Shown here: piece after piece, positions 1 through 64,000 of the stretch | How the letters are laid out: each line of letters opens with the position of its first letter | Position numbering within the stretch: the stretch's first letter is position 1 | Source: Clostridiales bacterium | GTDB lineage: Bacteria; Bacillota; Clostridia; Christensenellales; Borkfalkiaceae | Assembly (NCBI GenBank): GCA_015069615.1 | Contig: SVIF01000006.1 | Location: 1-64,000, forward strand | DNA: 64,000 nucleotides | Direction: 5' to 3' | Made by a program: the position numbers and the translations under genes | The notes under the pieces: generated by a model | What the model was told of the DNA's origin: nothing | The model's database searches: none | Seen by the model: the letters and a program-made list of their open reading frames with translations, nothing else

Positions 1-1
1 A

Positions 2-247
2 TTTATTATTTACCGTGGTTTTTTAATTGCAAAGCGAAGTAAAGATTATTTTGGCTTTCTGCTTTCTTTAGGTATCACGATAATTTTTGCCGTGCAAAGT
101 ATCGTTAACGCGTTAGTGGTAACGGGAACCATTCCGCCAACGGGATTACCCCTGCCGTTAATTAGTAGTGGTAATACGGCCATTTTAGTGTTTATGTCCG
201 AATTTGGCGTTTTGTTTAATATATCAAGGCAGGGTGAACGACTATAA
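2..247 (+). CDS. ftsW: FtsW/RodA/SpoVE family protein, C-terminal fragment (5' end outside window)
   Basis: Open frame from the window start encoding ...NALVVTGTIPPTGLPLPLISSGNTAILVFMSEFGVLFNISRQ..., the conserved SEDS C-terminal signature (P.TG.PLP.iS.G). Confidence 0.85.
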   Translation, partial: FIIYRGFLIAKRSKDYFGFLLSLGITIIFAVQSIVNALVVTGTIPPTGLPLPLISSGNTAILVFMSEFGVLFNISRQGERL

Positions 248-256
248 AGGAGTTGT

Positions 257-1501
257 ATGGCTAAACTAATTGTAACAGGCGGGAAAACTTTATGCGGGGA
301 AGTTCGGTTACAAACTTCTAAAAACGCAACGCTTGCCCTTCTTGCCGCAGGGGTTCTTTCTGAAGATAAAGTTACTTTTTTAGAAGTCCCGGATATTTCA
401 GACGTAAATCATATGCTTTGTATTTTGCGTTCTATGGGCGCAAAAACTAGATACAATGGAAGCGCTTTGACCGTTGATTATACGCAAATTACCCCAATGG
501 TTTTTGAAGAATCATGCGGAAAAGTTCGTGCGTCAGTTTTTTTGCTGGGCCCACTTGTTGGTAGGTTTCGGCAAGCTGAATTACTTGCCCCCGGTGGTTG
601 CAATATCGGTGCAAGGCCTTTAGATATCCATGCGCATATTTTTCAAAAATTAGGTTGTACCTATTTGCAGGGTGAAAGAATTCGCGTGCAAGGGGAGAAG
701 TTGGTGGGAAATAAAATACGCCTACGCATGCCCAGTGTTGGGGCTACTGTGAACGCAGTATGCGCCGCCGTAAAAGCGGAAGGGGAAACGGTAATTGAAA
801 ACGTGGCAAGGGAACCGGAAATTTGTGATTTAGTTGCATTTTTAAGAAAAATGGGCGCCAAAATTCAAGGAGAAGGTACGCCCCAAATGATAATTCAAGG
901 TGTAAAAAAGTTGCACGGCACAACGTATTTGCCTCAGCGGGACCGTATTGAAGGGGGGACGTTTCTTGCAGCTATGGCGATTACGGGGGGCGAAGGGGTG
1001 ATTTTAGGGGTAAAACCTTCATATTTTTCACCCGTTTTAGAAATTTTTCTAAAAACTGCTTGCAAAATACAGTGTGAAGATGATAAAATATATATACGTG
1101 GGAAAAAGTCTTTGGCAAAAGGTGTTTCCATTAAAACGGGGCCGTATCCAGGATTCCCAACGGATATGCAATCGGTGATGATACCCGTACTTACAAAATG
1201 TAGTTCACAAAGCACGCTTACCGAAACGTTGTTTGAAAATAGGTTTTCTTGTGCGTTGGAACTTACAAAAATGGGTGCGAATATTTCCGTACAAAAAAAC
1301 GTTGCTTTTATTCGCCCATCTTGCTTGTACGGTGCAACCGTAACGGCGAAGGATTTGCGCGCGGCGGCTGGTCTTGCCGTGGGTGCTTTGGCAGCTGAAG
1401 GCGAAAGCGAAATTTTGGAAATGGAACATCTACTTCGTGGATACGAAAATTTTCAAGGAAAACTTAGTGCCTTAGGTGCAAAGTTGGAAATGTTTTACTA
1501 G
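257..1501 (+). CDS. murA: UDP-N-acetylglucosamine 1-carboxyvinyltransferase
   Basis: EPSP-synthase-like fold motifs (GGKTLCGEVRLQTSKNATLALLAA, GCNIGARPLDIH, PGFPTDMQ); RBS aaggag. Confidence 0.93.
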   Translation: MAKLIVTGGKTLCGEVRLQTSKNATLALLAAGVLSEDKVTFLEVPDISDVNHMLCILRSMGAKTRYNGSALTVDYTQITPMVFEESCGKVRASVFLLGPLVGRFRQAELLAPGGCNIGARPLDIHAHIFQKLGCTYLQGERIRVQGEKLVGNKIRLRMPSVGATVNAVCAAVKAEGETVIENVAREPEICDLVAFLRKMGAKIQGEGTPQMIIQGVKKLHGTTYLPQRDRIEGGTFLAAMAITGGEGVILGVKPSYFSPVLEIFLKTACKIQCEDDKIYIRGKKSLAKGVSIKTGPYPGFPTDMQSVMIPVLTKCSSQSTLTETLFENRFSCALELTKMGANISVQKNVAFIRPSCLYGATVTAKDLRAAAGLAVGALAAEGESEILEMEHLLRGYENFQGKLSALGAKLEMFY

Positions 1502-1540
1502 TTCAAAAATATAAAAACTTTCGGAAAGGGAAGTGTAAAT

Positions 1541-2287
1541 ATGAAAACGAAATTCTTAAAAATTATATCCGTTCTATTGTGTATCTGCGTGGTAATCGCA
1601 TTGTTTTTTGCAACTACGCGCGTTTCGGATATCACGGTAGAAGTTGCTTCTTCCGAAGTTGTTGAAGCGGAGCAAGTAGATGCCGCTTTGCAGGTTTTTT
1701 TGGGTAAAAACGTAATCGCGCTTAACAAAACCGAAATGATCAACCACTTAAAAACCCAATGCCCCGCGGTGAAAGTAACGGGTATTGTAAAAAAATTCCC
1801 AAATCAAATCGTTGTACAAGTTCGCGAAAGAAAGATTCTATTCTCGGTAAAAACTCCCGAAGGCTATGAATTTATTGATGAAGAAGGCGTTTACCTTGGT
1901 CGTAGTACCGAAAACGCATTTTTAAACGTTACGGGAACGGTGTATGCAGAACTTCCCGCGGCAACCAATCAGGCAGGCGAAATTTATGCTTCTGAAAACG
2001 GCTATAATGAAATTCGCACGGCCTTATACACCGCTTTCACTTTAGGGTTTGATGGCAAGGAACTTGCCACGTTATTGCAAAAAGTAACGGTGGAAAACGG
2101 TGCTATAAAATTCTATACACGCACTGGTGCTACGCTTTTGATGGAATCTTATCACGTAAAAACTGCCGAAAAAATGCAATATCTGCTCAGCGCCTTCGTT
2201 GCCGGTAGCGATAAACATAAAATTACGGGAACTTTTGTTGTGTACGAACGGGCAGAAGGTGGTGTTGTGGTTGACTGGACGGAGTAA
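1541..2287 (+). CDS. ftsQ: FtsQ/DivIB-like cell division protein (one N-terminal TM, POTRA/FtsQ region)
   Basis: N-terminal TM then VSSEVVEAEQVDAALQVFLGKNVIALNKTEMINHLKTQCPAVKVTGIVKKFPNQIVVQVRERK; position between murA and ftsA. Confidence 0.75.
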   Translation: MKTKFLKIISVLLCICVVIALFFATTRVSDITVEVASSEVVEAEQVDAALQVFLGKNVIALNKTEMINHLKTQCPAVKVTGIVKKFPNQIVVQVRERKILFSVKTPEGYEFIDEEGVYLGRSTENAFLNVTGTVYAELPAATNQAGEIYASENGYNEIRTALYTAFTLGFDGKELATLLQKVTVENGAIKFYTRTGATLLMESYHVKTAEKMQYLLSAFVAGSDKHKITGTFVVYERAEGGVVVDWTE

Positions 2288-2364
2288 AACGGCAAATTTC
2301 GCGTTGAATTTGCCTAAATTCTAAAAAAGCAACCGCACAATGGGATAAAAATTTTTTTTATGCA

Positions 2365-2393
2365 TTGACAAAACTGCATATGTATTGTATAAT
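2365..2393 (+). promoter_or_regulatory. Consensus sigma-A-type promoter upstream of ftsA
   Basis: TTGACA (2365-2370), 17 nt, TATAAT (2388-2393). Confidence 0.8.
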
Positions 2394-2475
2394 AAAAACA
2401 TATACAACTGTATATGTTTTTCTTTTTTACGGAAAGAGGTAATGATTTACCATTAAACCACTAAGGAGAACGAAT

Positions 2476-3633
2476 ATGAAAAAACGCCAAGTAGCCATTT
2501 TGGATTTTGGCTCTTCCAAACTGTCCGCCATCGTTGGGGAGCAAGGTGTTAATAATACTTTTGTTGTAAAAGGCAAAAGGGAACTTGCTTATGAAGGTTT
2601 TTTTGAAGGGGAGTTTTTAGACCTGGAAGAACTGGAACAAGTAATTGAAAAAATAATCAGCGATTTACGTTCGGATTGTAAGGAGCCGTTTACCCGTCTT
2701 TACGTAGGAATCCCTGGGGAATTTGTTACCGTGGTTTTAAAGGAAAAAACCATTTCGTACGAAAGGAAAAAGAAGATTACGCAAAGGGAAGTAAACGAAC
2801 TGTATGATGAAGCATATCGGTTAAAAACCAACCGTTACCGCATTGTTAACCGAAGCGCAATTTATTTTGTGTTAGACGATAACCGTCGCATTGTAAATCC
2901 CATCGGTCTTACTAGCGAAAAGCTGGGTGGTTACGTTTCTTATTCCCTTGCAGACGTATCCTTTGAACGGATAATCCGCCCCATGTTGGATAAAGCGGGC
3001 GTAAACGACGTAGTCTTTGTTTCTTCCGCCTTGGCAGAAAGCATGTATCTATTTGAACCCGAACAACGCGATCGCTTCGCAATGTTGTTAGACGTAGGTC
3101 ATTTAACCTCTACTTTGGTGATGGTGCGTGGGGACGGTGTGCTTTATCAAAAATCCATTCCCTTTGGCGGTGGATTAATTACGGCAGATTTGTGTAGTTA
3201 TTTAAACATAGGCTATGCAACGGCGGATCAATTAAAACGTAAAATTTCCATCAGTAGAAGCGCTCCCTCCGCAGTATACGAAATTTCGGATGGGGAAGAA
3301 GTATATGCTTTCCCTGCGGAAAAGTGTAACGACATAGTCCGTAATAACCTGGATACGCTTTGCGAATCGGTGGAAGACTGTTTATCCCGTTGCGAAGTGA
3401 AATTTCCAGAAAATTTACCATTACACGTTACGGGGGGTGGCGTCCTTCCCATGCGTGGATGCAAAGAATATATTGCAAACCGATTAAATCGTGTGGTTGA
3501 TGGAGTTGTTCCCAATTCCCCCACGGAAAATAAACCTACGGATTCTTCAAAATTTGGCTTACTGAATTATGCACTTAAAAAAGAAGAAAATGAGAACGTA
3601 GGATTTCTTCAAAAAATATTCGGCAGGAGATAA
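2476..3633 (+). CDS. ftsA: Cell division protein FtsA
   Basis: Actin-like ATPase motifs ([44 protein letters not shown]), amphipathic C-terminus (FLQKIFGRR), directly upstream of ftsZ. Confidence 0.9.
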
Positions 3634-3637
3634 ATGT

Positions 3638-4891
3638 ATGTTTGATAGCTATGTTATGCCTTCCGCAAGTGTTGCGCGCATAAAAGTTGTTGGTATTGGC
3701 GGTGCGGGAAATAACGCAGTTAATCGCATGATTGATGCAGGAATTCAAAGTGCTCAGTTTATTGCGGTTAATACGGATAAACAAGCTTTACTCATTAATA
3801 AAGCGCCCACAACCATTCAAATCGGGGAAGAATCTACCCGCGGACTTGGTGCGGGTGCAAACCCGGAAATTGGGCAAAAAGCGGCGGAAGAAAGTCGCGA
3901 ACGGATCGTGGAAGCAATTCAGGATACGGATTTACTCTTCATTACCGCTGGTATGGGCGGTGGAACGGGAACGGGGGCAGCCCCCGTAATTGCTCGCCTT
4001 GCGCGTGAAATGGGGATTATGACGGTTGCCGTTGTAACGAAACCTTTCTTATTTGAAGGACGTATTCGTGCGGCAAATACCAAAGTTGGTTTGGAAAATT
4101 TAAAAAAATACGTAGATACATTGGTGATTATTCCCAACGATAAGCTTTTGCAAGTTGTTCCCAGCAATACACCCATGGAAGAGGCACTTCGCATTGCAGA
4201 TGATATTTTGCGCCAAGGAATTCAGGGGATTTCGGAGTTGATTGTAACCCCCTCCTTAATCAATTTGGATTTTGCAGACGTTCGTACCATTATGAAGGAT
4301 AAAGGTCTTGCGCATATGGGTATCGGCAAAGCGCGTGGGGAACGCCGTGTATTAGAAGCAGTTCGTAACGCCGTTGCAAGCCCCTTGCTTGAAACCACCA
4401 TTGAAGGCGCAAAGGGCGTTATTTTAAACGTTCGCGGCGGAAAATCTCTTTCTATCGGTGAAGTAAACGAAGCCGCAGAGTTGGTGCGCGACGTGGTTGA
4501 TTATTCCGCAAACATTATCTTCGGCGCGGGTATTGACGAAAACTTGGGTGATGACGTAATGGTTACCATTATTGCTACCGGTTTTAACGCAAAAGAAGAA
4601 GTGCAAAGGGAGGTGCGCCCCCGCCTTTCGCTTAACGATAGTGGCGCCATCTTTACCCCCCAAGCGCCCGCTGCTCGCCATGAATATGAACGCAAAGAAA
4701 CCGAACCTGTGGTAAAGGAAGTTCGTTTTACCCCCGTTCCTTCTAATACTGAAGTGGAAAAAGCGCCTTCATACCGTTCCACGCCTTCCGCAACTGTTAT
4801 GGAAGAAGACGACGAAGATATTCCTTCCCCCCGCATTGAAGCGAAGAAAAAGGGGATTCCGCAATTTTTACTGAAAATGCATAAAAAGTAA
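3638..4891 (+). CDS. ftsZ: Cell division GTPase FtsZ
   Basis: [26 protein letters not shown] tubulin signature, C-terminal tail GIPQFLLK. Confidence 0.98.
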
Positions 4892-4919
4892 GAATCATAA
4901 AAAGCATTTATAAAAAATA

Positions 4920-4948
4920 CCGCCACCCAATCGGGTGGCGGTATTTTT
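4920..4948 (+). terminator. Rho-independent terminator after ftsZ
   Basis: taCCGCCACCCaatcGGGTGGCGGtattttt. Confidence 0.85.
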
Positions 4949-4999
4949 AGCGATCAAAACCGTTTAGTTCGTAAAAAAATAAGGTCCATAAAACCGCAA

Positions 5000-5275
5000 T
5001 TACTCTGCGGATTCTTCTTTGGTTTTTTCATTGTAGGCGTTAAGGATACGGGCAACTAACATTTCTCGCGTGTCCGTTTGGATGGGGTGTGCAATATCCT
5101 TGTATTCGCCTTCGCTTGTTTTGCGGTTTGGCATAGCTACGAAGGGGCCTTCCGTTCCTTCAATGATTTTGATATCGTGAATCACGAAACAATCATCAAT
5201 GGTAATAGAGGCAACAGCCTTTAATTTGCTGTCTTCCTTCTTGACCATGCGAATTCGCACGTCAGTAATTATCAT
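5000..5275 (-). CDS. spoVG: SpoVG family septation/RNA-binding regulator
   Basis: MIITDVRIRMVKKEDSKLKAVASITIDDCFVIHDIKIIEGTEGPFVAMPNRKTSEGEYKDIAHPI is characteristic of SpoVG; ORF extends to 5284 but RBS ggtgat favours the start at 5275. Confidence 0.95.
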   Translation of the reverse strand: MIITDVRIRMVKKEDSKLKAVASITIDDCFVIHDIKIIEGTEGPFVAMPNRKTSEGEYKDIAHPIQTDTREMLVARILNAYNEKTKEESAE

Positions 5276-5414
5276 GTTTATCACCCCTGAATATTATGAT
5301 ATGTTAATTTTACTACAAAAAAACATAAATTTCAATACCTTTTTGTGATTTTTTTCATTTTTTTTGATAATTTTTCACTTGAACACGTATTTTATCCATA
5401 TCATATACTATATT

Positions 5415-6758
5415 ATGTTAAAAAATAACGGAATTTTGTGTAAAAACACCTATCGGTTTTTAGGAATTGGCGGTATCGGTGTAAGCGCTTTAGCAGTTTT
5501 TTTGCGCCGGATGGGGAAAGAAGTAGTTGGATATGATAGAAACGGAAACTCGGAACTTGTAAAAAAATTGCGTGCTTACGGGATTTCGGTTTATACGGAT
5601 TTTGAAACGTTGCCACCTGCGGAAGTAACCGTATACTCCGCAGCATTCTCAAAGGCAGAAGTGCAAGCGATTCTTGGAAAAAATTCTAAGTACCTTTCAC
5701 GTGCAGAACTACTTGGGGAAATCATGCGCGAATTCCCCACATCGGTAGCGGTTGCTGGTTCACATGGAAAAACCACAACAACCGCAATGCTTGGGGAAAT
5801 TGTAAACGGAACTGCAAGCACCGTATTTTTGGGGGGAGAATATCCGCCGTTTACGCGTAGGGGCGGATTTGGCAATTTGTATTCCGAAGGAGAATCCTTG
5901 TGTATTGCCGAAGCGTGCGAATATCGCCAAAGCTTCCTTTTTCTGCGTCCTTCCGTTGCCCTAGCGTTAAACGTAGAAGAAGATCATATGGAATGTTACG
6001 CAAATTTCCACTGTCTAAAAGATGCATTTCGGCGGTTTTTGGATGGTGGAGTGGTTTCGGTTGTCAACGTTGACGATCCATTTCTTGCCGAATATCCCGC
6101 TACGGTTACGTACGGACTATGCAAGCGTGCGGATTATTATGCGGATAATTTGCGTTCAGAAAATGGGAAATACGCCTTTGATTGCTTTGAAAGGGGGAAG
6201 TTTAGGGGGCTGGTACAGTTAAACGTATGTGGAAAACACAACGTATATAATGCTTTAGCGGCGATTGCCACGGCAAGGCAACTGTTTATTCCTTTTTCTG
6301 TAATAATCAATAAGTTGGCAGAATTTTCTGGTGTAGATAGAAGAAATCATTATTTAGGAACGTTTCAAGGTAAAAAAATTATCGCGGATTACGCCCATCA
6401 TCCCACCGAAATTCAGGCAACGTTATTTGCTTTTCGTGAAGGGGAAAGTGGGGAATTTGCGGTGGTTTTTCAACCGCATACTTATGAAAGAACAAGATAT
6501 TTATACAATGGGTTTGTTTCGGTGTTAAACGGGGTGAATAACCTTGCGCTCTATCAAACTTATGCGGCGCGTAACGGGGGCGAAACATCACAAAAGGAAT
6601 TCCTTTTAAACGATATATCCGCCCCGCTGTTAAAAAGCGAAAATGAACTGAAAGGTTTTATAGAAAATCTTCCCCCAAACGTAACCCGCGTTTTAATTTT
6701 AGGTGCGGGGGATATCTTTGACGTCGCTTGCAATTTAGTTAAAACCGTTACTACGTAA
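5415..6758 (+). CDS. murC: UDP-N-acetylmuramate--L-alanine ligase
   Basis: GIGGIGVSALA nucleotide-binding start, AGSHGKTTTTAML P-loop, ADYAHHPTEI, QPHTYERTR. Confidence 0.93.
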   Translation: MLKNNGILCKNTYRFLGIGGIGVSALAVFLRRMGKEVVGYDRNGNSELVKKLRAYGISVYTDFETLPPAEVTVYSAAFSKAEVQAILGKNSKYLSRAELLGEIMREFPTSVAVAGSHGKTTTTAMLGEIVNGTASTVFLGGEYPPFTRRGGFGNLYSEGESLCIAEACEYRQSFLFLRPSVALALNVEEDHMECYANFHCLKDAFRRFLDGGVVSVVNVDDPFLAEYPATVTYGLCKRADYYADNLRSENGKYAFDCFERGKFRGLVQLNVCGKHNVYNALAAIATARQLFIPFSVIINKLAEFSGVDRRNHYLGTFQGKKIIADYAHHPTEIQATLFAFREGESGEFAVVFQPHTYERTRYLYNGFVSVLNGVNNLALYQTYAARNGGETSQKEFLLNDISAPLLKSENELKGFIENLPPNVTRVLILGAGDIFDVACNLVKTVTT

Positions 6759-6765
6759 CGGAAGA

Positions 6766-6810
6766 ATAAAAAGCGCCACGGACGAAACGGTCCGTGGCGC
6801 AGATTTTTTA
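6766..6810. terminator. Bidirectional terminator between convergent murC and MDR dehydrogenase
   Basis: aaaaaGCGCCACGGACgaaacgGTCCGTGGCGCagatttttt. Confidence 0.85.
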
Positions 6811-7827
6811 GTTCATTAAGTTTACGATAACAGGGAGAATTTTTTCTTCCCGTTCTACCTTTTCGGCCTGCTCTTTTAACACGTTTCCTACGGCGGAAAA
6901 TTCAGCCGAACGTTTAGCAATTTCCTTAACGTTTACCGCTTTATTTGCGAGTAGATTAATTGCAGAAGAGATATTACCAATGCCGTTGGTTAAAGCGTAT
7001 ACAATCAGCTGTTTTTCCATGGCAGTATTGAAATTTAAACGGATGGGGCCGAAGTCAAATCCCGCAAAAGCAATTTTACTGCCGTGCCCTACCAATTGAA
7101 AGGCCAGTTTGGGGTCAACTTTGGGATCGCAAGTGTACACCGCTTTATCTGCCATTCTTCCCGAGGTAATTGCGGAAATTTGTTTTGCCGCCGTGTAACC
7201 TGCTTCCGCCGTGTAATAAACGCCAAGCTGTTTGCACAGTTCTACGTTTTCTTCATCACTATCAATTAAAATGGGAACGCCTTGGTAGTACATAATCAGT
7301 TGGCATAAGATATTGCCAAGGGTTTTTCCGCCAAGCACCGCTACGTGATCCCCTTTATTAATATCTAATGTGTCAATTACACGAAGTGCTAAAGCGATAT
7401 AATCAATAAAAACTGCGGCGGTTTCGTCCACACTATCGGGCAACACGTAAAGTTGGGAAGCGGGAAAAACCCCAAATTCCCTTAAAAATCCGGGAAAGTC
7501 TTTGCCAGCCGCCTTTACGTCCGGGCAATTTGCAAAGTCGCTTACCTTACAACGTGGGCACCCGTTGCAATAAGTAAAAGGATTGATATACACGCGCGCA
7601 TTTTTTTCCATGCCAAAACAGTGTTCGCTGGCTTCGGTAATTACGCCCACCCCAAAACTGCCAGGAATGTTAGTGGAAACGTTTTCGGGTTCTAAGCACG
7701 CAAAAACGTCGCTTCTGTTTAAAAGCGCTTTTGTTATTTTTACCTTAGCGGAAGAAACCGAAGTAATTTCTTCGGAAAAATCGCCTTCTATCATGGTTTT
7801 GGGGGCGGTAACTTGCCAGCTTTTCAT
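6808..7827 (-). CDS. Zinc-type alcohol dehydrogenase-like (MDR superfamily) protein
   Basis: GroES-like N-terminus with CNGCPRCKVSDFANC zinc cluster; Rossmann motif VAVLGGKTLGNI. Confidence 0.75.
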   Translation of the reverse strand: MKSWQVTAPKTMIEGDFSEEITSVSSAKVKITKALLNRSDVFACLEPENVSTNIPGSFGVGVITEASEHCFGMEKNARVYINPFTYCNGCPRCKVSDFANCPDVKAAGKDFPGFLREFGVFPASQLYVLPDSVDETAAVFIDYIALALRVIDTLDINKGDHVAVLGGKTLGNILCQLIMYYQGVPILIDSDEENVELCKQLGVYYTAEAGYTAAKQISAITSGRMADKAVYTCDPKVDPKLAFQLVGHGSKIAFAGFDFGPIRLNFNTAMEKQLIVYALTNGIGNISSAINLLANKAVNVKEIAKRSAEFSAVGNVLKEQAEKVEREEKILPVIVNLMN

Positions 7828-8023
7828 AAAAACTCCTTGCGCAACCGCAGGAAAGCGGTGTTTTTTACGCGCTATAAGGCATTATAAAGCAAATTTTCAA
7901 AAAGAGCAAGCAAAAATAATAGAAAAATTTAACGAAATTTATAAATAACTGTGTGAAAATGATTGACGAAACGCTGAAATTGTATTATAATCTTATCACT
8001 AACTAAGAAGAGGTGAGTTACTG

Positions 8024-8227
8024 ATGAAACCCGAAATTCATCCCGATTATCACGAAGTTACCGTTGTATGTGCTTGCGGTAATACCTTTACTACCGGTAC
8101 GACCAAGAAAGGGGACACTATTAAAATTGATATTTGCAATAAGTGTCATCCATATTTCACGGGCAAACAAAAACTCGTAGATGCGGGCGGACGTGTAGAC
8201 AAGTTCAAAAAGCGTTACGGAATCTAA
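8024..8227 (+). CDS. rpmE: 50S ribosomal protein L31
   Basis: [50 protein letters not shown]; upstream TTGACG-17-TATAAT. Confidence 0.97.
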
Positions 8228-8237
8228 AAAATGCAGC

Positions 8238-8270
8238 CCTAAGAGTATGTTCTTAGGGCTGTTTTTATAC
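8238..8270 (+). terminator. Terminator after rpmE
   Basis: CAGCCCTAAGAgtatgtTCTTAGGGCTGttttta. Confidence 0.9.
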
Positions 8271-8292
8271 TCTGAACGCTAAAAAGGAAAGT

Positions 8293-10131
8293 ATGAAAAA
8301 GCAAAAAACGGCAAAAAAGACCAGTATTGGCGGTCAGGCTGTGTTGGAAGGGGTAATGATGCGCGGCAAGCATTCTATGGCAACCGCCGTAAGGGACCAG
8401 GACGGAATTATCCGCATGGAAACCGAGCGCTTAATCCCAACCGAAAAAAAGCCCTTACTTTTCCGAATTCCTATTTTACGCGGATGCATCAACTTTTTTG
8501 CTTCTCTTGTCAGCGGTACGAAAGTTTTGCTCCGTTCTGCCGAAGTGTTTGGTGAATCCGAACCTTCGCGCTTTGAAAAATGGTTGAGTGAAAAGTGTAA
8601 AATAAATTTAATGAGCGTTGTAATGACGCTTAGTGTGATTATCGGCCTTGCGTTATCGTTAGGTCTTTTCGTGTTTTTGCCACAATTCTTATACGAAATT
8701 GCCATAAAGCCCTTATTCCGTGCCGCTTTTGGTGTGGAAAGTATATGGATTCAAACGATATCCGAAGGCTTGCTTAGAATTGCTATTTTTATCGGATATA
8801 TTTTGTTAACTTCCTTGCTTTCGGATATTCGCCGTACGTATTGTTATCACGGCGCCGAACATAAAACGATTTCTTGCTACGAAAAGGGGCTAGATTTAAC
8901 AGTAGAAAACGTGCGTACGTGTACTCGCGTGCACAATCGTTGTGGTACAACCTTTATGTTTTTCGTTATGATGATAAGCATTTTGGTTGTTGCCGTAGTT
9001 CGTTCGGTAATAGAACCTATTTTTCCAACCGTTGGAGTGGATGGGTTTACCTTAAATAAGCTATGGCAATTCTTAATCCGTATCGGTTGTATTCCGCTTA
9101 CCGCAGGGCTTTCGTATGAACTTTTAAAAGCCCTTGCAAAAACTGATAACCCCATTTTTACTCCCTTAAAAGCACCAGGATTGCTTTTGCAAAGAATTAC
9201 TACAAAAGAACCTGACGATGGAATGATTGAAGTTGCAATCGCTGCATTTACCAAAGTGTTAGAAATGGATGAAGATGCATCCATTCCTACCGTAAAATTC
9301 GTTACGGCAAGAAAGTTTGGTGAATTTAAGGAAGAACAAACTAAAATTCTTAAGGATGCCGGAGTTGATGAGCAAGCAGACGTTGACTGGATTTTCTGTG
9401 AAGTTTTGAACGTAAAAAGGGAAGAGTTGCAATCCTTTGACAAAGACCGATTGCTTACCCCTTTGCAAATTGAAAACATTACCGCCCTTATCAACGAACG
9501 CGCTACGGGGAAACCTCTTGCCTACGTCTTAGGAAATGCAAATTTTTACGGTTACACCGTAAAAGTGGATGAAAGGGTTTTAATTCCTCGTCCAGAAACC
9601 GAACTATTAACCGAACGCGTGATTGCAGAACTGAAAGAGGGGGATACCGTTTTAGATTTGTGTACGGGAAGTGGTGCAATCGCTATAACCCTTGCAAAAA
9701 ACACCAAAGCAATCGTTTTCGCTTCGGATATTTCCGAAGACGCGTTAACCCTTGCTAAGGAAAACGCGGCAAATTCAGGCGCGGAAATCACCTTTATTCA
9801 AAGTGATTTGTTTCATGAACTTAATCAAAAATTTAACGTAATCGTTTCTAACCCGCCCTATATTCCTTCGGCGGAAATTGAAACCTTGGAAAGAGAAGTA
9901 AAAGATCACGAACCGCGTTTAGCCCTTGACGGCGGTGAAGACGGTTTGGATTACTACCGCGAAATTGCGAAAACCGCGCGCAAATTCTTGGAAACGGAAG
10001 GCGTTCTGTTCTTGGAAATCGGCATTAATCAAGCCGAAGCGGTGGAAGATCTTCTCAAAAAGCATTACGAAGTTACCATATATCCCGATTATCAAGGAAT
10101 TTTACGTATGGTACGGGCGGTGCGTAAATGA
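8293..10131 (+). CDS. prmC: Fusion protein: N-terminal DUF1385 (multi-TM) + C-terminal release factor glutamine methyltransferase PrmC/HemK
   Basis: N-part: [22 protein letters not shown]...[13 protein letters not shown]...HNRCGTTF (DUF1385). C-part: [27 protein letters not shown] (PrmC). One uninterrupted 612-aa frame. Confidence 0.9.
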
Positions 10132-11201
10132 TGACGGATAAGTTAGATGCAATTCTTGCGCGCTTTAACGAATTAACCGAATCCATTTCGGATCCCGCAG
10201 TTATTGCTAACAGCGAACTGTGGCAAAAGCAGGTAAAAGAGCGCGCGGAAATTGAAGAAGTTGCCGAAAAGTACAATGAATATAAACGCGTTGATTTAGA
10301 GCGCGAAGATTCCGAAACCGCTATGCAAACCGAAACGGACGCGGAAATGAAAGCGCTTTTCACCGAAGAATTTTATAATTGCAAAAAACGGTTAGAGGAA
10401 ATTGAAGAAGAACTGAAAATACTTCTTCTTCCTAAGGATCCTAACGACGATAAAAGCATTATTATGGAAATTCGTCCGGGTGCCGGCGGGGATGAAGCGG
10501 GGTTGTTTGCCTACGATTTATATAAAATGTATCTTCGCTACGCAGAAAGTAAACGCTGGAAAACCGAAGATATTGATTGCGCTTTTACCGAAGCCGGTGG
10601 CGTAAAGGAAGCCGTGTTCAGCATTATGGGTAAGGGTGTTTACAGCCACTTAAAATATGAAAGTGGCGTACACCGTGTACAGCGCGTTCCCGAAACCGAA
10701 TCCCAAGGCAGGGTGCATACGTCTACCGTTACGGTGGCGGTTTTGCCCGAAGTGGAAGATATTCAAGTTGAAATCAACGAAAAAGACTTGAAAATTGATA
10801 CCTATCGCAGTGGGGGTGCGGGCGGTCAGCACGTAAATAAAACCGAATCCAGTATTCGCATAACCCACCTTCCCACTGGTATCGTGGTTACCTGTCAGGA
10901 CGAGCGTTCGCAAATAAAAAACCGCGAAAAAGCCATGAAAGTATTAAAAAGCCGTTTGTACGACCATTACAGCGGTGCTTACGAAAAGGAATACGCCGAA
11001 AACCGCAAAGGGCAAATCGGTACGGGGGATCGCTCCGAACGCATCCGCACCTACAATTTTCCCCAAGGTAGGGTAACCGATCACCGCATCGGACTAACGC
11101 TGTATTCCTTAGATAAATTTATGATGGGCGAAATCACGGAAATGACCGAAGCCCTAGCCATTGCGGACCGCAACGCAAAACTTGCGGGTGAAGAAAATTA
11201 A
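10128..11201 (+). CDS. prfA: Peptide chain release factor 1
   Basis: [23 protein letters not shown] motif [25 protein letters not shown]. Confidence 0.97.
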
Positions 11202-11259
11202 CGTTTACCGCTTATTGCATAAGCGGATAAGCCGAAAGAAGATCGGCAAGGAGAAAGAT

Positions 11260-12459
11260 ATGAGAATTACCAAACGTGCAGCAGCAATTTCCCCCTCTTT
11301 AACTTTGGAAATTACGGCTAAGGCAAAAAAACTAAAACAACAAGGCGTGTCCGTCGTTTCTTTCGGTGCGGGCGAACCCGATTTTAATACCCCCGCCCCC
11401 ATTATGGAAGCGGCAAAGCACGCGATGGACGCAGGATATACCAAGTATACCCCCGCCTCCGGTTCGGAAGAACTGAAAAAAGCGGTTTGCGATAAGTTGT
11501 TAAAGGAAAACGGCCTTTCCTACGAACCTTCCCAAATTATCGTTTCTTGCGGTGCAAAGCATTCCCTTTACAACGCGATGCAAGCCTTGATTGAAGAAGG
11601 GGACGAAGTAATTCTTCCTTCGCCTTTCTGGCTTACCTATCCCGAACTCGTTCGTTTGTGCGGTGGGGAAGTGGTTTATGTGGAAACCAAAGCGGAAAAC
11701 GCGTTCAAAATGACCGCAAAGGATTTTGAAAAGGCTATCACGTCTCACACTAAGGCGCTTATCTTAAACTCGCCGAACAATCCTACGGGTGCCGTTTACA
11801 CGAAAGAAGAACTTTTCGCGATTGCAGAAGTAGCCGTAAAACACGGTATCTTCGTAATTTCGGATGAAATTTACGAAAAGTTGGTTTACGAAGGCACTCA
11901 GCACGTTTCTATCGCTACGCATAGCGAAGCAATGAAAGATTTAACCGTGGTTATCAACGGTATGAGTAAGGCGTTTGCTATGACGGGTTGGCGTATCGGT
12001 TACCTTGCCGCTCCCAAGGACGTAGCAAAGGCGATTTCGGGTATTCAAAGCCACGAAACCAGCAACCCTTGTTCAATTGCTCAAGCAGCGTCCGTTGTTG
12101 CCCTTACGGAAGACGACGGCTCCTTAGCTACCATGCAACAAGCGTTTGCGGAACGCCGTAAATTTGCGGTTGCGCGTATTCAAGAAATGCAAAACGTAAC
12201 TTGTGTTGTTCCCGAAGGCGCGTTCTATATTATGGTAAACGTTTCCGCTTGTTACGGGAAGAAATTCGGTGAAACAGAAATTACTGGCTCGGTATCCTTT
12301 GCAAGTGCTCTTTTAAACCGCGGCGTTGCGGTAATTCCCGGCGCGGCGTTCGGTGCGGATGATTACGTTCGTCTTTCTTACGCAATCAGTAAGGAAGAAA
12401 TTGCCGAAGGTTTAAATCGTTTGGAATCCTTTATTCAAGAGGTTATCAACAATGGCTAA
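11260..12459 (+). CDS. Class I aspartate/aromatic-type aminotransferase
   Basis: SFGAGEPDFNTP; NSPNNPTGAVYTKEEL; SDEIYEKLVY; PLP lysine in NGMSKAFAMTGWRIGY; start reassigned from 11161 to ATG with RBS aaggag. Confidence 0.93.
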   Translation: MRITKRAAAISPSLTLEITAKAKKLKQQGVSVVSFGAGEPDFNTPAPIMEAAKHAMDAGYTKYTPASGSEELKKAVCDKLLKENGLSYEPSQIIVSCGAKHSLYNAMQALIEEGDEVILPSPFWLTYPELVRLCGGEVVYVETKAENAFKMTAKDFEKAITSHTKALILNSPNNPTGAVYTKEELFAIAEVAVKHGIFVISDEIYEKLVYEGTQHVSIATHSEAMKDLTVVINGMSKAFAMTGWRIGYLAAPKDVAKAISGIQSHETSNPCSIAQAASVVALTEDDGSLATMQQAFAERRKFAVARIQEMQNVTCVVPEGAFYIMVNVSACYGKKFGETEITGSVSFASALLNRGVAVIPGAAFGADDYVRLSYAISKEEIAEGLNRLESFIQEVINNG

Positions 12460-13861
12460 ATACAAAGAAGGGTTGTTTTTTAACGAAAATCTCAACCTGT
12501 TAGAAGAAGAACGGTACGCGTACCGCTTGCAAGACGTAGCGGAACCCGAATTGTACCGTAATACCTTTAATTACGACGAAATTCCCAAAACGGTGTTTAA
12601 CCACCGCCACGTTCCCATGGATATGCCCAAGGATATTTGGATTACGGATACAACCTTTCGTGATGGGCAACAATCCACCAGTCCCTTTACCGTTGAACAA
12701 ATAAAGCATATTTATGCTTTAATGTCCCGTTTAGGTGGAGAAAAAGGGATTATCCGCCAAAGCGAATTCTTTATTTACAGTGAAAAAGATCAACGCGCCG
12801 CCCGCGAGTGTATGGAAATGGGTTTAAAATTCCCTGAAGTTACCAGTTGGATTCGCGCCAATGAAAAGGACTTTGCGCTCGTTAAAGAAATGGGTGTAAG
12901 GGAAACGGGTATTTTGGTTAGTTGTTCGGACTACCACATCTTTAAAAAGATGAATTTAACTCGTGCGCAAGCAATGGATAAATACTTAGGTATCGTAAAA
13001 TCCGCCCTTTCGGCAGGAATCGTTCCCCGTTGCCACTTTGAAGATATCACTCGTGCCGATTTCTACGGGTTCGTCGTTCCGTTTGCAACCGAGCTTATGA
13101 AGCTTGGCAAGGAAGCCAACGTGCCTATCAAGATTCGCGCGTGCGATACGCTTGGCTTTGGTGTTTCCTATCCGGGTACGTCTTTGCCCCGCAGCGTTCA
13201 AGGTATTATTTACGGTTTAAAAAAATATGCGAAAGTTCCTTCCGAACAGTTGGAATGGCACGGTCATAACGACTTTTATAAAGTGGTTACCAACGCGGCA
13301 ACCGCATGGCTTTACGGCTGTAGTGCGGTAAACTGCGCCCTTCTTGGTATCGGTGAACGTACGGGGAATTGCCCCTTAGAAGCAATGGCAATTGAATATG
13401 CTTCTCTACGTGGCACAACGGACGGCATGGATTTAACCGCAATCACCGAAATTGCAGAATATTTTGAAAAAGAAATGCAAATTGCCATCGCGCCTACCAC
13501 CCCCTTTATCGGTAGAGCGTTTAACGCTACCAAGGCGGGGATTCACGCGGACGGCATTTTGAAAGACGAAGAAATTTACAATATTTTCAACACCCAAAAA
13601 CTTCTTAACCGCCCCATGCACGTATATATCAACCAAGCCAGTGGTCTTGCAGGCCTTGCTTACTGGGTAAACGATTATTACGGACTTCCCGAAGGGCAAA
13701 AAATTGACAAGCGTGATCCGTTAATTTTGGCGCTGAAAGAATACGTGGATAAAGAATACGCAAACGGCAGAAACAGCGTTATGGGGGACGACGAATTGGA
13801 TACCTTCGTTCGCTTGATTGATGCTAAGCGTCATAAACTGATGTATATCCGTATGCAATAA
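12452..13861 (+). CDS. Isopropylmalate/homocitrate synthase-superfamily enzyme, Re-citrate synthase-like subgroup (substrate not proven)
   Basis: ITDTTFRDGQQS, HGHNDFYK, CSAVNCALLGIGERTGNCPLEAM: DRE-TIM metallolyase motifs; ~470 aa without an obvious LeuA allosteric domain. Confidence 0.75.
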   Translation: MAKYKEGLFFNENLNLLEEERYAYRLQDVAEPELYRNTFNYDEIPKTVFNHRHVPMDMPKDIWITDTTFRDGQQSTSPFTVEQIKHIYALMSRLGGEKGIIRQSEFFIYSEKDQRAARECMEMGLKFPEVTSWIRANEKDFALVKEMGVRETGILVSCSDYHIFKKMNLTRAQAMDKYLGIVKSALSAGIVPRCHFEDITRADFYGFVVPFATELMKLGKEANVPIKIRACDTLGFGVSYPGTSLPRSVQGIIYGLKKYAKVPSEQLEWHGHNDFYKVVTNAATAWLYGCSAVNCALLGIGERTGNCPLEAMAIEYASLRGTTDGMDLTAITEIAEYFEKEMQIAIAPTTPFIGRAFNATKAGIHADGILKDEEIYNIFNTQKLLNRPMHVYINQASGLAGLAYWVNDYYGLPEGQKIDKRDPLILALKEYVDKEYANGRNSVMGDDELDTFVRLIDAKRHKLMYIRMQ

Positions 13862-13995
13862 AGTGGCTTTTTGGCATTTTAACTACCATTTAACAAATAA
13901 TTTTGTAAAAATTAGGAAAAAAATTCAAAAAAGTACTTGAAAAAATTCTAGCGATAGGTTACAATATAGGCAAGACAAAAGGAGGTTTGGTTATT

Positions 13996-14406
13996 ATGAT
14001 TAAAACTATTTGCGGATTAAAAGGCTCTGGTAAAACCAAACGTATTATTATGCAAGCGAATAACGACGCGGCTGTAGCTACTGGCAACGTTGTTTTTATT
14101 ACGGACACCAAGCGTTATATGTACGATTTAGTGCGTAAAGTTCGTTTTGTGGACGTAAAAGATTTTGGTATTTCTTCGCAAGAAGGGCTTCTTAGCTTTG
14201 TGAAAGGCATTGTAGCAGGGAATTCGGATACGCAGTACGTATTTATTGACGGTGCTGCCCGTATCACGGGTACCGAACCTGGTGCTATGGCGGACTTCTA
14301 TAAGGAACTGGAAATGATGCGTGGCGATTTCGGCTTAAACTTCATTTTAACGGTTAGCTTGGCGGAAGAAGACCTTCCTGAATTTATCAAAAAACACGAA
14401 ATTTAA
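13996..14406 (+). CDS. Small stand-alone P-loop NTPase-like protein (136 aa), unknown function
   Basis: Walker A GLKGSGKT at the extreme N-terminus, Walker B-like QYVFIDG; RBS aaaggagg. Confidence 0.7.
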   Translation: MIKTICGLKGSGKTKRIIMQANNDAAVATGNVVFITDTKRYMYDLVRKVRFVDVKDFGISSQEGLLSFVKGIVAGNSDTQYVFIDGAARITGTEPGAMADFYKELEMMRGDFGLNFILTVSLAEEDLPEFIKKHEI

Positions 14407-14439
14407 AATTTACTTTAAACATTTTTTGCAGGAGTTTTT

Positions 14440-15921
14440 ATGAGATTTATTAGCACGCGCAATACGCAAAAAATTGTCAGTGCGAGCGAAGCGATTTCTC
14501 ACGGAATATCTGAAGACGGCGGGCTGTTTGTGCCTGCCGATTTTCCGTTATTAGGGGAACAGGATTTTATCGCGCTTTGCGGTATGGATTACGCCGAACG
14601 CGCAGCGTTCGTACTTTCCAAGTACTTGACGGACTATGATTACGAAAGATTAAAAGCGGCTTGTGAAGCAGCGTATTCTAAGTTTGAAGAAAACGACGCA
14701 GCACCCTTAATGTGCATAGATGAAGGGCTTTACGTTTTGGAACTTTTCCACGGTCCTACGCTTGCGTTTAAGGATATGGCGCTAACCCTTTTGCCCTTCC
14801 TTCTTCGCGAAGGCTGTAATAATCTCGGCATCAAGGAAAAGGTTCTTATTTTGGTTGCCACCAGCGGTGATACGGGGAAAGCGGCGTTAGAAGGCTTTAA
14901 AGATGCGGAAGGTATCAAAATTATGGTTTTCTATCCTTCCGAAGGCGTATCGGATATGCAAAAACTGCAAATGTGTACGCAAGAAGGGGAAAACGTTTCT
15001 GTAGTTGCCGTAAAAGGGAATTTTGACGATTGTCAATCCGCAGTTAAAAGCATTTTAAATAATGAAAACTGTATTGAGAATTTAAAAAAGCAAGGTTACA
15101 TATTCTCTTCAGCAAACTCCATCAACTTCGGTCGTTTAGCACCTCAAATTGCTTACTATTTCTCTGCATACTGCGATTTAGTCAACGCAGAAGAAATTGA
15201 GCTTGGCGATAAAGTAAACTTTGTGGTTCCCACCGGCAACTTTGGGAATATTCTTGCCGCATATTATGCAAAAAAAATGGGGCTTCCCGTTGGTAAATTG
15301 CTTTGTGCTTCCAACAAGAATAACATTTTAACCGATTTCTTCCAAACGGGCGTATACGATACTAATCGTGAATTCTATAAAACTACTTCGCCTTCTATGG
15401 ATATTTTAATTTCCAGCAACTTGGAACGTCTTTTGTTTGAACTGTTTGATCGCGATTCGGATAAAACAGCGGAAGAAATGCGTAAACTGAAAGAAGAAGG
15501 GAAGTATTCTATTTCCAAAGAGCTTTTGGATAAATTAAACGTAGAATTCTACGGCGGGTTCTGTGAAGAAGATGAAAATGCGGAAACCGTTTCGTATTTC
15601 TATGATGAATACCATTATGCGCTGGATACTCACACCGCAAATGCCGTTGCGGTTCTCAATCAATATCAGGCGGAAACCGAGGATATGACCCCTGTGGTCG
15701 TTGTTTCTACGGCAAGTCCTTACAAGTTTGCGGCAGACGTATTAAAGGCAATTTCGGGCAAGAAAGTGGAAGATGCGTTTAAAGCAGCCGCAAAACTGGA
15801 AGAATTAACTGCGGTTGAACTTCCCGAAGGGCTTGCAACGTTAAAACAAAAAACCGTTCGTTTTACGGACGTAAAAGAAAAGGATGAATTAATTGCAACC
15901 GTTCTTGCGTTTGCAGACTAA
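14440..15921 (+). CDS. thrC: Threonine synthase
   Basis: MRFISTRNTQ..., FHGPTLAFKDMAL (PLP Lys), LVATSGDTGKAALEGF, VPTGNFGNILAAYYAKKMG. Confidence 0.95.
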   Translation: MRFISTRNTQKIVSASEAISHGISEDGGLFVPADFPLLGEQDFIALCGMDYAERAAFVLSKYLTDYDYERLKAACEAAYSKFEENDAAPLMCIDEGLYVLELFHGPTLAFKDMALTLLPFLLREGCNNLGIKEKVLILVATSGDTGKAALEGFKDAEGIKIMVFYPSEGVSDMQKLQMCTQEGENVSVVAVKGNFDDCQSAVKSILNNENCIENLKKQGYIFSSANSINFGRLAPQIAYYFSAYCDLVNAEEIELGDKVNFVVPTGNFGNILAAYYAKKMGLPVGKLLCASNKNNILTDFFQTGVYDTNREFYKTTSPSMDILISSNLERLLFELFDRDSDKTAEEMRKLKEEGKYSISKELLDKLNVEFYGGFCEEDENAETVSYFYDEYHYALDTHTANAVAVLNQYQAETEDMTPVVVVSTASPYKFAADVLKAISGKKVEDAFKAAAKLEELTAVELPEGLATLKQKTVRFTDVKEKDELIATVLAFAD

Positions 15922-15957
15922 TTTTAATTTTTATTTCACAAAGTCAATATAAAATGA

Positions 15958-16000
15958 AAGGAAGAAAATGAACGGTGTCCGTTGGTTTTCTTCTTGTTTT
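15958..16000 (+). terminator. Terminator between thrC and trpS
   Basis: GAAGAAAAtgAACGGtgtCCGTTggTTTTCTTCttgtttt. Confidence 0.7.
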
Positions 16001-16014
16001 AAGGAAAAACATTT

Positions 16015-17028
16015 ATGGAAACCCAAAACGAAAAGAAAATTTTGTTAAGTGCGGTTCAGCCTAGTGGCACGCCTACTTTAGGAAACTATATCGGCGCGCT
16101 TGCAAACTTTACGAAACTACAAAACGATTATAGCTGCATTTTCTCGGTAGCAGATTTGCACTCCATTACCGTTCCGCAAGACCCCGCGAAATTGCGCGCA
16201 AACACTTACGATTTGCTTGCGCTTTATCTTGCTTGTGGAATTGATCCCGAAAAGAGTATTTTGTTCAACCAATCGCACGTTTCCGCACACGCAGAACTTG
16301 CTTGGGTGTTAAATACCGTAACCTACGTTGGGGAATTAAACCGTATGACGCAGTTTAAGGCAAAATGTCAATCACATGCGGATAATATCAATATGGGCTT
16401 GATGGATTACCCCGTTTTAATGGCTGCGGATATTTTATTATATCAAACTGAACTGGTTCCCGTAGGTGCAGACCAAAAGCAACATTTGGAACTTGCCAGG
16501 GATTTAGCCCTTCGCTTCAACAACCGTTTTGGCGAAACTTTCCGCGTTCCCGAACCATATATTGCAAAAACGGGTGCACGCGTTATGAGTTTGGCTGAAC
16601 CCGATAAGAAAATGAGTAAGTCGGATGCAAACGTAAACGCGTTTATTTCAATGAACGACGATCCGGATGCCATTATGCGTAAATTTAAACGTGCTGTTAC
16701 GGATAGTGGCAGTGAAATTCGCTTTGGTCAGGATAAGCCGGGAATTTCTAACTTACTCACCATTTACGCAGTTTGTGCGGATACAACCGTAGAACAAGCC
16801 GAACTTGAATTTGCTGGTGCGGGCTATGGAACCTTTAAACAACGCGTTGGGGAAGCTGTTGTGGAAAAATTGCGTCCTATCCAAGAAAGAAAGCAAAAAA
16901 TTGCACAGGATAAAGCATATCTTACCAAAATTTTGGCAGAAGGCGCTTCCGCGGCAGAGCGTATTGCGTATAAAACATTGCGCAAAGTATATAAAAAAGT
17001 GGGATTTGTTCCCCGCGAAAGGATGTAA
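16015..17028 (+). CDS. trpS: Tryptophanyl-tRNA synthetase
   Basis: Class I aaRS HIGH-type VQPSGTPTLGNYIGAL; KMSKS motif; MDYPVLMAADILLY. Confidence 0.96.
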   Translation: METQNEKKILLSAVQPSGTPTLGNYIGALANFTKLQNDYSCIFSVADLHSITVPQDPAKLRANTYDLLALYLACGIDPEKSILFNQSHVSAHAELAWVLNTVTYVGELNRMTQFKAKCQSHADNINMGLMDYPVLMAADILLYQTELVPVGADQKQHLELARDLALRFNNRFGETFRVPEPYIAKTGARVMSLAEPDKKMSKSDANVNAFISMNDDPDAIMRKFKRAVTDSGSEIRFGQDKPGISNLLTIYAVCADTTVEQAELEFAGAGYGTFKQRVGEAVVEKLRPIQERKQKIAQDKAYLTKILAEGASAAERIAYKTLRKVYKKVGFVPRERM

Positions 17029-17031
17029 TTC

Positions 17032-17895
17032 GTGTTCGGCTACGTAAAACCATACGAATACCATTGTTTTGTTAAGGATATCGTATTATATAAATCGCTA
17101 TACTGTGGCTTGTGTAAAAGTATTGGAAAAGGGTGTAATCAAATTGCTCGCTTTTCAGTTAGTTATGACGTAACTTTTCTTTCTGCACTTTTACATAATA
17201 CCGAAGGGTTAGATGTTAAAGTGGAAAAGCAGCATTGTTGTACTCACTGGTTCACTAAGCGCCCCGTAGCCCTTCCTGATGAACTTTCCGTAACCCTTGC
17301 TCAGTTAAACGTTTTGCTTGCCTATCGTAAGCTATTAGATGATAAATTAGATGAGAACAAGGGTGGATTTAAGCGTTCGGTGTTCCGTAAAGCTTATAAA
17401 AAAGCGAAGAAATCTCTTCCCGAAGTGGATTCTGTGATTAAGGAAGAGTATGCACGCTTAATAACAATGGAAGGTGAAAAGGAAACAAGCGTAGACAAGG
17501 TTGCAGATGCGTTTGGCGTTATGATGCGGCGTATTGTTTCTGTTTTACCTTTAAAAAATAAAAGCGATTCATTATTGGATTTTGCTTATTTTATCGGAAA
17601 GTGGATTTATTTGATTGATGCGCTGGATGATTTTGAAAAGGATGGAAAGAAAAACGTATATAACGTTTTCCGTTTATCATATCCTAATGCAAGAACTCAT
17701 CAGGAACTACAAATGCATGCCGGGGAGGAGTTAAAAACTATTTTTAGCACAACGGTTTTTGCTGCCCAAACTGCTTATAACGATTTAAAATTTTATTTTA
17801 ACCACGATTTACTGGATAATATCGTTTTTCGCGGAATCCCGCGGGAAACGGAACGAATTATATTGAAAGGAGAGAATAATGAAAAATCCTTATGA
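17032..17895 (+). CDS. DUF5685-like protein
   Basis: MFGYVKPYEYHCFVKDIVLYKSLYCGLCKSIGKGCNQIARFSVSYDVTFLSALL; DALDDFEKDGKKNVYN Asp-rich motif; GTG start. Confidence 0.75.
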   Translation: MFGYVKPYEYHCFVKDIVLYKSLYCGLCKSIGKGCNQIARFSVSYDVTFLSALLHNTEGLDVKVEKQHCCTHWFTKRPVALPDELSVTLAQLNVLLAYRKLLDDKLDENKGGFKRSVFRKAYKKAKKSLPEVDSVIKEEYARLITMEGEKETSVDKVADAFGVMMRRIVSVLPLKNKSDSLLDFAYFIGKWIYLIDALDDFEKDGKKNVYNVFRLSYPNARTHQELQMHAGEELKTIFSTTVFAAQTAYNDLKFYFNHDLLDNIVFRGIPRETERIILKGENNEKSL

Positions 17896-18490
17896 AGTCC
17901 TTGGTGTAAACAAGGATGATTCCATGGAAGCCATCACCGCAAAATATCAGAAATTAAAAACCGTTTACGGTGAAGCCCGTTTTTCTGCTGGAGAAGAAGG
18001 GAATCGTGCAGCGCGCAGATTAACAGAAATTGAAGCCGCATATGCTGATATTCGTGCAGAACGTTCATATCAGGATTCTACAAGTGCATCTTCTGCGGAA
18101 GCTTCGGGCGATTTTGCAGGGGTTGAAGCTGCTATTCGTTCGGGGGATTTAGAAAAAGCACAATTATTATTAGACGTGGTAACCGACCGCACCGCAGAAT
18201 GGCATTATTTGCAATCTTACGTTTACTATCGTAAAAATTGGATGAATGAAAGTAAAAAGCAATTAGAAATTGCCGTTTCTATGGATGGGGCAAATCCCAA
18301 GTATCAAAAGGCGTTGCAAGATTTAAATCGTAAAATGCAAATGGATCAGCAGCGCGTATTCACTTCGGGCAACGCCGCATACGGTGGTCAGCCTTACGGT
18401 GCAAATAATGGGCAAATGGGTGGGGATACTCTTTCTAATTGCTGTACCACCTATCTTTGCTGTCAAGCATTAAGCTGTTTCTGCCGCTAA
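17879..18490 (+). CDS. Degenerate J-domain-like protein with Cys-rich C-terminus
   Basis: MKNPYEVLGVNKDDSMEAITAKYQKLK resembles a J-domain start, HPD replaced; tail TLSNCCTTYLCCQALSCFCR. Confidence 0.7.
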   Translation: MKNPYEVLGVNKDDSMEAITAKYQKLKTVYGEARFSAGEEGNRAARRLTEIEAAYADIRAERSYQDSTSASSAEASGDFAGVEAAIRSGDLEKAQLLLDVVTDRTAEWHYLQSYVYYRKNWMNESKKQLEIAVSMDGANPKYQKALQDLNRKMQMDQQRVFTSGNAAYGGQPYGANNGQMGGDTLSNCCTTYLCCQALSCFCR

Positions 18491-18491
18491 T

Positions 18492-19001
18492 ATGAATAGT
18501 AAGGTAATTTCCATATCCGCAATTGCTGCGGCGGTTTCAGGGCTTTTAGTGGGGCTTGGCTGTTATTTGGGAAATTTTGATTTTTCTCTCTTCCTTTTAG
18601 CGGGTATTTTCCTTACCATACCATTATACCGCAATTCGGTGTGGGGCTGTGTTTTGGCTTATCTTGCCGGCGGGTTTATCGGACTTATGATTTCGGGGTT
18701 TAATATTATCGTTATTTTCCCCTATTTCGTATGGTTTGGTATTCATCCCGTATTGGGTTGTATTTTAGCAAGAAAAGGAATAAATAAATGGCTTTCTTTT
18801 CTAATTAAATTGATATTTTTAGAATTGACCATTTTTTTGCTTTTGCAGTTTACACAAGCGTTAACGGTAAAAATGGACTTTTTAAACGAAAACGCTTGGA
18901 TTTTTTATCTGGTTGCAATTCCCGTTTTATGGTTTTATGACCGAATGGTGGAATACGTGGTTCGTTACTTATTCACCGTACTTTCAAAAGTGGCTAAATA
19001 A
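18492..19001 (+). CDS. Small multi-TM membrane protein, unknown
   Basis: 169 aa with several hydrophobic segments, immediately downstream of the J-like gene. Confidence 0.65.
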   Translation: MNSKVISISAIAAAVSGLLVGLGCYLGNFDFSLFLLAGIFLTIPLYRNSVWGCVLAYLAGGFIGLMISGFNIIVIFPYFVWFGIHPVLGCILARKGINKWLSFLIKLIFLELTIFLLLQFTQALTVKMDFLNENAWIFYLVAIPVLWFYDRMVEYVVRYLFTVLSKVAK

Positions 19002-19016
19002 TTTTAATTTAAAATA

Positions 19017-19045
19017 AAAATCCGCACCTAGTAGTGCGGATTTTC
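19017..19045. terminator. Hairpin terminator between convergent genes
   Basis: aaaaTCCGCACctagtaGTGCGGAtttt. Confidence 0.7.
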
Positions 19046-19047
19046 GT

Positions 19048-19215
19048 TTATACGCTTTCGGCGGATAATTCTTCTGCATTTGGGCAATTGCAAAGGCCAC
19101 AAAACGCAGTTGTGGAAAGAAATGCGGCAATAATCAGTAACTGCGTAAAGGAAATTACGCCGTTGTTTTTCAAAATAAACAGTAAAGCAATTAAAACGAT
19201 ACACTCGTTACTCAT
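19048..19215 (-). CDS. Small (55 aa) hydrophobic, Cys-containing protein (below ORF-track cutoff)
   Basis: MSNECIVLIALLFILKNNGVISFTQLLIIAAFLSTTAFCGLCNCPNAEELSAESV*; upstream RBS AAAGGGG on the - strand; convergent terminator just beyond the stop. Confidence 0.6.
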   Translation of the reverse strand: MSNECIVLIALLFILKNNGVISFTQLLIIAAFLSTTAFCGLCNCPNAEELSAESV

Positions 19216-19354
19216 TGTTTTCCCCTTTTAGACAGTTTTCTTCATTGTTATACGTTATGTGCCAAAATTAGAAATTATTCCGCCTTGCATTTATTTTATT
19301 ACATTTGTTATACTTGAATAGGAAAACATATGTGAAATAATAAGGAGGAAGTAT

Positions 19355-19693
19355 ATGAACGCAACGCTACTTTTGGATGAACGAACGAAAAATATGGTTG
19401 AGCAATACGTGCCAACGGGGGATCTGCTTTCCGATTTGGTGGATTTTTTTAATATATTTTCAGATTCCACAAGATTAAAGCTTCTTTCAGCCTTAGCAAT
19501 ATCAGAAATGTGTGTTACGGATTTATCCCGCGTACTAGACCTCAATCAAACCACTGTATCACATCAGTTGCGATATTTAAAAGATTTGGGCGCTGTAAAA
19601 CAAGAACGGCAAGGTAAAATTATTTTTTATTCACTGAAAAATGAAGCCTTAAACGACGTTCTTTTAAAAGGGGTAGAATTTTTAGGCTTTTAA
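19355..19693 (+). CDS. ArsR-family winged-helix transcriptional regulator
   Basis: FSDSTRLKLLSALAISEMCVTDLSRVLDLNQTTVSHQLRYLKDLGAVKQERQGKIIFYSL. Confidence 0.93.
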   Translation: MNATLLLDERTKNMVEQYVPTGDLLSDLVDFFNIFSDSTRLKLLSALAISEMCVTDLSRVLDLNQTTVSHQLRYLKDLGAVKQERQGKIIFYSLKNEALNDVLLKGVEFLGF

Positions 19694-19739
19694 TAAAAAA
19701 TCGTTTTACAAAAAAATGAAAATGGCGTATAATAATTCC

Positions 19740-21575
19740 ATGGATACCATCAAGCAAAAACTTTCGGGTTTGCCCGACACCCCCGGGTGTTATATTATGA
19801 AAAATGCGGAAGGTCAAGTAATTTACGTTGGCAAGGCAGTCAACTTAAAACGCCGTGTTTCGCAGTATTTTCATGCAAACGTAAAAGGGGAAAAGGTGCG
19901 TAAAATGGTGGAAAATGTGGCGGATTTCGACTATGTTGTCGCCCCCACCGAAATTGATGCGCTTGCTTTGGAATCTAACTTAATAAAAAAGCACAAACCT
20001 AAGTATAATATTCTTTTAAAGGATGATAAACGCTATCCGTATATTCGCGTAGACGTAAAAAATCCTTTTCCCACGTTTACCATTTCCAGAAAGGTAAACA
20101 AAGACGGGGCAAAGTACTTTGGTCCCTTTATGGGCGGGGTGAACGTGAAGGAGGTTTTAGAACTTCTCAATTATGCTTTTTGCATTCGTCCTTGTACGGT
20201 ATCGGTGATTGAAGGGAAACCCAAAAAACCTTGCTTAAATTATCATATGGGCAAATGTTTATCTCCTTGCTCGGGCGCGTGTTCAGCAACCGAATATCGG
20301 GCACGCGTTAAAAAGGCGATGGAATTTTTGGCGGGTAGTGAAGAAGGTGTACAGACCCTTTTAACCGAACGCATGATGAAGTTTGCGGAAAATGAACGTT
20401 TTGAACTTGCAATTCGCGTAAAAGCCCAACTGGAGATGTTGGAAAAAATTCGCTTAAAGCGCTTAACGGATATACCACGGTATTTATCTGCTGACGTGCT
20501 TGCTTACGAAACGGACGGCATATTCGCCACCGTAAGCATGCTTTTCGTCCGCGCGGGAAGAATGTTGGGCGTAGAAAACTTCACCGTAGAACGGGGTGTG
20601 GAAGGTGAATCGGATGCCCTTGAAAGCATTCTTTTGCAGTTCTATGCGGAAGGTAAGGAATTGCCCGAAGAAATTATCTTGGCGGGTAATCCCACGGATT
20701 TTGAAGGATTAAAAGAATATTTCAACGTTTTACACGGTAAAAACGTACAATTTACCTTCCCAAAAGTAGGAGTAAAAAAATCCCTACTTCACATGGCGCA
20801 CGATAACGCAAGGGAGTATTTAGAAAAAAACGTAGAAAAACTGCAAACGAAAACGGCTATGACCGTTCAGGCTTGCACCCGTTTACAGTCCCTTTTATCT
20901 TTGCCGCGCTATCCAAAACGCATGGAATGTTACGATATTTCCAACATCAGCGGGGTGGATAAGGTGGGAAGTATGACCGTTTTTATTGACGGCGAGCCCG
21001 CAAAAAGTGAATACCGCCGTTTTAAAATTAAAACGGTAGAAGGGGCAAATGATTTTCTTTCCTTAAAAGAAGTGCTTCTTCGTAGATTACAAAAACTGGG
21101 CACAGAAGAAGAATCTCGGTTTCCCAAACCCGATTTAATTGTGATTGACGGGGGAAAAGGGCAACTTTCTTCAGTTAAAAATGTTTTTGATCAATTAAAC
21201 ATAACGGATATTTCGCTTATTTCTCTTGCGGAAAAAGAAGAAGAAATTTTTACGGTGGGGAAGGCTGATTCCTTGCGCTTAGATCGTAGGGACGTTGCGC
21301 TAAAACTTGTACAGCGGATTCGTGATGAAGCCCACCGTTTTGCATTAAGTTATCACCACACTTTACGTGACAAGCGCATGGTTGCGGAAACCTTGCAAAA
21401 AATTGAGGGTGTGGGAAAAGAAAAAGCGAAGCTTTTGATGGAATCCTTTCATTCGTTAGAAAAAATAAAACAAGCAAGTATTAGTGAACTGCAAGCTGTA
21501 AATGGGGTTGGCGAACGCCTTGCTAAAGACGTGTACGCATACTTTCACAAGGAGAAAAAAGAGGATGGAGAATAA
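19740..21575 (+). CDS. uvrC: Excinuclease ABC subunit C
   Basis: GIY-YIG start LPDTPGCYIMKNAEGQVIYVGKAVNLKRRVSQYF; RNase H-like CYDISNISG...SMTVF; C-terminal HhH. Confidence 0.97.
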   Translation: MDTIKQKLSGLPDTPGCYIMKNAEGQVIYVGKAVNLKRRVSQYFHANVKGEKVRKMVENVADFDYVVAPTEIDALALESNLIKKHKPKYNILLKDDKRYPYIRVDVKNPFPTFTISRKVNKDGAKYFGPFMGGVNVKEVLELLNYAFCIRPCTVSVIEGKPKKPCLNYHMGKCLSPCSGACSATEYRARVKKAMEFLAGSEEGVQTLLTERMMKFAENERFELAIRVKAQLEMLEKIRLKRLTDIPRYLSADVLAYETDGIFATVSMLFVRAGRMLGVENFTVERGVEGESDALESILLQFYAEGKELPEEIILAGNPTDFEGLKEYFNVLHGKNVQFTFPKVGVKKSLLHMAHDNAREYLEKNVEKLQTKTAMTVQACTRLQSLLSLPRYPKRMECYDISNISGVDKVGSMTVFIDGEPAKSEYRRFKIKTVEGANDFLSLKEVLLRRLQKLGTEEESRFPKPDLIVIDGGKGQLSSVKNVFDQLNITDISLISLAEKEEEIFTVGKADSLRLDRRDVALKLVQRIRDEAHRFALSYHHTLRDKRMVAETLQKIEGVGKEKAKLLMESFHSLEKIKQASISELQAVNGVGERLAKDVYAYFHKEKKEDGE

Positions 21576-22416
21576 GGCAAAAATGCGGTATAACGTCGTC
21601 GTATCCGATTATGACGGAACCTTGGCGCACAATGATAACACCGTTGCGGAAAGCACGGTTGGGTTGATACGGGAATTTACGAAACAGGGTGGTTCCTTTA
21701 TGGTTTCAACGGGAAGAGGACCGCTTGGCATTATTCCTCCCCTTAAAAAAATTGGTATCACTGAAGGAAAGGTAATGTGCTTGCAAGGGTGCGTTGTTGC
21801 AGATATTGCTACGGGTGAATATCTTTCCTGCATGGGTATGGATAAAAACGTAGGCTATCAAATTTTAAAATGCTTGGAACAGGATATCGCAAGCGGACAA
21901 GAATTAAATATCGTGGTTTACTTAAACGGGATTGGACATGCCACAAAAATTACCGAATATATTGCGTGGTATCGCAGTGTAAACGGTTCTCCAATTACCG
22001 AAGTGCAAGGCTTGCTTTCGGATTTCGTTAACGAAAACGATTATGCGGTTAATAAAGTTCTTTTGGTGGATGACCCGCAAATTATTGATGCATATCAAAA
22101 GAAATACGCGGGTTTTTTTCAAGGAGTTTCCGTTTCTAAAAGTGCGTCCGAGTTGTTGGAATTTACGGATGCAGAAATGAATAAAGGGGTTGCCCTTAAA
22201 AATTATCGCGCGAAATTTTTGGGGGAAGAAGATAGGGTAATCGCCCTTGGGGATACCCAAATAGACGCACCCATGCTCCAAACAGCGGATTTGGGGGTTG
22301 CCATGGGTAACGCCATGCAAGAAGCAAAGGACGTTGCAGATATCGTGACCATTAGCAACGATGAAAACGGCGTAGAATACATCATTCGTAAATATTGTTT
22401 GGGTGAAGAGATATAA
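21565..22416 (+). CDS. Cof-type HAD-superfamily hydrolase
   Basis: VVVSDYDGTLAHNDN; ALGDTQIDAPMLQTADLGVAMGNA. Confidence 0.92.
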   Translation: MENKAKMRYNVVVSDYDGTLAHNDNTVAESTVGLIREFTKQGGSFMVSTGRGPLGIIPPLKKIGITEGKVMCLQGCVVADIATGEYLSCMGMDKNVGYQILKCLEQDIASGQELNIVVYLNGIGHATKITEYIAWYRSVNGSPITEVQGLLSDFVNENDYAVNKVLLVDDPQIIDAYQKKYAGFFQGVSVSKSASELLEFTDAEMNKGVALKNYRAKFLGEEDRVIALGDTQIDAPMLQTADLGVAMGNAMQEAKDVADIVTISNDENGVEYIIRKYCLGEEI

Positions 22417-22449
22417 AAATTTGTAACCAAGCGGATAAAATCGGCATAT

Positions 22450-22486
22450 TTTATAAGGGATACTGTTGTATCCCTTAATTTTTTTT
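22450..22486 (+). terminator. Terminator after HAD hydrolase
   Basis: AAGGGATActgttgTATCCCTTaatttttttt. Confidence 0.8.
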
Positions 22487-22553
22487 GAAAACCGCAGTAA
22501 AACTACGCGAAAGATTTGAGTTTTTTTTGTAAATGCGGTATAATGGAGTATAT

Positions 22554-23438
22554 ATGACCATTATCATGGGAGATCATGTTCCTCGCATGGAAAAAGACGT
22601 AAGCCTGTCGCGCTTTTCCACCATGCGTGTAGGCGGAATTGCTAAAACCGTATGGTTCCCCCAAACCGAACGGCAAGCGTCATTTTTATTTCGTGAACTT
22701 AAAAACTGTAATTGCCGTTTTATCGGGAATGGTAGCAACGTTTTATTTGCGGACGGGATAATTCAAGCACCCCTAATATATATGGGGCAATTAAGAGAGA
22801 TTTCGCTTAACGAAAATGGCGTTTACGCAAGCGCAGGGGTTCCATTGCCTTTGCTTTTTTCCCGCCTAAAACACTTTGGCTTTACTGGTGGGGAGTTTCT
22901 TGCTGGCATTCCGGGTACGGTTGGCGGCGGTGTTCTTATGAACGCGGGTGCCTTTGGTAAATGCATGGCTGACGTGCTTACTTCGGTGCGTACGCTTGAG
23001 GGGGATATTCCAGTTGAAAATTGCGCGTTCGGTTATCGCAATAGTAAATTTTTAAAAGAAAAAACCGTTGTTTTGGGCGCAACTTTTTTCTTTCCAAAAG
23101 GGGATAGTATGGAAAGTGATGCGCGTTTAAAACGGTATCGCACGATTCGTCAAAATACACAGCCCCTAAATTTGCCTAGTCTTGGTTCGGTTTTTCGCGC
23201 GGAAAATGGTGTTCCAGCGTGGGAATATATTCACGGGGCGGGACTTCGCGGATTTTCGATTGGCGGGGCGCAAGTGTCCGAAAAGCATGCAAATTTTATC
23301 GTCAATACGGGTAACGCCACCGCTAGCGACGTGTTTTCTTTAATTCAAACGATAAAAAAACGCGTATTTGAAAAGCACGCGGTATCACTTAAAGAGGAAA
23401 TTCAATATATCGGAGAATTTTATGATTCTAACTGCTGA
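22554..23438 (+). CDS. murB: UDP-N-acetylmuramate dehydrogenase
   Basis: FSTMRVGGIAKTVWFP; GNGSNVLFADG; GIPGTVGGGVLMNAGAFG; YRNSKF; LPSLGSVFR. Confidence 0.95.
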   Translation: MTIIMGDHVPRMEKDVSLSRFSTMRVGGIAKTVWFPQTERQASFLFRELKNCNCRFIGNGSNVLFADGIIQAPLIYMGQLREISLNENGVYASAGVPLPLLFSRLKHFGFTGGEFLAGIPGTVGGGVLMNAGAFGKCMADVLTSVRTLEGDIPVENCAFGYRNSKFLKEKTVVLGATFFFPKGDSMESDARLKRYRTIRQNTQPLNLPSLGSVFRAENGVPAWEYIHGAGLRGFSIGGAQVSEKHANFIVNTGNATASDVFSLIQTIKKRVFEKHAVSLKEEIQYIGEFYDSNC

Positions 23439-24207
23439 TTATCATACGCATACGACCTACAGCCATGGAAAAGGAACCGTTAGTGAAAACGCTGCCGTTG
23501 CCGAAGAAAAAGGTTTAAAGGAAATAGCGATTAACGACCACGGGTTTTCGCATCCCGCTTTCGGTATTCGCCCCCGTATGCTTTCCAAAATGCGTGCGGA
23601 TATTGACGCCGTAAACGAATGCGTTCGCCCCAAGGTGATCATGGGGGTAGAATCCAACCTACTCGGTGAAAGCGGTGCAATTGACGTAAAGCCAAAGTAT
23701 TACGAATATTTTGATACCATTTCGGTTGGATTTCATAAATTTATTAAATATGAAAGAATTAAAGACTGGTTTGTGTTCTTAGGGAAAAACTTTTTAACGC
23801 AAACGTTTAAGAAAAATCCTTCGGACAAGCTGATTCAATTAAATACCAAGGCATATATTCGCGCAATAGAAAAACACCCTATTGATATTATTACACACAT
23901 CAATTTCGGTGTGTTTTCAGATGCGGTAGAGGTGGCAAAGGCTGCGCGCGATAATGGCGTTTATTTGGAATTAAATGCAAAAAAGACGCATTTATCAGAT
24001 GAAGAATTATTCCGCGTTGCCCAAACGGGCGTTCGCTTTGTTATCGGTAGCGACGCGCACAGCCCTGATAGGGTGGGTGAAATTTCGTTGGTAGAAAAGC
24101 TGTTAGACCGCGTTTCTATTCCCCACGAACAAATTGACAATATTGACGGGCGATTACCCGTACTTCGTTTTCAAGCTTATAAGCGTGAACACGGGATTGG
24201 TAGATAA
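23422..24207 (+). CDS. PHP-domain phosphoesterase
   Basis: ADYHTHTTYSHGKGTVSENAAVAEEKGLKEIAINDHGF; GSDAHSPDRVGEI. Confidence 0.88.
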   Translation: MILTADYHTHTTYSHGKGTVSENAAVAEEKGLKEIAINDHGFSHPAFGIRPRMLSKMRADIDAVNECVRPKVIMGVESNLLGESGAIDVKPKYYEYFDTISVGFHKFIKYERIKDWFVFLGKNFLTQTFKKNPSDKLIQLNTKAYIRAIEKHPIDIITHINFGVFSDAVEVAKAARDNGVYLELNAKKTHLSDEELFRVAQTGVRFVIGSDAHSPDRVGEISLVEKLLDRVSIPHEQIDNIDGRLPVLRFQAYKREHGIGR

Positions 24208-24208
24208 A

Positions 24209-25171
24209 ATGAATTTTACAACGGCACTGAAAAAAGAAATATTACAACAAAAACCCGAGAATTCTTGCTGCGAATACGCGCTTTTATCGGGCTTTTTGCG
24301 TTCTTCGGTGTCCGTGATTAAAAACAGTGCGGGTTACGGGTTTGAACTTAGGGTGGAAAGTGAAGAAATTGCAAATTTCTTTTCCGAACTTTTATTTAAA
24401 TTATATGGAACAGAACCCGATTTATTTGCGTTTAAAGAAGATAAACTAAATGCCTGTGAACGCTTTATTTTGCGTTATCACGGTGAACGTGCATTTTTTC
24501 TGATGAAGGAACTGGGAATCCTTTCCTTTGATAATAATCCAGAGCTATTATCCACAATTTCTCCCTACTTAACCGAAAACGAATGTTGCCGTAGGGCGTA
24601 TTTAAAAGGTGTTTTTTTGGGGGCGGGTACTGCAACTTTGCCCGAAAAAAGTTCTTCGGATAGTACTCAAAAAACCGCCACGGGATATCACTTACAATTC
24701 GTGTTTAGCACGCATGCTTACGCTACTTCGTTTTGTGCGTTTTTGGCTGAATTCGACCTTCTGCCCAAACTGATTGAACGTAAAAGCGGTTTTGTTGTAT
24801 ATTTTAAAAGTAGCCAGCAAATCAGTGATATTTTGGCGTTGATTGGTACCAGTAACGGCGTTTTAACCTTGCAAGATCGCTTGGTAGAAAAATCTTTTCA
24901 AAACGATCTAAACCGCAGGGTAAATTGTGAAATGGGAAATATGACTAAGCAAGTAAACGCTTTTGTTGCACATAAAATGGCGATTGAAGGGATTGATCAA
25001 GTTCTTGGTTTGGAAAATTTACCTCAGCCGTTGCAGGCAGTTTGCATTGCTAGGTTGGAAAATCCGGATGTTTCAATGGAAACTTTAGCTGAACTTCTTG
25101 GCATTAGCAAAAGTTGTTTAAACCACCGCTTGCGTAAAATCACTTCCATATACCGCACAATTACGCAATAA
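24209..25171 (+). CDS. whiA: WhiA-family DNA-binding protein
   Basis: FTTALKKEILQ; RAYLKGVFLGAGT; C-terminal HTH NPDVSMETLAELLGISKSCLNHRLRKI. Confidence 0.94.
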   Translation: MNFTTALKKEILQQKPENSCCEYALLSGFLRSSVSVIKNSAGYGFELRVESEEIANFFSELLFKLYGTEPDLFAFKEDKLNACERFILRYHGERAFFLMKELGILSFDNNPELLSTISPYLTENECCRRAYLKGVFLGAGTATLPEKSSSDSTQKTATGYHLQFVFSTHAYATSFCAFLAEFDLLPKLIERKSGFVVYFKSSQQISDILALIGTSNGVLTLQDRLVEKSFQNDLNRRVNCEMGNMTKQVNAFVAHKMAIEGIDQVLGLENLPQPLQAVCIARLENPDVSMETLAELLGISKSCLNHRLRKITSIYRTITQ

Positions 25172-25296
25172 AAGGCATAATTTTTCTTAAGAAAAATAAA
25201 AAATACAAAATATGGGTAAAAAACAGTTGTGTTTTCCCTAAAAAATGTTACAATAATAAGGAACGATCTAATTTTTGAATTTGGAGGGCGTTACAG

Positions 25297-26265
25297 ATGA
25301 AAACCATTGGTGTGCTTACCAGCGGCGGGGATTGCCCCGGAATGAACGCATGTGTTCGCGCCGTAGTCCGTTGTGCAGCTACGCGCGGAATGAAAGTTTA
25401 CGGAATCAACCGCGGTTATCAAGGTATGTTAGAAGGGGATATGGAACTGTTTGACCCCATTGCCGTTTCTGGCTTAATGGGTAACGGCGGTACCGTGTTG
25501 CGTACTGCACGTTGTATAGAATTTAAATATCCCGAAGGTAGAAAAAAGGCTGCGGATAAGTTAAAGGAATTCGGTATTGAAGGTGTTATCGTTTGCGGTG
25601 GTGATGGTTCCTTTGCCGGTGCAAAAGCACTTTGTGAAGAACAAAATATTCCTTGTATTGGGATTCCGTGCACCATTGATAACGACTTAAATTATACGGA
25701 TTTTACCCTTGGTTTTGATACTGCTGTAAATACTGCAATTGATTGCATGCACAATGTTGTGGATACAATGACTTCGCACGAACGCGTTTGTATTGTTGAA
25801 GTTATGGGTAGAAACTGTGGGGATATCGCCTTATATTCGGGGATTGCCAGTGGTGCTGACGGTATTATTATTCCCGAAATGCCCTATGATTTAGAAGAAC
25901 TTGCTCAGCGTATAAAAAACACCCGTAAAATGGGTAAGGAGTCCAACCTCATTGTTTTAGCAGAAGGCTGTGGCCATGCTCATGCATACGTAGCACAATT
26001 TGAACGCTTACTTCCCGAATACAGTGTTCGCGGAACAAACCTTGGTTATTTGCTTCGCGGGGGAGATCCTTCTATGTATGACCGCGTATTCGCCGCGCGT
26101 GCCGCTATTCGTGCGGTAGAGCTTTTGGAACAGGGGATCGGCAACCGCGTAGTTGGTATTCGTAACAGCCAAATTATTGATTTGGATATTTTTGAAGCGC
26201 TGAATATGCCCAAAAAGGATAACCGTGAACTATACTCGGTATTCCATCAATTAGTTTTAGGTTAA
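25297..26265 (+). CDS. pfkA: 6-phosphofructokinase
   Basis: GVLTSGGDCPGMNACVRAVVR; GGDGSFAGA; GIPCTIDNDL; MGRNCGDIAL. Confidence 0.97.
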   Translation: MKTIGVLTSGGDCPGMNACVRAVVRCAATRGMKVYGINRGYQGMLEGDMELFDPIAVSGLMGNGGTVLRTARCIEFKYPEGRKKAADKLKEFGIEGVIVCGGDGSFAGAKALCEEQNIPCIGIPCTIDNDLNYTDFTLGFDTAVNTAIDCMHNVVDTMTSHERVCIVEVMGRNCGDIALYSGIASGADGIIIPEMPYDLEELAQRIKNTRKMGKESNLIVLAEGCGHAHAYVAQFERLLPEYSVRGTNLGYLLRGGDPSMYDRVFAARAAIRAVELLEQGIGNRVVGIRNSQIIDLDIFEALNMPKKDNRELYSVFHQLVLG

Positions 26266-26267
26266 CG

Positions 26268-26302
26268 ATTGGAGAACCAAACTGGGTTTGGTTCTCTTTT
26301 TT
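26268..26302 (+). terminator. Terminator after pfkA
   Basis: GAGAACCAAACtggGTTTGGTTCTCtttttt. Confidence 0.9.
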
Positions 26303-26314
26303 ATAGGTGAAGAA

Positions 26315-27730
26315 ATGCAACTTGTAAAAAATGCGGAATATCAAGCAGTAATTTCCTCTTTCGGTGCAAATGGGGAAGGCGTTGTAAAAACCGAAGGAGT
26401 AACGGTGTTTATTCCTTACGCCATGCCCCAGGAAAAAGTACAGTTTAAAGTGTTAAAAGTTAAAAAGAATTATGCTTTTGGTAAAATTACGAAACTGTAC
26501 ACGCCTGCGGATGATCGCGTAAGGGCGACTTGCCCGGTGTTTGAAAAGTGTGGGGGCTGCCAACTGCAACACGTAAAATACGGCACGCAGTTAAAGTTTA
26601 AAACACAATTGGTCCACGATTGTTTCCGTAAAATTGCGGGCATGGAAGTGGATGTTGCCCCTTGCCAAAAAAGTGAAGAAGAATGGGCTTACCGAAATAA
26701 GTTACAGCTTCCCGTGTGTAGGGATGAAAAAGGAACGCACGTAGGTTTTTTTGCAGAAAATAGCCACCGTATCGTTGATATTCTTTCTTGTCCTATTCAT
26801 CCTGCTTGGTCTAAGGACGTAATTTCGGTTGTTCGTACGTATTTATCCACTTGCGGTGTTAAAGGCTATAACGAAGAATCGCATACAGGCGTATTACGGC
26901 ACGTTATCGTTAGGGAAGTGCGAAAAAAACTAATGATAGTTTTTGTTGTCAACGCAGAAGATTTGCCCTATAAAGAAAAGCTAATAGAGCTTTGCACCGA
27001 AAAATTTGGAGCATGTAGCCTATTTTATAACGTAAACCAAAAGGAAACCAACGTGATTTGCGGGGAAAATACGTTTTGTTTCTACGGAGAACCCCGTTTA
27101 GAAGCGGAAGAAATGGGGATTCGCTATGAGGCAGGCCCCCAAACTTTCTTGCAAATTAACGGTTCGGTACGAAAAAAAATATATGAAAAAGCGGTGAAAT
27201 TGGCCGTAAACGCGCCTGACACCGTTGTGATTGACGCATATAGTGGTGGCGGAATGATGACTGCTCTTTGCGCTAAATCTGCCAAACACGCCTACGGCAT
27301 AGAAATCGTACCCGAAGCAGTTGCTTGCGCTAACGCTTTGGCGGTAAAAAATGGTTTGCAAGATAAAATGACCAACGTTTGTGGGGATTGTGAGCAAGAA
27401 TTAGTGCCTTTGGTAGAAAAATTGCGTGCGCAAGGGGAACGAATTTCGGTTATTTTAGATCCACCTAGAAAAGGTTGCGCGGAATCTGTTTTACATACTG
27501 TTTTAAAGGCGAATCCCGATACCATTGTATACGTTTCTTGTAACCCTGCAAGTTTATCGCGGGATGTTGCAATCTTAACCAACCATTTAATTCGCAAGGA
27601 TGGGGAACTTGTGAAGAACGAAGCCCCTATTTCCGCTTACGAAGTCCTTTCCGTTGATCCGTACGACATGTTCCCACAAACCAAACATGTCGAAACTGTT
27701 GTTTGTCTAGTGCGAAAGAATCACTTTTAA
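26315..27730 (+). CDS. rlmD: RlmD/TrmA-family 23S rRNA (uracil-C5)-methyltransferase with Fe-S cluster motif
   Basis: TRAM domain; CPVFEKCGGCQLQH; ILDPPRKGCAESVL; VYVSCNPASLSRDV. Confidence 0.92.
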   Translation: MQLVKNAEYQAVISSFGANGEGVVKTEGVTVFIPYAMPQEKVQFKVLKVKKNYAFGKITKLYTPADDRVRATCPVFEKCGGCQLQHVKYGTQLKFKTQLVHDCFRKIAGMEVDVAPCQKSEEEWAYRNKLQLPVCRDEKGTHVGFFAENSHRIVDILSCPIHPAWSKDVISVVRTYLSTCGVKGYNEESHTGVLRHVIVREVRKKLMIVFVVNAEDLPYKEKLIELCTEKFGACSLFYNVNQKETNVICGENTFCFYGEPRLEAEEMGIRYEAGPQTFLQINGSVRKKIYEKAVKLAVNAPDTVVIDAYSGGGMMTALCAKSAKHAYGIEIVPEAVACANALAVKNGLQDKMTNVCGDCEQELVPLVEKLRAQGERISVILDPPRKGCAESVLHTVLKANPDTIVYVSCNPASLSRDVAILTNHLIRKDGELVKNEAPISAYEVLSVDPYDMFPQTKHVETVVCLVRKNHF

Positions 27731-27749
27731 GGTTTTGGGGAGATAACAT

Positions 27750-28667
27750 ATGAACGGTATTGAATTAATCAAAGCGTTAGCGGTTCCTACAGGGCCTGTT
27801 GACGTGGTTTTGGATACGGATGCGTATAATGAAATTGACGATCAGTACGCGATTGCGTATATGCTGAAAAATGCGGATAAGTTAAACTGCAAAGCTATTT
27901 ACGCCGCGCCTTTTTTTAACAACCGATCCACGTCGCCCGCGGACGGTATGTATAAAAGTTACGAAGAAATATTAAAGGTCTTGGATTTATGTGATAGAAA
28001 CGACCTTTGCGATAAAGTTTTTCACGGCTCTACCACCTATTTGCAAGATGAAAAAACCCCCGTAATTTCGGATGCTGCCAAACACTTAGCCGCCCTTGCT
28101 TCTACTTATAGCAAGGAAAACCCCTTATATATAGTAGAAATTGCTGCGATTACCAACGTGGCGTCCGCTATTTTATTAGATCCGACCATTATTGATAAAA
28201 TTGTAATCGTATGGCTAGGTGGGCATGCGTTGGAATGGCCCAACAATATGGAATTTAACTTGCATCAGGATGTAGCCGCGGCAAGAATTATATTCGGATG
28301 CAAAGCACCCCTTGTGCAATTGCCTTGTATGGGTGTTGTTTCCGCTTTTGATACCACGAAACCTGAGTTAGAATCGCGTTTAATGGGTAAAAACAAGCTT
28401 GCTGATTATCTTGCAAAAAACACCTTTGATTATATGAAGCATTTACCCGAAAACATAGCTTGGAGTAGGGCAATTTGGGACGTAACCGCGGTTGCGTGGT
28501 TGTTAAACGAAGGGGACGTGTTTATGAGTTCGCGCATCATACATGCGCCCATTCCTGAATACGATCACCACTACGCAAAAAGCGAAAACACTCATTTTAT
28601 GCGATATGTATACTATATTGATCGCGCCGCACTGTTTACCGATTTGTTTGACAAGCTTACGAAATAA
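27750..28667 (+). CDS. Nucleoside hydrolase-family protein
   Basis: VVLDTDAYNEIDDQYAIAYML (DxDxxxDD) Ca-binding motif; IVWLGGH; EFNLHQDVAAARIIF. Confidence 0.88.
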   Translation: MNGIELIKALAVPTGPVDVVLDTDAYNEIDDQYAIAYMLKNADKLNCKAIYAAPFFNNRSTSPADGMYKSYEEILKVLDLCDRNDLCDKVFHGSTTYLQDEKTPVISDAAKHLAALASTYSKENPLYIVEIAAITNVASAILLDPTIIDKIVIVWLGGHALEWPNNMEFNLHQDVAAARIIFGCKAPLVQLPCMGVVSAFDTTKPELESRLMGKNKLADYLAKNTFDYMKHLPENIAWSRAIWDVTAVAWLLNEGDVFMSSRIIHAPIPEYDHHYAKSENTHFMRYVYYIDRAALFTDLFDKLTK

Positions 28668-28682
28668 CTTTTGGCAAGAATT

Positions 28683-29417
28683 ATGGGATATAAATACGAA
28701 TTACATACGCACAACAAAATCGCTAGCCGTTGCGGTGGTTTTACCCCCGAAGAGCTTGTTACTACCTTCGTAGACCAAGGGTATACGGGGATTGCTGTAA
28801 CCGACCATTTTTTTAATGGGAACACTGCCGCACCCGGAAAGGAATTTCCGTGGAAGTATCGCGTTGAAAAGTACTGCGAAAGTTACGAACTTGTGAAAAA
28901 GGAAGGGGATAAGCGCGGGTTAGACGTGTTTTTTGGCTTTGAATATACCTCCCCGTCCTTTCACAGTTTGGACCATCATGCCGGTACGGATTTCTTAGTG
29001 TTTGGGATAGATAAGGAGTGGTTAATTCAAAATGGTGGGGATGTAGCCGAAGTTTCCACTTCCGAATATTTAAATCGCTGCCGTAAGGCGGGTGGAACGG
29101 TAATTCAAGCACACCCCTTTCGCCTTGCTAAGGAATATATGAACCATATTAGCCTATTCCCTGACTGTGTGGATGGGGTAGAGGTGCTAAACGGTAATCC
29201 CAACACGTTAGGAATTCCCAACGAGCTTGCCAAAGCATACGCTGAAAAAATGGGATTTTTTATGACAGCAGGTACGGATATTCATCATAATCATACGGCA
29301 AACCTTTGCGTAACCGAACTTAACCGCCGTGTAAAAGACGAATTTGATTTAATTAATGCACTTAAAGAAGGGAAACAAAAATTATACGTTACACCTAACT
29401 TGAAATACGTACCATAA
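28683..29417 (+). CDS. PHP-domain phosphoesterase
   Basis: YELHTHNKIASRCGG; GIAVTDHFF; VIQAHPFR; AGTDIHHNHT. Confidence 0.85.
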   Translation: MGYKYELHTHNKIASRCGGFTPEELVTTFVDQGYTGIAVTDHFFNGNTAAPGKEFPWKYRVEKYCESYELVKKEGDKRGLDVFFGFEYTSPSFHSLDHHAGTDFLVFGIDKEWLIQNGGDVAEVSTSEYLNRCRKAGGTVIQAHPFRLAKEYMNHISLFPDCVDGVEVLNGNPNTLGIPNELAKAYAEKMGFFMTAGTDIHHNHTANLCVTELNRRVKDEFDLINALKEGKQKLYVTPNLKYVP

Positions 29418-29443
29418 TAAGCTAAATAAAGGTGATTATTTTT

Positions 29444-29779
29444 ATGGAAACCGCAACATTTTTGGATTTTCAAAAATTAGATATTCGCGTAGGTACAATT
29501 CTTAATGCCCAACCTTTTCAAAAGGCGAAAAGGCCGGCATATCAGTTAACAATTGATTTTGGTGAGGGGATTGGCGTTAAAAAATCTTCTGCACAAATTA
29601 CGCAAAAATACACACCTAGCTCGCTATTTGGTAAGCAAGTGCTAGCCGTTGTTAATTTTCCGCCCATGCAAATAGCAAATTTTATTTCCGAAGTTTTAGT
29701 GCTTGGCACGTATAGTGAAGGCGGGGTTGTTCTTGTAATCCCAGAACAAAATGTGAAAAACGGAGATAAATTAGGTTAA
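29444..29779 (+). CDS. csaA: CsaA-like tRNA-binding-domain (EMAP/OB-fold) protein
   Basis: FLDFQKLDIRVGTILNAQPFQKAKRPAYQLTIDFG; LAVVNFPPMQIANFISEVLVLG. Confidence 0.92.
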   Translation: METATFLDFQKLDIRVGTILNAQPFQKAKRPAYQLTIDFGEGIGVKKSSAQITQKYTPSSLFGKQVLAVVNFPPMQIANFISEVLVLGTYSEGGVVLVIPEQNVKNGDKLG

Positions 29780-29787
29780 GAATAAAA

Positions 29788-29826
29788 AGAAAAGCCCCCG
29801 CTGGAATTTTCCAAGCGGGGGCTTAA
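29788..29826. terminator. Bidirectional terminator
   Basis: aaaaAGCCCCCGCTtggaattttccAAGCGGGGGCTt-type stem between convergent genes. Confidence 0.9.
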
Positions 29827-29831
29827 TACTA

Positions 29832-30254
29832 TTATTTCATTTTTTGTTTGATATCTGTGGTGGATACGCCTTGCGTGTAAGGTAAATATTCAATGGAAAC
29901 CCCAAGAGGTGCAAAGTCGGCCTCTGTTTGTAAATAACGGGGCGTTCCTTTCCAGTCGTCCCCCGAAAATAAAACGTCAAAATTAAAGCGCTTTAAGGCA
30001 AGCATTTTGTCGTTCGTGGTTGCAATATCAACAAGTTCTGCTTTATCAACGCACTTGAGTGCGCGTAAAATGCGGACCCTATCCCGTTCTTCAATCACTG
30101 GTTCTTTACCTTTAACGTTGCGTACGTAATCGTCATTGCAAACCCCAACAACTAAAAAGTCGCAATAAGATTTACAACGCTCTAAAAGGTTTAAATGACC
30201 AACGTGAAATAAATCAAAAACGCCGCACGTATATCCGATTTTATATTTTTTCAT
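29832..30254 (-). CDS. tagD: Glycerol-3-phosphate cytidylyltransferase-like nucleotidyltransferase
   Basis: KIGYTCGVFDLFHVGHLNLLERCK (HxGH), EERDRVRILRAL, STTDIK; start moved from 30317 to 30254. Confidence 0.82.
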   Translation of the reverse strand: MKKYKIGYTCGVFDLFHVGHLNLLERCKSYCDFLVVGVCNDDYVRNVKGKEPVIEERDRVRILRALKCVDKAELVDIATTNDKMLALKRFNFDVLFSGDDWKGTPRYLQTEADFAPLGVSIEYLPYTQGVSTTDIKQKMK

Positions 30255-30372
30255 AAGTATCTCCCTCATTTTTTCCTTAAAAATTATAGCACCTTTATAA
30301 AAAAAAGTCAATAGCAAAATTTTGGTAAAGCTGAAAATTTATTCCTTTTATGAAGTTCTATTTTAAAGGAAA

Positions 30373-30416
30373 ATGCATAAATGCAAAAATATGCAGTAAA
30401 TATGCATAAATATATG
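30373..30416 (+). promoter_or_regulatory. Candidate ArgR/AhrC operator region upstream of argCJBDF
   Basis: Overlapping half-sites ATGCATAAATGCAAAAATATGCAGTAAATATGCATAAATATATGG just upstream of a TATAAT. Confidence 0.5.
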
Positions 30417-30478
30417 GTATAATTTATAATTATTAAAAAAATATTCAAAAAAAGGAGGTTTTTGTGCATAAAATTACT

Positions 30479-30507
30479 TGCCAAACAAAGAAAAAAAAGG
30501 TATAATA
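30479..30507 (+). promoter_or_regulatory. Promoter proximal to argC
   Basis: TTGCCA, 17-nt spacer, TATAAT. Confidence 0.6.
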
Positions 30508-30553
30508 GAATGGTAGAAAAATAGGGGGTATGTTTTACCCCGAAAGGATATTC

Positions 30554-31480
30554 ATGAAAACGGTTTTTATTGACGGAAAGGCTGGAACAACGGGATTGAG
30601 AATTGAAGAACGTCTTTTCAATAGAAAGGACGTAACAATTGTTTCTTTGCCCGAAGAATTTAGAAAAGATGCTGGAAAGAGAAAAGAAATTATTAACGAT
30701 TCGGATATCGTTTTCTTATGTTTGCCAGACGCGGCCGCTATTGATGCGGTAGCCATGGTGGAAAATCCGAACGTAACGATAATTGACGCCTCTACTGCCC
30801 ACCGCACGAAGGATGACTGGGCATACGGTTTCCCTGAACTTTCTTCCGCCTTCCGTGAAAAGGTAGTTTCATCTAAGCGTATTGCTGTGCCCGGTTGCCA
30901 TGCAAGCGGTTTTATTGCGCTTGTTTACCCCTTAATTGAAAATGGGATTTTGGATAAAAGCACGCTTTTAACCGCGCATTCTATCACCGGTTATAGCGGT
31001 GGGGGTAAGGGAATGATTGCAGAATATGCAGATGCCAACCGAAGCTCGCTTTTAAACGCACCACGTCAGTACGGAATTTCGCAAGCCCATAAGCACTTAC
31101 CCGAAATGGTAAAAATGACTTGTTTGGAAAACGCCCCTGCGTTTATGCCTATCGTTGCAGATTTTTATTCGGGCATGGAAGTTACCGTTCCGTTATTTGC
31201 TAACCAAATCAAGGGTGGCATGGCGGCAATTAAAGAAGTATATCGCAATAAATACCAAGGTCCTATCGTAACTTTTAAAGAAAATGCTGATGAAGGCGGA
31301 TTCCTTTCCGCGGGTGCGCTGTCGGGTAAGGACAGTATGGAAATTCAAGTCCATGGCAATGAAGAACGTATTTTACTAGTTGCCAGGTACGATAATCTTG
31401 GAAAAGGTGCTTCGGGCGCGGCTGTGGAATGTTTAAACTATAAGTTAGGGTGCTTACCTACCGAAACCTTGGTTTTATAA
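30554..31480 (+). CDS. argC: N-acetyl-gamma-glutamyl-phosphate reductase (short, type 2 form)
   Basis: VFIDGKAGTTGLRIEERL; VPGCHASGFIALVYPLI; first gene of argCJBDF. Confidence 0.92.
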   Translation: MKTVFIDGKAGTTGLRIEERLFNRKDVTIVSLPEEFRKDAGKRKEIINDSDIVFLCLPDAAAIDAVAMVENPNVTIIDASTAHRTKDDWAYGFPELSSAFREKVVSSKRIAVPGCHASGFIALVYPLIENGILDKSTLLTAHSITGYSGGGKGMIAEYADANRSSLLNAPRQYGISQAHKHLPEMVKMTCLENAPAFMPIVADFYSGMEVTVPLFANQIKGGMAAIKEVYRNKYQGPIVTFKENADEGGFLSAGALSGKDSMEIQVHGNEERILLVARYDNLGKGASGAAVECLNYKLGCLPTETLVL

Positions 31481-31493
31481 TGGAGAAAACAGT

Positions 31494-32705
31494 ATGAAGA
31501 TGATTGATGGCGGCATTTGTGCCGCAAAAGGATTTACCGCAAGCGGTGTGCATGCGGGGATTCGTAAAAATAGAACGAAAAAAGATTTATCCTTAATTTA
31601 TTCGGAGGTTTCTGCATCTGCAGCGGCAGTTTATACAACAAACTTAGTAAAGGGTGCGCCCCTTTTGGTTACCAAGGAAAACTTAGCAGGCGGCAAAGCG
31701 CGCGCGATAATTTGCAATAGTGGTAACGCAAACACTTGCAATGCGAATGGTGTAGAAATTGCCCGCGAAACTTGCGCCCTTTTAGCAAAGGAATTAAACG
31801 TTTCGGAAAAAGAAATCGTGGTTGCTTCTACGGGTGTAATCGGTCAACCTTTGGATATTACCCCTATTAAAAATGCCATTCCCGAGTTGGTAAAAGAGTT
31901 GGGAAATCACAGTGATGCGGCTGCGGAAGGTATTATGACTACCGATACGGTAAAAAAGGAAGTTGCCCTTTCCTTTACCGTAGGTGGAAAAGAATGTAAA
32001 ATCGGCGGTATCGCCAAAGGTTCGGGTATGATTCATCCTAACATGGCAACGATGCTTGTATTTATTACTACGGACTGCAATATTTCCACCGCAATGCTAC
32101 AAAAAGCACTTTCAACGGATATTGAAAACACCTTTAATATGGTGAGTGTGGACGGAGATACTTCCACCAACGATATGGTTACCGTTTTGGCTAACGGTCT
32201 TGCTGGAAACGCTGAAATTACCGAAGAAGGGGAAGACTTCGCTGCATTTATGCAAGCCTTAAACACCGTAACTGTGTATCTTTGCAAAAAGATTGCAGGG
32301 GATGGGGAAGGTGCTTCTAAAATGCTGGAATGTGAAGTTTTCGGTGCAAGAGATGAAAAAACTGCAAAAATCACCGCAAAAAGCGTAATTTGCTCCTCTC
32401 TTGTTAAAGCTGCTATGTTTGGTTCGGATGCAAACTGGGGTAGAGTGCTTTGCGCAATCGGTTACAGTGGTGCAGACGTTGACGTGAAGAAGATTGACGT
32501 TTCTTTCCGTTCCAACAAGGGGGAAGTTCCCGTATGTCGCAACGGAGCGGGCATTGATTTTTCAGAAGAAATCGCAAAAGAAATTTTATTGGAAAATGAA
32601 ATCATAATTTCGGTAAACTTAAACAGCGGAAACGCAAAAAGTGTTGCATGGGGTTGCGATTTAACCTACGAATACGTAAAAATTAACGGCGATTATCGCA
32701 CATAA
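31494..32705 (+). CDS. argJ: Glutamate N-acetyltransferase/amino-acid acetyltransferase
   Basis: ICNSGNANTCNANG; KGSGMIHPNMATMLVFITTD autoprocessing site; SDANWGRVLCAIGYSG. Confidence 0.96.
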   Translation: MKMIDGGICAAKGFTASGVHAGIRKNRTKKDLSLIYSEVSASAAAVYTTNLVKGAPLLVTKENLAGGKARAIICNSGNANTCNANGVEIARETCALLAKELNVSEKEIVVASTGVIGQPLDITPIKNAIPELVKELGNHSDAAAEGIMTTDTVKKEVALSFTVGGKECKIGGIAKGSGMIHPNMATMLVFITTDCNISTAMLQKALSTDIENTFNMVSVDGDTSTNDMVTVLANGLAGNAEITEEGEDFAAFMQALNTVTVYLCKKIAGDGEGASKMLECEVFGARDEKTAKITAKSVICSSLVKAAMFGSDANWGRVLCAIGYSGADVDVKKIDVSFRSNKGEVPVCRNGAGIDFSEEIAKEILLENEIIISVNLNSGNAKSVAWGCDLTYEYVKINGDYRT

Positions 32706-32715
32706 GGAGAACGTA

Positions 32716-33600
32716 ATGGATTTACATCTTACCAACGCAGGGCGTGCGGAAGTCTTAACCCAAGCCCTTCCGTATATTCAAAAATATTACGGCAAAGTAG
32801 TCGTTATTAAATATGGCGGCAATGCCATGGTTAACGAAACGCTAAAACAACAGGTGATGGAAGATATCGTTCTTTTGCACCTTGTTGGCATTAAAATCGT
32901 TTTGGTGCATGGCGGCGGTCCCGAAATCACCGAAACCTTACAAAAAGTAGGAAAAACCACCGAATTTGTTGGCGGACTACGCGTTACAGATAAGGAAACG
33001 GTAGACGTGGTACAAATGGTGCTTGCTGGTAAAATTAACAAAAGTTTAGTGAATCTTTTGGGCTTGAACGGTGGGAAAGCGGTTGGTCTTTCGGGATTAG
33101 ACGGGCGCATGATTCGTGCAAAAATGAAGGATGAACGCTTGGGCTATGTTGGCGACGTGGTGGATGTGGACGTTTCCCCCATACAAGACCTTTTGGAAAA
33201 AGATTATATCCCCGTTGTTTCCACGTTAGGTTGTGATGACGAAGGGAACGTGTATAACATTAATGCGGATACCGCTGCAGCATTTATTGCGGGCAAAATG
33301 AAAGCTTCCCGTTTAATTATGATGACGGATATTGAAGGTATTTTGCGCGATAGAAACGATCCTAAATCTTTAATTCCTTTGATTGATTTAAAGGAGGCGG
33401 ACGAACTGTTTAAGGACGGCGTTATTTCGGGTGGAATGATCCCCAAAGTAGATTGCTGCATCACCGCAATTCACAAAGGCGTAAGAAAGGTTATCATTTT
33501 GGACGGTCGCGTTCCTCACGCCTTGCTGATTGAAACCATGACGGACGAAGGTGCGGGTACCATGGTTGTTAAGGAGAAAAAAGATGGAAATGACTTCTAA
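32716..33600 (+). CDS. argB: Acetylglutamate kinase
   Basis: VVIKYGGNAMVNE; IVLVHGGGPEI; NINADTAAAFIAG. Confidence 0.96.
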   Translation: MDLHLTNAGRAEVLTQALPYIQKYYGKVVVIKYGGNAMVNETLKQQVMEDIVLLHLVGIKIVLVHGGGPEITETLQKVGKTTEFVGGLRVTDKETVDVVQMVLAGKINKSLVNLLGLNGGKAVGLSGLDGRMIRAKMKDERLGYVGDVVDVDVSPIQDLLEKDYIPVVSTLGCDDEGNVYNINADTAAAFIAGKMKASRLIMMTDIEGILRDRNDPKSLIPLIDLKEADELFKDGVISGGMIPKVDCCITAIHKGVRKVIILDGRVPHALLIETMTDEGAGTMVVKEKKDGNDF

Positions 33601-34762
33601 GTTTCGTCATGAAGCTTTTCTTGCCGATACCTACAATCGTTTTCCTGTGCAAATCGTAAGGGGAAAGGGTTCCCTTCTATATGATGAAAAGGGGAAAGAA
33701 TATATTGACTTCAACTCCGGAATTGCCGTAAACACGTTTGGTATGTGTGATGATGAATGGATTGCTGCCGTTACAGCACAAATGCAAAAATTTCAACATA
33801 CTTCAAACTTGTTTTATAACAATCCAGCAGCTGAACTAGCAGAAAAACTATGTATGCGTACGGGCGCAAAGCGGGTGTTCTTCTCCAATTCAGGTGCTGA
33901 AGCTAATGAATGTGCGCTAAAAATTGCAAAGAAATACGCCCTATATAAAAAGGGCGAAGGCAATCACACCATCATTTCCATGCAAAGTAGTTTCCATGGT
34001 AGAACTATGGCAACCTTGGCGGCAACCGGGCAAGAAGCGTTGCATGATGATTTCTTACCTTTGCCCGAACGTTATATTTACGTTCGCCCCAACGATACTA
34101 TGGGTTTAAACAAAGCCATGAACGAAAACGGCGTTGCTGCGGTTATCGTTGAAATTGTACAAGGGGAAGGAGGTGTGAAACCCTTAGAGCAAGCGTACTT
34201 AAAAAGCATTGAATCCTTTTGTAGACAAAAAAGCGCAGTGTTTATTATTGACGAAGTACAAACGGGAAACGGAAGAACGGGTTCGTTATTTGCTTACGAG
34301 CAGTATGGTTTAAAGCCCGACGTGGTAACCACGGCAAAAGGCTTAGGCGGGGGGCTTCCCATCGGCGCTACCTTATTATTTAATAAGGTGGAAGACGTGT
34401 TAACCCCCGGATCGCACGGTTCAACTTTTGGTGGCAACCCCTTGGCTTGCGCTGGTGCGCTTTCTATTTTAAACCGCATTGATGACGATCTTTTGGCAGA
34501 CGTTCGCAAAAAATCCAAATATTTAATTGATAAATTCAAGGATGCGGAAGGGGTTAACTTTGTAACCGGGCTTGGGCTTATGCTTGGTATTGATACTAAA
34601 CTTCCTGTTGCGGATATTTTAGATAATTGTATTTCTTTGGGTGTTTTGCCCATTCGTGCAAAAGAAAAAATTCGTATTTTACCCCCCCTAAATATTCCTT
34701 TTGACCTATTAGAAAAGGGGACGGATTTATTACTAAAAGCAATTCGTGGAGAACGTGCATGA
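33584..34762 (+). CDS. argD: Acetylornithine aminotransferase
   Basis: [58 protein letters not shown]. Confidence 0.95.
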
Positions 34763-35754
34763 AAAATTTAAGTTTTTTGAAAGGTAAAGATTTTTTAAAA
34801 TTATTAGATCTAACCCCCACACAAATTGAAAAGTTAATTTTCTTGGCGGCGGATTTTAAAAAGAAGAAAAAGGCGGGCAAGCGCCATGAATATTTCAAAG
34901 GAAAGAATATTGCCTTAATTTTTGAAAAGACCAGTACGCGCACCCGTTGTAGCTTTGAAGTAGCCGCACGCGATTTAGGCATGGGCGTTACTTACTTGGA
35001 TTCGCAAGGATCGCAAATCGGTAAAAAGGAAAGTATTGCGGATACCGCCCGCGTTTTGTCGGGGATTTATGATGGCATTGAATACCGCGGGTTTGGTCAA
35101 AACTTGGTGGAAGAACTGGCTACTTACGCTTCAGTTCCCGTTTGGAACGGTTTGACGAACGAATTCCACCCCACACAAATTCTTGCCGATTTCTTAACGA
35201 TTCATGAACGTTTTGGTAAGATAAAAGGAATTAAGCTTGTTTACATGGGTGATGCGCGTTATAATATGGGCAATTCGCTTATGGTTGGTGCAGCAAAAAT
35301 GGGTATGGATTTTGTTGCATGCGCACCTAAAAAATATCAGCCCGCAGAAGACCTTGTAAAAACTTGCAAAGAAATTGCCGCACAAACGGGTGGATCTATT
35401 ACTTTAGAAGCGGATCCCATGGTTGCGGTAAAAGACGCCAATGTAATTTATACGGACGTATGGGTTTCTATGGGTGAACCGGTATCTGTTTGGGAAGAAC
35501 GCATTAGTGAACTTTCCCCCTATCAAGTAAACAAAGCCTTAATGGATGCGGCGGCTGAAAACGTTGTATTTATGCACTGCTTACCTGCTTTCCACGATAT
35601 GAAAACTACCGTAGGGAAGGAAATGGGTGAAAAATTTAATAGAACGGAAATGGAAGTAACGGACGAAGTGTTTGAAAGTGAAAAGTCCATTGTGTTTCAA
35701 GAGGCAGAAAACCGTATGCATACCATTAAAGCGGTTATGGCAGCAACTTTATAA
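34759..35754 (+). CDS. argF: Ornithine carbamoyltransferase
   Basis: [45 protein letters not shown]. Confidence 0.96.
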
Positions 35755-35783
35755 TAATGAAATTTTTCTATAGTTTGGATTAT

Positions 35784-35823
35784 AAAAATTTTCGGTGGAA
35801 TAAAATATTCCACCGATTTTTTT
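35784..35823 (+). terminator. Terminator after argF
   Basis: TCGGTGGAATAaaaTATTCCACCGAtttttt. Confidence 0.9.
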
Positions 35824-35881
35824 ATAAGGTATTGATAATTTGTGCGATATGTGATATGATATTGATATAGGAGTGTTGCTT

Positions 35882-38149
35882 ATGCGATTTATGCTTAAAA
35901 AAATCATATTGCTTTCGGTTCTTTTATTTACCGTTTTTTTGCTTTCCGCTTGTTCTTTACCACAAATTCAAATTCCGGGTAGTTCGGAAGAAGTGGAAGG
36001 ACCTTTTACGGTAAAAGTGTATTGCTACGTGCAAGACCCCGAAACGGGAGATTATGAAGAAGCGCTTGTTGGTTCCTACTCGGTGGAGAAGGGTGGCTCG
36101 TATACGGCAATGCCTACGCCACCGCAGTATCACGTATATAACCCTGAAAATAGTACGGCAACCGTTGATAATATCTCCAAGGATGAAAATTTAAAGTTAT
36201 ATTACGACTGCGAAACCTGCACGGTAACTTTTAGCTCGGGTGGGGGAGTTCTTGTTTCAGGAAGTGAAACCTTGGTAATTAGAAAAGGTCAAACACCTAC
36301 GCCGCCCGAATATAGGCGTGAAGGTTTTGACTTGGTTGGGTATGATGATGTGGTTCGCCCCGTATATCAAGATACGCAGTTTACCGCATGTTGGGAAGCA
36401 AAGGCTTTCAGTTTAACCCTGCACGTTCCGCAAGGTGCAATGATTATAGATTCTGCGTACGTAAAATCTACTGTGGCGGGCGGATGGGAGTATCGCAGGC
36501 AAATTACTGCGGAAAGCGAATTTGTTCTTCCTACGCCTTATTACGACGGGGGAACCTTCCGTGGATGGAAATATAACCTGTCCGATAATGATACCGTTAC
36601 TTCCGTTTCTCGTGGAACAACGCAGTCTATCACCCTTTATGCTGACTTTGGGGAAAACGTATATATGATGACGTTTGTGGGGGATGAGATTCCTCCAATT
36701 TCCCCTTACGTTTTGCCGGCGGGAAATCCTATTTCCGCCCCGAAAATTCCCCCAGAAAGCCAAAGAGTTGGTTACGGCTTAAATTGGTATACAAACGCCG
36801 ATTGTACCAATTTATACGACTTTACAATCATGCCCAACGGTGGGGCAACGGTGTACGGAAAATGGGAAATTGATACTGGTACGGGTTTTGTCGGATGGGA
36901 TGTGGAAAATGAAGAAATTGATTCGTTTGAGGAGTTAAAAATGTTTTTAGAATACGTAGTATTCTATAACGTGTTAACACCCATCACGATTCCTTGTAAT
37001 TTTGCCACCTATTCTACGATTGAATCTTATATACAATCGGCATATAATCAGTTGCCTTTCCGCCAAGGCGGTGCTATTTCGTATAGCGTGCAAGGCAAAA
37101 CGAATGATTTTTCTTTGTCCGTTGCAGCAACGGAAAGTACGTGGCAAACGGATGCAAGTAAATCCACGCCCAAAAACCAAACGGTAATTTATGATTACGT
37201 TGGTTATGAAACGCAAGGCAGAAGTGCTACGTTTAACGATTTTTATATTGATTCCATTCCCGTTTCGGTTAGGGTGGAAACTTCAAACCAACTTTCATAC
37301 GTGGTAGAGCGCGGTGCTAAGCCCTTATGTGTAGTGGGTTCAAAAGCGGAAACGGTGTATCTTGCAGCTCGTAACGTGTTAAGGCAGATAATTTCCGATT
37401 TGTATACCGATTATGAAAAAGTTGAAGCTATTTACGATTATTTAGTTTTAAACGTGCAGTATGATTCTGCGCAGATAGAATCACAGCTTCCGTTTGATTG
37501 GACGTATTACGACGCCTACTATTTAGAAGGGGTATTTCTAAACCAAAAAGCAGTATGTGATGGGATTTCCAAAGCTTTTGCGCTTTTATGTGGGATTGAA
37601 GGGATTCCTTGCGTGCAGGTTACAGGGGCAAAATATGAAAATGGGGTAAGCGTTCCGGGTAGTGGGCATGCTTGGTGCAAGGTGAAGATTAATAACCAAT
37701 GGTATGTGGTAGATCCCACGTTTGGCAATTTGCAGATAACAGGCCGCAACAAATCCGTAATGGACCACGAAATGTTTTTGACGAACGATAATTCAAAAAC
37801 CGAAGTTGGTTATCTTGCCGATAATTTTACCGAAATTGCATGTAACGTAAATTACGGCTATTTTGATAAAAAGGAAGTGGTTGTGGATGGGGTTACCATT
37901 GATTTTGTGATTGACACGGTGCAAGAATTATCCTATATGCTGGAATATTGTGTTCAAGAAGAAGAAAATCTTCTCGGGTTTTCCATTGACTTTATATATC
38001 AAATTTCCGATCCGCAATATAGAAATAGTTTTAATTTGGCATATAATGCCGCTGTAAACGCTTTACGTGCACGGGGAGCAGTGTATAATTATACTATTTC
38101 GCATCTAAACACCGGCTTTGGAGAGGTTGTAAAATTGATTTTTTCCTAA
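35882..38149 (+). CDS. Lipoprotein with repeat-like extracellular region and transglutaminase-like domain
   Basis: Lipobox LLSAC; InlB-like repeats (REGFDLVGY..., GGTFRGWKY); catalytic-like CDGISKAFALLCGIEGIPCVQVTG...GHAWCKVKINNQWYVVDPTFG. Confidence 0.85.
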   Translation: MRFMLKKIILLSVLLFTVFLLSACSLPQIQIPGSSEEVEGPFTVKVYCYVQDPETGDYEEALVGSYSVEKGGSYTAMPTPPQYHVYNPENSTATVDNISKDENLKLYYDCETCTVTFSSGGGVLVSGSETLVIRKGQTPTPPEYRREGFDLVGYDDVVRPVYQDTQFTACWEAKAFSLTLHVPQGAMIIDSAYVKSTVAGGWEYRRQITAESEFVLPTPYYDGGTFRGWKYNLSDNDTVTSVSRGTTQSITLYADFGENVYMMTFVGDEIPPISPYVLPAGNPISAPKIPPESQRVGYGLNWYTNADCTNLYDFTIMPNGGATVYGKWEIDTGTGFVGWDVENEEIDSFEELKMFLEYVVFYNVLTPITIPCNFATYSTIESYIQSAYNQLPFRQGGAISYSVQGKTNDFSLSVAATESTWQTDASKSTPKNQTVIYDYVGYETQGRSATFNDFYIDSIPVSVRVETSNQLSYVVERGAKPLCVVGSKAETVYLAARNVLRQIISDLYTDYEKVEAIYDYLVLNVQYDSAQIESQLPFDWTYYDAYYLEGVFLNQKAVCDGISKAFALLCGIEGIPCVQVTGAKYENGVSVPGSGHAWCKVKINNQWYVVDPTFGNLQITGRNKSVMDHEMFLTNDNSKTEVGYLADNFTEIACNVNYGYFDKKEVVVDGVTIDFVIDTVQELSYMLEYCVQEEENLLGFSIDFIYQISDPQYRNSFNLAYNAAVNALRARGAVYNYTISHLNTGFGEVVKLIFS

Positions 38150-38167
38150 TAGTTTTTTAAACTAAGG

Positions 38168-38205
38168 AGGATAGCCGTGTGTGGCGTTGCCGCACGCGGC
38201 TATAT
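38168..38205 (+). terminator. Terminator after transglutaminase lipoprotein gene
   Basis: ATAGCCGtGTGtGGCgttGCCgCACgCGGCTATattta, with two G-U pairs. Confidence 0.75.
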
Positions 38206-38219
38206 TTATATGTGGAAAA

Positions 38220-38690
38220 TTATACAGTGTAATAATGGATTAGCACACGATAAATTGCCATATCCGTAAGAGCATCCTCAATCGCAGCCTGTTGGTTTAC
38301 AAACGCCACGCGAAGGCTTTGGAACCGGTGGGTGTATTTCTTTGCAACCTTCTTTTGCGCTCTCCGTTTTTCTTGAAGGTTTAGCGTGTTATCCATCACA
38401 ATGTTGGTCTTCCCCGTGGGGGCGTAGGTTAGGACATTCGCTTTTCAACAGTTCCATCAGTATAAATGGTTATTTTATTTTCATTAGTGTTCTTTATATC
38501 GTTTACTTCTTCTTCAGAAAGAAGTTCCACCGCCGCTTGGGGTAATTCCGTGAAAGCGGCGTTTTTGTGCTATACATATCGTGGGCAATTTCATGAATAG
38601 CCGCGCGTTTGATGGGCGTTTGAGGAAGGTATAAAATTATGTGATTTGCCCCTTTGCCTCTAGTTTTAATTTCTTTGTCATATATACTCT
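38220..38690 (-). pseudogene. Frameshifted remnant containing an HExxH-like segment
   Basis: Reverse strand reads in shifting frames: MTKKLKLEAKGQI...|NHIILYLPQTPIKRAAIHEIAHDMYSTK...|AVELLSEEEVNDIKNTNENKITIYTDGTVEKRMS|TYAPTGKTNIVMDNTLNLQEKRRAQKKVAKKYTHRFQSLRVAFVNQQAAIEDALTDMAIYRVLIHYYTV*. Confidence 0.6.
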
Positions 38691-38763
38691 AGCATCTAAA
38701 GGGAAAACTTCTAAGTTAATAGATAAAGAATACTAAATCTAACAAGTATGTTAGGCAGTATAA

Positions 38764-38804
38764 AACAATTTGAACAAAATCAAACTGAACAATTTGAATA
38801 AAAT
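38764..38804. repeat. Short direct repeat, AACAATTTGAAYAAAAT x2, 24-bp period
   Basis: Copies at 38764-38780 and 38788-38804. Confidence 0.6.
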
Positions 38805-39268
38805 TTTAAACTTCATAATATTTAATCAGTAGTGATGCTATTGTGGGTGGAATAATTGCGGGGTATCTTGCTTTCATGCGGTTGTTATGCTACTTTTTAA
38901 TTACAATCGTGCTACCTATGGTTGCGTTTTTTGAAGATGTTAAAGTAACAGTTATTGTTTGCGGTGGTAATAACGTTTTTAGTTTTACGTAGAATCCAAG
39001 CCATCACAAATATAAATTTTAAGCAAAAGTGTGTTGATAGACGTGTGCCCTATCTTGTATAATGCATGTATTTTCTTTTGTACAACAAAACCGGAATACG
39101 GTATTAGTTGTTGCGATAGGGCAATTTGGGTGAACGGTCAAAAACTCAATAATTACTATAAATCATTATACATTTGTTCATATGCGTAAATGGGTATTTG
39201 TTTTTATTTGGAGTAGGGAAGGGGTTGTACATGCCTGTTAAAACAATAAAAAATCAGCCTAAATAGTG

Positions 39269-39363
39269 TATTATGCGTAACATAGTACTAGGCAAAGGGC
39301 AAAAATTCACAATTCACACTGTGTATTTTGGCAAAATTAGTAGTACTATGTTACACATTATAC
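39269..39363. repeat. ~95-bp element with 23-bp imperfect terminal inverted repeats
   Basis: GTATTATGCGTAACATAGTACTA (39269-39291) versus reverse complement of 39341-39363, GTATAATGTGTAACATAGTACTA: 2 mismatches. Confidence 0.65.
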
Positions 39364-39580
39364 TTTTTACAAATAGGTTTATGCTCCTTATTTTGCTTGC
39401 TTTTCTTTAAGATTGTATCTATTATTTAAAATTTTAATATAAATTCTAAACAATCTACGTAGTATGCCCACTTTTTTGTCGGCAAAAATAAAAATATTAT
39501 GCATTTTGCTTTTCAAAACTTGATTTTTATGATATAATCATATCATAAATGGAAATTTGTTAAAAATTGAGGGCATACGG

Positions 39581-40204
39581 TTGTTAAATCAAAGTGTTAA
39601 AAATTCGAATACTTCCCGTTTTTTAGTAATCGGTCTAATTTTTTCACTTTTATCCATCCTTGTTATTTTGCTAATTTCCTTATTTTGTTATTTTGGTAAA
39701 GTTTCGGGTAATTCTATCCCCGGTGGGGAATTAGGGCCTTCGTATTTTCGTATTTACGTGTATGGTGCCATTCCGAACGAAGGGTTTCATGTGGCAAAAT
39801 TTAATTCTACGAAAGTTTCGGATTTAGCAACTGCCGCTGGCGCGGATTTCGTAAATGATTATTATTTATATGCGGGGCTAACCGCTGAAAAAACCTTTAA
39901 AAGTTTTGAAGCAACACGGCTAAATGGGGAAAACTGTGCTGTTTTCTATTTTCCTCCGACAAATGCGTTAAATTCTTTTTCTTTAAACGCAGTTACCGAA
40001 GACCAGCTTTTATATTTAGGTTTGAATGAGTTGTCGGTGCAAAGAATTTTAGAGTATCGCACTGAAAACGGCAATTTTACGGCAAAGCAACAACTGTTAG
40101 AAAAGCAAATTTTAACAGAGACACAATATAGGCTTGTGTATGCAAATTTGTACTGCGTTCCAGTTGGTTATGAAAGCTTATTTGTTTCAAATGGGGGATT
40201 ATAA
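39581..40204 (+). CDS. comEA: ComEA-like helix-hairpin-helix DNA-binding membrane protein
   Basis: N-terminal TM, SLBB-like middle, C-terminal HhH EDQLLYLGLNELSVQRILEYRTENGNFTAKQQLLEKQILTETQYRLV; TTG start inferred from an upstream RBS. Confidence 0.7.
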   Translation: MLNQSVKNSNTSRFLVIGLIFSLLSILVILLISLFCYFGKVSGNSIPGGELGPSYFRIYVYGAIPNEGFHVAKFNSTKVSDLATAAGADFVNDYYLYAGLTAEKTFKSFEATRLNGENCAVFYFPPTNALNSFSLNAVTEDQLLYLGLNELSVQRILEYRTENGNFTAKQQLLEKQILTETQYRLVYANLYCVPVGYESLFVSNGGL

Positions 40205-40206
40205 CC

Positions 40207-41175
40207 ATGCGTTACGTTGAATTTGTAAAAGATCAAAATGTAAAAAACGCAAACGTTTTGTTTTTTTATGGGGAAGAATCTTTTTTCCGTGAAAACGCAG
40301 TTAAGGTTTTAAAAGAGCGTTTTTTGGCGATGGAAGGGATTGATTTTGACGTGTTTGATGCAAAATCCGTTCCTATTGAAACCGTGGCCTCTGTTTTGAA
40401 TACACCACCGTTTTTAAACACAAAAAGATTAGTTGTTTTGAAAGAATATTATCCAACTGCGAAAGAGTATGAAAAAAGCCTCATTTCGCTTTTTGCTAAA
40501 ACCGAGCAAGATTTTGCAGTTTTAGCAATTATCAATGAAAAACCTTGTGATGCAATTCTATCCGATTCCTTTTTTCTTTCGGTAGATTGCGCAAAAGAGT
40601 CAGACGCATATTTGGCTTACTACGCGCAAAAAAAATTAGAAAAACAGGGTGTTTTTCTCCCTTCGAGTGCGGCTTCCATATTGGCAGAATCTTGCGCGGG
40701 TAGTATGACTCGTCTTTCTGTTGAAATAGAAAAACTAATTGCTTTTTCGCTTGAGAAAGAAAAAATTACGAAAGAAGACGTGGAAAATTTAGTGCACCGC
40801 GATATAGAAATGCAAGTTTTTGATTTAACGGATGCACTTTCTAAAAGAAATTCGGAAAGGTCTTTGCGTATTTTAGATGTTTTGATTGCTAACAATGAAA
40901 AACCGCAAATGATTTTCGCTGCAATTTATAATGCGTTTCGGCGAATGTTGCACGTTTCCTTATCGTCAAAAACAGATGCTGAGCTAACGGCTGATTTAGG
41001 CGTGAAAAGCGCGTATGCAATTAAAAAGAGTAGGCAAGCGGCAAGTGGATTTACAAAAAAGAGTTTAAAAAAGATCTGCGATAAACTATGCGATAGCGAT
41101 CAAAAAATGAAATCCGGAGGGCTTGTGTCTGACGGCGTGTTGTATGATTGCGTATATTATATCCTTTCTACTTAA
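40207..41175 (+). CDS. holA: DNA polymerase III subunit delta
   Basis: VLFFYGEESFFRENAVKVLKERFL; DAKSVPIETVASVLNTPPFLNTKRLVVLKEYY; LIANNEKPQMIFAAIYNAFRRML. Confidence 0.9.
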   Translation: MRYVEFVKDQNVKNANVLFFYGEESFFRENAVKVLKERFLAMEGIDFDVFDAKSVPIETVASVLNTPPFLNTKRLVVLKEYYPTAKEYEKSLISLFAKTEQDFAVLAIINEKPCDAILSDSFFLSVDCAKESDAYLAYYAQKKLEKQGVFLPSSAASILAESCAGSMTRLSVEIEKLIAFSLEKEKITKEDVENLVHRDIEMQVFDLTDALSKRNSERSLRILDVLIANNEKPQMIFAAIYNAFRRMLHVSLSSKTDAELTADLGVKSAYAIKKSRQAASGFTKKSLKKICDKLCDSDQKMKSGGLVSDGVLYDCVYYILST

Positions 41176-41192
41176 ATAAGGGGGACTGGTTT

Positions 41193-41993
41193 GTGGAACA
41201 AATTAAAGAAATTTTTGCAAGTTTAACCGCGTTTGATGTGTTGGTTATCGTTCTTGCATTTTTATTGACATATGCAGTGTTTGCCTTTTTAAAGGCGAAT
41301 AACGCGCGCTTAATCGTTTGGTTTTACGCGCTTGCGCTTTCGGTTGTTTCGTGTATTCTTTTGGTGCGCGAGTTAAGTGGTGTGTGGATTTTGTTGGTTC
41401 CGGCAATTTTTATTTTGGTCATTGCCCCCGTATTTTCTTTGGAAATTAAACGCATGCTTTGGAGTGGAAAGATGATTTCCCGTAATCACGAACAAAAAAT
41501 TCACGACAAGCAAATAGAGCGGAGTGTTAACGAGATTATTCGGGCCGTTCAAAATATGTCTAAGCAAGACGTTGGTGCGTTAATTATATTAGCAACAGCG
41601 CCCGTTCCCAACTCCATTACTGAAAGTGGTACGGTAATCAATAGTGATATTACTTCGCAATTAATTGAAAGTGTGTTTTTCCCAAACACACCTTTGCATG
41701 ACGGGGCAATGATTATTCGTGGAATTACGATTGAATCTGCCGGGTGCTTTTTGCCTTTATCGCAAGAATTGAATTTACCGCAAGAACTTGGCACTCGCCA
41801 TCGCGCAGGTATTGGTATTACCGAAACGGTGGACGTAATTTCCATTATTGTTTCTGAAGAGTCGGGTATTATTTCCATGGCAAGAAAAGGGGAGTTTAAG
41901 CGGTATTTGGATACGGAATCTTTGCGGTCCCTTTTGGTTGAGTATTATCGCAATATGTATGGTAAAGGAAAGGAGAGTAAAAATGACGACTAA
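41193..41993 (+). CDS. cdaA: Diadenylate cyclase (membrane-bound, CdaA type)
   Basis: N-terminal TMs; DAC motifs LHDGAMIIRG and GTRHRAGIGITE. Confidence 0.95.
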   Translation: MEQIKEIFASLTAFDVLVIVLAFLLTYAVFAFLKANNARLIVWFYALALSVVSCILLVRELSGVWILLVPAIFILVIAPVFSLEIKRMLWSGKMISRNHEQKIHDKQIERSVNEIIRAVQNMSKQDVGALIILATAPVPNSITESGTVINSDITSQLIESVFFPNTPLHDGAMIIRGITIESAGCFLPLSQELNLPQELGTRHRAGIGITETVDVISIIVSEESGIISMARKGEFKRYLDTESLRSLLVEYYRNMYGKGKESKNDD

Positions 41994-42096
41994 AAAATTT
42001 AAAAACGTACTAAAATCCGTATTCGTTAGAAATATTGAGTTAAAATTCACGGCAATTTTGTTAACCATTTTAACCTTTATTGTGGTTAATATGTAA
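41983..42096 (+). CDS. 37-aa single-TM micro-protein in the position of cdaR/ybbR
   Basis: MTTKKFKNVLKSVFVRNIELKFTAILLTILTFIVVNM*, overlaps the cdaA stop; RBS aaaggagag; resembles the N-terminal anchor of YbbR proteins. Confidence 0.6.
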   Translation: MTTKKFKNVLKSVFVRNIELKFTAILLTILTFIVVNM

Positions 42097-42107
42097 AGGT
42101 GGGTTTT

Positions 42108-43337
42108 ATGAATAACGTTGTAAAAGTTCCTGAATTTATGTTGCCCCAAGGGGTGGATTATAAAAAATGGGCGGTTATTGCTTGTGATCAGTTTACGTCG
42201 CAACCTGACTACTGGGAAAATGTTGAACGGGAAGTTGGGGGATCTCCAAGTACTTTGCGTTTAATTTTTCCTGAGGTTTACTTAGGGAAAGAAGATGAAA
42301 AGCGCATTGAGGCAATTGGAAGGGCGGCAAACAACTATTTAGAAAGCGGTGTTTTGGGGAAAGTCACAAAAGGATTCGTTTTGATTGAACGAACTACGCC
42401 GTACGCAAAAAAGCGTCTTGGCTTACTGCTTTGTGTGGATTTGGAAGAATATTCTTACCATATTAAAGATATGGCAAGAATTCGTGCCACCGAAGCAACG
42501 ATACCCGAACGGATTCCGCCCCGCGTAATAATTCGTAAGGGGTCCCCTGTGGAATTGCCCCACATTTTACTGTTAATGGACGACGAAAAACGCACTGTGA
42601 TTGAACCTCTTTACGAAAAAAGGGCACAATTTGAAAAGTTGTATGATTTTGATCTTATGGCGGGCGGAGGGCATGTTCGAGGGTATTTAATTCCAGAAAC
42701 CGAAGACGTTTTAAGTAAGGTGTATGCTTTGATTACGCCCGAACGTATGCTAGATAAATACGGTGATGAAAGTGAATTTTTGTTTGCAGTTGGGGATGGG
42801 AACCATTCTTTGGCTACGGCAAAAACCTGTTGGGATGCAATAAAGCAAACCTTAACCGAAGAGGAACGGGCGGTTCATCCTGCGCGTTTTGCGTTGTGTG
42901 AACTTGAAAATATTTATGACGAAGGGCTTTGCTTTGAACCTATTCACCGTTTGGTGGTTGGCGTTGACGTGCAAAATTTCATCAAAGAATTTTCCGTGCA
43001 AGAATCACCTTACCGATTGGTTACGGCGCGTGAAGAGTGCTCGGTAGCGCTGGCTTCTGATTTGGCGGGTTCTATTCGCGTTTTGGATGAGAAAATTGCC
43101 GAATATATAAAAATGCACGGTGGTAAAGTGGATTACGTGCATGGCGAAGATGACGTGATTGGTTTAGCGAAAAAGGAGGGGGGTGTTGCATTCATCCTTC
43201 CCAAAATGGATAAGGCAGACTTATTTGTTGGTGTTGCCAAGCATGGAAATTTGCCTAAAAAGACCTTCTCAATGGGCGAAGCAGTTGAAAAGCGATATTA
43301 TCTTGAAACAAAAATGATTGTTTCAAGCAAAAAATAA
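42108..43337 (+). CDS. DUF1015-family protein
   Basis: VPEFMLPQGVDYKKWAVIACDQFTSQPDYWENVE; FAVGDGNHSLATAK; HGNLPKKTFSMGEA. Confidence 0.88.
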   Translation: MNNVVKVPEFMLPQGVDYKKWAVIACDQFTSQPDYWENVEREVGGSPSTLRLIFPEVYLGKEDEKRIEAIGRAANNYLESGVLGKVTKGFVLIERTTPYAKKRLGLLLCVDLEEYSYHIKDMARIRATEATIPERIPPRVIIRKGSPVELPHILLLMDDEKRTVIEPLYEKRAQFEKLYDFDLMAGGGHVRGYLIPETEDVLSKVYALITPERMLDKYGDESEFLFAVGDGNHSLATAKTCWDAIKQTLTEEERAVHPARFALCELENIYDEGLCFEPIHRLVVGVDVQNFIKEFSVQESPYRLVTAREECSVALASDLAGSIRVLDEKIAEYIKMHGGKVDYVHGEDDVIGLAKKEGGVAFILPKMDKADLFVGVAKHGNLPKKTFSMGEAVEKRYYLETKMIVSSKK

Positions 43338-43363
43338 CAAAAGACATTAAAAGGTGGCGTTTT

Positions 43364-44686
43364 ATGAAAAAATTAGTTGTTTGCAAATTTGGTGGAACTT
43401 CCATGGCGGATTCCAAAACCGTGGCGCAATGTGCTTCAATTATTAAATCGGATGAAGCAAGAAAGTTTATTGTTGTTTCCGCTCCTGGTAAAAGTATTTT
43501 TGAGCCGATGAAGGTTACGGATGCGTTAATTGCTTGCTATAAAGAAGCGAAAGAAACTGGTTCTTGTGCGAATGCTTTTCATCACGTAAGAGAACGATTT
43601 GAAAGAATGGTGCAAGAATTGGGTGTTGATTTAGATATAAAGAGCGAATTAGATGCGGTTGAAAAGGGAATTAATGAGCATACGGAAACCTTAGATTACG
43701 CGGCATCCCGTGGGGAATTCCTTTCTGCAAAATTGTTTGCTAAGGTTGTTGGGCTTCCTTTTGTTGATGCTTCGGAATTTGTGTTTTTTGATAAACATGG
43801 TAATTTTGATGCGGAATATACGAACGATAAGTGCAGGGAAGTTCTTGGGAAGTATGATGGTGCGGTAATTCCCGGTTTTTACGGTGTAAAGCGCAATGGG
43901 GAAATTACCACTTTCTCGCGCGGTGGTAGTGATATCTCTGGATCTATCGTTGCTCGTGGTGTTTCTGCGGATTTGTATGAAAACTGGACGGACGTAAACG
44001 GGTTTTTGGTGGCAGATCCCAGAATTGTGGACAACCCCCAAAAAATTGAAGAGCTTTCGTATAAAGAACTTCGCGAACTTTCGTATATGGGTGCTTCCGT
44101 TTTACATGCTGACGCTATTTTTCCTGTAAAAAAGGCAGGAATTCCCATTAATATTCGTAATACGTTTGAACCCGAAAACCCCGGTACGTTAATTGTTCCC
44201 AACAGTGAATACCATAACGGAAAGGTTGTTACGGGTATTGCTGGTAAAAAGAATTTTAGCGTTATTTTAATTGCAAAATCTATGATGAATACGCAACTTG
44301 GTTTTGCACGCCGTATTCTGTCGGTGCTGGAATACCATGAAATGCCCTACGAACACATGCCTTCGGGTATTGATACACTTTCGGTAATTTTGGATACCAC
44401 GGGAAGGAGTTCGGAGGAGTTGGAGGCAATTGTTCGTGAAATTTCTTCGGCGGTGCAGCCAGATAGCATCTCTGTGATTGATAAAATTTCGCTTGTTGCA
44501 ACCGTTGGGCATGGTATGTTTAAAAAGGTGGGAACAGCTGCTAGGTTATTTACTGCGCTTGCAAGAAACAACGTAAATATTCGCATGATTGATCAGGGTT
44601 CTTCCGAATTAAACATCATTATCGGTGTTGCGAATGACGATTACGAAACTTGTATTCGCGCAATTTATGAAGAATTCTTCCTATAA
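43364..44686 (+). CDS. lysC: Aspartate kinase
   Basis: VVCKFGGTSMADSKTV; TTFSRGGSDISGSIVA; C-terminal ACT domains (NVNIRMIDQGSSELNIIIGV). Confidence 0.95.
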   Translation: MKKLVVCKFGGTSMADSKTVAQCASIIKSDEARKFIVVSAPGKSIFEPMKVTDALIACYKEAKETGSCANAFHHVRERFERMVQELGVDLDIKSELDAVEKGINEHTETLDYAASRGEFLSAKLFAKVVGLPFVDASEFVFFDKHGNFDAEYTNDKCREVLGKYDGAVIPGFYGVKRNGEITTFSRGGSDISGSIVARGVSADLYENWTDVNGFLVADPRIVDNPQKIEELSYKELRELSYMGASVLHADAIFPVKKAGIPINIRNTFEPENPGTLIVPNSEYHNGKVVTGIAGKKNFSVILIAKSMMNTQLGFARRILSVLEYHEMPYEHMPSGIDTLSVILDTTGRSSEELEAIVREISSAVQPDSISVIDKISLVATVGHGMFKKVGTAARLFTALARNNVNIRMIDQGSSELNIIIGVANDDYETCIRAIYEEFFL

Positions 44687-44721
44687 TTTTTATTAACGTA
44701 CTATAATTTTTATTAACGAAA

Positions 44722-44765
44722 GAAAATCCCGATTGACCTAAATATGGTCAACCGGGATTTAATTT
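44722..44765. terminator. Terminator between convergent lysC and mgtE
   Basis: aaaTCCCGaTTGACCtaaatatGGTCAAcCGGGAttt. Confidence 0.85.
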
Positions 44766-44777
44766 TTTTGTTATAAT

Positions 44778-46172
44778 TTAGGCAATTCCCCCCAAAAGCT
44801 GCATTGCGATAAAGCAATAGATTAAAAGGGAAAGAACGTCAACGATTGTGGTAATAAAGGGATTTGCAACTACTGCGGGGTCTAAATGGCAAACTTTTGC
44901 AAGTAGGGGAAGGATGCAACCAACAAGCTTTGCTAAAATGATCGTTGCAAGCATGGTAAGGCAAATTACAAGGGCAATTAGCATTCCATTATCTATGGTG
45001 TGGAGTTTATCAATTAAAAGTAATTTTCCAAAACACGCAACACTGATGGTAATGCCAAGTAGTAGTGAAACGCGTAATTCCTTCCAAATTACCTTTAATG
45101 CGTCTCTAAATTCTACTTCGCCAAGGGCAATACTGCGAATAATTGTTACAGATGCTTGGCTGCCGGCGTTTCCGCCCGTTCCCATGATCATGGGGATGCA
45201 TGCGGTAAGTGTAATAGAAACGGCAAGCGTTGTTTCGTAACTGCTGATAATCATTCCGGTAAAAGTGGCGGAAATCATTAAAATTAATAGCCAGGGCACG
45301 CGATTTTTAAATAAACTCCAAATAGAAGTTTTTAAATAGGGCGTATCCGTGGGGGAGGTACCAGCAAGTTTTAGGAAGTCTTCTTCGTTTTCGTCCTGAA
45401 TAACTTCAATTGCGTCGTCGTAGGTGATAATACCTACAAGGCGCTCTTCTTGATCGAGTACCGGAAGGGCCATAAACCCGTATTTACCAAGCGTTTGGGC
45501 GGCTTCTTCTTTATCAGTAAGCGTGTTTACGGAAACAACGTTTGTTTCCATTAGGTCTGAAATTAGGGTGTTTTGGTCTGCAAGAAGAAGGTTTTTGACT
45601 GTGCAAAGTCCTAAAAGTTTGCTGCCGCTATCAACAACGTAGCAGTTGTAGATGGTTTCTTTATCAATGCCTACTTTTCTAATACGGGCAAATGCCTCTG
45701 CTACCGTCATGGTTTCCCGAAGACTAACGTACTCAATGGTCATAACGCTTCCTGCGCTATCATCGGGATATTTCAAAATTTTATTGATCATAATCCTCAT
45801 TTCGGGGGAGGATTGGCGCATAATTCTGCGAACTACGTTGGCGGGCATCTCTTCAATGATGTCAACCGTATCGTCTAAGAAGATGTTTTGTAACACTTCT
45901 TCTAATTCTTTATCGCTAAATGCTTGAATTAGTAGTTCTTGCGTGTCGCTATCCATTTCAACGAAAACGTCTGCGGCCAGTTCTTTGGATAGTAGGCGGA
46001 AGGCAATTAAAAAGTCTTCTTTATTTACGTCATGTTGAATTTCGTGTAAAAGCTCTGCAAGGTCGGGTGGTAGTAGTTCGGATAGCGTTTCTTTGATTGT
46101 TTGATATTTTTTTGCAACGATTAGTTCGGTAATTTGTTCAACCAAATTTTCTTTTTCTTCTAAAAATTCCAT
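44778..46172 (-). CDS. mgtE: Magnesium transporter MgtE
   Basis: N-domain, CBS pair, C-terminal TM domain with MGTGGNAGSQASVTIIRSIALGE. Confidence 0.96.
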   Translation of the reverse strand: MEFLEEKENLVEQITELIVAKKYQTIKETLSELLPPDLAELLHEIQHDVNKEDFLIAFRLLSKELAADVFVEMDSDTQELLIQAFSDKELEEVLQNIFLDDTVDIIEEMPANVVRRIMRQSSPEMRIMINKILKYPDDSAGSVMTIEYVSLRETMTVAEAFARIRKVGIDKETIYNCYVVDSGSKLLGLCTVKNLLLADQNTLISDLMETNVVSVNTLTDKEEAAQTLGKYGFMALPVLDQEERLVGIITYDDAIEVIQDENEEDFLKLAGTSPTDTPYLKTSIWSLFKNRVPWLLILMISATFTGMIISSYETTLAVSITLTACIPMIMGTGGNAGSQASVTIIRSIALGEVEFRDALKVIWKELRVSLLLGITISVACFGKLLLIDKLHTIDNGMLIALVICLTMLATIILAKLVGCILPLLAKVCHLDPAVVANPFITTIVDVLSLLIYCFIAMQLLGGIA

Positions 46173-46245
46173 TGTTTCGGCCTCCTATCTTGTTTTTTTG
46201 GGGAAGGCCCGCGCGCTAAATTTTGTGGGAAACGTAATAATCCGA

Positions 46246-46320
46246 TTAGTGGATAATGCGCTTCCCGGTGCTTCGGTGCGGCGAGCTGGTGTTTTTTAAA
46301 TTATTACTGCCTTCTTCCAT
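46246..46320 (-). CDS. 24-aa ORF between M-box terminator and mgtE (possible leader peptide)
   Basis: MEEGSNNLKNTSSPHRSTGKRIIH*, preceded on - strand by AAAAAAGGAGATGCGTTTTC. Confidence 0.4.
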   Translation of the reverse strand: MEEGSNNLKNTSSPHRSTGKRIIH

Positions 46321-46351
46321 GAAAACGCATCTCCTTTTTTGTATTTTATAA

Positions 46352-46384
46352 AGAAAACCCTGCCAAATTGCTCGGCAGGGAAAA
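46352..46384 (-). terminator. Intrinsic terminator of the M-box expression platform
   Basis: - strand CCCTGCCGAGCAATTTGGCAGGGttttcttt. Confidence 0.8.
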
Positions 46385-46399
46385 ATACGCGCGTATAAT

Positions 46400-46548
46400 A
46401 CCATCCGAGCTTTAGCTTCGCCGGGCGGTGTAGTTGCGTTAAACAGGGCCTTGAATCGACCGAGTCTGTTGACCGTAATAAGCGTGTCTCCACAATTATT
46501 CGGCAGCAACCCATATCCCGAGCGGTAGCCTTACCTACTGGAATTATT
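46400..46548 (-). promoter_or_regulatory. M-box (ykoK) Mg2+ riboswitch aptamer
   Basis: - strand: CCAGTAGGTAAGGCTACCGCTCGGGATATGGGTTGCTGCCGAATAATTGTGGAGACACGCTTATTACGGTCAACAGACTCGG...AGCTAAAGCTCGGATGG; M-box blocks GTAGGTnAGGCTACC, GCTGCC, GGTCAACAG, CTAAAGCTC upstream of mgtE. Confidence 0.9.
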
Positions 46549-46561
46549 CTTCACGTATCCT

Positions 46562-46590
46562 ATTATAATCCGTTTCGTAGAGTTTGTCAA
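46562..46590 (-). promoter_or_regulatory. Consensus promoter driving M-box-mgtE
   Basis: - strand TTGACA-17 nt-TATAAT. Confidence 0.85.
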
Positions 46591-46639
46591 CGAAAAAAGA
46601 ATTTTTTTTCTAATAACAGCGTTTTTTTTCGTAAAAAAA

Positions 46640-48859
46640 TTAAAAGATGTAAGGGATTGTGATTTTGTTTGAATAAACTGCCGTGTTATTTGTCTGGTTC
46701 TTATTGTCTTGGGTATTTTTCTGTATAAAATACCGATAAGTTTTGCCTGGGGTTACGTTCTTGTCTGTAAAGGTGAAATTCTCCGTTTTTTCAAGGTGGC
46801 ACAGCTGTGTTGTTTTGGGGGGAGTGTTTTGTGCTATTTCTTCTCTAGATAGGGTAAAATTCCCGCTTTCTTTTACACATAGTACTATGCAAACATTGAA
46901 ATTATCAATTTTCACCCCTAAAAACGCTGCTTTTACCCCTTTTTTATCTTCCTTGTATTCGGCAGGAATGCGATTTTTCTTATAATAGCTGAACAACTTA
47001 TTGCTTTCAGTGTCCGTTTCGTTTATTGCAAATTCCTTTAGGTCGTTTTCATAACTGTATTTATGAAGGGCAATTTTTTCTATCCCGTCGGGCGGTTTTT
47101 GTAAGCCTTCCACGTTTCTTATTTTAGGTAGCTCTTGCCAAATTTCCATTGAAAGGGTAGCGGGAAGGTTCCCCCCCGAAACGGAATTGTCCATTTCGCC
47201 TTCTACTGATCCAAACCACACGCCTAAAACGTATTTTTCTGTGTAAGATATGGTATACGCGTCTGTATTTCCGGTTTCCGTTCCCACGGTTCCCGTTTTT
47301 GCTGCTGTTTCAAAGGGTAGATAGGATAACTTTTTTGCGGTACCGCTTTTTACGCTTTCTTTTAGCATATCTGTAAGCAAAAAGGTGGTTTCTTCGCTAA
47401 AGACACGTGTTTTTGTACTGTTTTTTATATAAATAGGCGTTGAATCAGCAAGAATTTTTTGCACAAACGTGCATTTTTCGTGCTCACCACCTTTCGCAAT
47501 TGTTCCATACGCGTTTGTGATATCCATTAATGAAATACCATTTTGTGTTGCGCCCAACGCCAGGGGGAGGGAGTTGTCCTTTTCGGTCATAGAAAATCCA
47601 AGGCTTTGTAAAGTATTCCTTGCGATTTTTACGCCGATTCCGTCTAAAATTTTAACAGCTGGAACGTTTAAGCTGTGCGCTAATGCATATTTTGCGCTTA
47701 CGTACCCGTGATATCGGTTTTTGTAGTTGTGTGGAGTGTATCCGGAATAAGAAATTGGTTTGTCTAAAATTAAGGTGGATTCGTCTATATAGTCTTGTTC
47801 TATTGCGGGACCGTAAACGGCTAAAGGTTTTAACGTGGAACCGCTTTGGCGGTATGCAATTCCGGTTGTGGATCGGAAAGCGGATACCAAATTAAGCTCA
47901 TTATTTACTAAAATGGATGTAAAATTTGCATTTTTTGGCATGGAAAAGGTAAGTTCGTCTAATATCTTTTGTGCGCCAGTGTCTAACCCGGTATAAATGG
48001 TGATGGTGTTTCCGTAAGAAAACAAAGGAAAGGGAAGTGCCTTTTCTACTTCGTTCATCACTTCTTTTAAATAATCCTTTGCATATGTTTTGCTTTCATA
48101 TATAACCTTTAAAGGTTCCTTTTTTGATGTTAAATATGTTTTTTCGTCTATATATCCTTGTGTGTACATTGTTTTTAACACCAAATTTCTTCTTTCTTTG
48201 CAACGTTCTATATTAGTGATTGGGGAATAGTGGCTAGGTGCTTTTACAATTGCTGCAAGGGTTGCACATTCTGCAACGGACAATTCCATCGGTTCTTTTG
48301 CAAAATACCGGCGACTTGCCGTTTTTACTCCATAGCAATTTTCCCCAAAATAAATATGGTTTAGATACATGGTTAATATTTCATTTTTGCTGTACTTTTT
48401 TTCAACTAAAAGTGCAAGTTTTATTTCTGACAACTTACGTTTCATTGTTTTTTTGCTATTTAAATGTGTGTTTTTAATTAATTGTTGCGTAATTGTGGAA
48501 GCCCCCTCCTTATACGCTCCGCTCTTTATATTCTTAAATAAAGCGCCTACAATTCTTTTTGTGTCAATACCGTTATGCGAGTAAAAACGCTTGTCTTCAA
48601 TAGCCACAAATGCATTTTTTAAAGTAATGGGAATTTCATTTTCTGAAATTTTTTCGTGGACGTTTAAAAAGGAAGAATCAATTTCTTTGCCAAAGGCATC
48701 GCAAAATACGATTTTTTGTGTGGATAACTGTAATTTTTCGATAGAAAGTTTGGCGTCTTTGGTTAAATGATAGCAGTATATTCCGATACCTAAAGTTAAA
48801 ATTAGTAATATTAAAAAGGAAAATATTGCCAGTTTTGTTATAATCTTTATAAATTTCAT
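46640..48859 (-). CDS. Class A penicillin-binding protein (transglycosylase/transpeptidase)
   Basis: GT51 motifs VAIEDKRFYSHNGID, GASTITQQLIKN; transpeptidase SGSTLKPL, AKTGTVG. Confidence 0.95.
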   Translation of the reverse strand: MKFIKIITKLAIFSFLILLILTLGIGIYCYHLTKDAKLSIEKLQLSTQKIVFCDAFGKEIDSSFLNVHEKISENEIPITLKNAFVAIEDKRFYSHNGIDTKRIVGALFKNIKSGAYKEGASTITQQLIKNTHLNSKKTMKRKLSEIKLALLVEKKYSKNEILTMYLNHIYFGENCYGVKTASRRYFAKEPMELSVAECATLAAIVKAPSHYSPITNIERCKERRNLVLKTMYTQGYIDEKTYLTSKKEPLKVIYESKTYAKDYLKEVMNEVEKALPFPLFSYGNTITIYTGLDTGAQKILDELTFSMPKNANFTSILVNNELNLVSAFRSTTGIAYRQSGSTLKPLAVYGPAIEQDYIDESTLILDKPISYSGYTPHNYKNRYHGYVSAKYALAHSLNVPAVKILDGIGVKIARNTLQSLGFSMTEKDNSLPLALGATQNGISLMDITNAYGTIAKGGEHEKCTFVQKILADSTPIYIKNSTKTRVFSEETTFLLTDMLKESVKSGTAKKLSYLPFETAAKTGTVGTETGNTDAYTISYTEKYVLGVWFGSVEGEMDNSVSGGNLPATLSMEIWQELPKIRNVEGLQKPPDGIEKIALHKYSYENDLKEFAINETDTESNKLFSYYKKNRIPAEYKEDKKGVKAAFLGVKIDNFNVCIVLCVKESGNFTLSREEIAQNTPPKTTQLCHLEKTENFTFTDKNVTPGKTYRYFIQKNTQDNKNQTNNTAVYSNKITIPYIF

Positions 48860-48966
48860 TTTTTTTACCGTTTATAAATAGTATTTATAAAAAATTCGGC
48901 ATTATACTTGCAAAACTGCCGAAAAAACTGTATAATAGTGTTGAAGTTTAAATGGGGAAGTATACA

Positions 48967-50322
48967 ATGGCAACACAAAAAACCTATCATATTGTTACAT
49001 ATGGTTGTCAAATGAATATCCATGAATCCGAAAAACTTGCAGGGATAGCGGAAAAACTGGGTTTTATTCACACCGAAACTGTAGAAAATGCGGATTTAGT
49101 GGTTTTTAATACCTGTTGTATTCGCGAAAATGCCGAGCATCGCGCAGCAGGGAATATCGGCGCGTTAAAACAAATTAAGCGTAAAAATAAGAATATGATT
49201 ATAGCCGTTTGCGGTTGTTTAACGCAACAAAAGGGCACGGCTGAAGATTTCGCAAAAAAATTTCCGTTTGTTGATATTTTCTTTGGCACGCATAACGTTG
49301 AAGAATTTGAAACTTTGTTGTTGAACCGTCTCAATGGAAAAAAACGGCAAATTTCCCTTTGGGAAAAGGAAGGAAATGTAAACGAAACGCTACCCAAAAA
49401 ACGTACCAGTTATCCTAACGCGTGGGTAAACGTGATGTACGGGTGCAATAATTTTTGTACCTATTGTATCGTTCCTTACGTTCGGGGTAGGGAGCGTAGC
49501 AGAAAAATGCAGGACGTTGTGAATGAAGTCCGCGGGCTTGTGTTAGAAGGGTATAAAGAAATTACATTACTTGGGCAAAACGTAAACTCATATGGTAAGG
49601 ATTTGGGTGATGATACCAATTTTGCATCTTTAATTCGTGCTTTGGGTGAAATTAAGGGTGATTACTGGATTCGTTTTATGACCAGCCACCCCAAGGATTT
49701 ATCCGAAGATTTGGTGATAGCAATGAAGGAAAACCCTCACGTTTGTCATTCGCTTCACCTTCCCGTACAGGCTGGTTCAAATGCGGTTTTACACGCAATG
49801 AATCGTAAATATACGGCAGAAGACTACTTAAATAAAATTCAAATGCTAAGAAAGCATATACCCGATTGTTCGGTTACTTCGGACTTAATGGTTGGATTTC
49901 CCGGTGAAACAGAAGAGGATTTTGTGGATACAATGAAACTTGTTTCTTCCGTCCGCTACCTTAATGCCTTTACCTTTGTATACAGTAGAAGAAAGGGAAC
50001 GGTTGCAGATAAAATGGACTGTCAAGTGCCCGAAGAAACAAAAAAAGACCGTATTATGCGTCTAATTTCTTTGCAAAACGATATTACGCGCGAAATTAGT
50101 GCGGAATATCAAGGTAAGGAAACCGTAATTCTTTGCGAAGATTACGATGAGAAAAAACAGTTATACTTGGGTAGAAATCAATATGGACTTATGGTTTATT
50201 TTGCTTGGAGGCAAGAATCCATACCTGTTGGTAAATTTTTAAGAGTAAAAATTACCGAAGTGGGGGGAATTTCCCTTTACGGTGAAGTTTTGGAGGAAAC
50301 ACAATGGCTCTCTCACCAATGA
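48967..50322 (+). CDS. miaB: tRNA-2-methylthio-N6-dimethylallyladenosine synthase
   Basis: YGCQMNIHESEKLAGI; radical-SAM CNNFCTYCIVPYVRGRERSR; C-terminal TRAM. Confidence 0.96.
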   Translation: MATQKTYHIVTYGCQMNIHESEKLAGIAEKLGFIHTETVENADLVVFNTCCIRENAEHRAAGNIGALKQIKRKNKNMIIAVCGCLTQQKGTAEDFAKKFPFVDIFFGTHNVEEFETLLLNRLNGKKRQISLWEKEGNVNETLPKKRTSYPNAWVNVMYGCNNFCTYCIVPYVRGRERSRKMQDVVNEVRGLVLEGYKEITLLGQNVNSYGKDLGDDTNFASLIRALGEIKGDYWIRFMTSHPKDLSEDLVIAMKENPHVCHSLHLPVQAGSNAVLHAMNRKYTAEDYLNKIQMLRKHIPDCSVTSDLMVGFPGETEEDFVDTMKLVSSVRYLNAFTFVYSRRKGTVADKMDCQVPEETKKDRIMRLISLQNDITREISAEYQGKETVILCEDYDEKKQLYLGRNQYGLMVYFAWRQESIPVGKFLRVKITEVGGISLYGEVLEETQWLSHQ

Positions 50323-52901
50323 TGCGCCATCATCAAGCGGTTAAAGAAGAATACCCCGATTGTATTGTTTTTTATCGTCTTGGCGACTTTTATGAAATGT
50401 TTTTTGAGGACGCAATCACAGCGTCTGCCATTTTGGATTTAACCCTTACGGGGCGAGATTGTGGTTTAGAAGAGCGTGCGCCTATGTGTGGCGTTCCCTA
50501 CCATGCGGCAGAAGGGTATATTGCAAAACTAGTCCAAGCGGGTAAAAAAGTTGCGGTATGTGAACAGCTTAGCGACCCGGCAACAACCAAAGGAATGGTA
50601 GAGCGTGGGGTTGTTCGCGTAGTTTCTGCAGGAACTTTAACGGACGACACACAACTGAATGAAAAAGAAAACAACTTTATTTCCATGGTTTTCGGGGATG
50701 ATAAGGGGGTTGGGCTTGCTTGGGCAGATATCACTACGGGTGAATTTTTTGCAACCGAATTTCATGGGGAAGACTGTATTTACGATGTAATAGATCGTTT
50801 AACCCGCTTAAACCCTGCGGAAATTTTTGCAAATTACACCATTTGTAATACCGTTGCAGACCTGCCCGCGGTAAAACATCACGTTCTACCTAATTTTCAA
50901 ACTTATCGTGATGCACAGTTTTCCTTTTCAAAAACAGAAGCTAAATTAAAAAAGCAATTTGAAGTGCTTTCCCTTTCTGGAATGATTCCCGAAGGGAATG
51001 CGCATGCGGTTATGGCGGCGGGCGCGCTCGTCTTTTTATTAGAAGAAACCCAAAAACGCGAACTTAAAAATCTTCGTGAAGTGTATTTTGAAGAAAAGGG
51101 AGATGGTTTAGTATTAGACTATAACGCAATTCGCAATTTGGAATTAATTCAAACCATGCGGGACGGAAAGCGTTACGGCTCCGTTTTATGGCTATTAGAT
51201 AAAACTAAAACGGGGATGGGGGCAAGAAAACTTGCTTCTTGGCTTACAAAACCTTTAAATGACGTTGCAGAAATTGAGCTTCGTCAAAGTGGGGTAGAAG
51301 AACTTACAAAATCCACCTTAATGCGTCAAGGCATGGCAGAACTTCTATCTTCTGTTAAAGATCTTTCTCGTCTTTCGGGTAGGGTTGCAAACAACAACAT
51401 TTCCCCAAGAGATGCGTTAGCTCTTGGAAAATCCCTTTCCGTTTTACCCAGTTTAAAATTTCAGCTTGCCACAATGCAAAGCCCCGCAATGGCGCAGATT
51501 TCAGCAAGTTTATGCGATCTTGGGCATGTTGAACATTTATTGCTTTCTGCAATTGATCCCGAAAATACGCCTACCGTAGTTTCGGGCGGTGGGTTTATTG
51601 CAAACGGTTTTTCAAAGGAGTTAGATGAGCTGAAAGACGTTTCTAAGAACGGAAAAACCCTTTTAGATGAATTAGAACGTCGTGAACGCGAAAAAACAGG
51701 GATTAAGAATCTAAAAATTGCATATAACCGCGTGTTTGGCTATTATTTGGAAGTAACCAATTCGTATAAAGAATTGGTGCCTTATTACTATCAACGAAAG
51801 CAAACTACAGTGAATGCCGAACGCTATATTACCGAAGATTTAAAGATTTTAGAAGATAAAATTTTAAGTGCCCAAGATAAATCTATCACGCTTGAAATTA
51901 CACTCTTTGAAGAGATAAAAAAGACTCTTTTACAAAATTTACCCGCAATCAATCGCGTTGCAGAAGCTTTGGCAACTTTAGATTGTTTACTTTCTTTAGC
52001 GACTGTTGCAAAAGAAAATCGCTACGTTAAGCCTGAAATTTTACCACAAGGGGAGGAGTTGTCTATCGTTGGGGGTAGGCACCCCGTTGTAGAGGCGGTA
52101 TCTAAAGACCCGTTCGTGGCAAACGATACGTATTTAAATGCGGATAAGGATCGAACAATGATTATTACCGGCCCTAACATGGCGGGGAAAAGCACGTATA
52201 TGCGCCAAGTTGCCTTAATTGCGATTCTTGCACATATGGGCAGTTTTGTACCTGCTAAGGTTGCTAAAATTCCTATTTTGGATAAAGTCTATACGCGTGT
52301 AGGGGCAAGTGATAATCTGATTTTGGACCAAAGTACTTTTATGGTAGAAATGAGTGAAGTTGCTGCAATTCTACGTGGAAGTACGCAAAATAGCTTGCTG
52401 ATTTTGGATGAGGTTGGGCGTGGAACCAGCACGTATGACGGGTTAAGTATTGCTTGGGCGGTTGTGGAACATATCACCAAGTTTATCCGCGCAAAAACCC
52501 TTTTTGCAACCCATTACCATGAGCTTACCGAAATTGAAGGCGCGTTAGATGGGGTTAAAAATTATAAAATTACCGTTAAGGAAATGAATCAAACGGTTGT
52601 ATTTCTTCGTAAAATTGCCCGTGGCGGGGCAAACAAAAGCTTTGGTGTGGAAGTTGCTTCTCTTGCAGGGGTTCCGCAAGAAGTTACGAAACGCGCTAAG
52701 GAAATCTTAAAAAGTTTAGAAAAGAATAAGTTAAAAGTGGAAGAATCTTCTACTTGCGTACCCGAAGAAGATGTTTATGGCGTTTCTACGGCACAGCAGG
52801 AGGTGTTAAATGCATTATTAGATACGGATCCTTCGCTGTTAACGCCATTACAAGCGCTTACTTTTTTGGATTCTTTAGTAAGTAAAATAAAATCGGAGTA
52901 G
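50304..52901 (+). CDS. mutS: DNA mismatch repair protein MutS
   Basis: GDFYEMFFEDA; ITGPNMAGKSTYMRQVALI; LDEVGRGTSTYDGLSIAWAV; overlaps miaB end. Confidence 0.98.
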   Translation: MALSPMMRHHQAVKEEYPDCIVFYRLGDFYEMFFEDAITASAILDLTLTGRDCGLEERAPMCGVPYHAAEGYIAKLVQAGKKVAVCEQLSDPATTKGMVERGVVRVVSAGTLTDDTQLNEKENNFISMVFGDDKGVGLAWADITTGEFFATEFHGEDCIYDVIDRLTRLNPAEIFANYTICNTVADLPAVKHHVLPNFQTYRDAQFSFSKTEAKLKKQFEVLSLSGMIPEGNAHAVMAAGALVFLLEETQKRELKNLREVYFEEKGDGLVLDYNAIRNLELIQTMRDGKRYGSVLWLLDKTKTGMGARKLASWLTKPLNDVAEIELRQSGVEELTKSTLMRQGMAELLSSVKDLSRLSGRVANNNISPRDALALGKSLSVLPSLKFQLATMQSPAMAQISASLCDLGHVEHLLLSAIDPENTPTVVSGGGFIANGFSKELDELKDVSKNGKTLLDELERREREKTGIKNLKIAYNRVFGYYLEVTNSYKELVPYYYQRKQTTVNAERYITEDLKILEDKILSAQDKSITLEITLFEEIKKTLLQNLPAINRVAEALATLDCLLSLATVAKENRYVKPEILPQGEELSIVGGRHPVVEAVSKDPFVANDTYLNADKDRTMIITGPNMAGKSTYMRQVALIAILAHMGSFVPAKVAKIPILDKVYTRVGASDNLILDQSTFMVEMSEVAAILRGSTQNSLLILDEVGRGTSTYDGLSIAWAVVEHITKFIRAKTLFATHYHELTEIEGALDGVKNYKITVKEMNQTVVFLRKIARGGANKSFGVEVASLAGVPQEVTKRAKEILKSLEKNKLKVEESSTCVPEEDVYGVSTAQQEVLNALLDTDPSLLTPLQALTFLDSLVSKIKSE

Positions 52902-52905
52902 GAAA

Positions 52906-54906
52906 ATGGGAAAAATTAATTTACTTTCATCCGAAATTTATAACCGAATTTCTGCGGGTGAAGTGGTAGAACGCCCCTATTCGGTGGTAAAGGAGTTGAT
53001 GGAAAACGCGATAGATGCAGGTGCAACGTCCATAACCGTGGAGGTGGAAAACGGTGGAATTTCACTTGTCCGTGTTACTGATGACGGGGAAGGGATGGAT
53101 TCTGCCGATTTGGCACGTGCATTTTTACCACATGCTACCAGTAAAATTAAAAAAGCGGAAGATTTAAACGTGATTCAAACGTTAGGGTTCCGCGGGGAAG
53201 CGTTGCCAAGTATTGGCGCCGTTGCAAAAGTGGAAATTCTTTCTTGCCGAAAAGATGCGGAAAATGGGAATAAAATTCACTGTAACGGTGGGGAACTTTC
53301 TGAAGTGGTTCCGGCTTCCTGTTCGGTTGGGACAACCGTTACGGTGGAAGATCTATTTTATAATACGCCCGCGCGTGCAAAGTTTTTAAAAACGCCCAAA
53401 GGGGAAGAATCGGATATTTCCAATATGGTTTCCCGTTTAATTTTGGCACATCCAAGCGTTGCTTTTACCTATATTGCGGATGGGAAAACGGTATATAGGT
53501 CTTTCGGTGGGAATCCCGAAGAGGCCCTAATTGCGGTATACGGTGTAGATGCCGTTGAAAATTGCTATTACATTGACACGGTAAAGAACGGACTGCATAT
53601 TTACGGATACTTGGGAAAACATTTTTATACAAAATCCAACAGGACCTACCAAACCGTGGTTTTAAACGGCAGATACGTGATCAATCAAACGGTTGCCACT
53701 GCCATACATAATGCATATCAAAATTACTTAATGAAACGGAATTACCCCTTCTACTGCTTGTATATTGATCTTCCCGGGGAATTTGTGGATGTAAACGTGC
53801 ATCCTAATAAAGCAGACGTTCGCTTTGCAAGTAATCAAGTGGTTTACGGCAGTTTATATTCGGTTGTTTCTTCGGTATTAGATGGAACGTCAGCTGCCAT
53901 TGATATTGTAAAAAATTATCCGAAAGAAGATGCTTTCCAAGGGGAAAAGCGTGAAACGGCTACTGTAAAACCTTTGGCGTTTACGGTAGAAGAAAAGGAA
54001 AAATCTGCGCAAGAAGAAATTGTAGTTCCTAAAAAACCCTTAGATAATACGTTGTTTGAAGCACCTAAAAGGGAAGAACCTGCAATCACTTATGCAAAAG
54101 CTGCGGATGGTGGATATGGAGCGTCTTCTGTTTTTGATGCCAATTTGCAAAATTTAATTCCGCCAAAAGGTTTAACTTCTAACGAGAGAGATGCGATTTT
54201 TGCAGAAAATCAACGTTTTTTACGTGAGTTAGATACGAAAAAGCAGGAAACAAAACCTATAGAGCCTAAACAAGAGCAAGTAAATGATTCCGTGTTTGCA
54301 AAAACAGAACAGCCGGCTACTATTTCTGTTTTCTCGCATGCCAATTACGTTGGGCAAGCGTTTAAAACCTATCTGATTTTTGAAATGGAAGGGGTTTTAT
54401 ATTTCGTAGATCAACACGCAGCGCACGAACGCATGATTTACGATAAACTGTTAAAACAAATGAAAGACCAAGCAATTGTGTCGCAACCTATGCTTTTCCC
54501 ATACCATTTAACGGTTAACCCCCAAGAAGAGCGTTTTATTAAAGAAAATTTGGAAGTATTTAATGAATTGGGGATAGAAATTCAAGAATTTGGGCTTAGG
54601 ACTTATCGCGTTTCAGCAGTTCCTGCCGATCTCGTCTCTATGGATTTAGGGCAGTTTTTTGCGCAAACATTGAAAGATGCGGAAGCTCTTAACGGGCTAT
54701 CTTCTACGGATATAAGAAAAGAAAAATTGATGCAAGCTGCGTGCAAATCCGCCATTAAAGCAGGTTTTTCTATCACCGAAAAGGAAATTGATTTAATTGG
54801 GGAAAAATTAAGCCAAAATCCCGGATTAACTTGCCCACACGGTCGTCCTGTGGCGGTAAAAGTTTCAAAAACCGAACTTGAAAAATGGTTTAAGCGGATT
54901 GTATAA
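52906..54906 (+). CDS. mutL: DNA mismatch repair protein MutL
   Basis: GHKL motifs MENAIDAGATSI, DDGEGMD, TLGFRGEAL; C-terminal DQHAAHERM and ACKSAIKAG...CPHGRP. Confidence 0.97.
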   Translation: MGKINLLSSEIYNRISAGEVVERPYSVVKELMENAIDAGATSITVEVENGGISLVRVTDDGEGMDSADLARAFLPHATSKIKKAEDLNVIQTLGFRGEALPSIGAVAKVEILSCRKDAENGNKIHCNGGELSEVVPASCSVGTTVTVEDLFYNTPARAKFLKTPKGEESDISNMVSRLILAHPSVAFTYIADGKTVYRSFGGNPEEALIAVYGVDAVENCYYIDTVKNGLHIYGYLGKHFYTKSNRTYQTVVLNGRYVINQTVATAIHNAYQNYLMKRNYPFYCLYIDLPGEFVDVNVHPNKADVRFASNQVVYGSLYSVVSSVLDGTSAAIDIVKNYPKEDAFQGEKRETATVKPLAFTVEEKEKSAQEEIVVPKKPLDNTLFEAPKREEPAITYAKAADGGYGASSVFDANLQNLIPPKGLTSNERDAIFAENQRFLRELDTKKQETKPIEPKQEQVNDSVFAKTEQPATISVFSHANYVGQAFKTYLIFEMEGVLYFVDQHAAHERMIYDKLLKQMKDQAIVSQPMLFPYHLTVNPQEERFIKENLEVFNELGIEIQEFGLRTYRVSAVPADLVSMDLGQFFAQTLKDAEALNGLSSTDIRKEKLMQAACKSAIKAGFSITEKEIDLIGEKLSQNPGLTCPHGRPVAVKVSKTELEKWFKRIV

Positions 54907-54915
54907 GGTGTAGTT

Positions 54916-55860
54916 ATGGGTGAAAAACCACAAATTTTGATTGTTTGCGGTCCAACGGCGTCGGGGAAAAGTGCGCTTGCGGTGGCACTTGCAAAAAAAC
55001 TGAACGGAGAAGTGGTTTCTGCGGATTCCATGCAGATTTATCGCGAATTTTCGGTGGGAACTGCAAAACCGACGATAGAAGAACAAAGGGATATTCCGCA
55101 TCATATGATTGACTGTGTGCCGCCCAACGTTCCTTTTTCGGTGTCAGACTACGCAACGCGGGCAATTCCGATCATTGATGATATTCTTTCACGCGGGAAG
55201 GTTCCGGTAATTTGCGGTGGAACGGGTTTTTACGTCAACTCTTTGTTGTACTCGCTAAGTTATGGAAATCACGGCGGGGACGAGCATACTTTGGCTGTTC
55301 GGAAAAAGTATATGGATATGCTGCCCGTTCTTGGTGAAGAGGGTATTTATGCGAAATTGTGTGAAGTTGATCCCGTTTCTGCCCAAAAGTTGCATCCAAA
55401 CGACGTAAAAAGGGTAATTCGTGCATTGGAAATTTACGAAACCTCGGGAATACGTAAATCGGATATTGTGGATGATTTAACCCCACGCTATACATATTTG
55501 GCTGTTACGCCTTCATGGGATAGGGAAGTTCTCTATAACCGCATCAATCAGCGTGTTGAGTTAATGCTGCAAAATGGTTGGGTGGAAGAGGTGGCCTTAT
55601 TACAAAAATTAGGGCTTTCAAACGAAATGCAATCCATGCAGGCCATTGGATACCGTGAAATTGCCTTTGATTTGGCAAATTTTGGCAAATTGAACGATAC
55701 TACGCCAGACATAATAGCGAAAAATACGCGAAATTACGCAAAGCGGCAGATAACTTTTTTTAAACGATTACCTAATTTACAGTATTTAGATATGAAAAAA
55801 CCGTTTGCCGAAGTGGTAAACAGCGTTGTTTCCTCTTTTTTAGGAAAAGAAGCGAATTAA
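54916..55860 (+). CDS. miaA: tRNA dimethylallyltransferase
   Basis: VCGPTASGKSALAVALAKKL; SADSMQIYREFSVGTAKP; GGTGFYVNSLLY. Confidence 0.97.
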   Translation: MGEKPQILIVCGPTASGKSALAVALAKKLNGEVVSADSMQIYREFSVGTAKPTIEEQRDIPHHMIDCVPPNVPFSVSDYATRAIPIIDDILSRGKVPVICGGTGFYVNSLLYSLSYGNHGGDEHTLAVRKKYMDMLPVLGEEGIYAKLCEVDPVSAQKLHPNDVKRVIRALEIYETSGIRKSDIVDDLTPRYTYLAVTPSWDREVLYNRINQRVELMLQNGWVEEVALLQKLGLSNEMQSMQAIGYREIAFDLANFGKLNDTTPDIIAKNTRNYAKRQITFFKRLPNLQYLDMKKPFAEVVNSVVSSFLGKEAN

Positions 55861-55892
55861 CGGTATATTTTAGATTGAAAGCGGAAAAAATA

Positions 55893-55920
55893 CCCCCACA
55901 AAGGTTTTGTGGGGGCGTTT
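55893..55920 (+). terminator. Strong hairpin plus T-tract directly between miaA and hfq
   Basis: CCCCCACAAAggtTTTGTGGGGGcgttttt; its 3' arm occupies the RBS position of the next gene. Confidence 0.75.
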
Positions 55921-55922
55921 TT

Positions 55923-56156
55923 ATGAAAAATGCATTTGTTTTGCAAGATATTGTTTTAAATCAAATTCGTAGAGAACGCAGTATTGCCTATTTTTCTATG
56001 ATAGACGGAAGGGAAGTTTCGGGAAAAATTCACGGATTTGATCATGAAACCGTTATTATTGACCTTGCAGATGGGAACCAAATGATGTTATATAAGAAAA
56101 ACATCCTTTCTGTGTTGCCCCCAAAGCCAGTTTTAACGGATCACACATCCCTATAA
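55923..56156 (+). CDS. hfq: Hfq-like Sm protein (divergent)
   Basis: KNAFVLQDIVLNQIRRERSIAYFSMIDGREVSGKIHGFDHETVIIDLADGNQMMLYKKNILSVLPP; canonical miaA-hfq synteny. Confidence 0.85.
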   Translation: MKNAFVLQDIVLNQIRRERSIAYFSMIDGREVSGKIHGFDHETVIIDLADGNQMMLYKKNILSVLPPKPVLTDHTSL

Positions 56157-56157
56157 T

Positions 56158-56200
56158 AAAAAAAGCCGTTATCAAACCGATAACGGCTATATTTTTAAGA
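56158..56200. terminator. Bidirectional terminator between hfq and lexA
   Basis: aaaaaaAGCCGTTATCaaaccGATAACGGCTatattttt. Confidence 0.9.
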
Positions 56201-56812
56201 AAAAGTACGGAAAAGACCAACAACTTTACCTAAAATTTGGACGTCGCGCACCATAATGTCGCTATAATCGCGATTTTCAGGGTGCAAAACTATGTAATCA
56301 CTCTTTTTATAGAATCGTTTTACGGTTGCACTGTCATCTAACAGCGCCACCACAATATCTCCATCGTTTGCGGTTTCTTGTTTTTTACAAATCAGCTTAT
56401 CTCCGCTAAAAATTCCTGCATCTACCATACTTTCCCCACGGGCACGAAGTAAAAACATGTTTTCTCCGCTTTTAAATTGCGGGGGAAGGGGGTAATAGTC
56501 TTCAATGTTTTCTTGCGCAAAAATGGGGGTACCGCAAGCAACTTCACCAAGCAAAGGCGCTGTGGGCACACGAGCATCTAATGTTTGGCTTGGGGTGCGG
56601 CATAAACCGATTGCGCGGTTTTTGGAGTCCGTTTTATTGATAAGCCCACGGCTTTTCAGTTTTTCCAAGTAATTAAACGCCGTTGCTGTAGAATTTAAGT
56701 TTAAATCTCTACAAATCTCACGGACGGAGGGGGGATAACCGTTTTCGGCAACGAATGAATCTAAGTATTGCATTAACTCTTGCAGTTTCAGTTCAATTTC
56801 AGACCTTTTCAT
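56195..56812 (-). CDS. lexA: LexA repressor
   Basis: Winged HTH YPPSVREICRDLNLNSTATAFNYLEKLKSRGLI; Ser/Lys dyad ARGESMVDAGIFSGD ... ATVKRFYK. Confidence 0.96.
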   Translation of the reverse strand: MKRSEIELKLQELMQYLDSFVAENGYPPSVREICRDLNLNSTATAFNYLEKLKSRGLINKTDSKNRAIGLCRTPSQTLDARVPTAPLLGEVACGTPIFAQENIEDYYPLPPQFKSGENMFLLRARGESMVDAGIFSGDKLICKKQETANDGDIVVALLDDSATVKRFYKKSDYIVLHPENRDYSDIMVRDVQILGKVVGLFRTFS

Positions 56813-56861
56813 TTGTATTCCTCCTTTTTTATTCATTATATCATATTTTTTTTAATAAATC

Positions 56862-56873
56862 AAACATTTGTTT
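56862..56873. promoter_or_regulatory. Candidate SOS box in the lexA / Cys-rich gene divergent promoter region
   Basis: AAAC-ATTT-GTTT, a variant of Gram-positive GAAC-N4-GTTC; overlaps the lexA -35 (TTGATT-17-TATAAT on - strand). Confidence 0.55.
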
Positions 56874-56883
56874 ACAAGATTTC

Positions 56884-56912
56884 TTGAATTTTTTATTTTT
56901 TTATGATATAAT
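56884..56912 (+). promoter_or_regulatory. Promoter of the Cys-rich small protein gene
   Basis: TTGAAT-17-TATAAT, then aggagg-like RBS. Confidence 0.65.
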
Positions 56913-56931
56913 TAGGATAGGAGGATAAGTT

Positions 56932-57147
56932 ATGAAAGGTGAGCCTTGCGAATTATATGATAGAGAGTGTATTGAATGTGGTGAATGTGATGCTTGCGAT
57001 CTAGATCCCAATAAAACCTGTGATAGTTGCGGAAAATGCTTGCATTTAGAAGAATATTCTAAAATTTTAATTGACGGCATCTTTGAAAGCGAAGAAGCTT
57101 GGGAAGAATTTTTAGCTTCCAAAGCGAACGAAAAAAATATAAAATAA
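56932..57147 (+). CDS. Small Cys-rich (8 Cys, CxxC clusters) putative metal/Fe-S-binding protein
   Basis: MKGEPCELYDRECIECGECDACDLDPNKTCDSCGKCLHLEEYSKI...; RBS ataggagg. Confidence 0.8.
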   Translation: MKGEPCELYDRECIECGECDACDLDPNKTCDSCGKCLHLEEYSKILIDGIFESEEAWEEFLASKANEKNIK

Positions 57148-57162
57148 CAATTTGTTAATTAG

Positions 57163-57198
57163 AAATCCCCCCAAAACAAATTTGGGGGGATTGTTATT
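57163..57198. terminator. Terminator between convergent genes
   Basis: AATCCCCCCaaaacaaatttGGGGGGATTgttatt. Confidence 0.8.
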
Positions 57199-57230
57199 AT
57201 CATTTTTTAAACGGTTGTTTTACAAATGAG

Positions 57231-58334
57231 CTATTCATTTTCTTCGTTTTCGGTTAAATGGGGAAGGTTGGCCGTTTCTTGCGCTTCGTTATTTTTTTGA
57301 TTTCCCAAAAATACGGAGTTTGCGGCAGCCCTACGAATATCGTCTGAAATTGCAGCGTAGTGGCGTTTCGTTGTGTTAACGTCGCTATGACCTAAAACGT
57401 CTGCAACTACGTAAATATCGCCCGTTTGCCGGTATAAATTCGTACCGAACGTGCTACGTAGCTTGTGCGGAGTGATTTTTTTGAGGGGAGTTACGATTTG
57501 GCTATACTTTTTAACTAAATTTTCAACAGCGCGCACGGTAATGCGGCGGTCCTTTTCAGAAACAAACAGTGCACTTTCAGTTTTGGGTAGATTCGGGCGT
57601 TTTGCGCGTGCGGAAATCCATTCCAACAGGGGTGTTTTTACTTGATCCGAAAAATATAGGATTACGCGATTGCCCCCCTTTCTGGTTACGCGGAAACCAT
57701 TGACCGAAAAATCAATATCTTCAACGTTTAAACCAACCAATTCACTAATGCGGATGCCCGTTCCTAAAAACAAGGTAATCATGGCTACGTCGCGAATTTT
57801 TGTTTTTTGGTGTGCGGCTTTTTGGCGGGGTGTTAGTCCTTCGCCATTTTCCACCACCGAAAGAAGAGATGAAAGCTCGCCATCTTCTAAGCGAATAATT
57901 TCTTTTTCATGCAACTTAGGCATGGAAAGCTTTGCTGCCACGTTTGTGTTAATACGATCCCGATTAAACAAGTATTTGTAAAAGGAGCGAACGCTTGCAA
58001 TTTTTCTGGCTTTCGCATGTTCTTTACAATATTCACGCTTTCCGTTAATTTCATACGAAGAAAGGTAACCTGAATAGCGTTCTAAATCATCTGTACGCAA
58101 ATTTTCTAAGTCTTCAAGAGTTATTTCGTTTGGTTTTTTCCCGCGAAATAGTTTTTCACATAAAAAACGGAAGAAAATTCTAAGATCATACGCATAATTT
58201 TTACGTGTTAAGGGAGAGGTTACGTTTTCAATGCCTATAAAGTAATCAGAAGCAAAAGAGGGTAGTTCGTTTAAGATTTCGTCTACCGTTTTTCTGCAAT
58301 TTTCATCCCGTTTTACATAATAATCGTTGCGCAT
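57231..58334 (-). CDS. Tyrosine recombinase, Xer-like
   Basis: SAM-like N-terminal domain; catalytic GTGIRISELVGL, RKGGN, HKLRSTFGTNL, LGHSDVNTTKRHY. Confidence 0.93.
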   Translation of the reverse strand: MRNDYYVKRDENCRKTVDEILNELPSFASDYFIGIENVTSPLTRKNYAYDLRIFFRFLCEKLFRGKKPNEITLEDLENLRTDDLERYSGYLSSYEINGKREYCKEHAKARKIASVRSFYKYLFNRDRINTNVAAKLSMPKLHEKEIIRLEDGELSSLLSVVENGEGLTPRQKAAHQKTKIRDVAMITLFLGTGIRISELVGLNVEDIDFSVNGFRVTRKGGNRVILYFSDQVKTPLLEWISARAKRPNLPKTESALFVSEKDRRITVRAVENLVKKYSQIVTPLKKITPHKLRSTFGTNLYRQTGDIYVVADVLGHSDVNTTKRHYAAISDDIRRAAANSVFLGNQKNNEAQETANLPHLTENEENE

Positions 58335-58445
58335 TTTCTTTTCTCCGTTTTCAGTATATCACAAATTAGAAATAAATGCAAATTTTCTTTGCAAAAAATA
58401 TAATTTTGCGCTATAATATATACGAATACCATAGGAATACATAGT

Positions 58446-59987
58446 ATGAAAACACTAAAGATAAAACACAATTCAAATTTTCCTTTCATTCATCTGCGCC
58501 CTTTTCTATTTGCGGCGCTAGGTTTTATTTTAGGAGTTTTATCTGTATTTCAATACGCGATTTACGGTAAAACCTTTCTTTTTATCCTATTTTTCGCACT
58601 AGTAGTCCTTTTATTTTTAATTTCTGTTTATCAATTTTTCCGCAAAAAATCTAAAATTTTATTGTTTTGTTCAACAATTGTATTTTTCTTTGGAGTATGC
58701 GGTGGGGTTGTTTCGTTTATGCAGGTTTCTGCATATGAACGTGAAGAAATCTCAAACGGGTATTATACCGTTTATGGTACAATTCAGGGCGAGTCAGAAT
58801 TGGAAGACGGATATAGTTTGATGTTATCTGATTTAACATTTAGATCGCATGATGAAACAATTTATTCTAAATATCAAATGCACTTAATTGTTTTTGATAA
58901 AAGGGAGGAGCTTTCTATCGGGAAGCGTATTAAAGCATATGCAAAGATACAAATGCAGGAGAAAGGCGAATATTATTCCTATCAAATGGCAAATGGTATA
59001 AAATACGTGGCGTTTGTAGGGGATAGTACGGTAAATATTGTTGGTGAAACGAAAAATTTCTTTACTAAAATACGATTAAAAGGGATTTCTATTTTAGAAT
59101 CCTTTTTAACGGGAGATCCTCTTTTTCTTTCCACAGGTATCCTGTTTGGGGATACCGCTGATATGGGCGAAGATACACTGGTTCAATTTCGTAAACTGGG
59201 AATAGCTCATATATTTGCCGTTTCAGGCTTGCACATAGGCTTTTTATGTTTAATCATAACAAAATTGCTACGTAGAACAGAAGCGCGCAATCCCATTCGT
59301 TTTCTTTTGCCCACCATTGCTGTATTTTTGTATGCGGGTGTGTGCGGTTTTACGCCTTCTGCCTTGCGTGCGGCAATTATGTGTGCTACTACATTATTCT
59401 TCACTTATATTGGCGCGCCATACGATAGCCTAAGTGGTGTTTTATTTAGCGCAATTGTTGTTTTGACGATCAATCCGGCAGACGTGATGTCGTACGGATT
59501 TATTCTTTCATATGCGTGTGTGCTATCTATTATAATCCTTGCTCCAATATTTAAACGCTTTTTGCGTCCTTTACCAGCTAAAATAGGGGATAGTTTAGCA
59601 ATTTCTCTGGGAATTCAAGTAGGCGTTTTTCCCATACAAATGTTGTTGTTTGGGTTTGCTGCGCCCATTTCTATATTGCTAAATCTAATTTTTATTCCCA
59701 TAATTACGGTCCTATATATTCTTTTAGTGCTATCCGTTTTGTGCGTGGCTATGCTACCTGAGTTTGCGTTGATATTAGTTTGTTTTCAAAAAATATTTGA
59801 AGTGCTATTATTGATCATAGGTAAAATTCCCAGCAACTTTACGATTGGCAGTTTTGATATTCGTGGGGGAGTGGCTGCGTATTACTTAGGCGTATTCATA
59901 TCCTCTTATCATGTAAATCTAAAAGGATGGGTAAAAATAGTTTTAGCCTCAAGTTGCTTTTTAACGTTCCTAATTATAGTATTGTAA
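58446..59987 (+). CDS. comEC: ComEC/Rec2-type competence membrane protein, short form
   Basis: DUF4131-like N-terminus then FRKLGIAHIFAVSGLHIGFLCLIITKLL...GFTPSALRAAIMCATTLFFTYIGAPYDSLSGVLFSAIVVLTINPADVMSYGFILSYACVLSI; no metallo-beta-lactamase domain in frame. Confidence 0.88.
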   Translation: MKTLKIKHNSNFPFIHLRPFLFAALGFILGVLSVFQYAIYGKTFLFILFFALVVLLFLISVYQFFRKKSKILLFCSTIVFFFGVCGGVVSFMQVSAYEREEISNGYYTVYGTIQGESELEDGYSLMLSDLTFRSHDETIYSKYQMHLIVFDKREELSIGKRIKAYAKIQMQEKGEYYSYQMANGIKYVAFVGDSTVNIVGETKNFFTKIRLKGISILESFLTGDPLFLSTGILFGDTADMGEDTLVQFRKLGIAHIFAVSGLHIGFLCLIITKLLRRTEARNPIRFLLPTIAVFLYAGVCGFTPSALRAAIMCATTLFFTYIGAPYDSLSGVLFSAIVVLTINPADVMSYGFILSYACVLSIIILAPIFKRFLRPLPAKIGDSLAISLGIQVGVFPIQMLLFGFAAPISILLNLIFIPIITVLYILLVLSVLCVAMLPEFALILVCFQKIFEVLLLIIGKIPSNFTIGSFDIRGGVAAYYLGVFISSYHVNLKGWVKIVLASSCFLTFLIIVL

Positions 59988-60110
59988 TATTAAAAATAAT
60001 TTTTAAAGAAAAAAATCAGCCAAAACAAAAAATATTGGAGAGAGTTTTTAATGTTATGTTAGACAAAAATCGTGTTAGGGAAGAAAGGATGTTAAAAACG
60101 TAATGCGTTA

Positions 60111-60146
60111 TATCTATTCGCAAAAGTCTTGTTTTGCGAATAGATA
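60111..60146. repeat. Perfect 15-bp inverted repeat, 6-nt loop
   Basis: TATCTATTCGCAAAA gtcttg TTTTGCGAATAGATA. Confidence 0.9.
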
Positions 60147-60396
60147 AGGGGTAAAACAGGTAAGAATATAGGAATTTAGCATTTTTAACCATCATATTAC
60201 CTTTAATAAATTTTTTAAAATGTTATCTTAACTGCGATTTTAGAACTTGGATTATCCATAATTTTATGTTTCATTTCGTTATTTTTTTATCAAACTGCTT
60301 TGTTTATTGATATTTTTTCCTTTATATCATGAATTTTAAATGATACAATGGACAAGCTACTGCATTGAGTTAAATTATAAATAAGAAAAACAAAAT

Positions 60397-60607
60397 TGTG
60401 GATAACTTAATCAATTAGTAAAAAGCCATAAAATTTTACGAATTTTTATTGAATTTCATACAAATAGACGCCTTTAAAATCACTTAAAATCACTTAAAAT
60501 AGCCTAAAATGCGTATTTTTGTGGATAACATACCCATTTTGTGGATAAATTTGCCAAAACTTGTGGATAAAGTGCATTTTTATCCACATTTTGCATTTTT
60601 ATCCAAA
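60397..60607. promoter_or_regulatory. DnaA-box cluster (5 exact 9-mers + 1 near match)
   Basis: TGTGGATAA at 60397, 60520, 60540, 60562; TTATCCACA at 60580; TTATCCAAA at 60599. Confidence 0.8.
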
Positions 60608-60647
60608 AAACACCCTTCAAAAAACACTGAAAACTGGTAACAGCAAT

Positions 60648-60682
60648 AAAAAAACAGCCAAAACAATAGGCTGTTTTTTACG
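60648..60682. terminator. Hairpin terminator
   Basis: aaaaACAGCCaaaacaataGGCTGTttttta. Confidence 0.75.
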
Positions 60683-60762
60683 TTTTTTAGGTAAATATTT
60701 AGTAATAAAATTTTATGAAAGTAAAACTATATTTTAAAATTAAACTCCCCCATTTAATAGTA

Positions 60763-61419
60763 TTATCGGTACAAAGTATCTTTAATGCGATAAAGTTCTA
60801 GGGCTTTTCTGCGTTTTTTGTAGTCGGGAATATAAATTTCTACTTCCTTCCAAAAATCTTTACTGTGATCAAAGTGCTTTAAGTGTGCCAATTCATGCAC
60901 AACAACGTATTCTACAAGTGGATAATCCACCATAATAATACGCCAGGAGAAGGTTAAATCGCCTTCATTTGTGCATGCGCCGTTTCTACTTTTATAGTCT
61001 TTAATTTCAACGGATTTAGGGGTAACGCCCATTTTTGCCGCGTATTCCTTTACAATTTCGGGAATTAACTTAACAGCTTCGTTCTTTAAAACACGTTTTG
61101 CATTTCTTGCCACGTCTTGACCAAACTTTACGGCAAACCAGCGTTCGGTTAACTTTGTAGTATCGTCCACACGAACAACGGACATCTTTTTACCGAGAAA
61201 AAGAATTTTTTTACACTTTATTACGTCGTCAAAATAGTGCTTTTCTTGTTCATTTTGGGAAATTTGCTTATTGATCCAGTCCTCGTGCTTTGCAAGAAAG
61301 ATTAAGATGCGTTCTTCAGATAATCCGTTGGGTGCCTTTACAAGCACGCCTTTTTTAGGGTGATAGGCAACGCTTAACGTTTTTCTATCCGAGCGTTCTA
61401 AAGTGTATTCGTAATCCAC
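60763..61419 (-). CDS. YgjP/DUF45-like zinc metallopeptidase
   Basis: VVHELAHLKHFDHSKDFWKEVEIYIPDYKKRRKAL; ORF extends to 61437, GTG at 61419 has the better RBS (GGGAGG). Confidence 0.88.
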   Translation of the reverse strand: MDYEYTLERSDRKTLSVAYHPKKGVLVKAPNGLSEERILIFLAKHEDWINKQISQNEQEKHYFDDVIKCKKILFLGKKMSVVRVDDTTKLTERWFAVKFGQDVARNAKRVLKNEAVKLIPEIVKEYAAKMGVTPKSVEIKDYKSRNGACTNEGDLTFSWRIIMVDYPLVEYVVVHELAHLKHFDHSKDFWKEVEIYIPDYKKRRKALELYRIKDTLYR

Positions 61420-61574
61420 GTTTGGGGTTCCTCCCACATGTAATTTTTCTACCTATATTGTACTATAAAATTTAAAAATTGTCTATATAATAGCTGGATT
61501 TTTTTAAAATTTCAAAATTTTTATTGTTTTAGTAAGATTTTTTTACATAAATTGTCTGACATACTAATTTGCAA

Positions 61575-61603
61575 TTGACAGACTTATCACTTTGCGGTAT
61601 AAT
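61575..61603 (+). promoter_or_regulatory. Consensus promoter of the PadR-like gene
   Basis: TTGACA-17-TATAAT. Confidence 0.85.
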
Positions 61604-61641
61604 AAACGTATATAATACGTTTACAAAAGGTAGGTGCACTA

Positions 61642-64000
61642 TGGATTTTGATGAAAATAAATACGGAAAATCCCCCTTTTTAGATGACGACGAGCAAAAG
61701 AAGTATGATTCACCCGTAAATGCGGAAAGCGCAGAAAGCGACGATGATGACGATTTTTTTCCGACCTGGCAACGAAAAAGTTTTTTGGAACAAACATTAA
61801 AACGTGATGAAGATGAGGAAGAAGACGACTTTTTTAAGTCTTCTCCCCTTTCATATTCCATTTATGACGATAAGGATGAAGACCAATCGGCCCCCTTGGC
61901 GGACTCTTCCTTTTTTGCGTTAGATACCCCCGAAGATGATGATGAAACGATGGAAATTTCCAACAATAGCGAAACTGCGGACGAAATTTCTATCCAAAGC
62001 GAAATTAACGCAAATGAAGATGATTTCCAAGAAAATGCCCCTTCTTTTAACGAAATGACAGATGCGAACGAAGTAGCAGAAGCGGATGATGAAGAAATTG
62101 ATACGTCCGATATCAGCGATTCGTTGGAAATTGTAACGGAAGATAAAGAAACGCTTGATGTAAATGGCACGATAGCGGAATCGGAAGATATCACCGAAGA
62201 AACAACGTCAGCTGTAAAAGATGAAGATATTGACCAAAACGAAATTATTGAATCAAACGAAGAAGAAAGCGTTTTGAGAATAGATGACAACTTAATCGAA
62301 CAGGAAAATACCGCAAAAGATACCGAATTTGTGGCAGATGCCGACGTGGAAAGTAAAGAACAACCCGAAACTGATGAACTATTCCCCCAAGAAATAGAAG
62401 AAACGAACGAAACAAACGCGGAAGCTTCTGTTGAAGGAAGCAGTTTAGACGAATCTATTCAAGAAGCAGTGTCTCAGCCTTCGGTTACAATTAGCAGTGA
62501 TTTAATTCGCGGACATATAAATACCATCATTTTAAGAACGCTTAGTGAAGGTGATCGCTACGGTTTAGAAATTATTCAAGAAATTGAAAGAAAAACGTGC
62601 GGTCAATATACGATAAAACAACCCACTTTATATAGTTCCTTGCGCCGTTTAGAAAATAGCGGATATATCACTTCATATTGGGGATCTGGCGAAACCAACG
62701 GTGGTAGACGCCGTTACTACGCTTTAACCGATAACGGAAGAAAAATTACCGACCAAAACCGCGCAGAATGGGAATATTCGCGCACAATTATTGATAATTT
62801 AATTTCCACCAAGGAATATGACTTAAATGCTACGCCTCCTACCGCGATTGATTTTACGTTGTTGAAAGGCGCAACCACCCGTGTTTTTGGTGCTGACCGA
62901 AAAGAATCCGAAAAAGAAATCAGTGCAATGGAAGAAAAGCGCGAAGAACTCCATAGGCAAATGGAAGAAGAGCAAGACGCGCTTGATCGGTTAAAATCAG
63001 AGCGAGACGACGTTAATTTGGCGCTTTCAGAAACGCTTGAAAAGACCCGCGAAATAGAACAATTGCAAGCAATGCGCTTGGAAGAACTAGAACAGCAAAA
63101 AGCTGAACTGGAAAAATTAAAGCGTGAACAAGAAGAAATTGCACTTGATATTTCCAGAAAACAAGAATATGCAAATGCAATTCCCACCGTTAGCGAAATG
63201 GAACGTACCGAAAGGGATTATAAAAACATTTTAGGTAGAATTTTCCCCCAAGAAAACGTACAATCTAACGAGCCAATGGTGAACGCAACTGAAACCTTAA
63301 CTAATTATAATGCACAACCCGAACCGGAAGAAGAAAAAATCGCAGAACGCGACGGTGATTTTGAAAAATATCCAGATTTTTGGAGTTTTGAAGAAGAAAC
63401 TGTGAAAAATTCGACTAAAAATGAAGAAAAAAATGCGTTTGTTCGTATGGATGAAGCCGAAAATAATCACTTCCCCGAAACGGAAACTTATGAGCGTAAC
63501 GATAATTTTTCCGAATTTATTCGCAAGCACACCGAAACTTCCGAAGAAATGAAACGCAGAGATGCAATTCAAGATTACGCTTCTACCCCTAAACGCAGAC
63601 AAGGAAAAATTGATTTTTCTGATATTTTTGCGTATGCAGACCGCAATCAAATGCGCGTTCGCTCGTACGTTGGCAATAAAACCGCAAGCAATCAAACACA
63701 AAAAAATAGTTTATTGTTTGTAAATAAAGTGCGCGCGTTAAGCATCTGCTTGCTTTACTTAATTATGATGTCGGAATTAGTGCTTTGCTACGTATTTACG
63801 GCAGATATCGTAGGCTGGAAAACCGAATTTTTCTATGCTGGAATTGTATTTACCGTACTTCCTGTTTTTGCACTTACTTTGCTACTTTCCGCATCGCAAA
63901 AACTAATTGTTCCGCGAAATAACGGAAAAGAAGCCCTGCTTACTTCCATCATTGTGATTTTTAACTTCTTCCTAATTTTAATCGTTTTGGCGCTGGTTAT
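61642..64000 (+). CDS. Large PadR-type winged-helix protein: acidic N-terminal region + PadR HTH + coiled coil + C-terminal TM segments (3' end outside window; missing from ORF track)
   Basis: Continuous frame MDFDENKYGKSPFLDDDEQKK...; HTH SSDLIRGHINTIILRTLSEGDRYGLEIIQEIERKTCGQYTIKQPTLYSSLRRLENSGYITSYWGSGETNGGRRRYYALTDNGRK; EEKREELHRQMEEEQDALDRLKSERDD coiled coil; RALSICLLYLIMMSELVLCYVF TM. Confidence 0.85.

Follow-up and report, generated by a model that had tools for sequence, protein, structure and literature searches.

A few model bacteria are known to have sites, separate from oriC, that titrate or reactivate DnaA. A dense group of DnaA boxes in an intergenic gap of a clostridial genome raises the question of whether it is an origin of replication, a site of this kind, or something else. 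The gap separates comEC from ygjP in the window, i.e. the whole 64,000-nucleotide stretch that was analysed, which belongs to a 73-kb contig of a draft metagenome assembly (1.43 Mb, 41 contigs, 86% complete). An initial annotation, made from the letters alone, had weighed a normal origin, a relocated one, a DnaA titration or regulatory cluster and DnaA control of nearby genes.

DnaA boxes in the comEC-ygjP gap

The gap extends from 59988 to 60762 and has a GC content of 25%. Its boxes, repeats and flanking genes are as follows:

58446..59987, + strand: comEC (Competence domain, without an MBL domain), between xer and dif here
60252, + strand: additional weak box TTATCCATA
60397..60405, - strand: exact DnaA box TTATCCACA, motif match
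about 60475..60510, + strand: four TAAAAT units at exact 10-bp spacing, AT-rich, with helically phased A-tracts
60520..60528, - strand: exact DnaA box TTATCCACA, motif match
60540..60548, - strand: exact DnaA box TTATCCACA, motif match
60562..60570, - strand: exact DnaA box TTATCCACA, left half of a facing pair, motif match
60580..60588, + strand: exact DnaA box TTATCCACA, right half of the facing pair, motif match
60599..60607, + strand: variant box TTATCCAAA, motif match
60645..60690, no strand: hairpin AAAAAACAGCC...GGCTGTTTTTT, read from the sequence
60763..61437, - strand: ygjP-like metallopeptidase gene, 3' end towards the cluster

The content first described for this site was confirmed by motif matching and shuffling: five exact 9-mers, one variant and the four phased TAAAAT units all fall within 211 bp of the gap. 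Two boxes do face each other, at 60562-60588 (TGTGGATAAAGTGCATTTTTATCCACA), and the reported AT-rich 10-mer repeats take the form of TAAAAT units in exact 10-bp steps, a run which resembles a DUE or curved DNA. In dinucleotide shuffles of the 775-bp gap, exact boxes averaged 0.009 with a maximum of 1, against 5 observed, and the four phased TAAAAT units were reproduced in none of 5000 shuffles; a Poisson estimate from the box rate of the genome gives about 2e-15 per 211-bp window. Being far above chance expectation, the cluster is taken as real. Nowhere else in the 73-kb contig do at least two TTWTNCACA boxes share a 250-bp window. The whole assembly contains 26 exact boxes and one further group of at least three, on contig C19, and the cluster at 60397-60607 is the densest group of exact boxes in the genome.

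The arrangement has features of two kinds of site. At least three boxes with a mean spacing below 100 bp, outside oriC, are what characterises a cluster of the DBC or datA type, while consensus boxes beside AT-rich DNA are also found at an oriC. No DnaA-trio-like run was found beside the boxes, but the search pattern likewise gave none at the control clusters of relatives.

The second cluster of this genome lies upstream of cwlD (L028:8826-9044, on contig C19), and a box cluster directly upstream of cwlD is kept in many genera of the family (L371, L377, L362, L367, L379, L381, L385, L386, L370, L374, L378, L384). It points to the protein which reads the boxes. In this genome dnaA is truncated at the edge of a contig, but its DNA-binding part is present and has the canonical GRDHTT recognition motif. 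In genomes whose DnaA carries GRDHAT instead (4/4, from two genera), the cwlD boxes are mostly TTATCAACA, whereas the examined GRDHTT genomes with a cwlD cluster have TTATCCACA boxes. That the box sequence changes together with a residue of the helix supports DnaA as the reader of the boxes in this family, and the GRDHTT helix, in combination with the paired change at cwlD, makes TTATCCACA the box expected here. The paired change of residue and box may represent a single evolutionary event. By the same token, DnaA would be expected to bind the cluster in the comEC-ygjP gap. The cwlD cluster itself is considered a non-origin cluster because of its mid-arm position, which is evident in G024, where the skew is positive throughout and dif is 60 kb away.

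Direction of replication, Xer recombinase and putative dif site

The flanking genes had been described as mostly on the + strand on both sides, which is incorrect for the right side. Genes to the left of the gap are mostly + (mutS-mutL-miaA-hfq); to the right, ygjP is on the - strand and is followed by one + gene with a PadR domain, after which all genes are - to the end of the contig, including those which, from their translations, we take to be rluB, dacF-like, ytfJ-like, scpB and scpA. Genes thus converge at the gap, and the 3' ends of both comEC (+) and ygjP (-) face it. The hairpin at 60645-60690 is likely the terminator of ygjP; it was not among the matches of a terminator scan. With convergent 3' ends, and behind the likely ygjP terminator, no gene would be transcribed from the gap. 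This bears on whether DnaA could regulate the transcription of comEC, ygjP or a small RNA: DnaA boxes can occur in promoters and the gap holds weak promoter-like matches, but these are near the shuffle mean (9 vs 6.3), no Rfam family exceeds its gathering threshold, and both flanking genes end here. With the boxes between two 3' ends, the control of nearby genes that had been proposed appears highly unlikely.

GC skew is about +0.1 to the left and about -0.1 to the right of the gap along the contig, and cumulative GC skew reaches its maximum at 63456, 3 kb from the cluster. Where the signal of a relative is clear (e.g. L158, L160, L161, L166 and L169), its orthologous Xer gene shows the same turn from + to -; at the Xer locus of L156, L163, L168, L170 and L172 the skew is too weak to read. 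Given a G-rich leading strand, such a turn means that replication forks meet here, and the region of the gap is accordingly predicted to be the replication terminus, opposite of the origin, although skew and gene orientation reflect the course of the forks only indirectly. Two further features belong to this setting:

57231..58334, - strand: XerS-like tyrosine recombinase gene; no other Xer-type gene was found in the genome
60111..60146, no strand: putative dif, TATCTATTCGCAAAA-GTCTTG-TTTTGCGAATAGATA, with perfect 15-bp inverted arms around a 6-bp spacer; its core recurs at the Xer gene in relatives

Most of 60 relatives have an ortholog of the Xer gene, with about 47-61% identity. Residues R195, K219, H290, R293, H316 and Y326, the catalytic positions of tyrosine recombinases, are invariant in the Xer alignment. 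Among NCBIfam profiles, the best curated family is XerS (NF003462), and the recombinase is called XerS-like only, since its score of 210.6 bits is below the cut-off of 267.

The standard Firmicutes dif consensus has no good match in the window or in relatives. It was the comparison of short-spacer inverted repeats near xer across relatives that exposed a shared site, CTATTCGYAAAA-N6-TTTTRCGAATAG. In a whole-genome scan, the perfect core was found beside xer in most of the same-family genomes listed and in some of other families of the order, which is taken to be Christensenellales of GTDB; 60111-60146 is the only perfect match in this genome. Against a matrix derived from relatives it reaches 45.3 bits, while the rest of the contig remains below 6 bits. 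An independent set comprised 80 xer loci from named assemblies, including Pumilibacter intestinalis and Candidatus Ornithoclostridium, of which 5 were without upstream sequence and 75 with coverage. The core was perfect at 58 loci, had one mismatch at 6 and was missing at 11, so that dif is present in 64 of the 75 covered loci, always on the 5' side of xer and at a median distance of 306 bp. In the relative L236 (CANRHI010000005.1, 4469-9711), two dif copies enclose a microvirus prophage directly beside the XerS-like gene, which is what one would expect of phages that exploit Xer; the prophage genes encode a capsid F protein (PF02305, 2.7e-93) and a replication protein matching PF23343. The linkage to a single xer, the position at clear skew turns and the microvirus between two copies are the reasons for calling the site at 60111-60146 the putative dif of this order, and the L236 arrangement suggests that recombination takes place at it. 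A dif module has two inverted arms of about 11 bp around a centre of 6-8 bp (11 bp for XerS); the inverted arms found here, their 6-bp centre, the terminus position and the linkage to a single Xer gene across relatives agree with this type.

Single-Xer systems with these traits have been described as XerS/difSL in streptococci and lactococci and as XerH/difH (PMC5357621), where, as here, there is a single Xer of about 350 aa and the site is beside its gene in the terminus. However, the arms of difSL are unequal and its centre measures 11 bp, whereas the site here has a 6-bp centre and near-perfect palindromic arms (CTATTCGYAAAA / TTTTRCGAATAG), and the recombinase falls below the XerS cut-off.

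Some other matches were recorded in relatives. In G001, a candidate dif (C136) falls within a coding gene and is a chance match. G018 has two perfect dif cores, C9:14144 and C16:35624, one of them at a contig end, which may be due to a break in the assembly or to the insertion of a further element at dif. Repeated palindromes of the TCCGCAAAATCAGGATTTTGCGGA type, several per genome, occur on contigs C5, C6 and C7 of G038. A different palindrome, AAACAAATGTTT, possibly the LexA box of this family, is shared by 8 of 21 xer/lexA regions (L153-L172 and 56000-61000 of the window).

The skew, the gene direction and dif together lead to the rejection of an origin reading. The cluster had rightly been described as an orphan, away from dnaA, dnaN and rpmH: dnaA is on another contig, and none of the oriC neighbours dnaA, dnaN, rpmH and rsmG is near. 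The main chromosomal origin, whether normal or recently moved, could be sought here because this is the densest exact-box cluster of the genome and the known oriC neighbourhood is incomplete in the assembly, dnaA being cut by a contig end. However, where an oriC would show a skew minimum and a divergent switch of genes, a cumulative skew maximum and convergent genes were found, with dif in the same gap. In relatives, moreover, the origin would lie elsewhere: the skew minimum of G003, near 119 kb of contig C4, is some 5 kb away from a group of boxes immediately upstream of rsmG, a gene which in G035 adjoins dnaN, rnpA, yidD, yidC and jag. In relatives (L100, L102, L103, L111), dnaA is found beside mnmG and away from dnaN-rnpA-yidC, in a stretch without box clusters, and is divergent to another gene, which in G007 is recF. 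The classic oriC neighbourhood is thus split in this family, and a main origin at the cluster, in its normal place or relocated, is very unlikely.

The AT-rich phased repeats beside five consensus boxes resemble an origin, and a secondary or back-up one could be active in the terminus, fired by DnaA. The skew, though, indicates forks that meet rather than leave, and no DnaA-trio-like run was found, albeit nor at the control clusters of relatives; we regard such an origin as improbable.

The cluster and dif in relatives

The first exact box starts 251 bp to the right of dif, which invites the question of whether the two belong together. In two syntenic relatives, G009 and G026, the order is lexA, a 409/410-aa gene (probably hflX), xer, dif, ygjP and PadR; this common gene order supports the assembly across the gap. 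The distance from dif to the 3' end of ygjP is 617 bp here, compared with about 43 bp (G009) and 90 bp (G026), and the cluster sits in about 550 bp of extra DNA which both relatives lack. Furthermore, comEC has come to lie between xer and dif here, whereas the relatives examined have it at other places.

Within 1 kb of dif, no box cluster was found in 64 relatives, and box enrichment near dif can be dismissed for them, with 2 exact boxes in 127 kb. Without conservation near dif at these 64 loci, selection for a role in the terminus is unsupported. In G001, the only other genome of the genus, ygjP, xer and comEC are missing from the assembly. A link to comEC was likewise discarded, as 29 comEC loci of relatives are without a cluster. 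Boxes 3' of ygjP occur in two other families, in G043 and G048 (L339:8754-8853 and L340:9099-9220); those of G043 are kept in its close relative G061, those of G048 are absent in G062, and the association is a probable coincidence. Similar clusters at many intergenic loci and a lack of conservation in relatives, together with an absence of DnaA binding, were to mark the cluster as chance; the first did not materialise, the single other exact-box cluster being upstream of cwlD, while the second did for this place. The cluster is probably specific to this one lineage, in which it lies beside dif.

A lineage-specific insertion beside dif could also be the remnant of a mobile replicon, plasmid or phage, which entered at dif via Xer and lost everything except its old origin, represented by the boxes and AT repeats. 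Several observations are in agreement with this: the dif of this order seems to be a working insertion site, judging by the L236 microvirus, which is enclosed by two copies of it; next to dif there are about 550 bp of extra DNA, with a GC content of 25%; the layout of phased AT repeats followed by boxes is origin-like; and dif-xer distances vary widely among relatives, up to 7.6 kb. Elements that insert beside dif, microvirus proviruses included, are known as IMEX (PMC5357621, PMC3091885), and the L236 prophage is a real case in a relative. An IMEX has two dif or att copies flanking its genes; in contrast, the window has a single site. The gap contains neither another dif nor a half site, its best PWM score being -3.4 bits, no element genes are left, and no meaningful similarity to phages or plasmids was seen. 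A replicon remnant is the main alternative source of the cluster, though less likely than the reading preferred below.

DnaA binding outside oriC and its meaning

The reading we tentatively prefer, at somewhat less than even confidence, is that of a DnaA-binding site distinct from oriC, like the DBCs of B. subtilis, which is now beside dif in the terminus of one lineage. Of the options in the initial annotation, titration or a DBC-type cluster remains the best, and the normal or relocated oriC has been abandoned. The B. subtilis DBCs (Okumura et al. 2012, cited in PMC5295017 and PMC13220808), as far as these citing papers describe them, also consist of several consensus boxes in an intergenic gap off oriC, and such clusters are reported to bind DnaA without starting replication (PMC5295017, PMC13220808). 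Going by the title of the 2012 study, they are oriC-proximal, whereas the cluster here is beside dif in the terminus and lineage-specific. The datA, DARS1 and DARS2 sites of E. coli (PMC4585315, PMC13220808) are non-coding box clusters that could modulate DnaA, as could the one described here, which differs in its terminus position; the comparison covers box content. A DnaA-box cluster beside dif was not found described in the literature searched, which is weak evidence of novelty.

Under the preferred reading, DnaA would bind the boxes via its canonical GRDHTT helix, and the resulting nucleoprotein complex would sequester or remodel DnaA. As a site copied last, it would double its DnaA-binding capacity only when replication ends. 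That the locus goes further, and links the completion of one round of replication with the start of the next by changing free or ATP-bound DnaA once the terminus has been copied, or fires as a back-up origin there, seems rather unlikely. A box cluster copied last would nonetheless offer a simple means of making initiation depend on termination. The pairing of helix residue and box at cwlD offers a natural specificity switch for study. Finally, a palindromic putative dif with a single XerS-like recombinase is now defined for a large and mostly uncultured clostridial group, where it would mark the terminus in draft genomes and explain the place of insertion of at least one phage.

Follow-up and report, generated by a model that had tools for sequence, protein, structure and literature searches.

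Reviews describe only two replication fork traps, Tus and RTP, each in a small bacterial group (PMC10331603, PMC3317982), and leave open some termination mechanism near dif in species that have neither; fork-trap systems are patchy and recently acquired (PMC3317982). The genes for RTP and Tus each carry a ter site in the promoter (PMC10331603), and the Ter consensus of Bacillus subtilis contains WCTATGTAC (PMC3317982). PadR-s2 dimers closely resemble RTP in fold and dimer layout, and sites of an ATGT/ACAT type have been described for PadR proteins (PMC3506622). In HAAS-PadR pairs, an alternative to two-component systems, HAAS is always paired with a standalone PadR (PMC11237479).

We analyzed the first 64,000 nucleotides of a Clostridiales contig (SVIF01000006.1; hereafter the window), which end within a gene that joins a PadR domain through a long linker to a four-helix membrane domain. 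Its product is probably an integral-membrane PadR-type protein of terminus sites, comparable to RTP-Ter or MatP but membrane-anchored. The resemblance to RTP-Ter of B. subtilis lies in a predicted winged-helix dimer, two oppositely oriented sets of asymmetric sites around the terminus, one such site in the promoter of the encoding gene, and the closeness of that gene to dif. RTP differs in being small and soluble, where the PadR domain here is fused to a membrane domain; in using A plus B sites rather than one near-palindromic core; and in belonging to another Pfam family without significant sequence similarity (a search for the RTP family PF02334 gave E 0.057 in one of 22 members, and no RTP chain is among the PDB sequence matches listed for the fused protein). 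MatP-matS and Tus-Ter of Escherichia coli likewise pair one protein with many sites that are restricted to the terminus region; however, neither MatP nor Tus is an integral membrane protein, their DNA-binding folds are unrelated to PadR, and matS sites are symmetric whereas the terminus sites described here are polar. Regulators of the CadC/ToxR type also join a cytoplasmic winged helix to a membrane anchor, but theirs is one transmembrane (TM) helix with an outer sensor domain, whereas the present protein has four TM helices joined on the outside by loops of about 11-12 aa and has no extracytoplasmic domain. A literature search on membrane-bound PadR proteins found no relevant report.

A PadR domain joined to four transmembrane helices

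The gene lies on the forward strand from 61641 to the window end at 64000 and closes at contig position 64136, a single open frame of 831 aa. A preliminary description of the window had recognized an open reading frame running past its end; the downstream sequence bears this out with no frameshift, but the start was placed one base off, the ATG being at 61641 and not 61642. The PadR winged helix with its dimerization helix, which had been placed about 285 aa into a long protein, is recovered both by Pfam and by AlphaFold2, which models it confidently at aa 286-388 (62496..62804). PadR (PF03551, aa 297-368) is the sole Pfam domain over the cut-off (E 3.8e-18; 65.7 bits against a cut-off of 27 bits), and both the conserved recognition helix KQPTLYSSLRRLE (62616-62654) and the wing GGRRRYY (62700-62720) lie within the domain. 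With 831 aa and four TM helices, the protein is not the compact soluble PadR of about 100-200 aa.

A very acidic N-terminal region had been noted, and it is present (aa 1-282, 61641..62486; 34% D+E, net charge -82) and predicted to be disordered, with a pLDDT of about 35 and aa 1-283 disordered in the AlphaFold2 model of the full protein; such a giant arm is, however, not general in the family, other members having 0-162 aa ahead of PadR, so that the arm length is unique to the window's species. Similarly, the long coiled coil that had been proposed is consistent with the long AlphaFold2 helices at aa 423-451 and 468-512 (predicted coiled coil aa 423-512, 62907..63176), but a very long one is found in only a few members. 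Further along are a conserved linker motif, DYKNILGRIF (63216..63245), at which AlphaFold2 places a short helix, and a conserved juxtamembrane segment, DFSDIFAYA (aa 658-666, 63612..63638). The C-terminal hydrophobic segments proved to be four TM helices (aa 700-718, 731-749, 769-787, and 799-817), all four also confidently modeled as helices, in a domain that begins at 63738 and continues through 64000; TM1 (63738-63794) and TM2 (63831-63887) are complete in the window, TM3 (63945-64001) ends at its last base, and TM4 lies beyond. When the domain was modeled alone with 105 homologs, the mean pLDDT was 85.5; a fold search of the PDB with this domain gave no match better than E 1.6, and a Pfam search with the C-terminus of 22 family members gave nothing convincing.

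A probe of the C-terminal domain, run against 297 genomes of the order, detected the PadR-linker-4TM protein in at least 170, nearly always in single copy and including Candidatus Borkfalkia and Candidatus Gallimonas, while in a class-wide sample outside the order only five genomes matched, all marginally. Outside the order, every PadR match is a short open frame (71 to 234 aa); the fused proteins inside it measure about 390 to 990 aa. The architecture recurs far more often than chance would allow, in 127 distinct complete homologs, all but one of which (126) have exactly four TM helices. Positive charges in these proteins fall on the N-terminal, central-loop, and C-terminal sides of the 4TM domain, which places both protein ends in the cytoplasm, and this order-wide union of PadR with four positive-inside TM helices agrees with the earlier reading of a membrane-anchored DNA-binding protein. 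An acidic linker is present in 98% of homologs, and the linker motif is of the type [ND]Y[KR]xL[LV]xxL[YF], its strict pattern occurring in 93/127 homologs as compared to 0.4 in shuffles. It precedes the TM domain by 13 to 116 aa, in a linker that is otherwise disordered, and it looks like a docking site for some partner.

The C-terminal domain occurs in 141 distinct sequences, and PadR was also called in 134 of these. The remaining seven comprise three cut by a locus edge, two chance matches, and two real cases. One (L188, 2447-5431) is a very acidic protein of 994 aa with a degenerate helix-turn-helix (HTH), and the other (L200, 2313-3416) is a protein of 367 aa with no HTH and its own start codon, encoded downstream of a LexA-like gene; both have retained the four-TM domain as well as the linker motif. 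Homologs without the HTH or the TM segments had been named as grounds for refuting the proposal; these two proteins, lacking a working HTH, indicate that not every family member binds DNA and suggest that the membrane module can outlive it.

The promoter operator and its copies around the terminus

As had been proposed, a consensus promoter, TTGACA-17-TATAAT, precedes the gene (61575..61603, forward strand). A perfect palindrome, TAAACGTATATAATACGTTTA (61603..61623), covers the likely transcription start and is possibly a species-specific operator candidate; as a general operator it was rejected, being absent from the dyads conserved in other promoters. The fused gene is monocistronic. Its divergent neighbors are an acyl-ACP thioesterase, a YgjP-type peptidase, or a YkvI-type protein, and on the convergent side RNase Y or an RluB-DacF-GerW cluster faces it (names assigned partly by reading sequences). 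In the neighborhoods of its homologs, we recognized no HAAS-type gene beside it and no co-transcribed target gene.

The neighboring genes differ between homologs, but an operator in the promoter is conserved nonetheless: relatives carry the near-palindromic TTATGTCWGACATARTAC, and fused-gene promoters share the palindrome TATGTCNGACATA, extended by RTAC. Of the 12 positions of the TATGTCNGACATA core, at least 11 are matched in 64/127 homolog promoters (shuffles 0), and at least 10 in 81/127 (shuffles 2.6); the position is near-fixed, in most cases some 60-115 nt ahead of the gene. In the window's own promoter there is a weak match (10/12), ATTGTCTGACATA, at 61551..61563 on the forward strand. 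Related palindromes occur in the fused-gene promoters of families f19 and f30, and the half-site CATAGTA recurs in promoters of compact PadR-HAAS operons outside the order. The predicted site is 18-bp long and of the ATGT/ACAT type, but with a 3-nt spacer as compared to the 8-10-nt spacers described (PMC3506622). This near-palindromic TTATGTCWGACATARTAC is most likely bound by the PadR winged helix as a dimer. The half-site GTACTATGTC is related in letters to the WCTATGTAC of Ter, a short likeness that is only suggestive.

Copies of the operator are not confined to the promoter. The exact palindrome is present in 91/151 family genomes, in up to 17 copies, and absent from several genera among those 151; in a class-wide sample, it occurs in 25/196 genomes at 1-2 copies, which equals background, as a reversed control pattern behaves alike. 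In the relatives, about 6 to 35 operators per genome cluster around the replication terminus (p about 1e-9 to 1e-8 in each of G193, G246, and G124), and permuted matrices found 0.2 and 0 sites where the real matrix found 16 and 13. In G193, where the cumulative GC skew of contig C1 (823,664 bp) peaks at about 592-596 kb, 17 sites scored at least 16 before overlap merging (random sequence, none); 7/7 sites left of the peak have one orientation and 7/9 on the right the opposite one. The pattern is repeated in G246, G305, G160, G008, and G124. Pooled over the six genomes, with the flip set at the GC-skew maximum, the orientations are 30:2 on the left and 4:23 on the right (Fisher p=4e-10; many of the sites in genus g8 are orthologous copies, hence not independent, and with one genome per genus, from two genera, p=3e-6). 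For families f3 and f6, a de novo dyad search resolved no polar motif; the top f3 dyad match was a collagen-like repeat. A gene of collagen-like repeats, built of GGACC/GGTCC repeats, dominates the dyad counts in L375 (about 11300-12200; contig C2 of G026, 111.3-112.2 kb). In G012 the sites are present and the fused protein was not found, which is probably an assembly gap, because two genomes of the same genus carry the protein.

The sites are oriented against the prevailing gene direction, and 27/46 are inside open reading frames; they are therefore not ordinary promoters of leading-strand genes, a reading we reject. Nor are they a by-product of coding, since 41% of them are in the roughly 9% of DNA that is non-coding. 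This repetition of the promoter operator around the terminus, with a polarity that flips there, gives strong indirect support to the earlier guess of a chromosome tether, in which the protein would bind these sites.

The dif-like element and the genome of the window

Five genomes (G193, G305, G160, G246, and G124) have a near-palindromic copy at a distance of 170-600 bp from a dif-like element, which consists of arms around a 6-bp spacer; the copy is placed, in the first four of these between xerS and what we take, from reading its sequence, to be a glycogen phosphorylase gene. A single dif-like counterpart is found at the terminus in G305, G160, G246, G124, G026, and G029, while in G193 and G008 the element is the best of several matches; in G008, as in families f3 and f6, it coincides with the skew maximum or lies near it. 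The fused gene is 0.6-76 kb from the terminus or the dif-like site across the genomes measured, with 0.6 kb from the dif-like element in G029 (f6), while some relatives with the promoter site have it about 45 to 76 kb away from the terminus.

In the window, a dif-like site, ATCTATTCGCAAAAGTCTTGTTTTGCGAATAGAT, whose arms are separated by a 6-bp spacer, lies at 60112..60145, 1.5 kb upstream of the fused gene; an XerS-type tyrosine recombinase gene (xerS, 57231..58334, reverse strand) is a neighbor at the terminus, and the GC skew reaches zero and goes negative at about 62-64 kb, that is, at the fused gene. Between xerS and the dif-like site, a ComEC-like protein of 513 aa (58446-59987) has matches that span the competence membrane domain, apparently without the C-terminal metallo-beta-lactamase part.

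The relatives' motif is nearly absent from the window's genome, which outside this contig was searched by pattern only. The search gave two good sites and one weak site, none of them on another contig: GTATTATGCGTAACATAGTAC (39268..39288, forward strand; PWM 22.8), GTATAATGTGTAACATAGTAC (39343..39363, reverse strand; PWM 19.3), and a site inside miaA (55697..55717, reverse strand; PWM 16.6), the last matched in position by sites in miaA of G193, G160, and G305. Asymmetric sites reversed between the arms are found in six relatives and few are found here; the promoter copy is strong in relatives and weak in the window. The site system of this species is thus deduced mainly from its relatives, and its operator motif may have diverged from theirs.

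Proposed role and its alternatives

One could envision the following arrangement. A dimer of the PadR winged helix would bind near-palindromic sites of the TTATGTCWGACATARTAC type, copies of which flank the terminus in opposite orientation, one beside dif and one in the protein's own promoter. A long linker, disordered or coiled-coil, would join this DNA reader to the four-helix membrane anchor, and we therefore propose that terminus DNA is held at the membrane. The polar layout suggests that direction is also distinguished: the protein could form a barrier to forks in the manner of RTP and Tus, or could provide a cue for the handling of the terminus close to dif; fork arrest or a part in segregation may follow. 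Anchoring of the terminus at the membrane would most likely be the role, perhaps with a polar fork barrier as well. The release by proteolysis that had also been raised found no support.

The main rival to a terminus role is control of transcription alone. Outside the order, the closest compact PadR relatives mostly lie ahead of a gene for HAAS plus multiple, often four, TM helices (in L210, L211, and L218, the HAAS protein following the compact PadR has pentapeptide-like repeats in place of the TM helices, which matches descriptions of some HAAS systems). Like these pairs, the fused protein couples a membrane module to a DNA reader of the same PadR subfamily, and by analogy it looks like a single-chain counterpart of the dyad, for which sensing of envelope state is possible. 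Under such circumstances, the 4TM domain would sense the membrane or envelope state and alter PadR binding, and the protein would repress its own gene and perhaps a few others, with the terminus sites secondary or unrelated. PadR proteins commonly autoregulate, the operator does sit in the protein's own promoter, and HAAS-PadR pairs are a published precedent (PMC11237479). However, this is one polypeptide rather than two, with no HAAS domain, no standalone PadR beside a HAAS gene, and no operon or co-transcribed target; profile comparison of the 4TM module with the HAAS-4TM partners showed no detectable homology (probability 10.7%); and a regulon of a few genes leaves unexplained 10-35 polar terminus sites, many of them in genes and facing against them. 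We therefore regard this explanation as unlikely.

Alternatively, the polar sites could belong to another protein, the copy in the fused-gene promoter being due to proximity to the terminus and the PadR-4TM protein doing something else. This could account for the window's genome having the protein yet few clear sites, and a patchy spread with recent acquisition is known for fork traps (PMC3317982). But the promoter site is near-fixed in place even in genomes that have the gene about 45 to 76 kb away from the terminus, so that nearness by chance does not suffice; compact PadR genes outside the order also have the half-site in their promoters; and the site is of a PadR type (PMC3506622), its shorter spacer notwithstanding. 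We consider this less likely still. That an assembly chimera or frameshift joined a PadR gene to a membrane-protein gene, a worry prompted by how unusual such architectures are for PadR proteins, is extremely improbable, and artifact is ruled out by the single open frame and by the recurrence of this fusion in 134 distinct sequences, which stem from many families and independent assemblies.

We thus return to a protein of the terminus. It is an attractive, if tentative, proposal that this is a third, independently evolved terminus system, in which a PadR-derived membrane protein on polar sites around dif would tether the terminus and block or steer forks or segregation across an order of uncultured gut Clostridia. 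If so, replication termination, chromosome dimer resolution, and membrane attachment would be joined in one molecule, and a PadR regulator domain would have been recruited to chromosome organization, as the structural likeness of RTP and PadR hints. Rather than simply switching genes, the PadR-4TM protein may hold or police the end point of copying.
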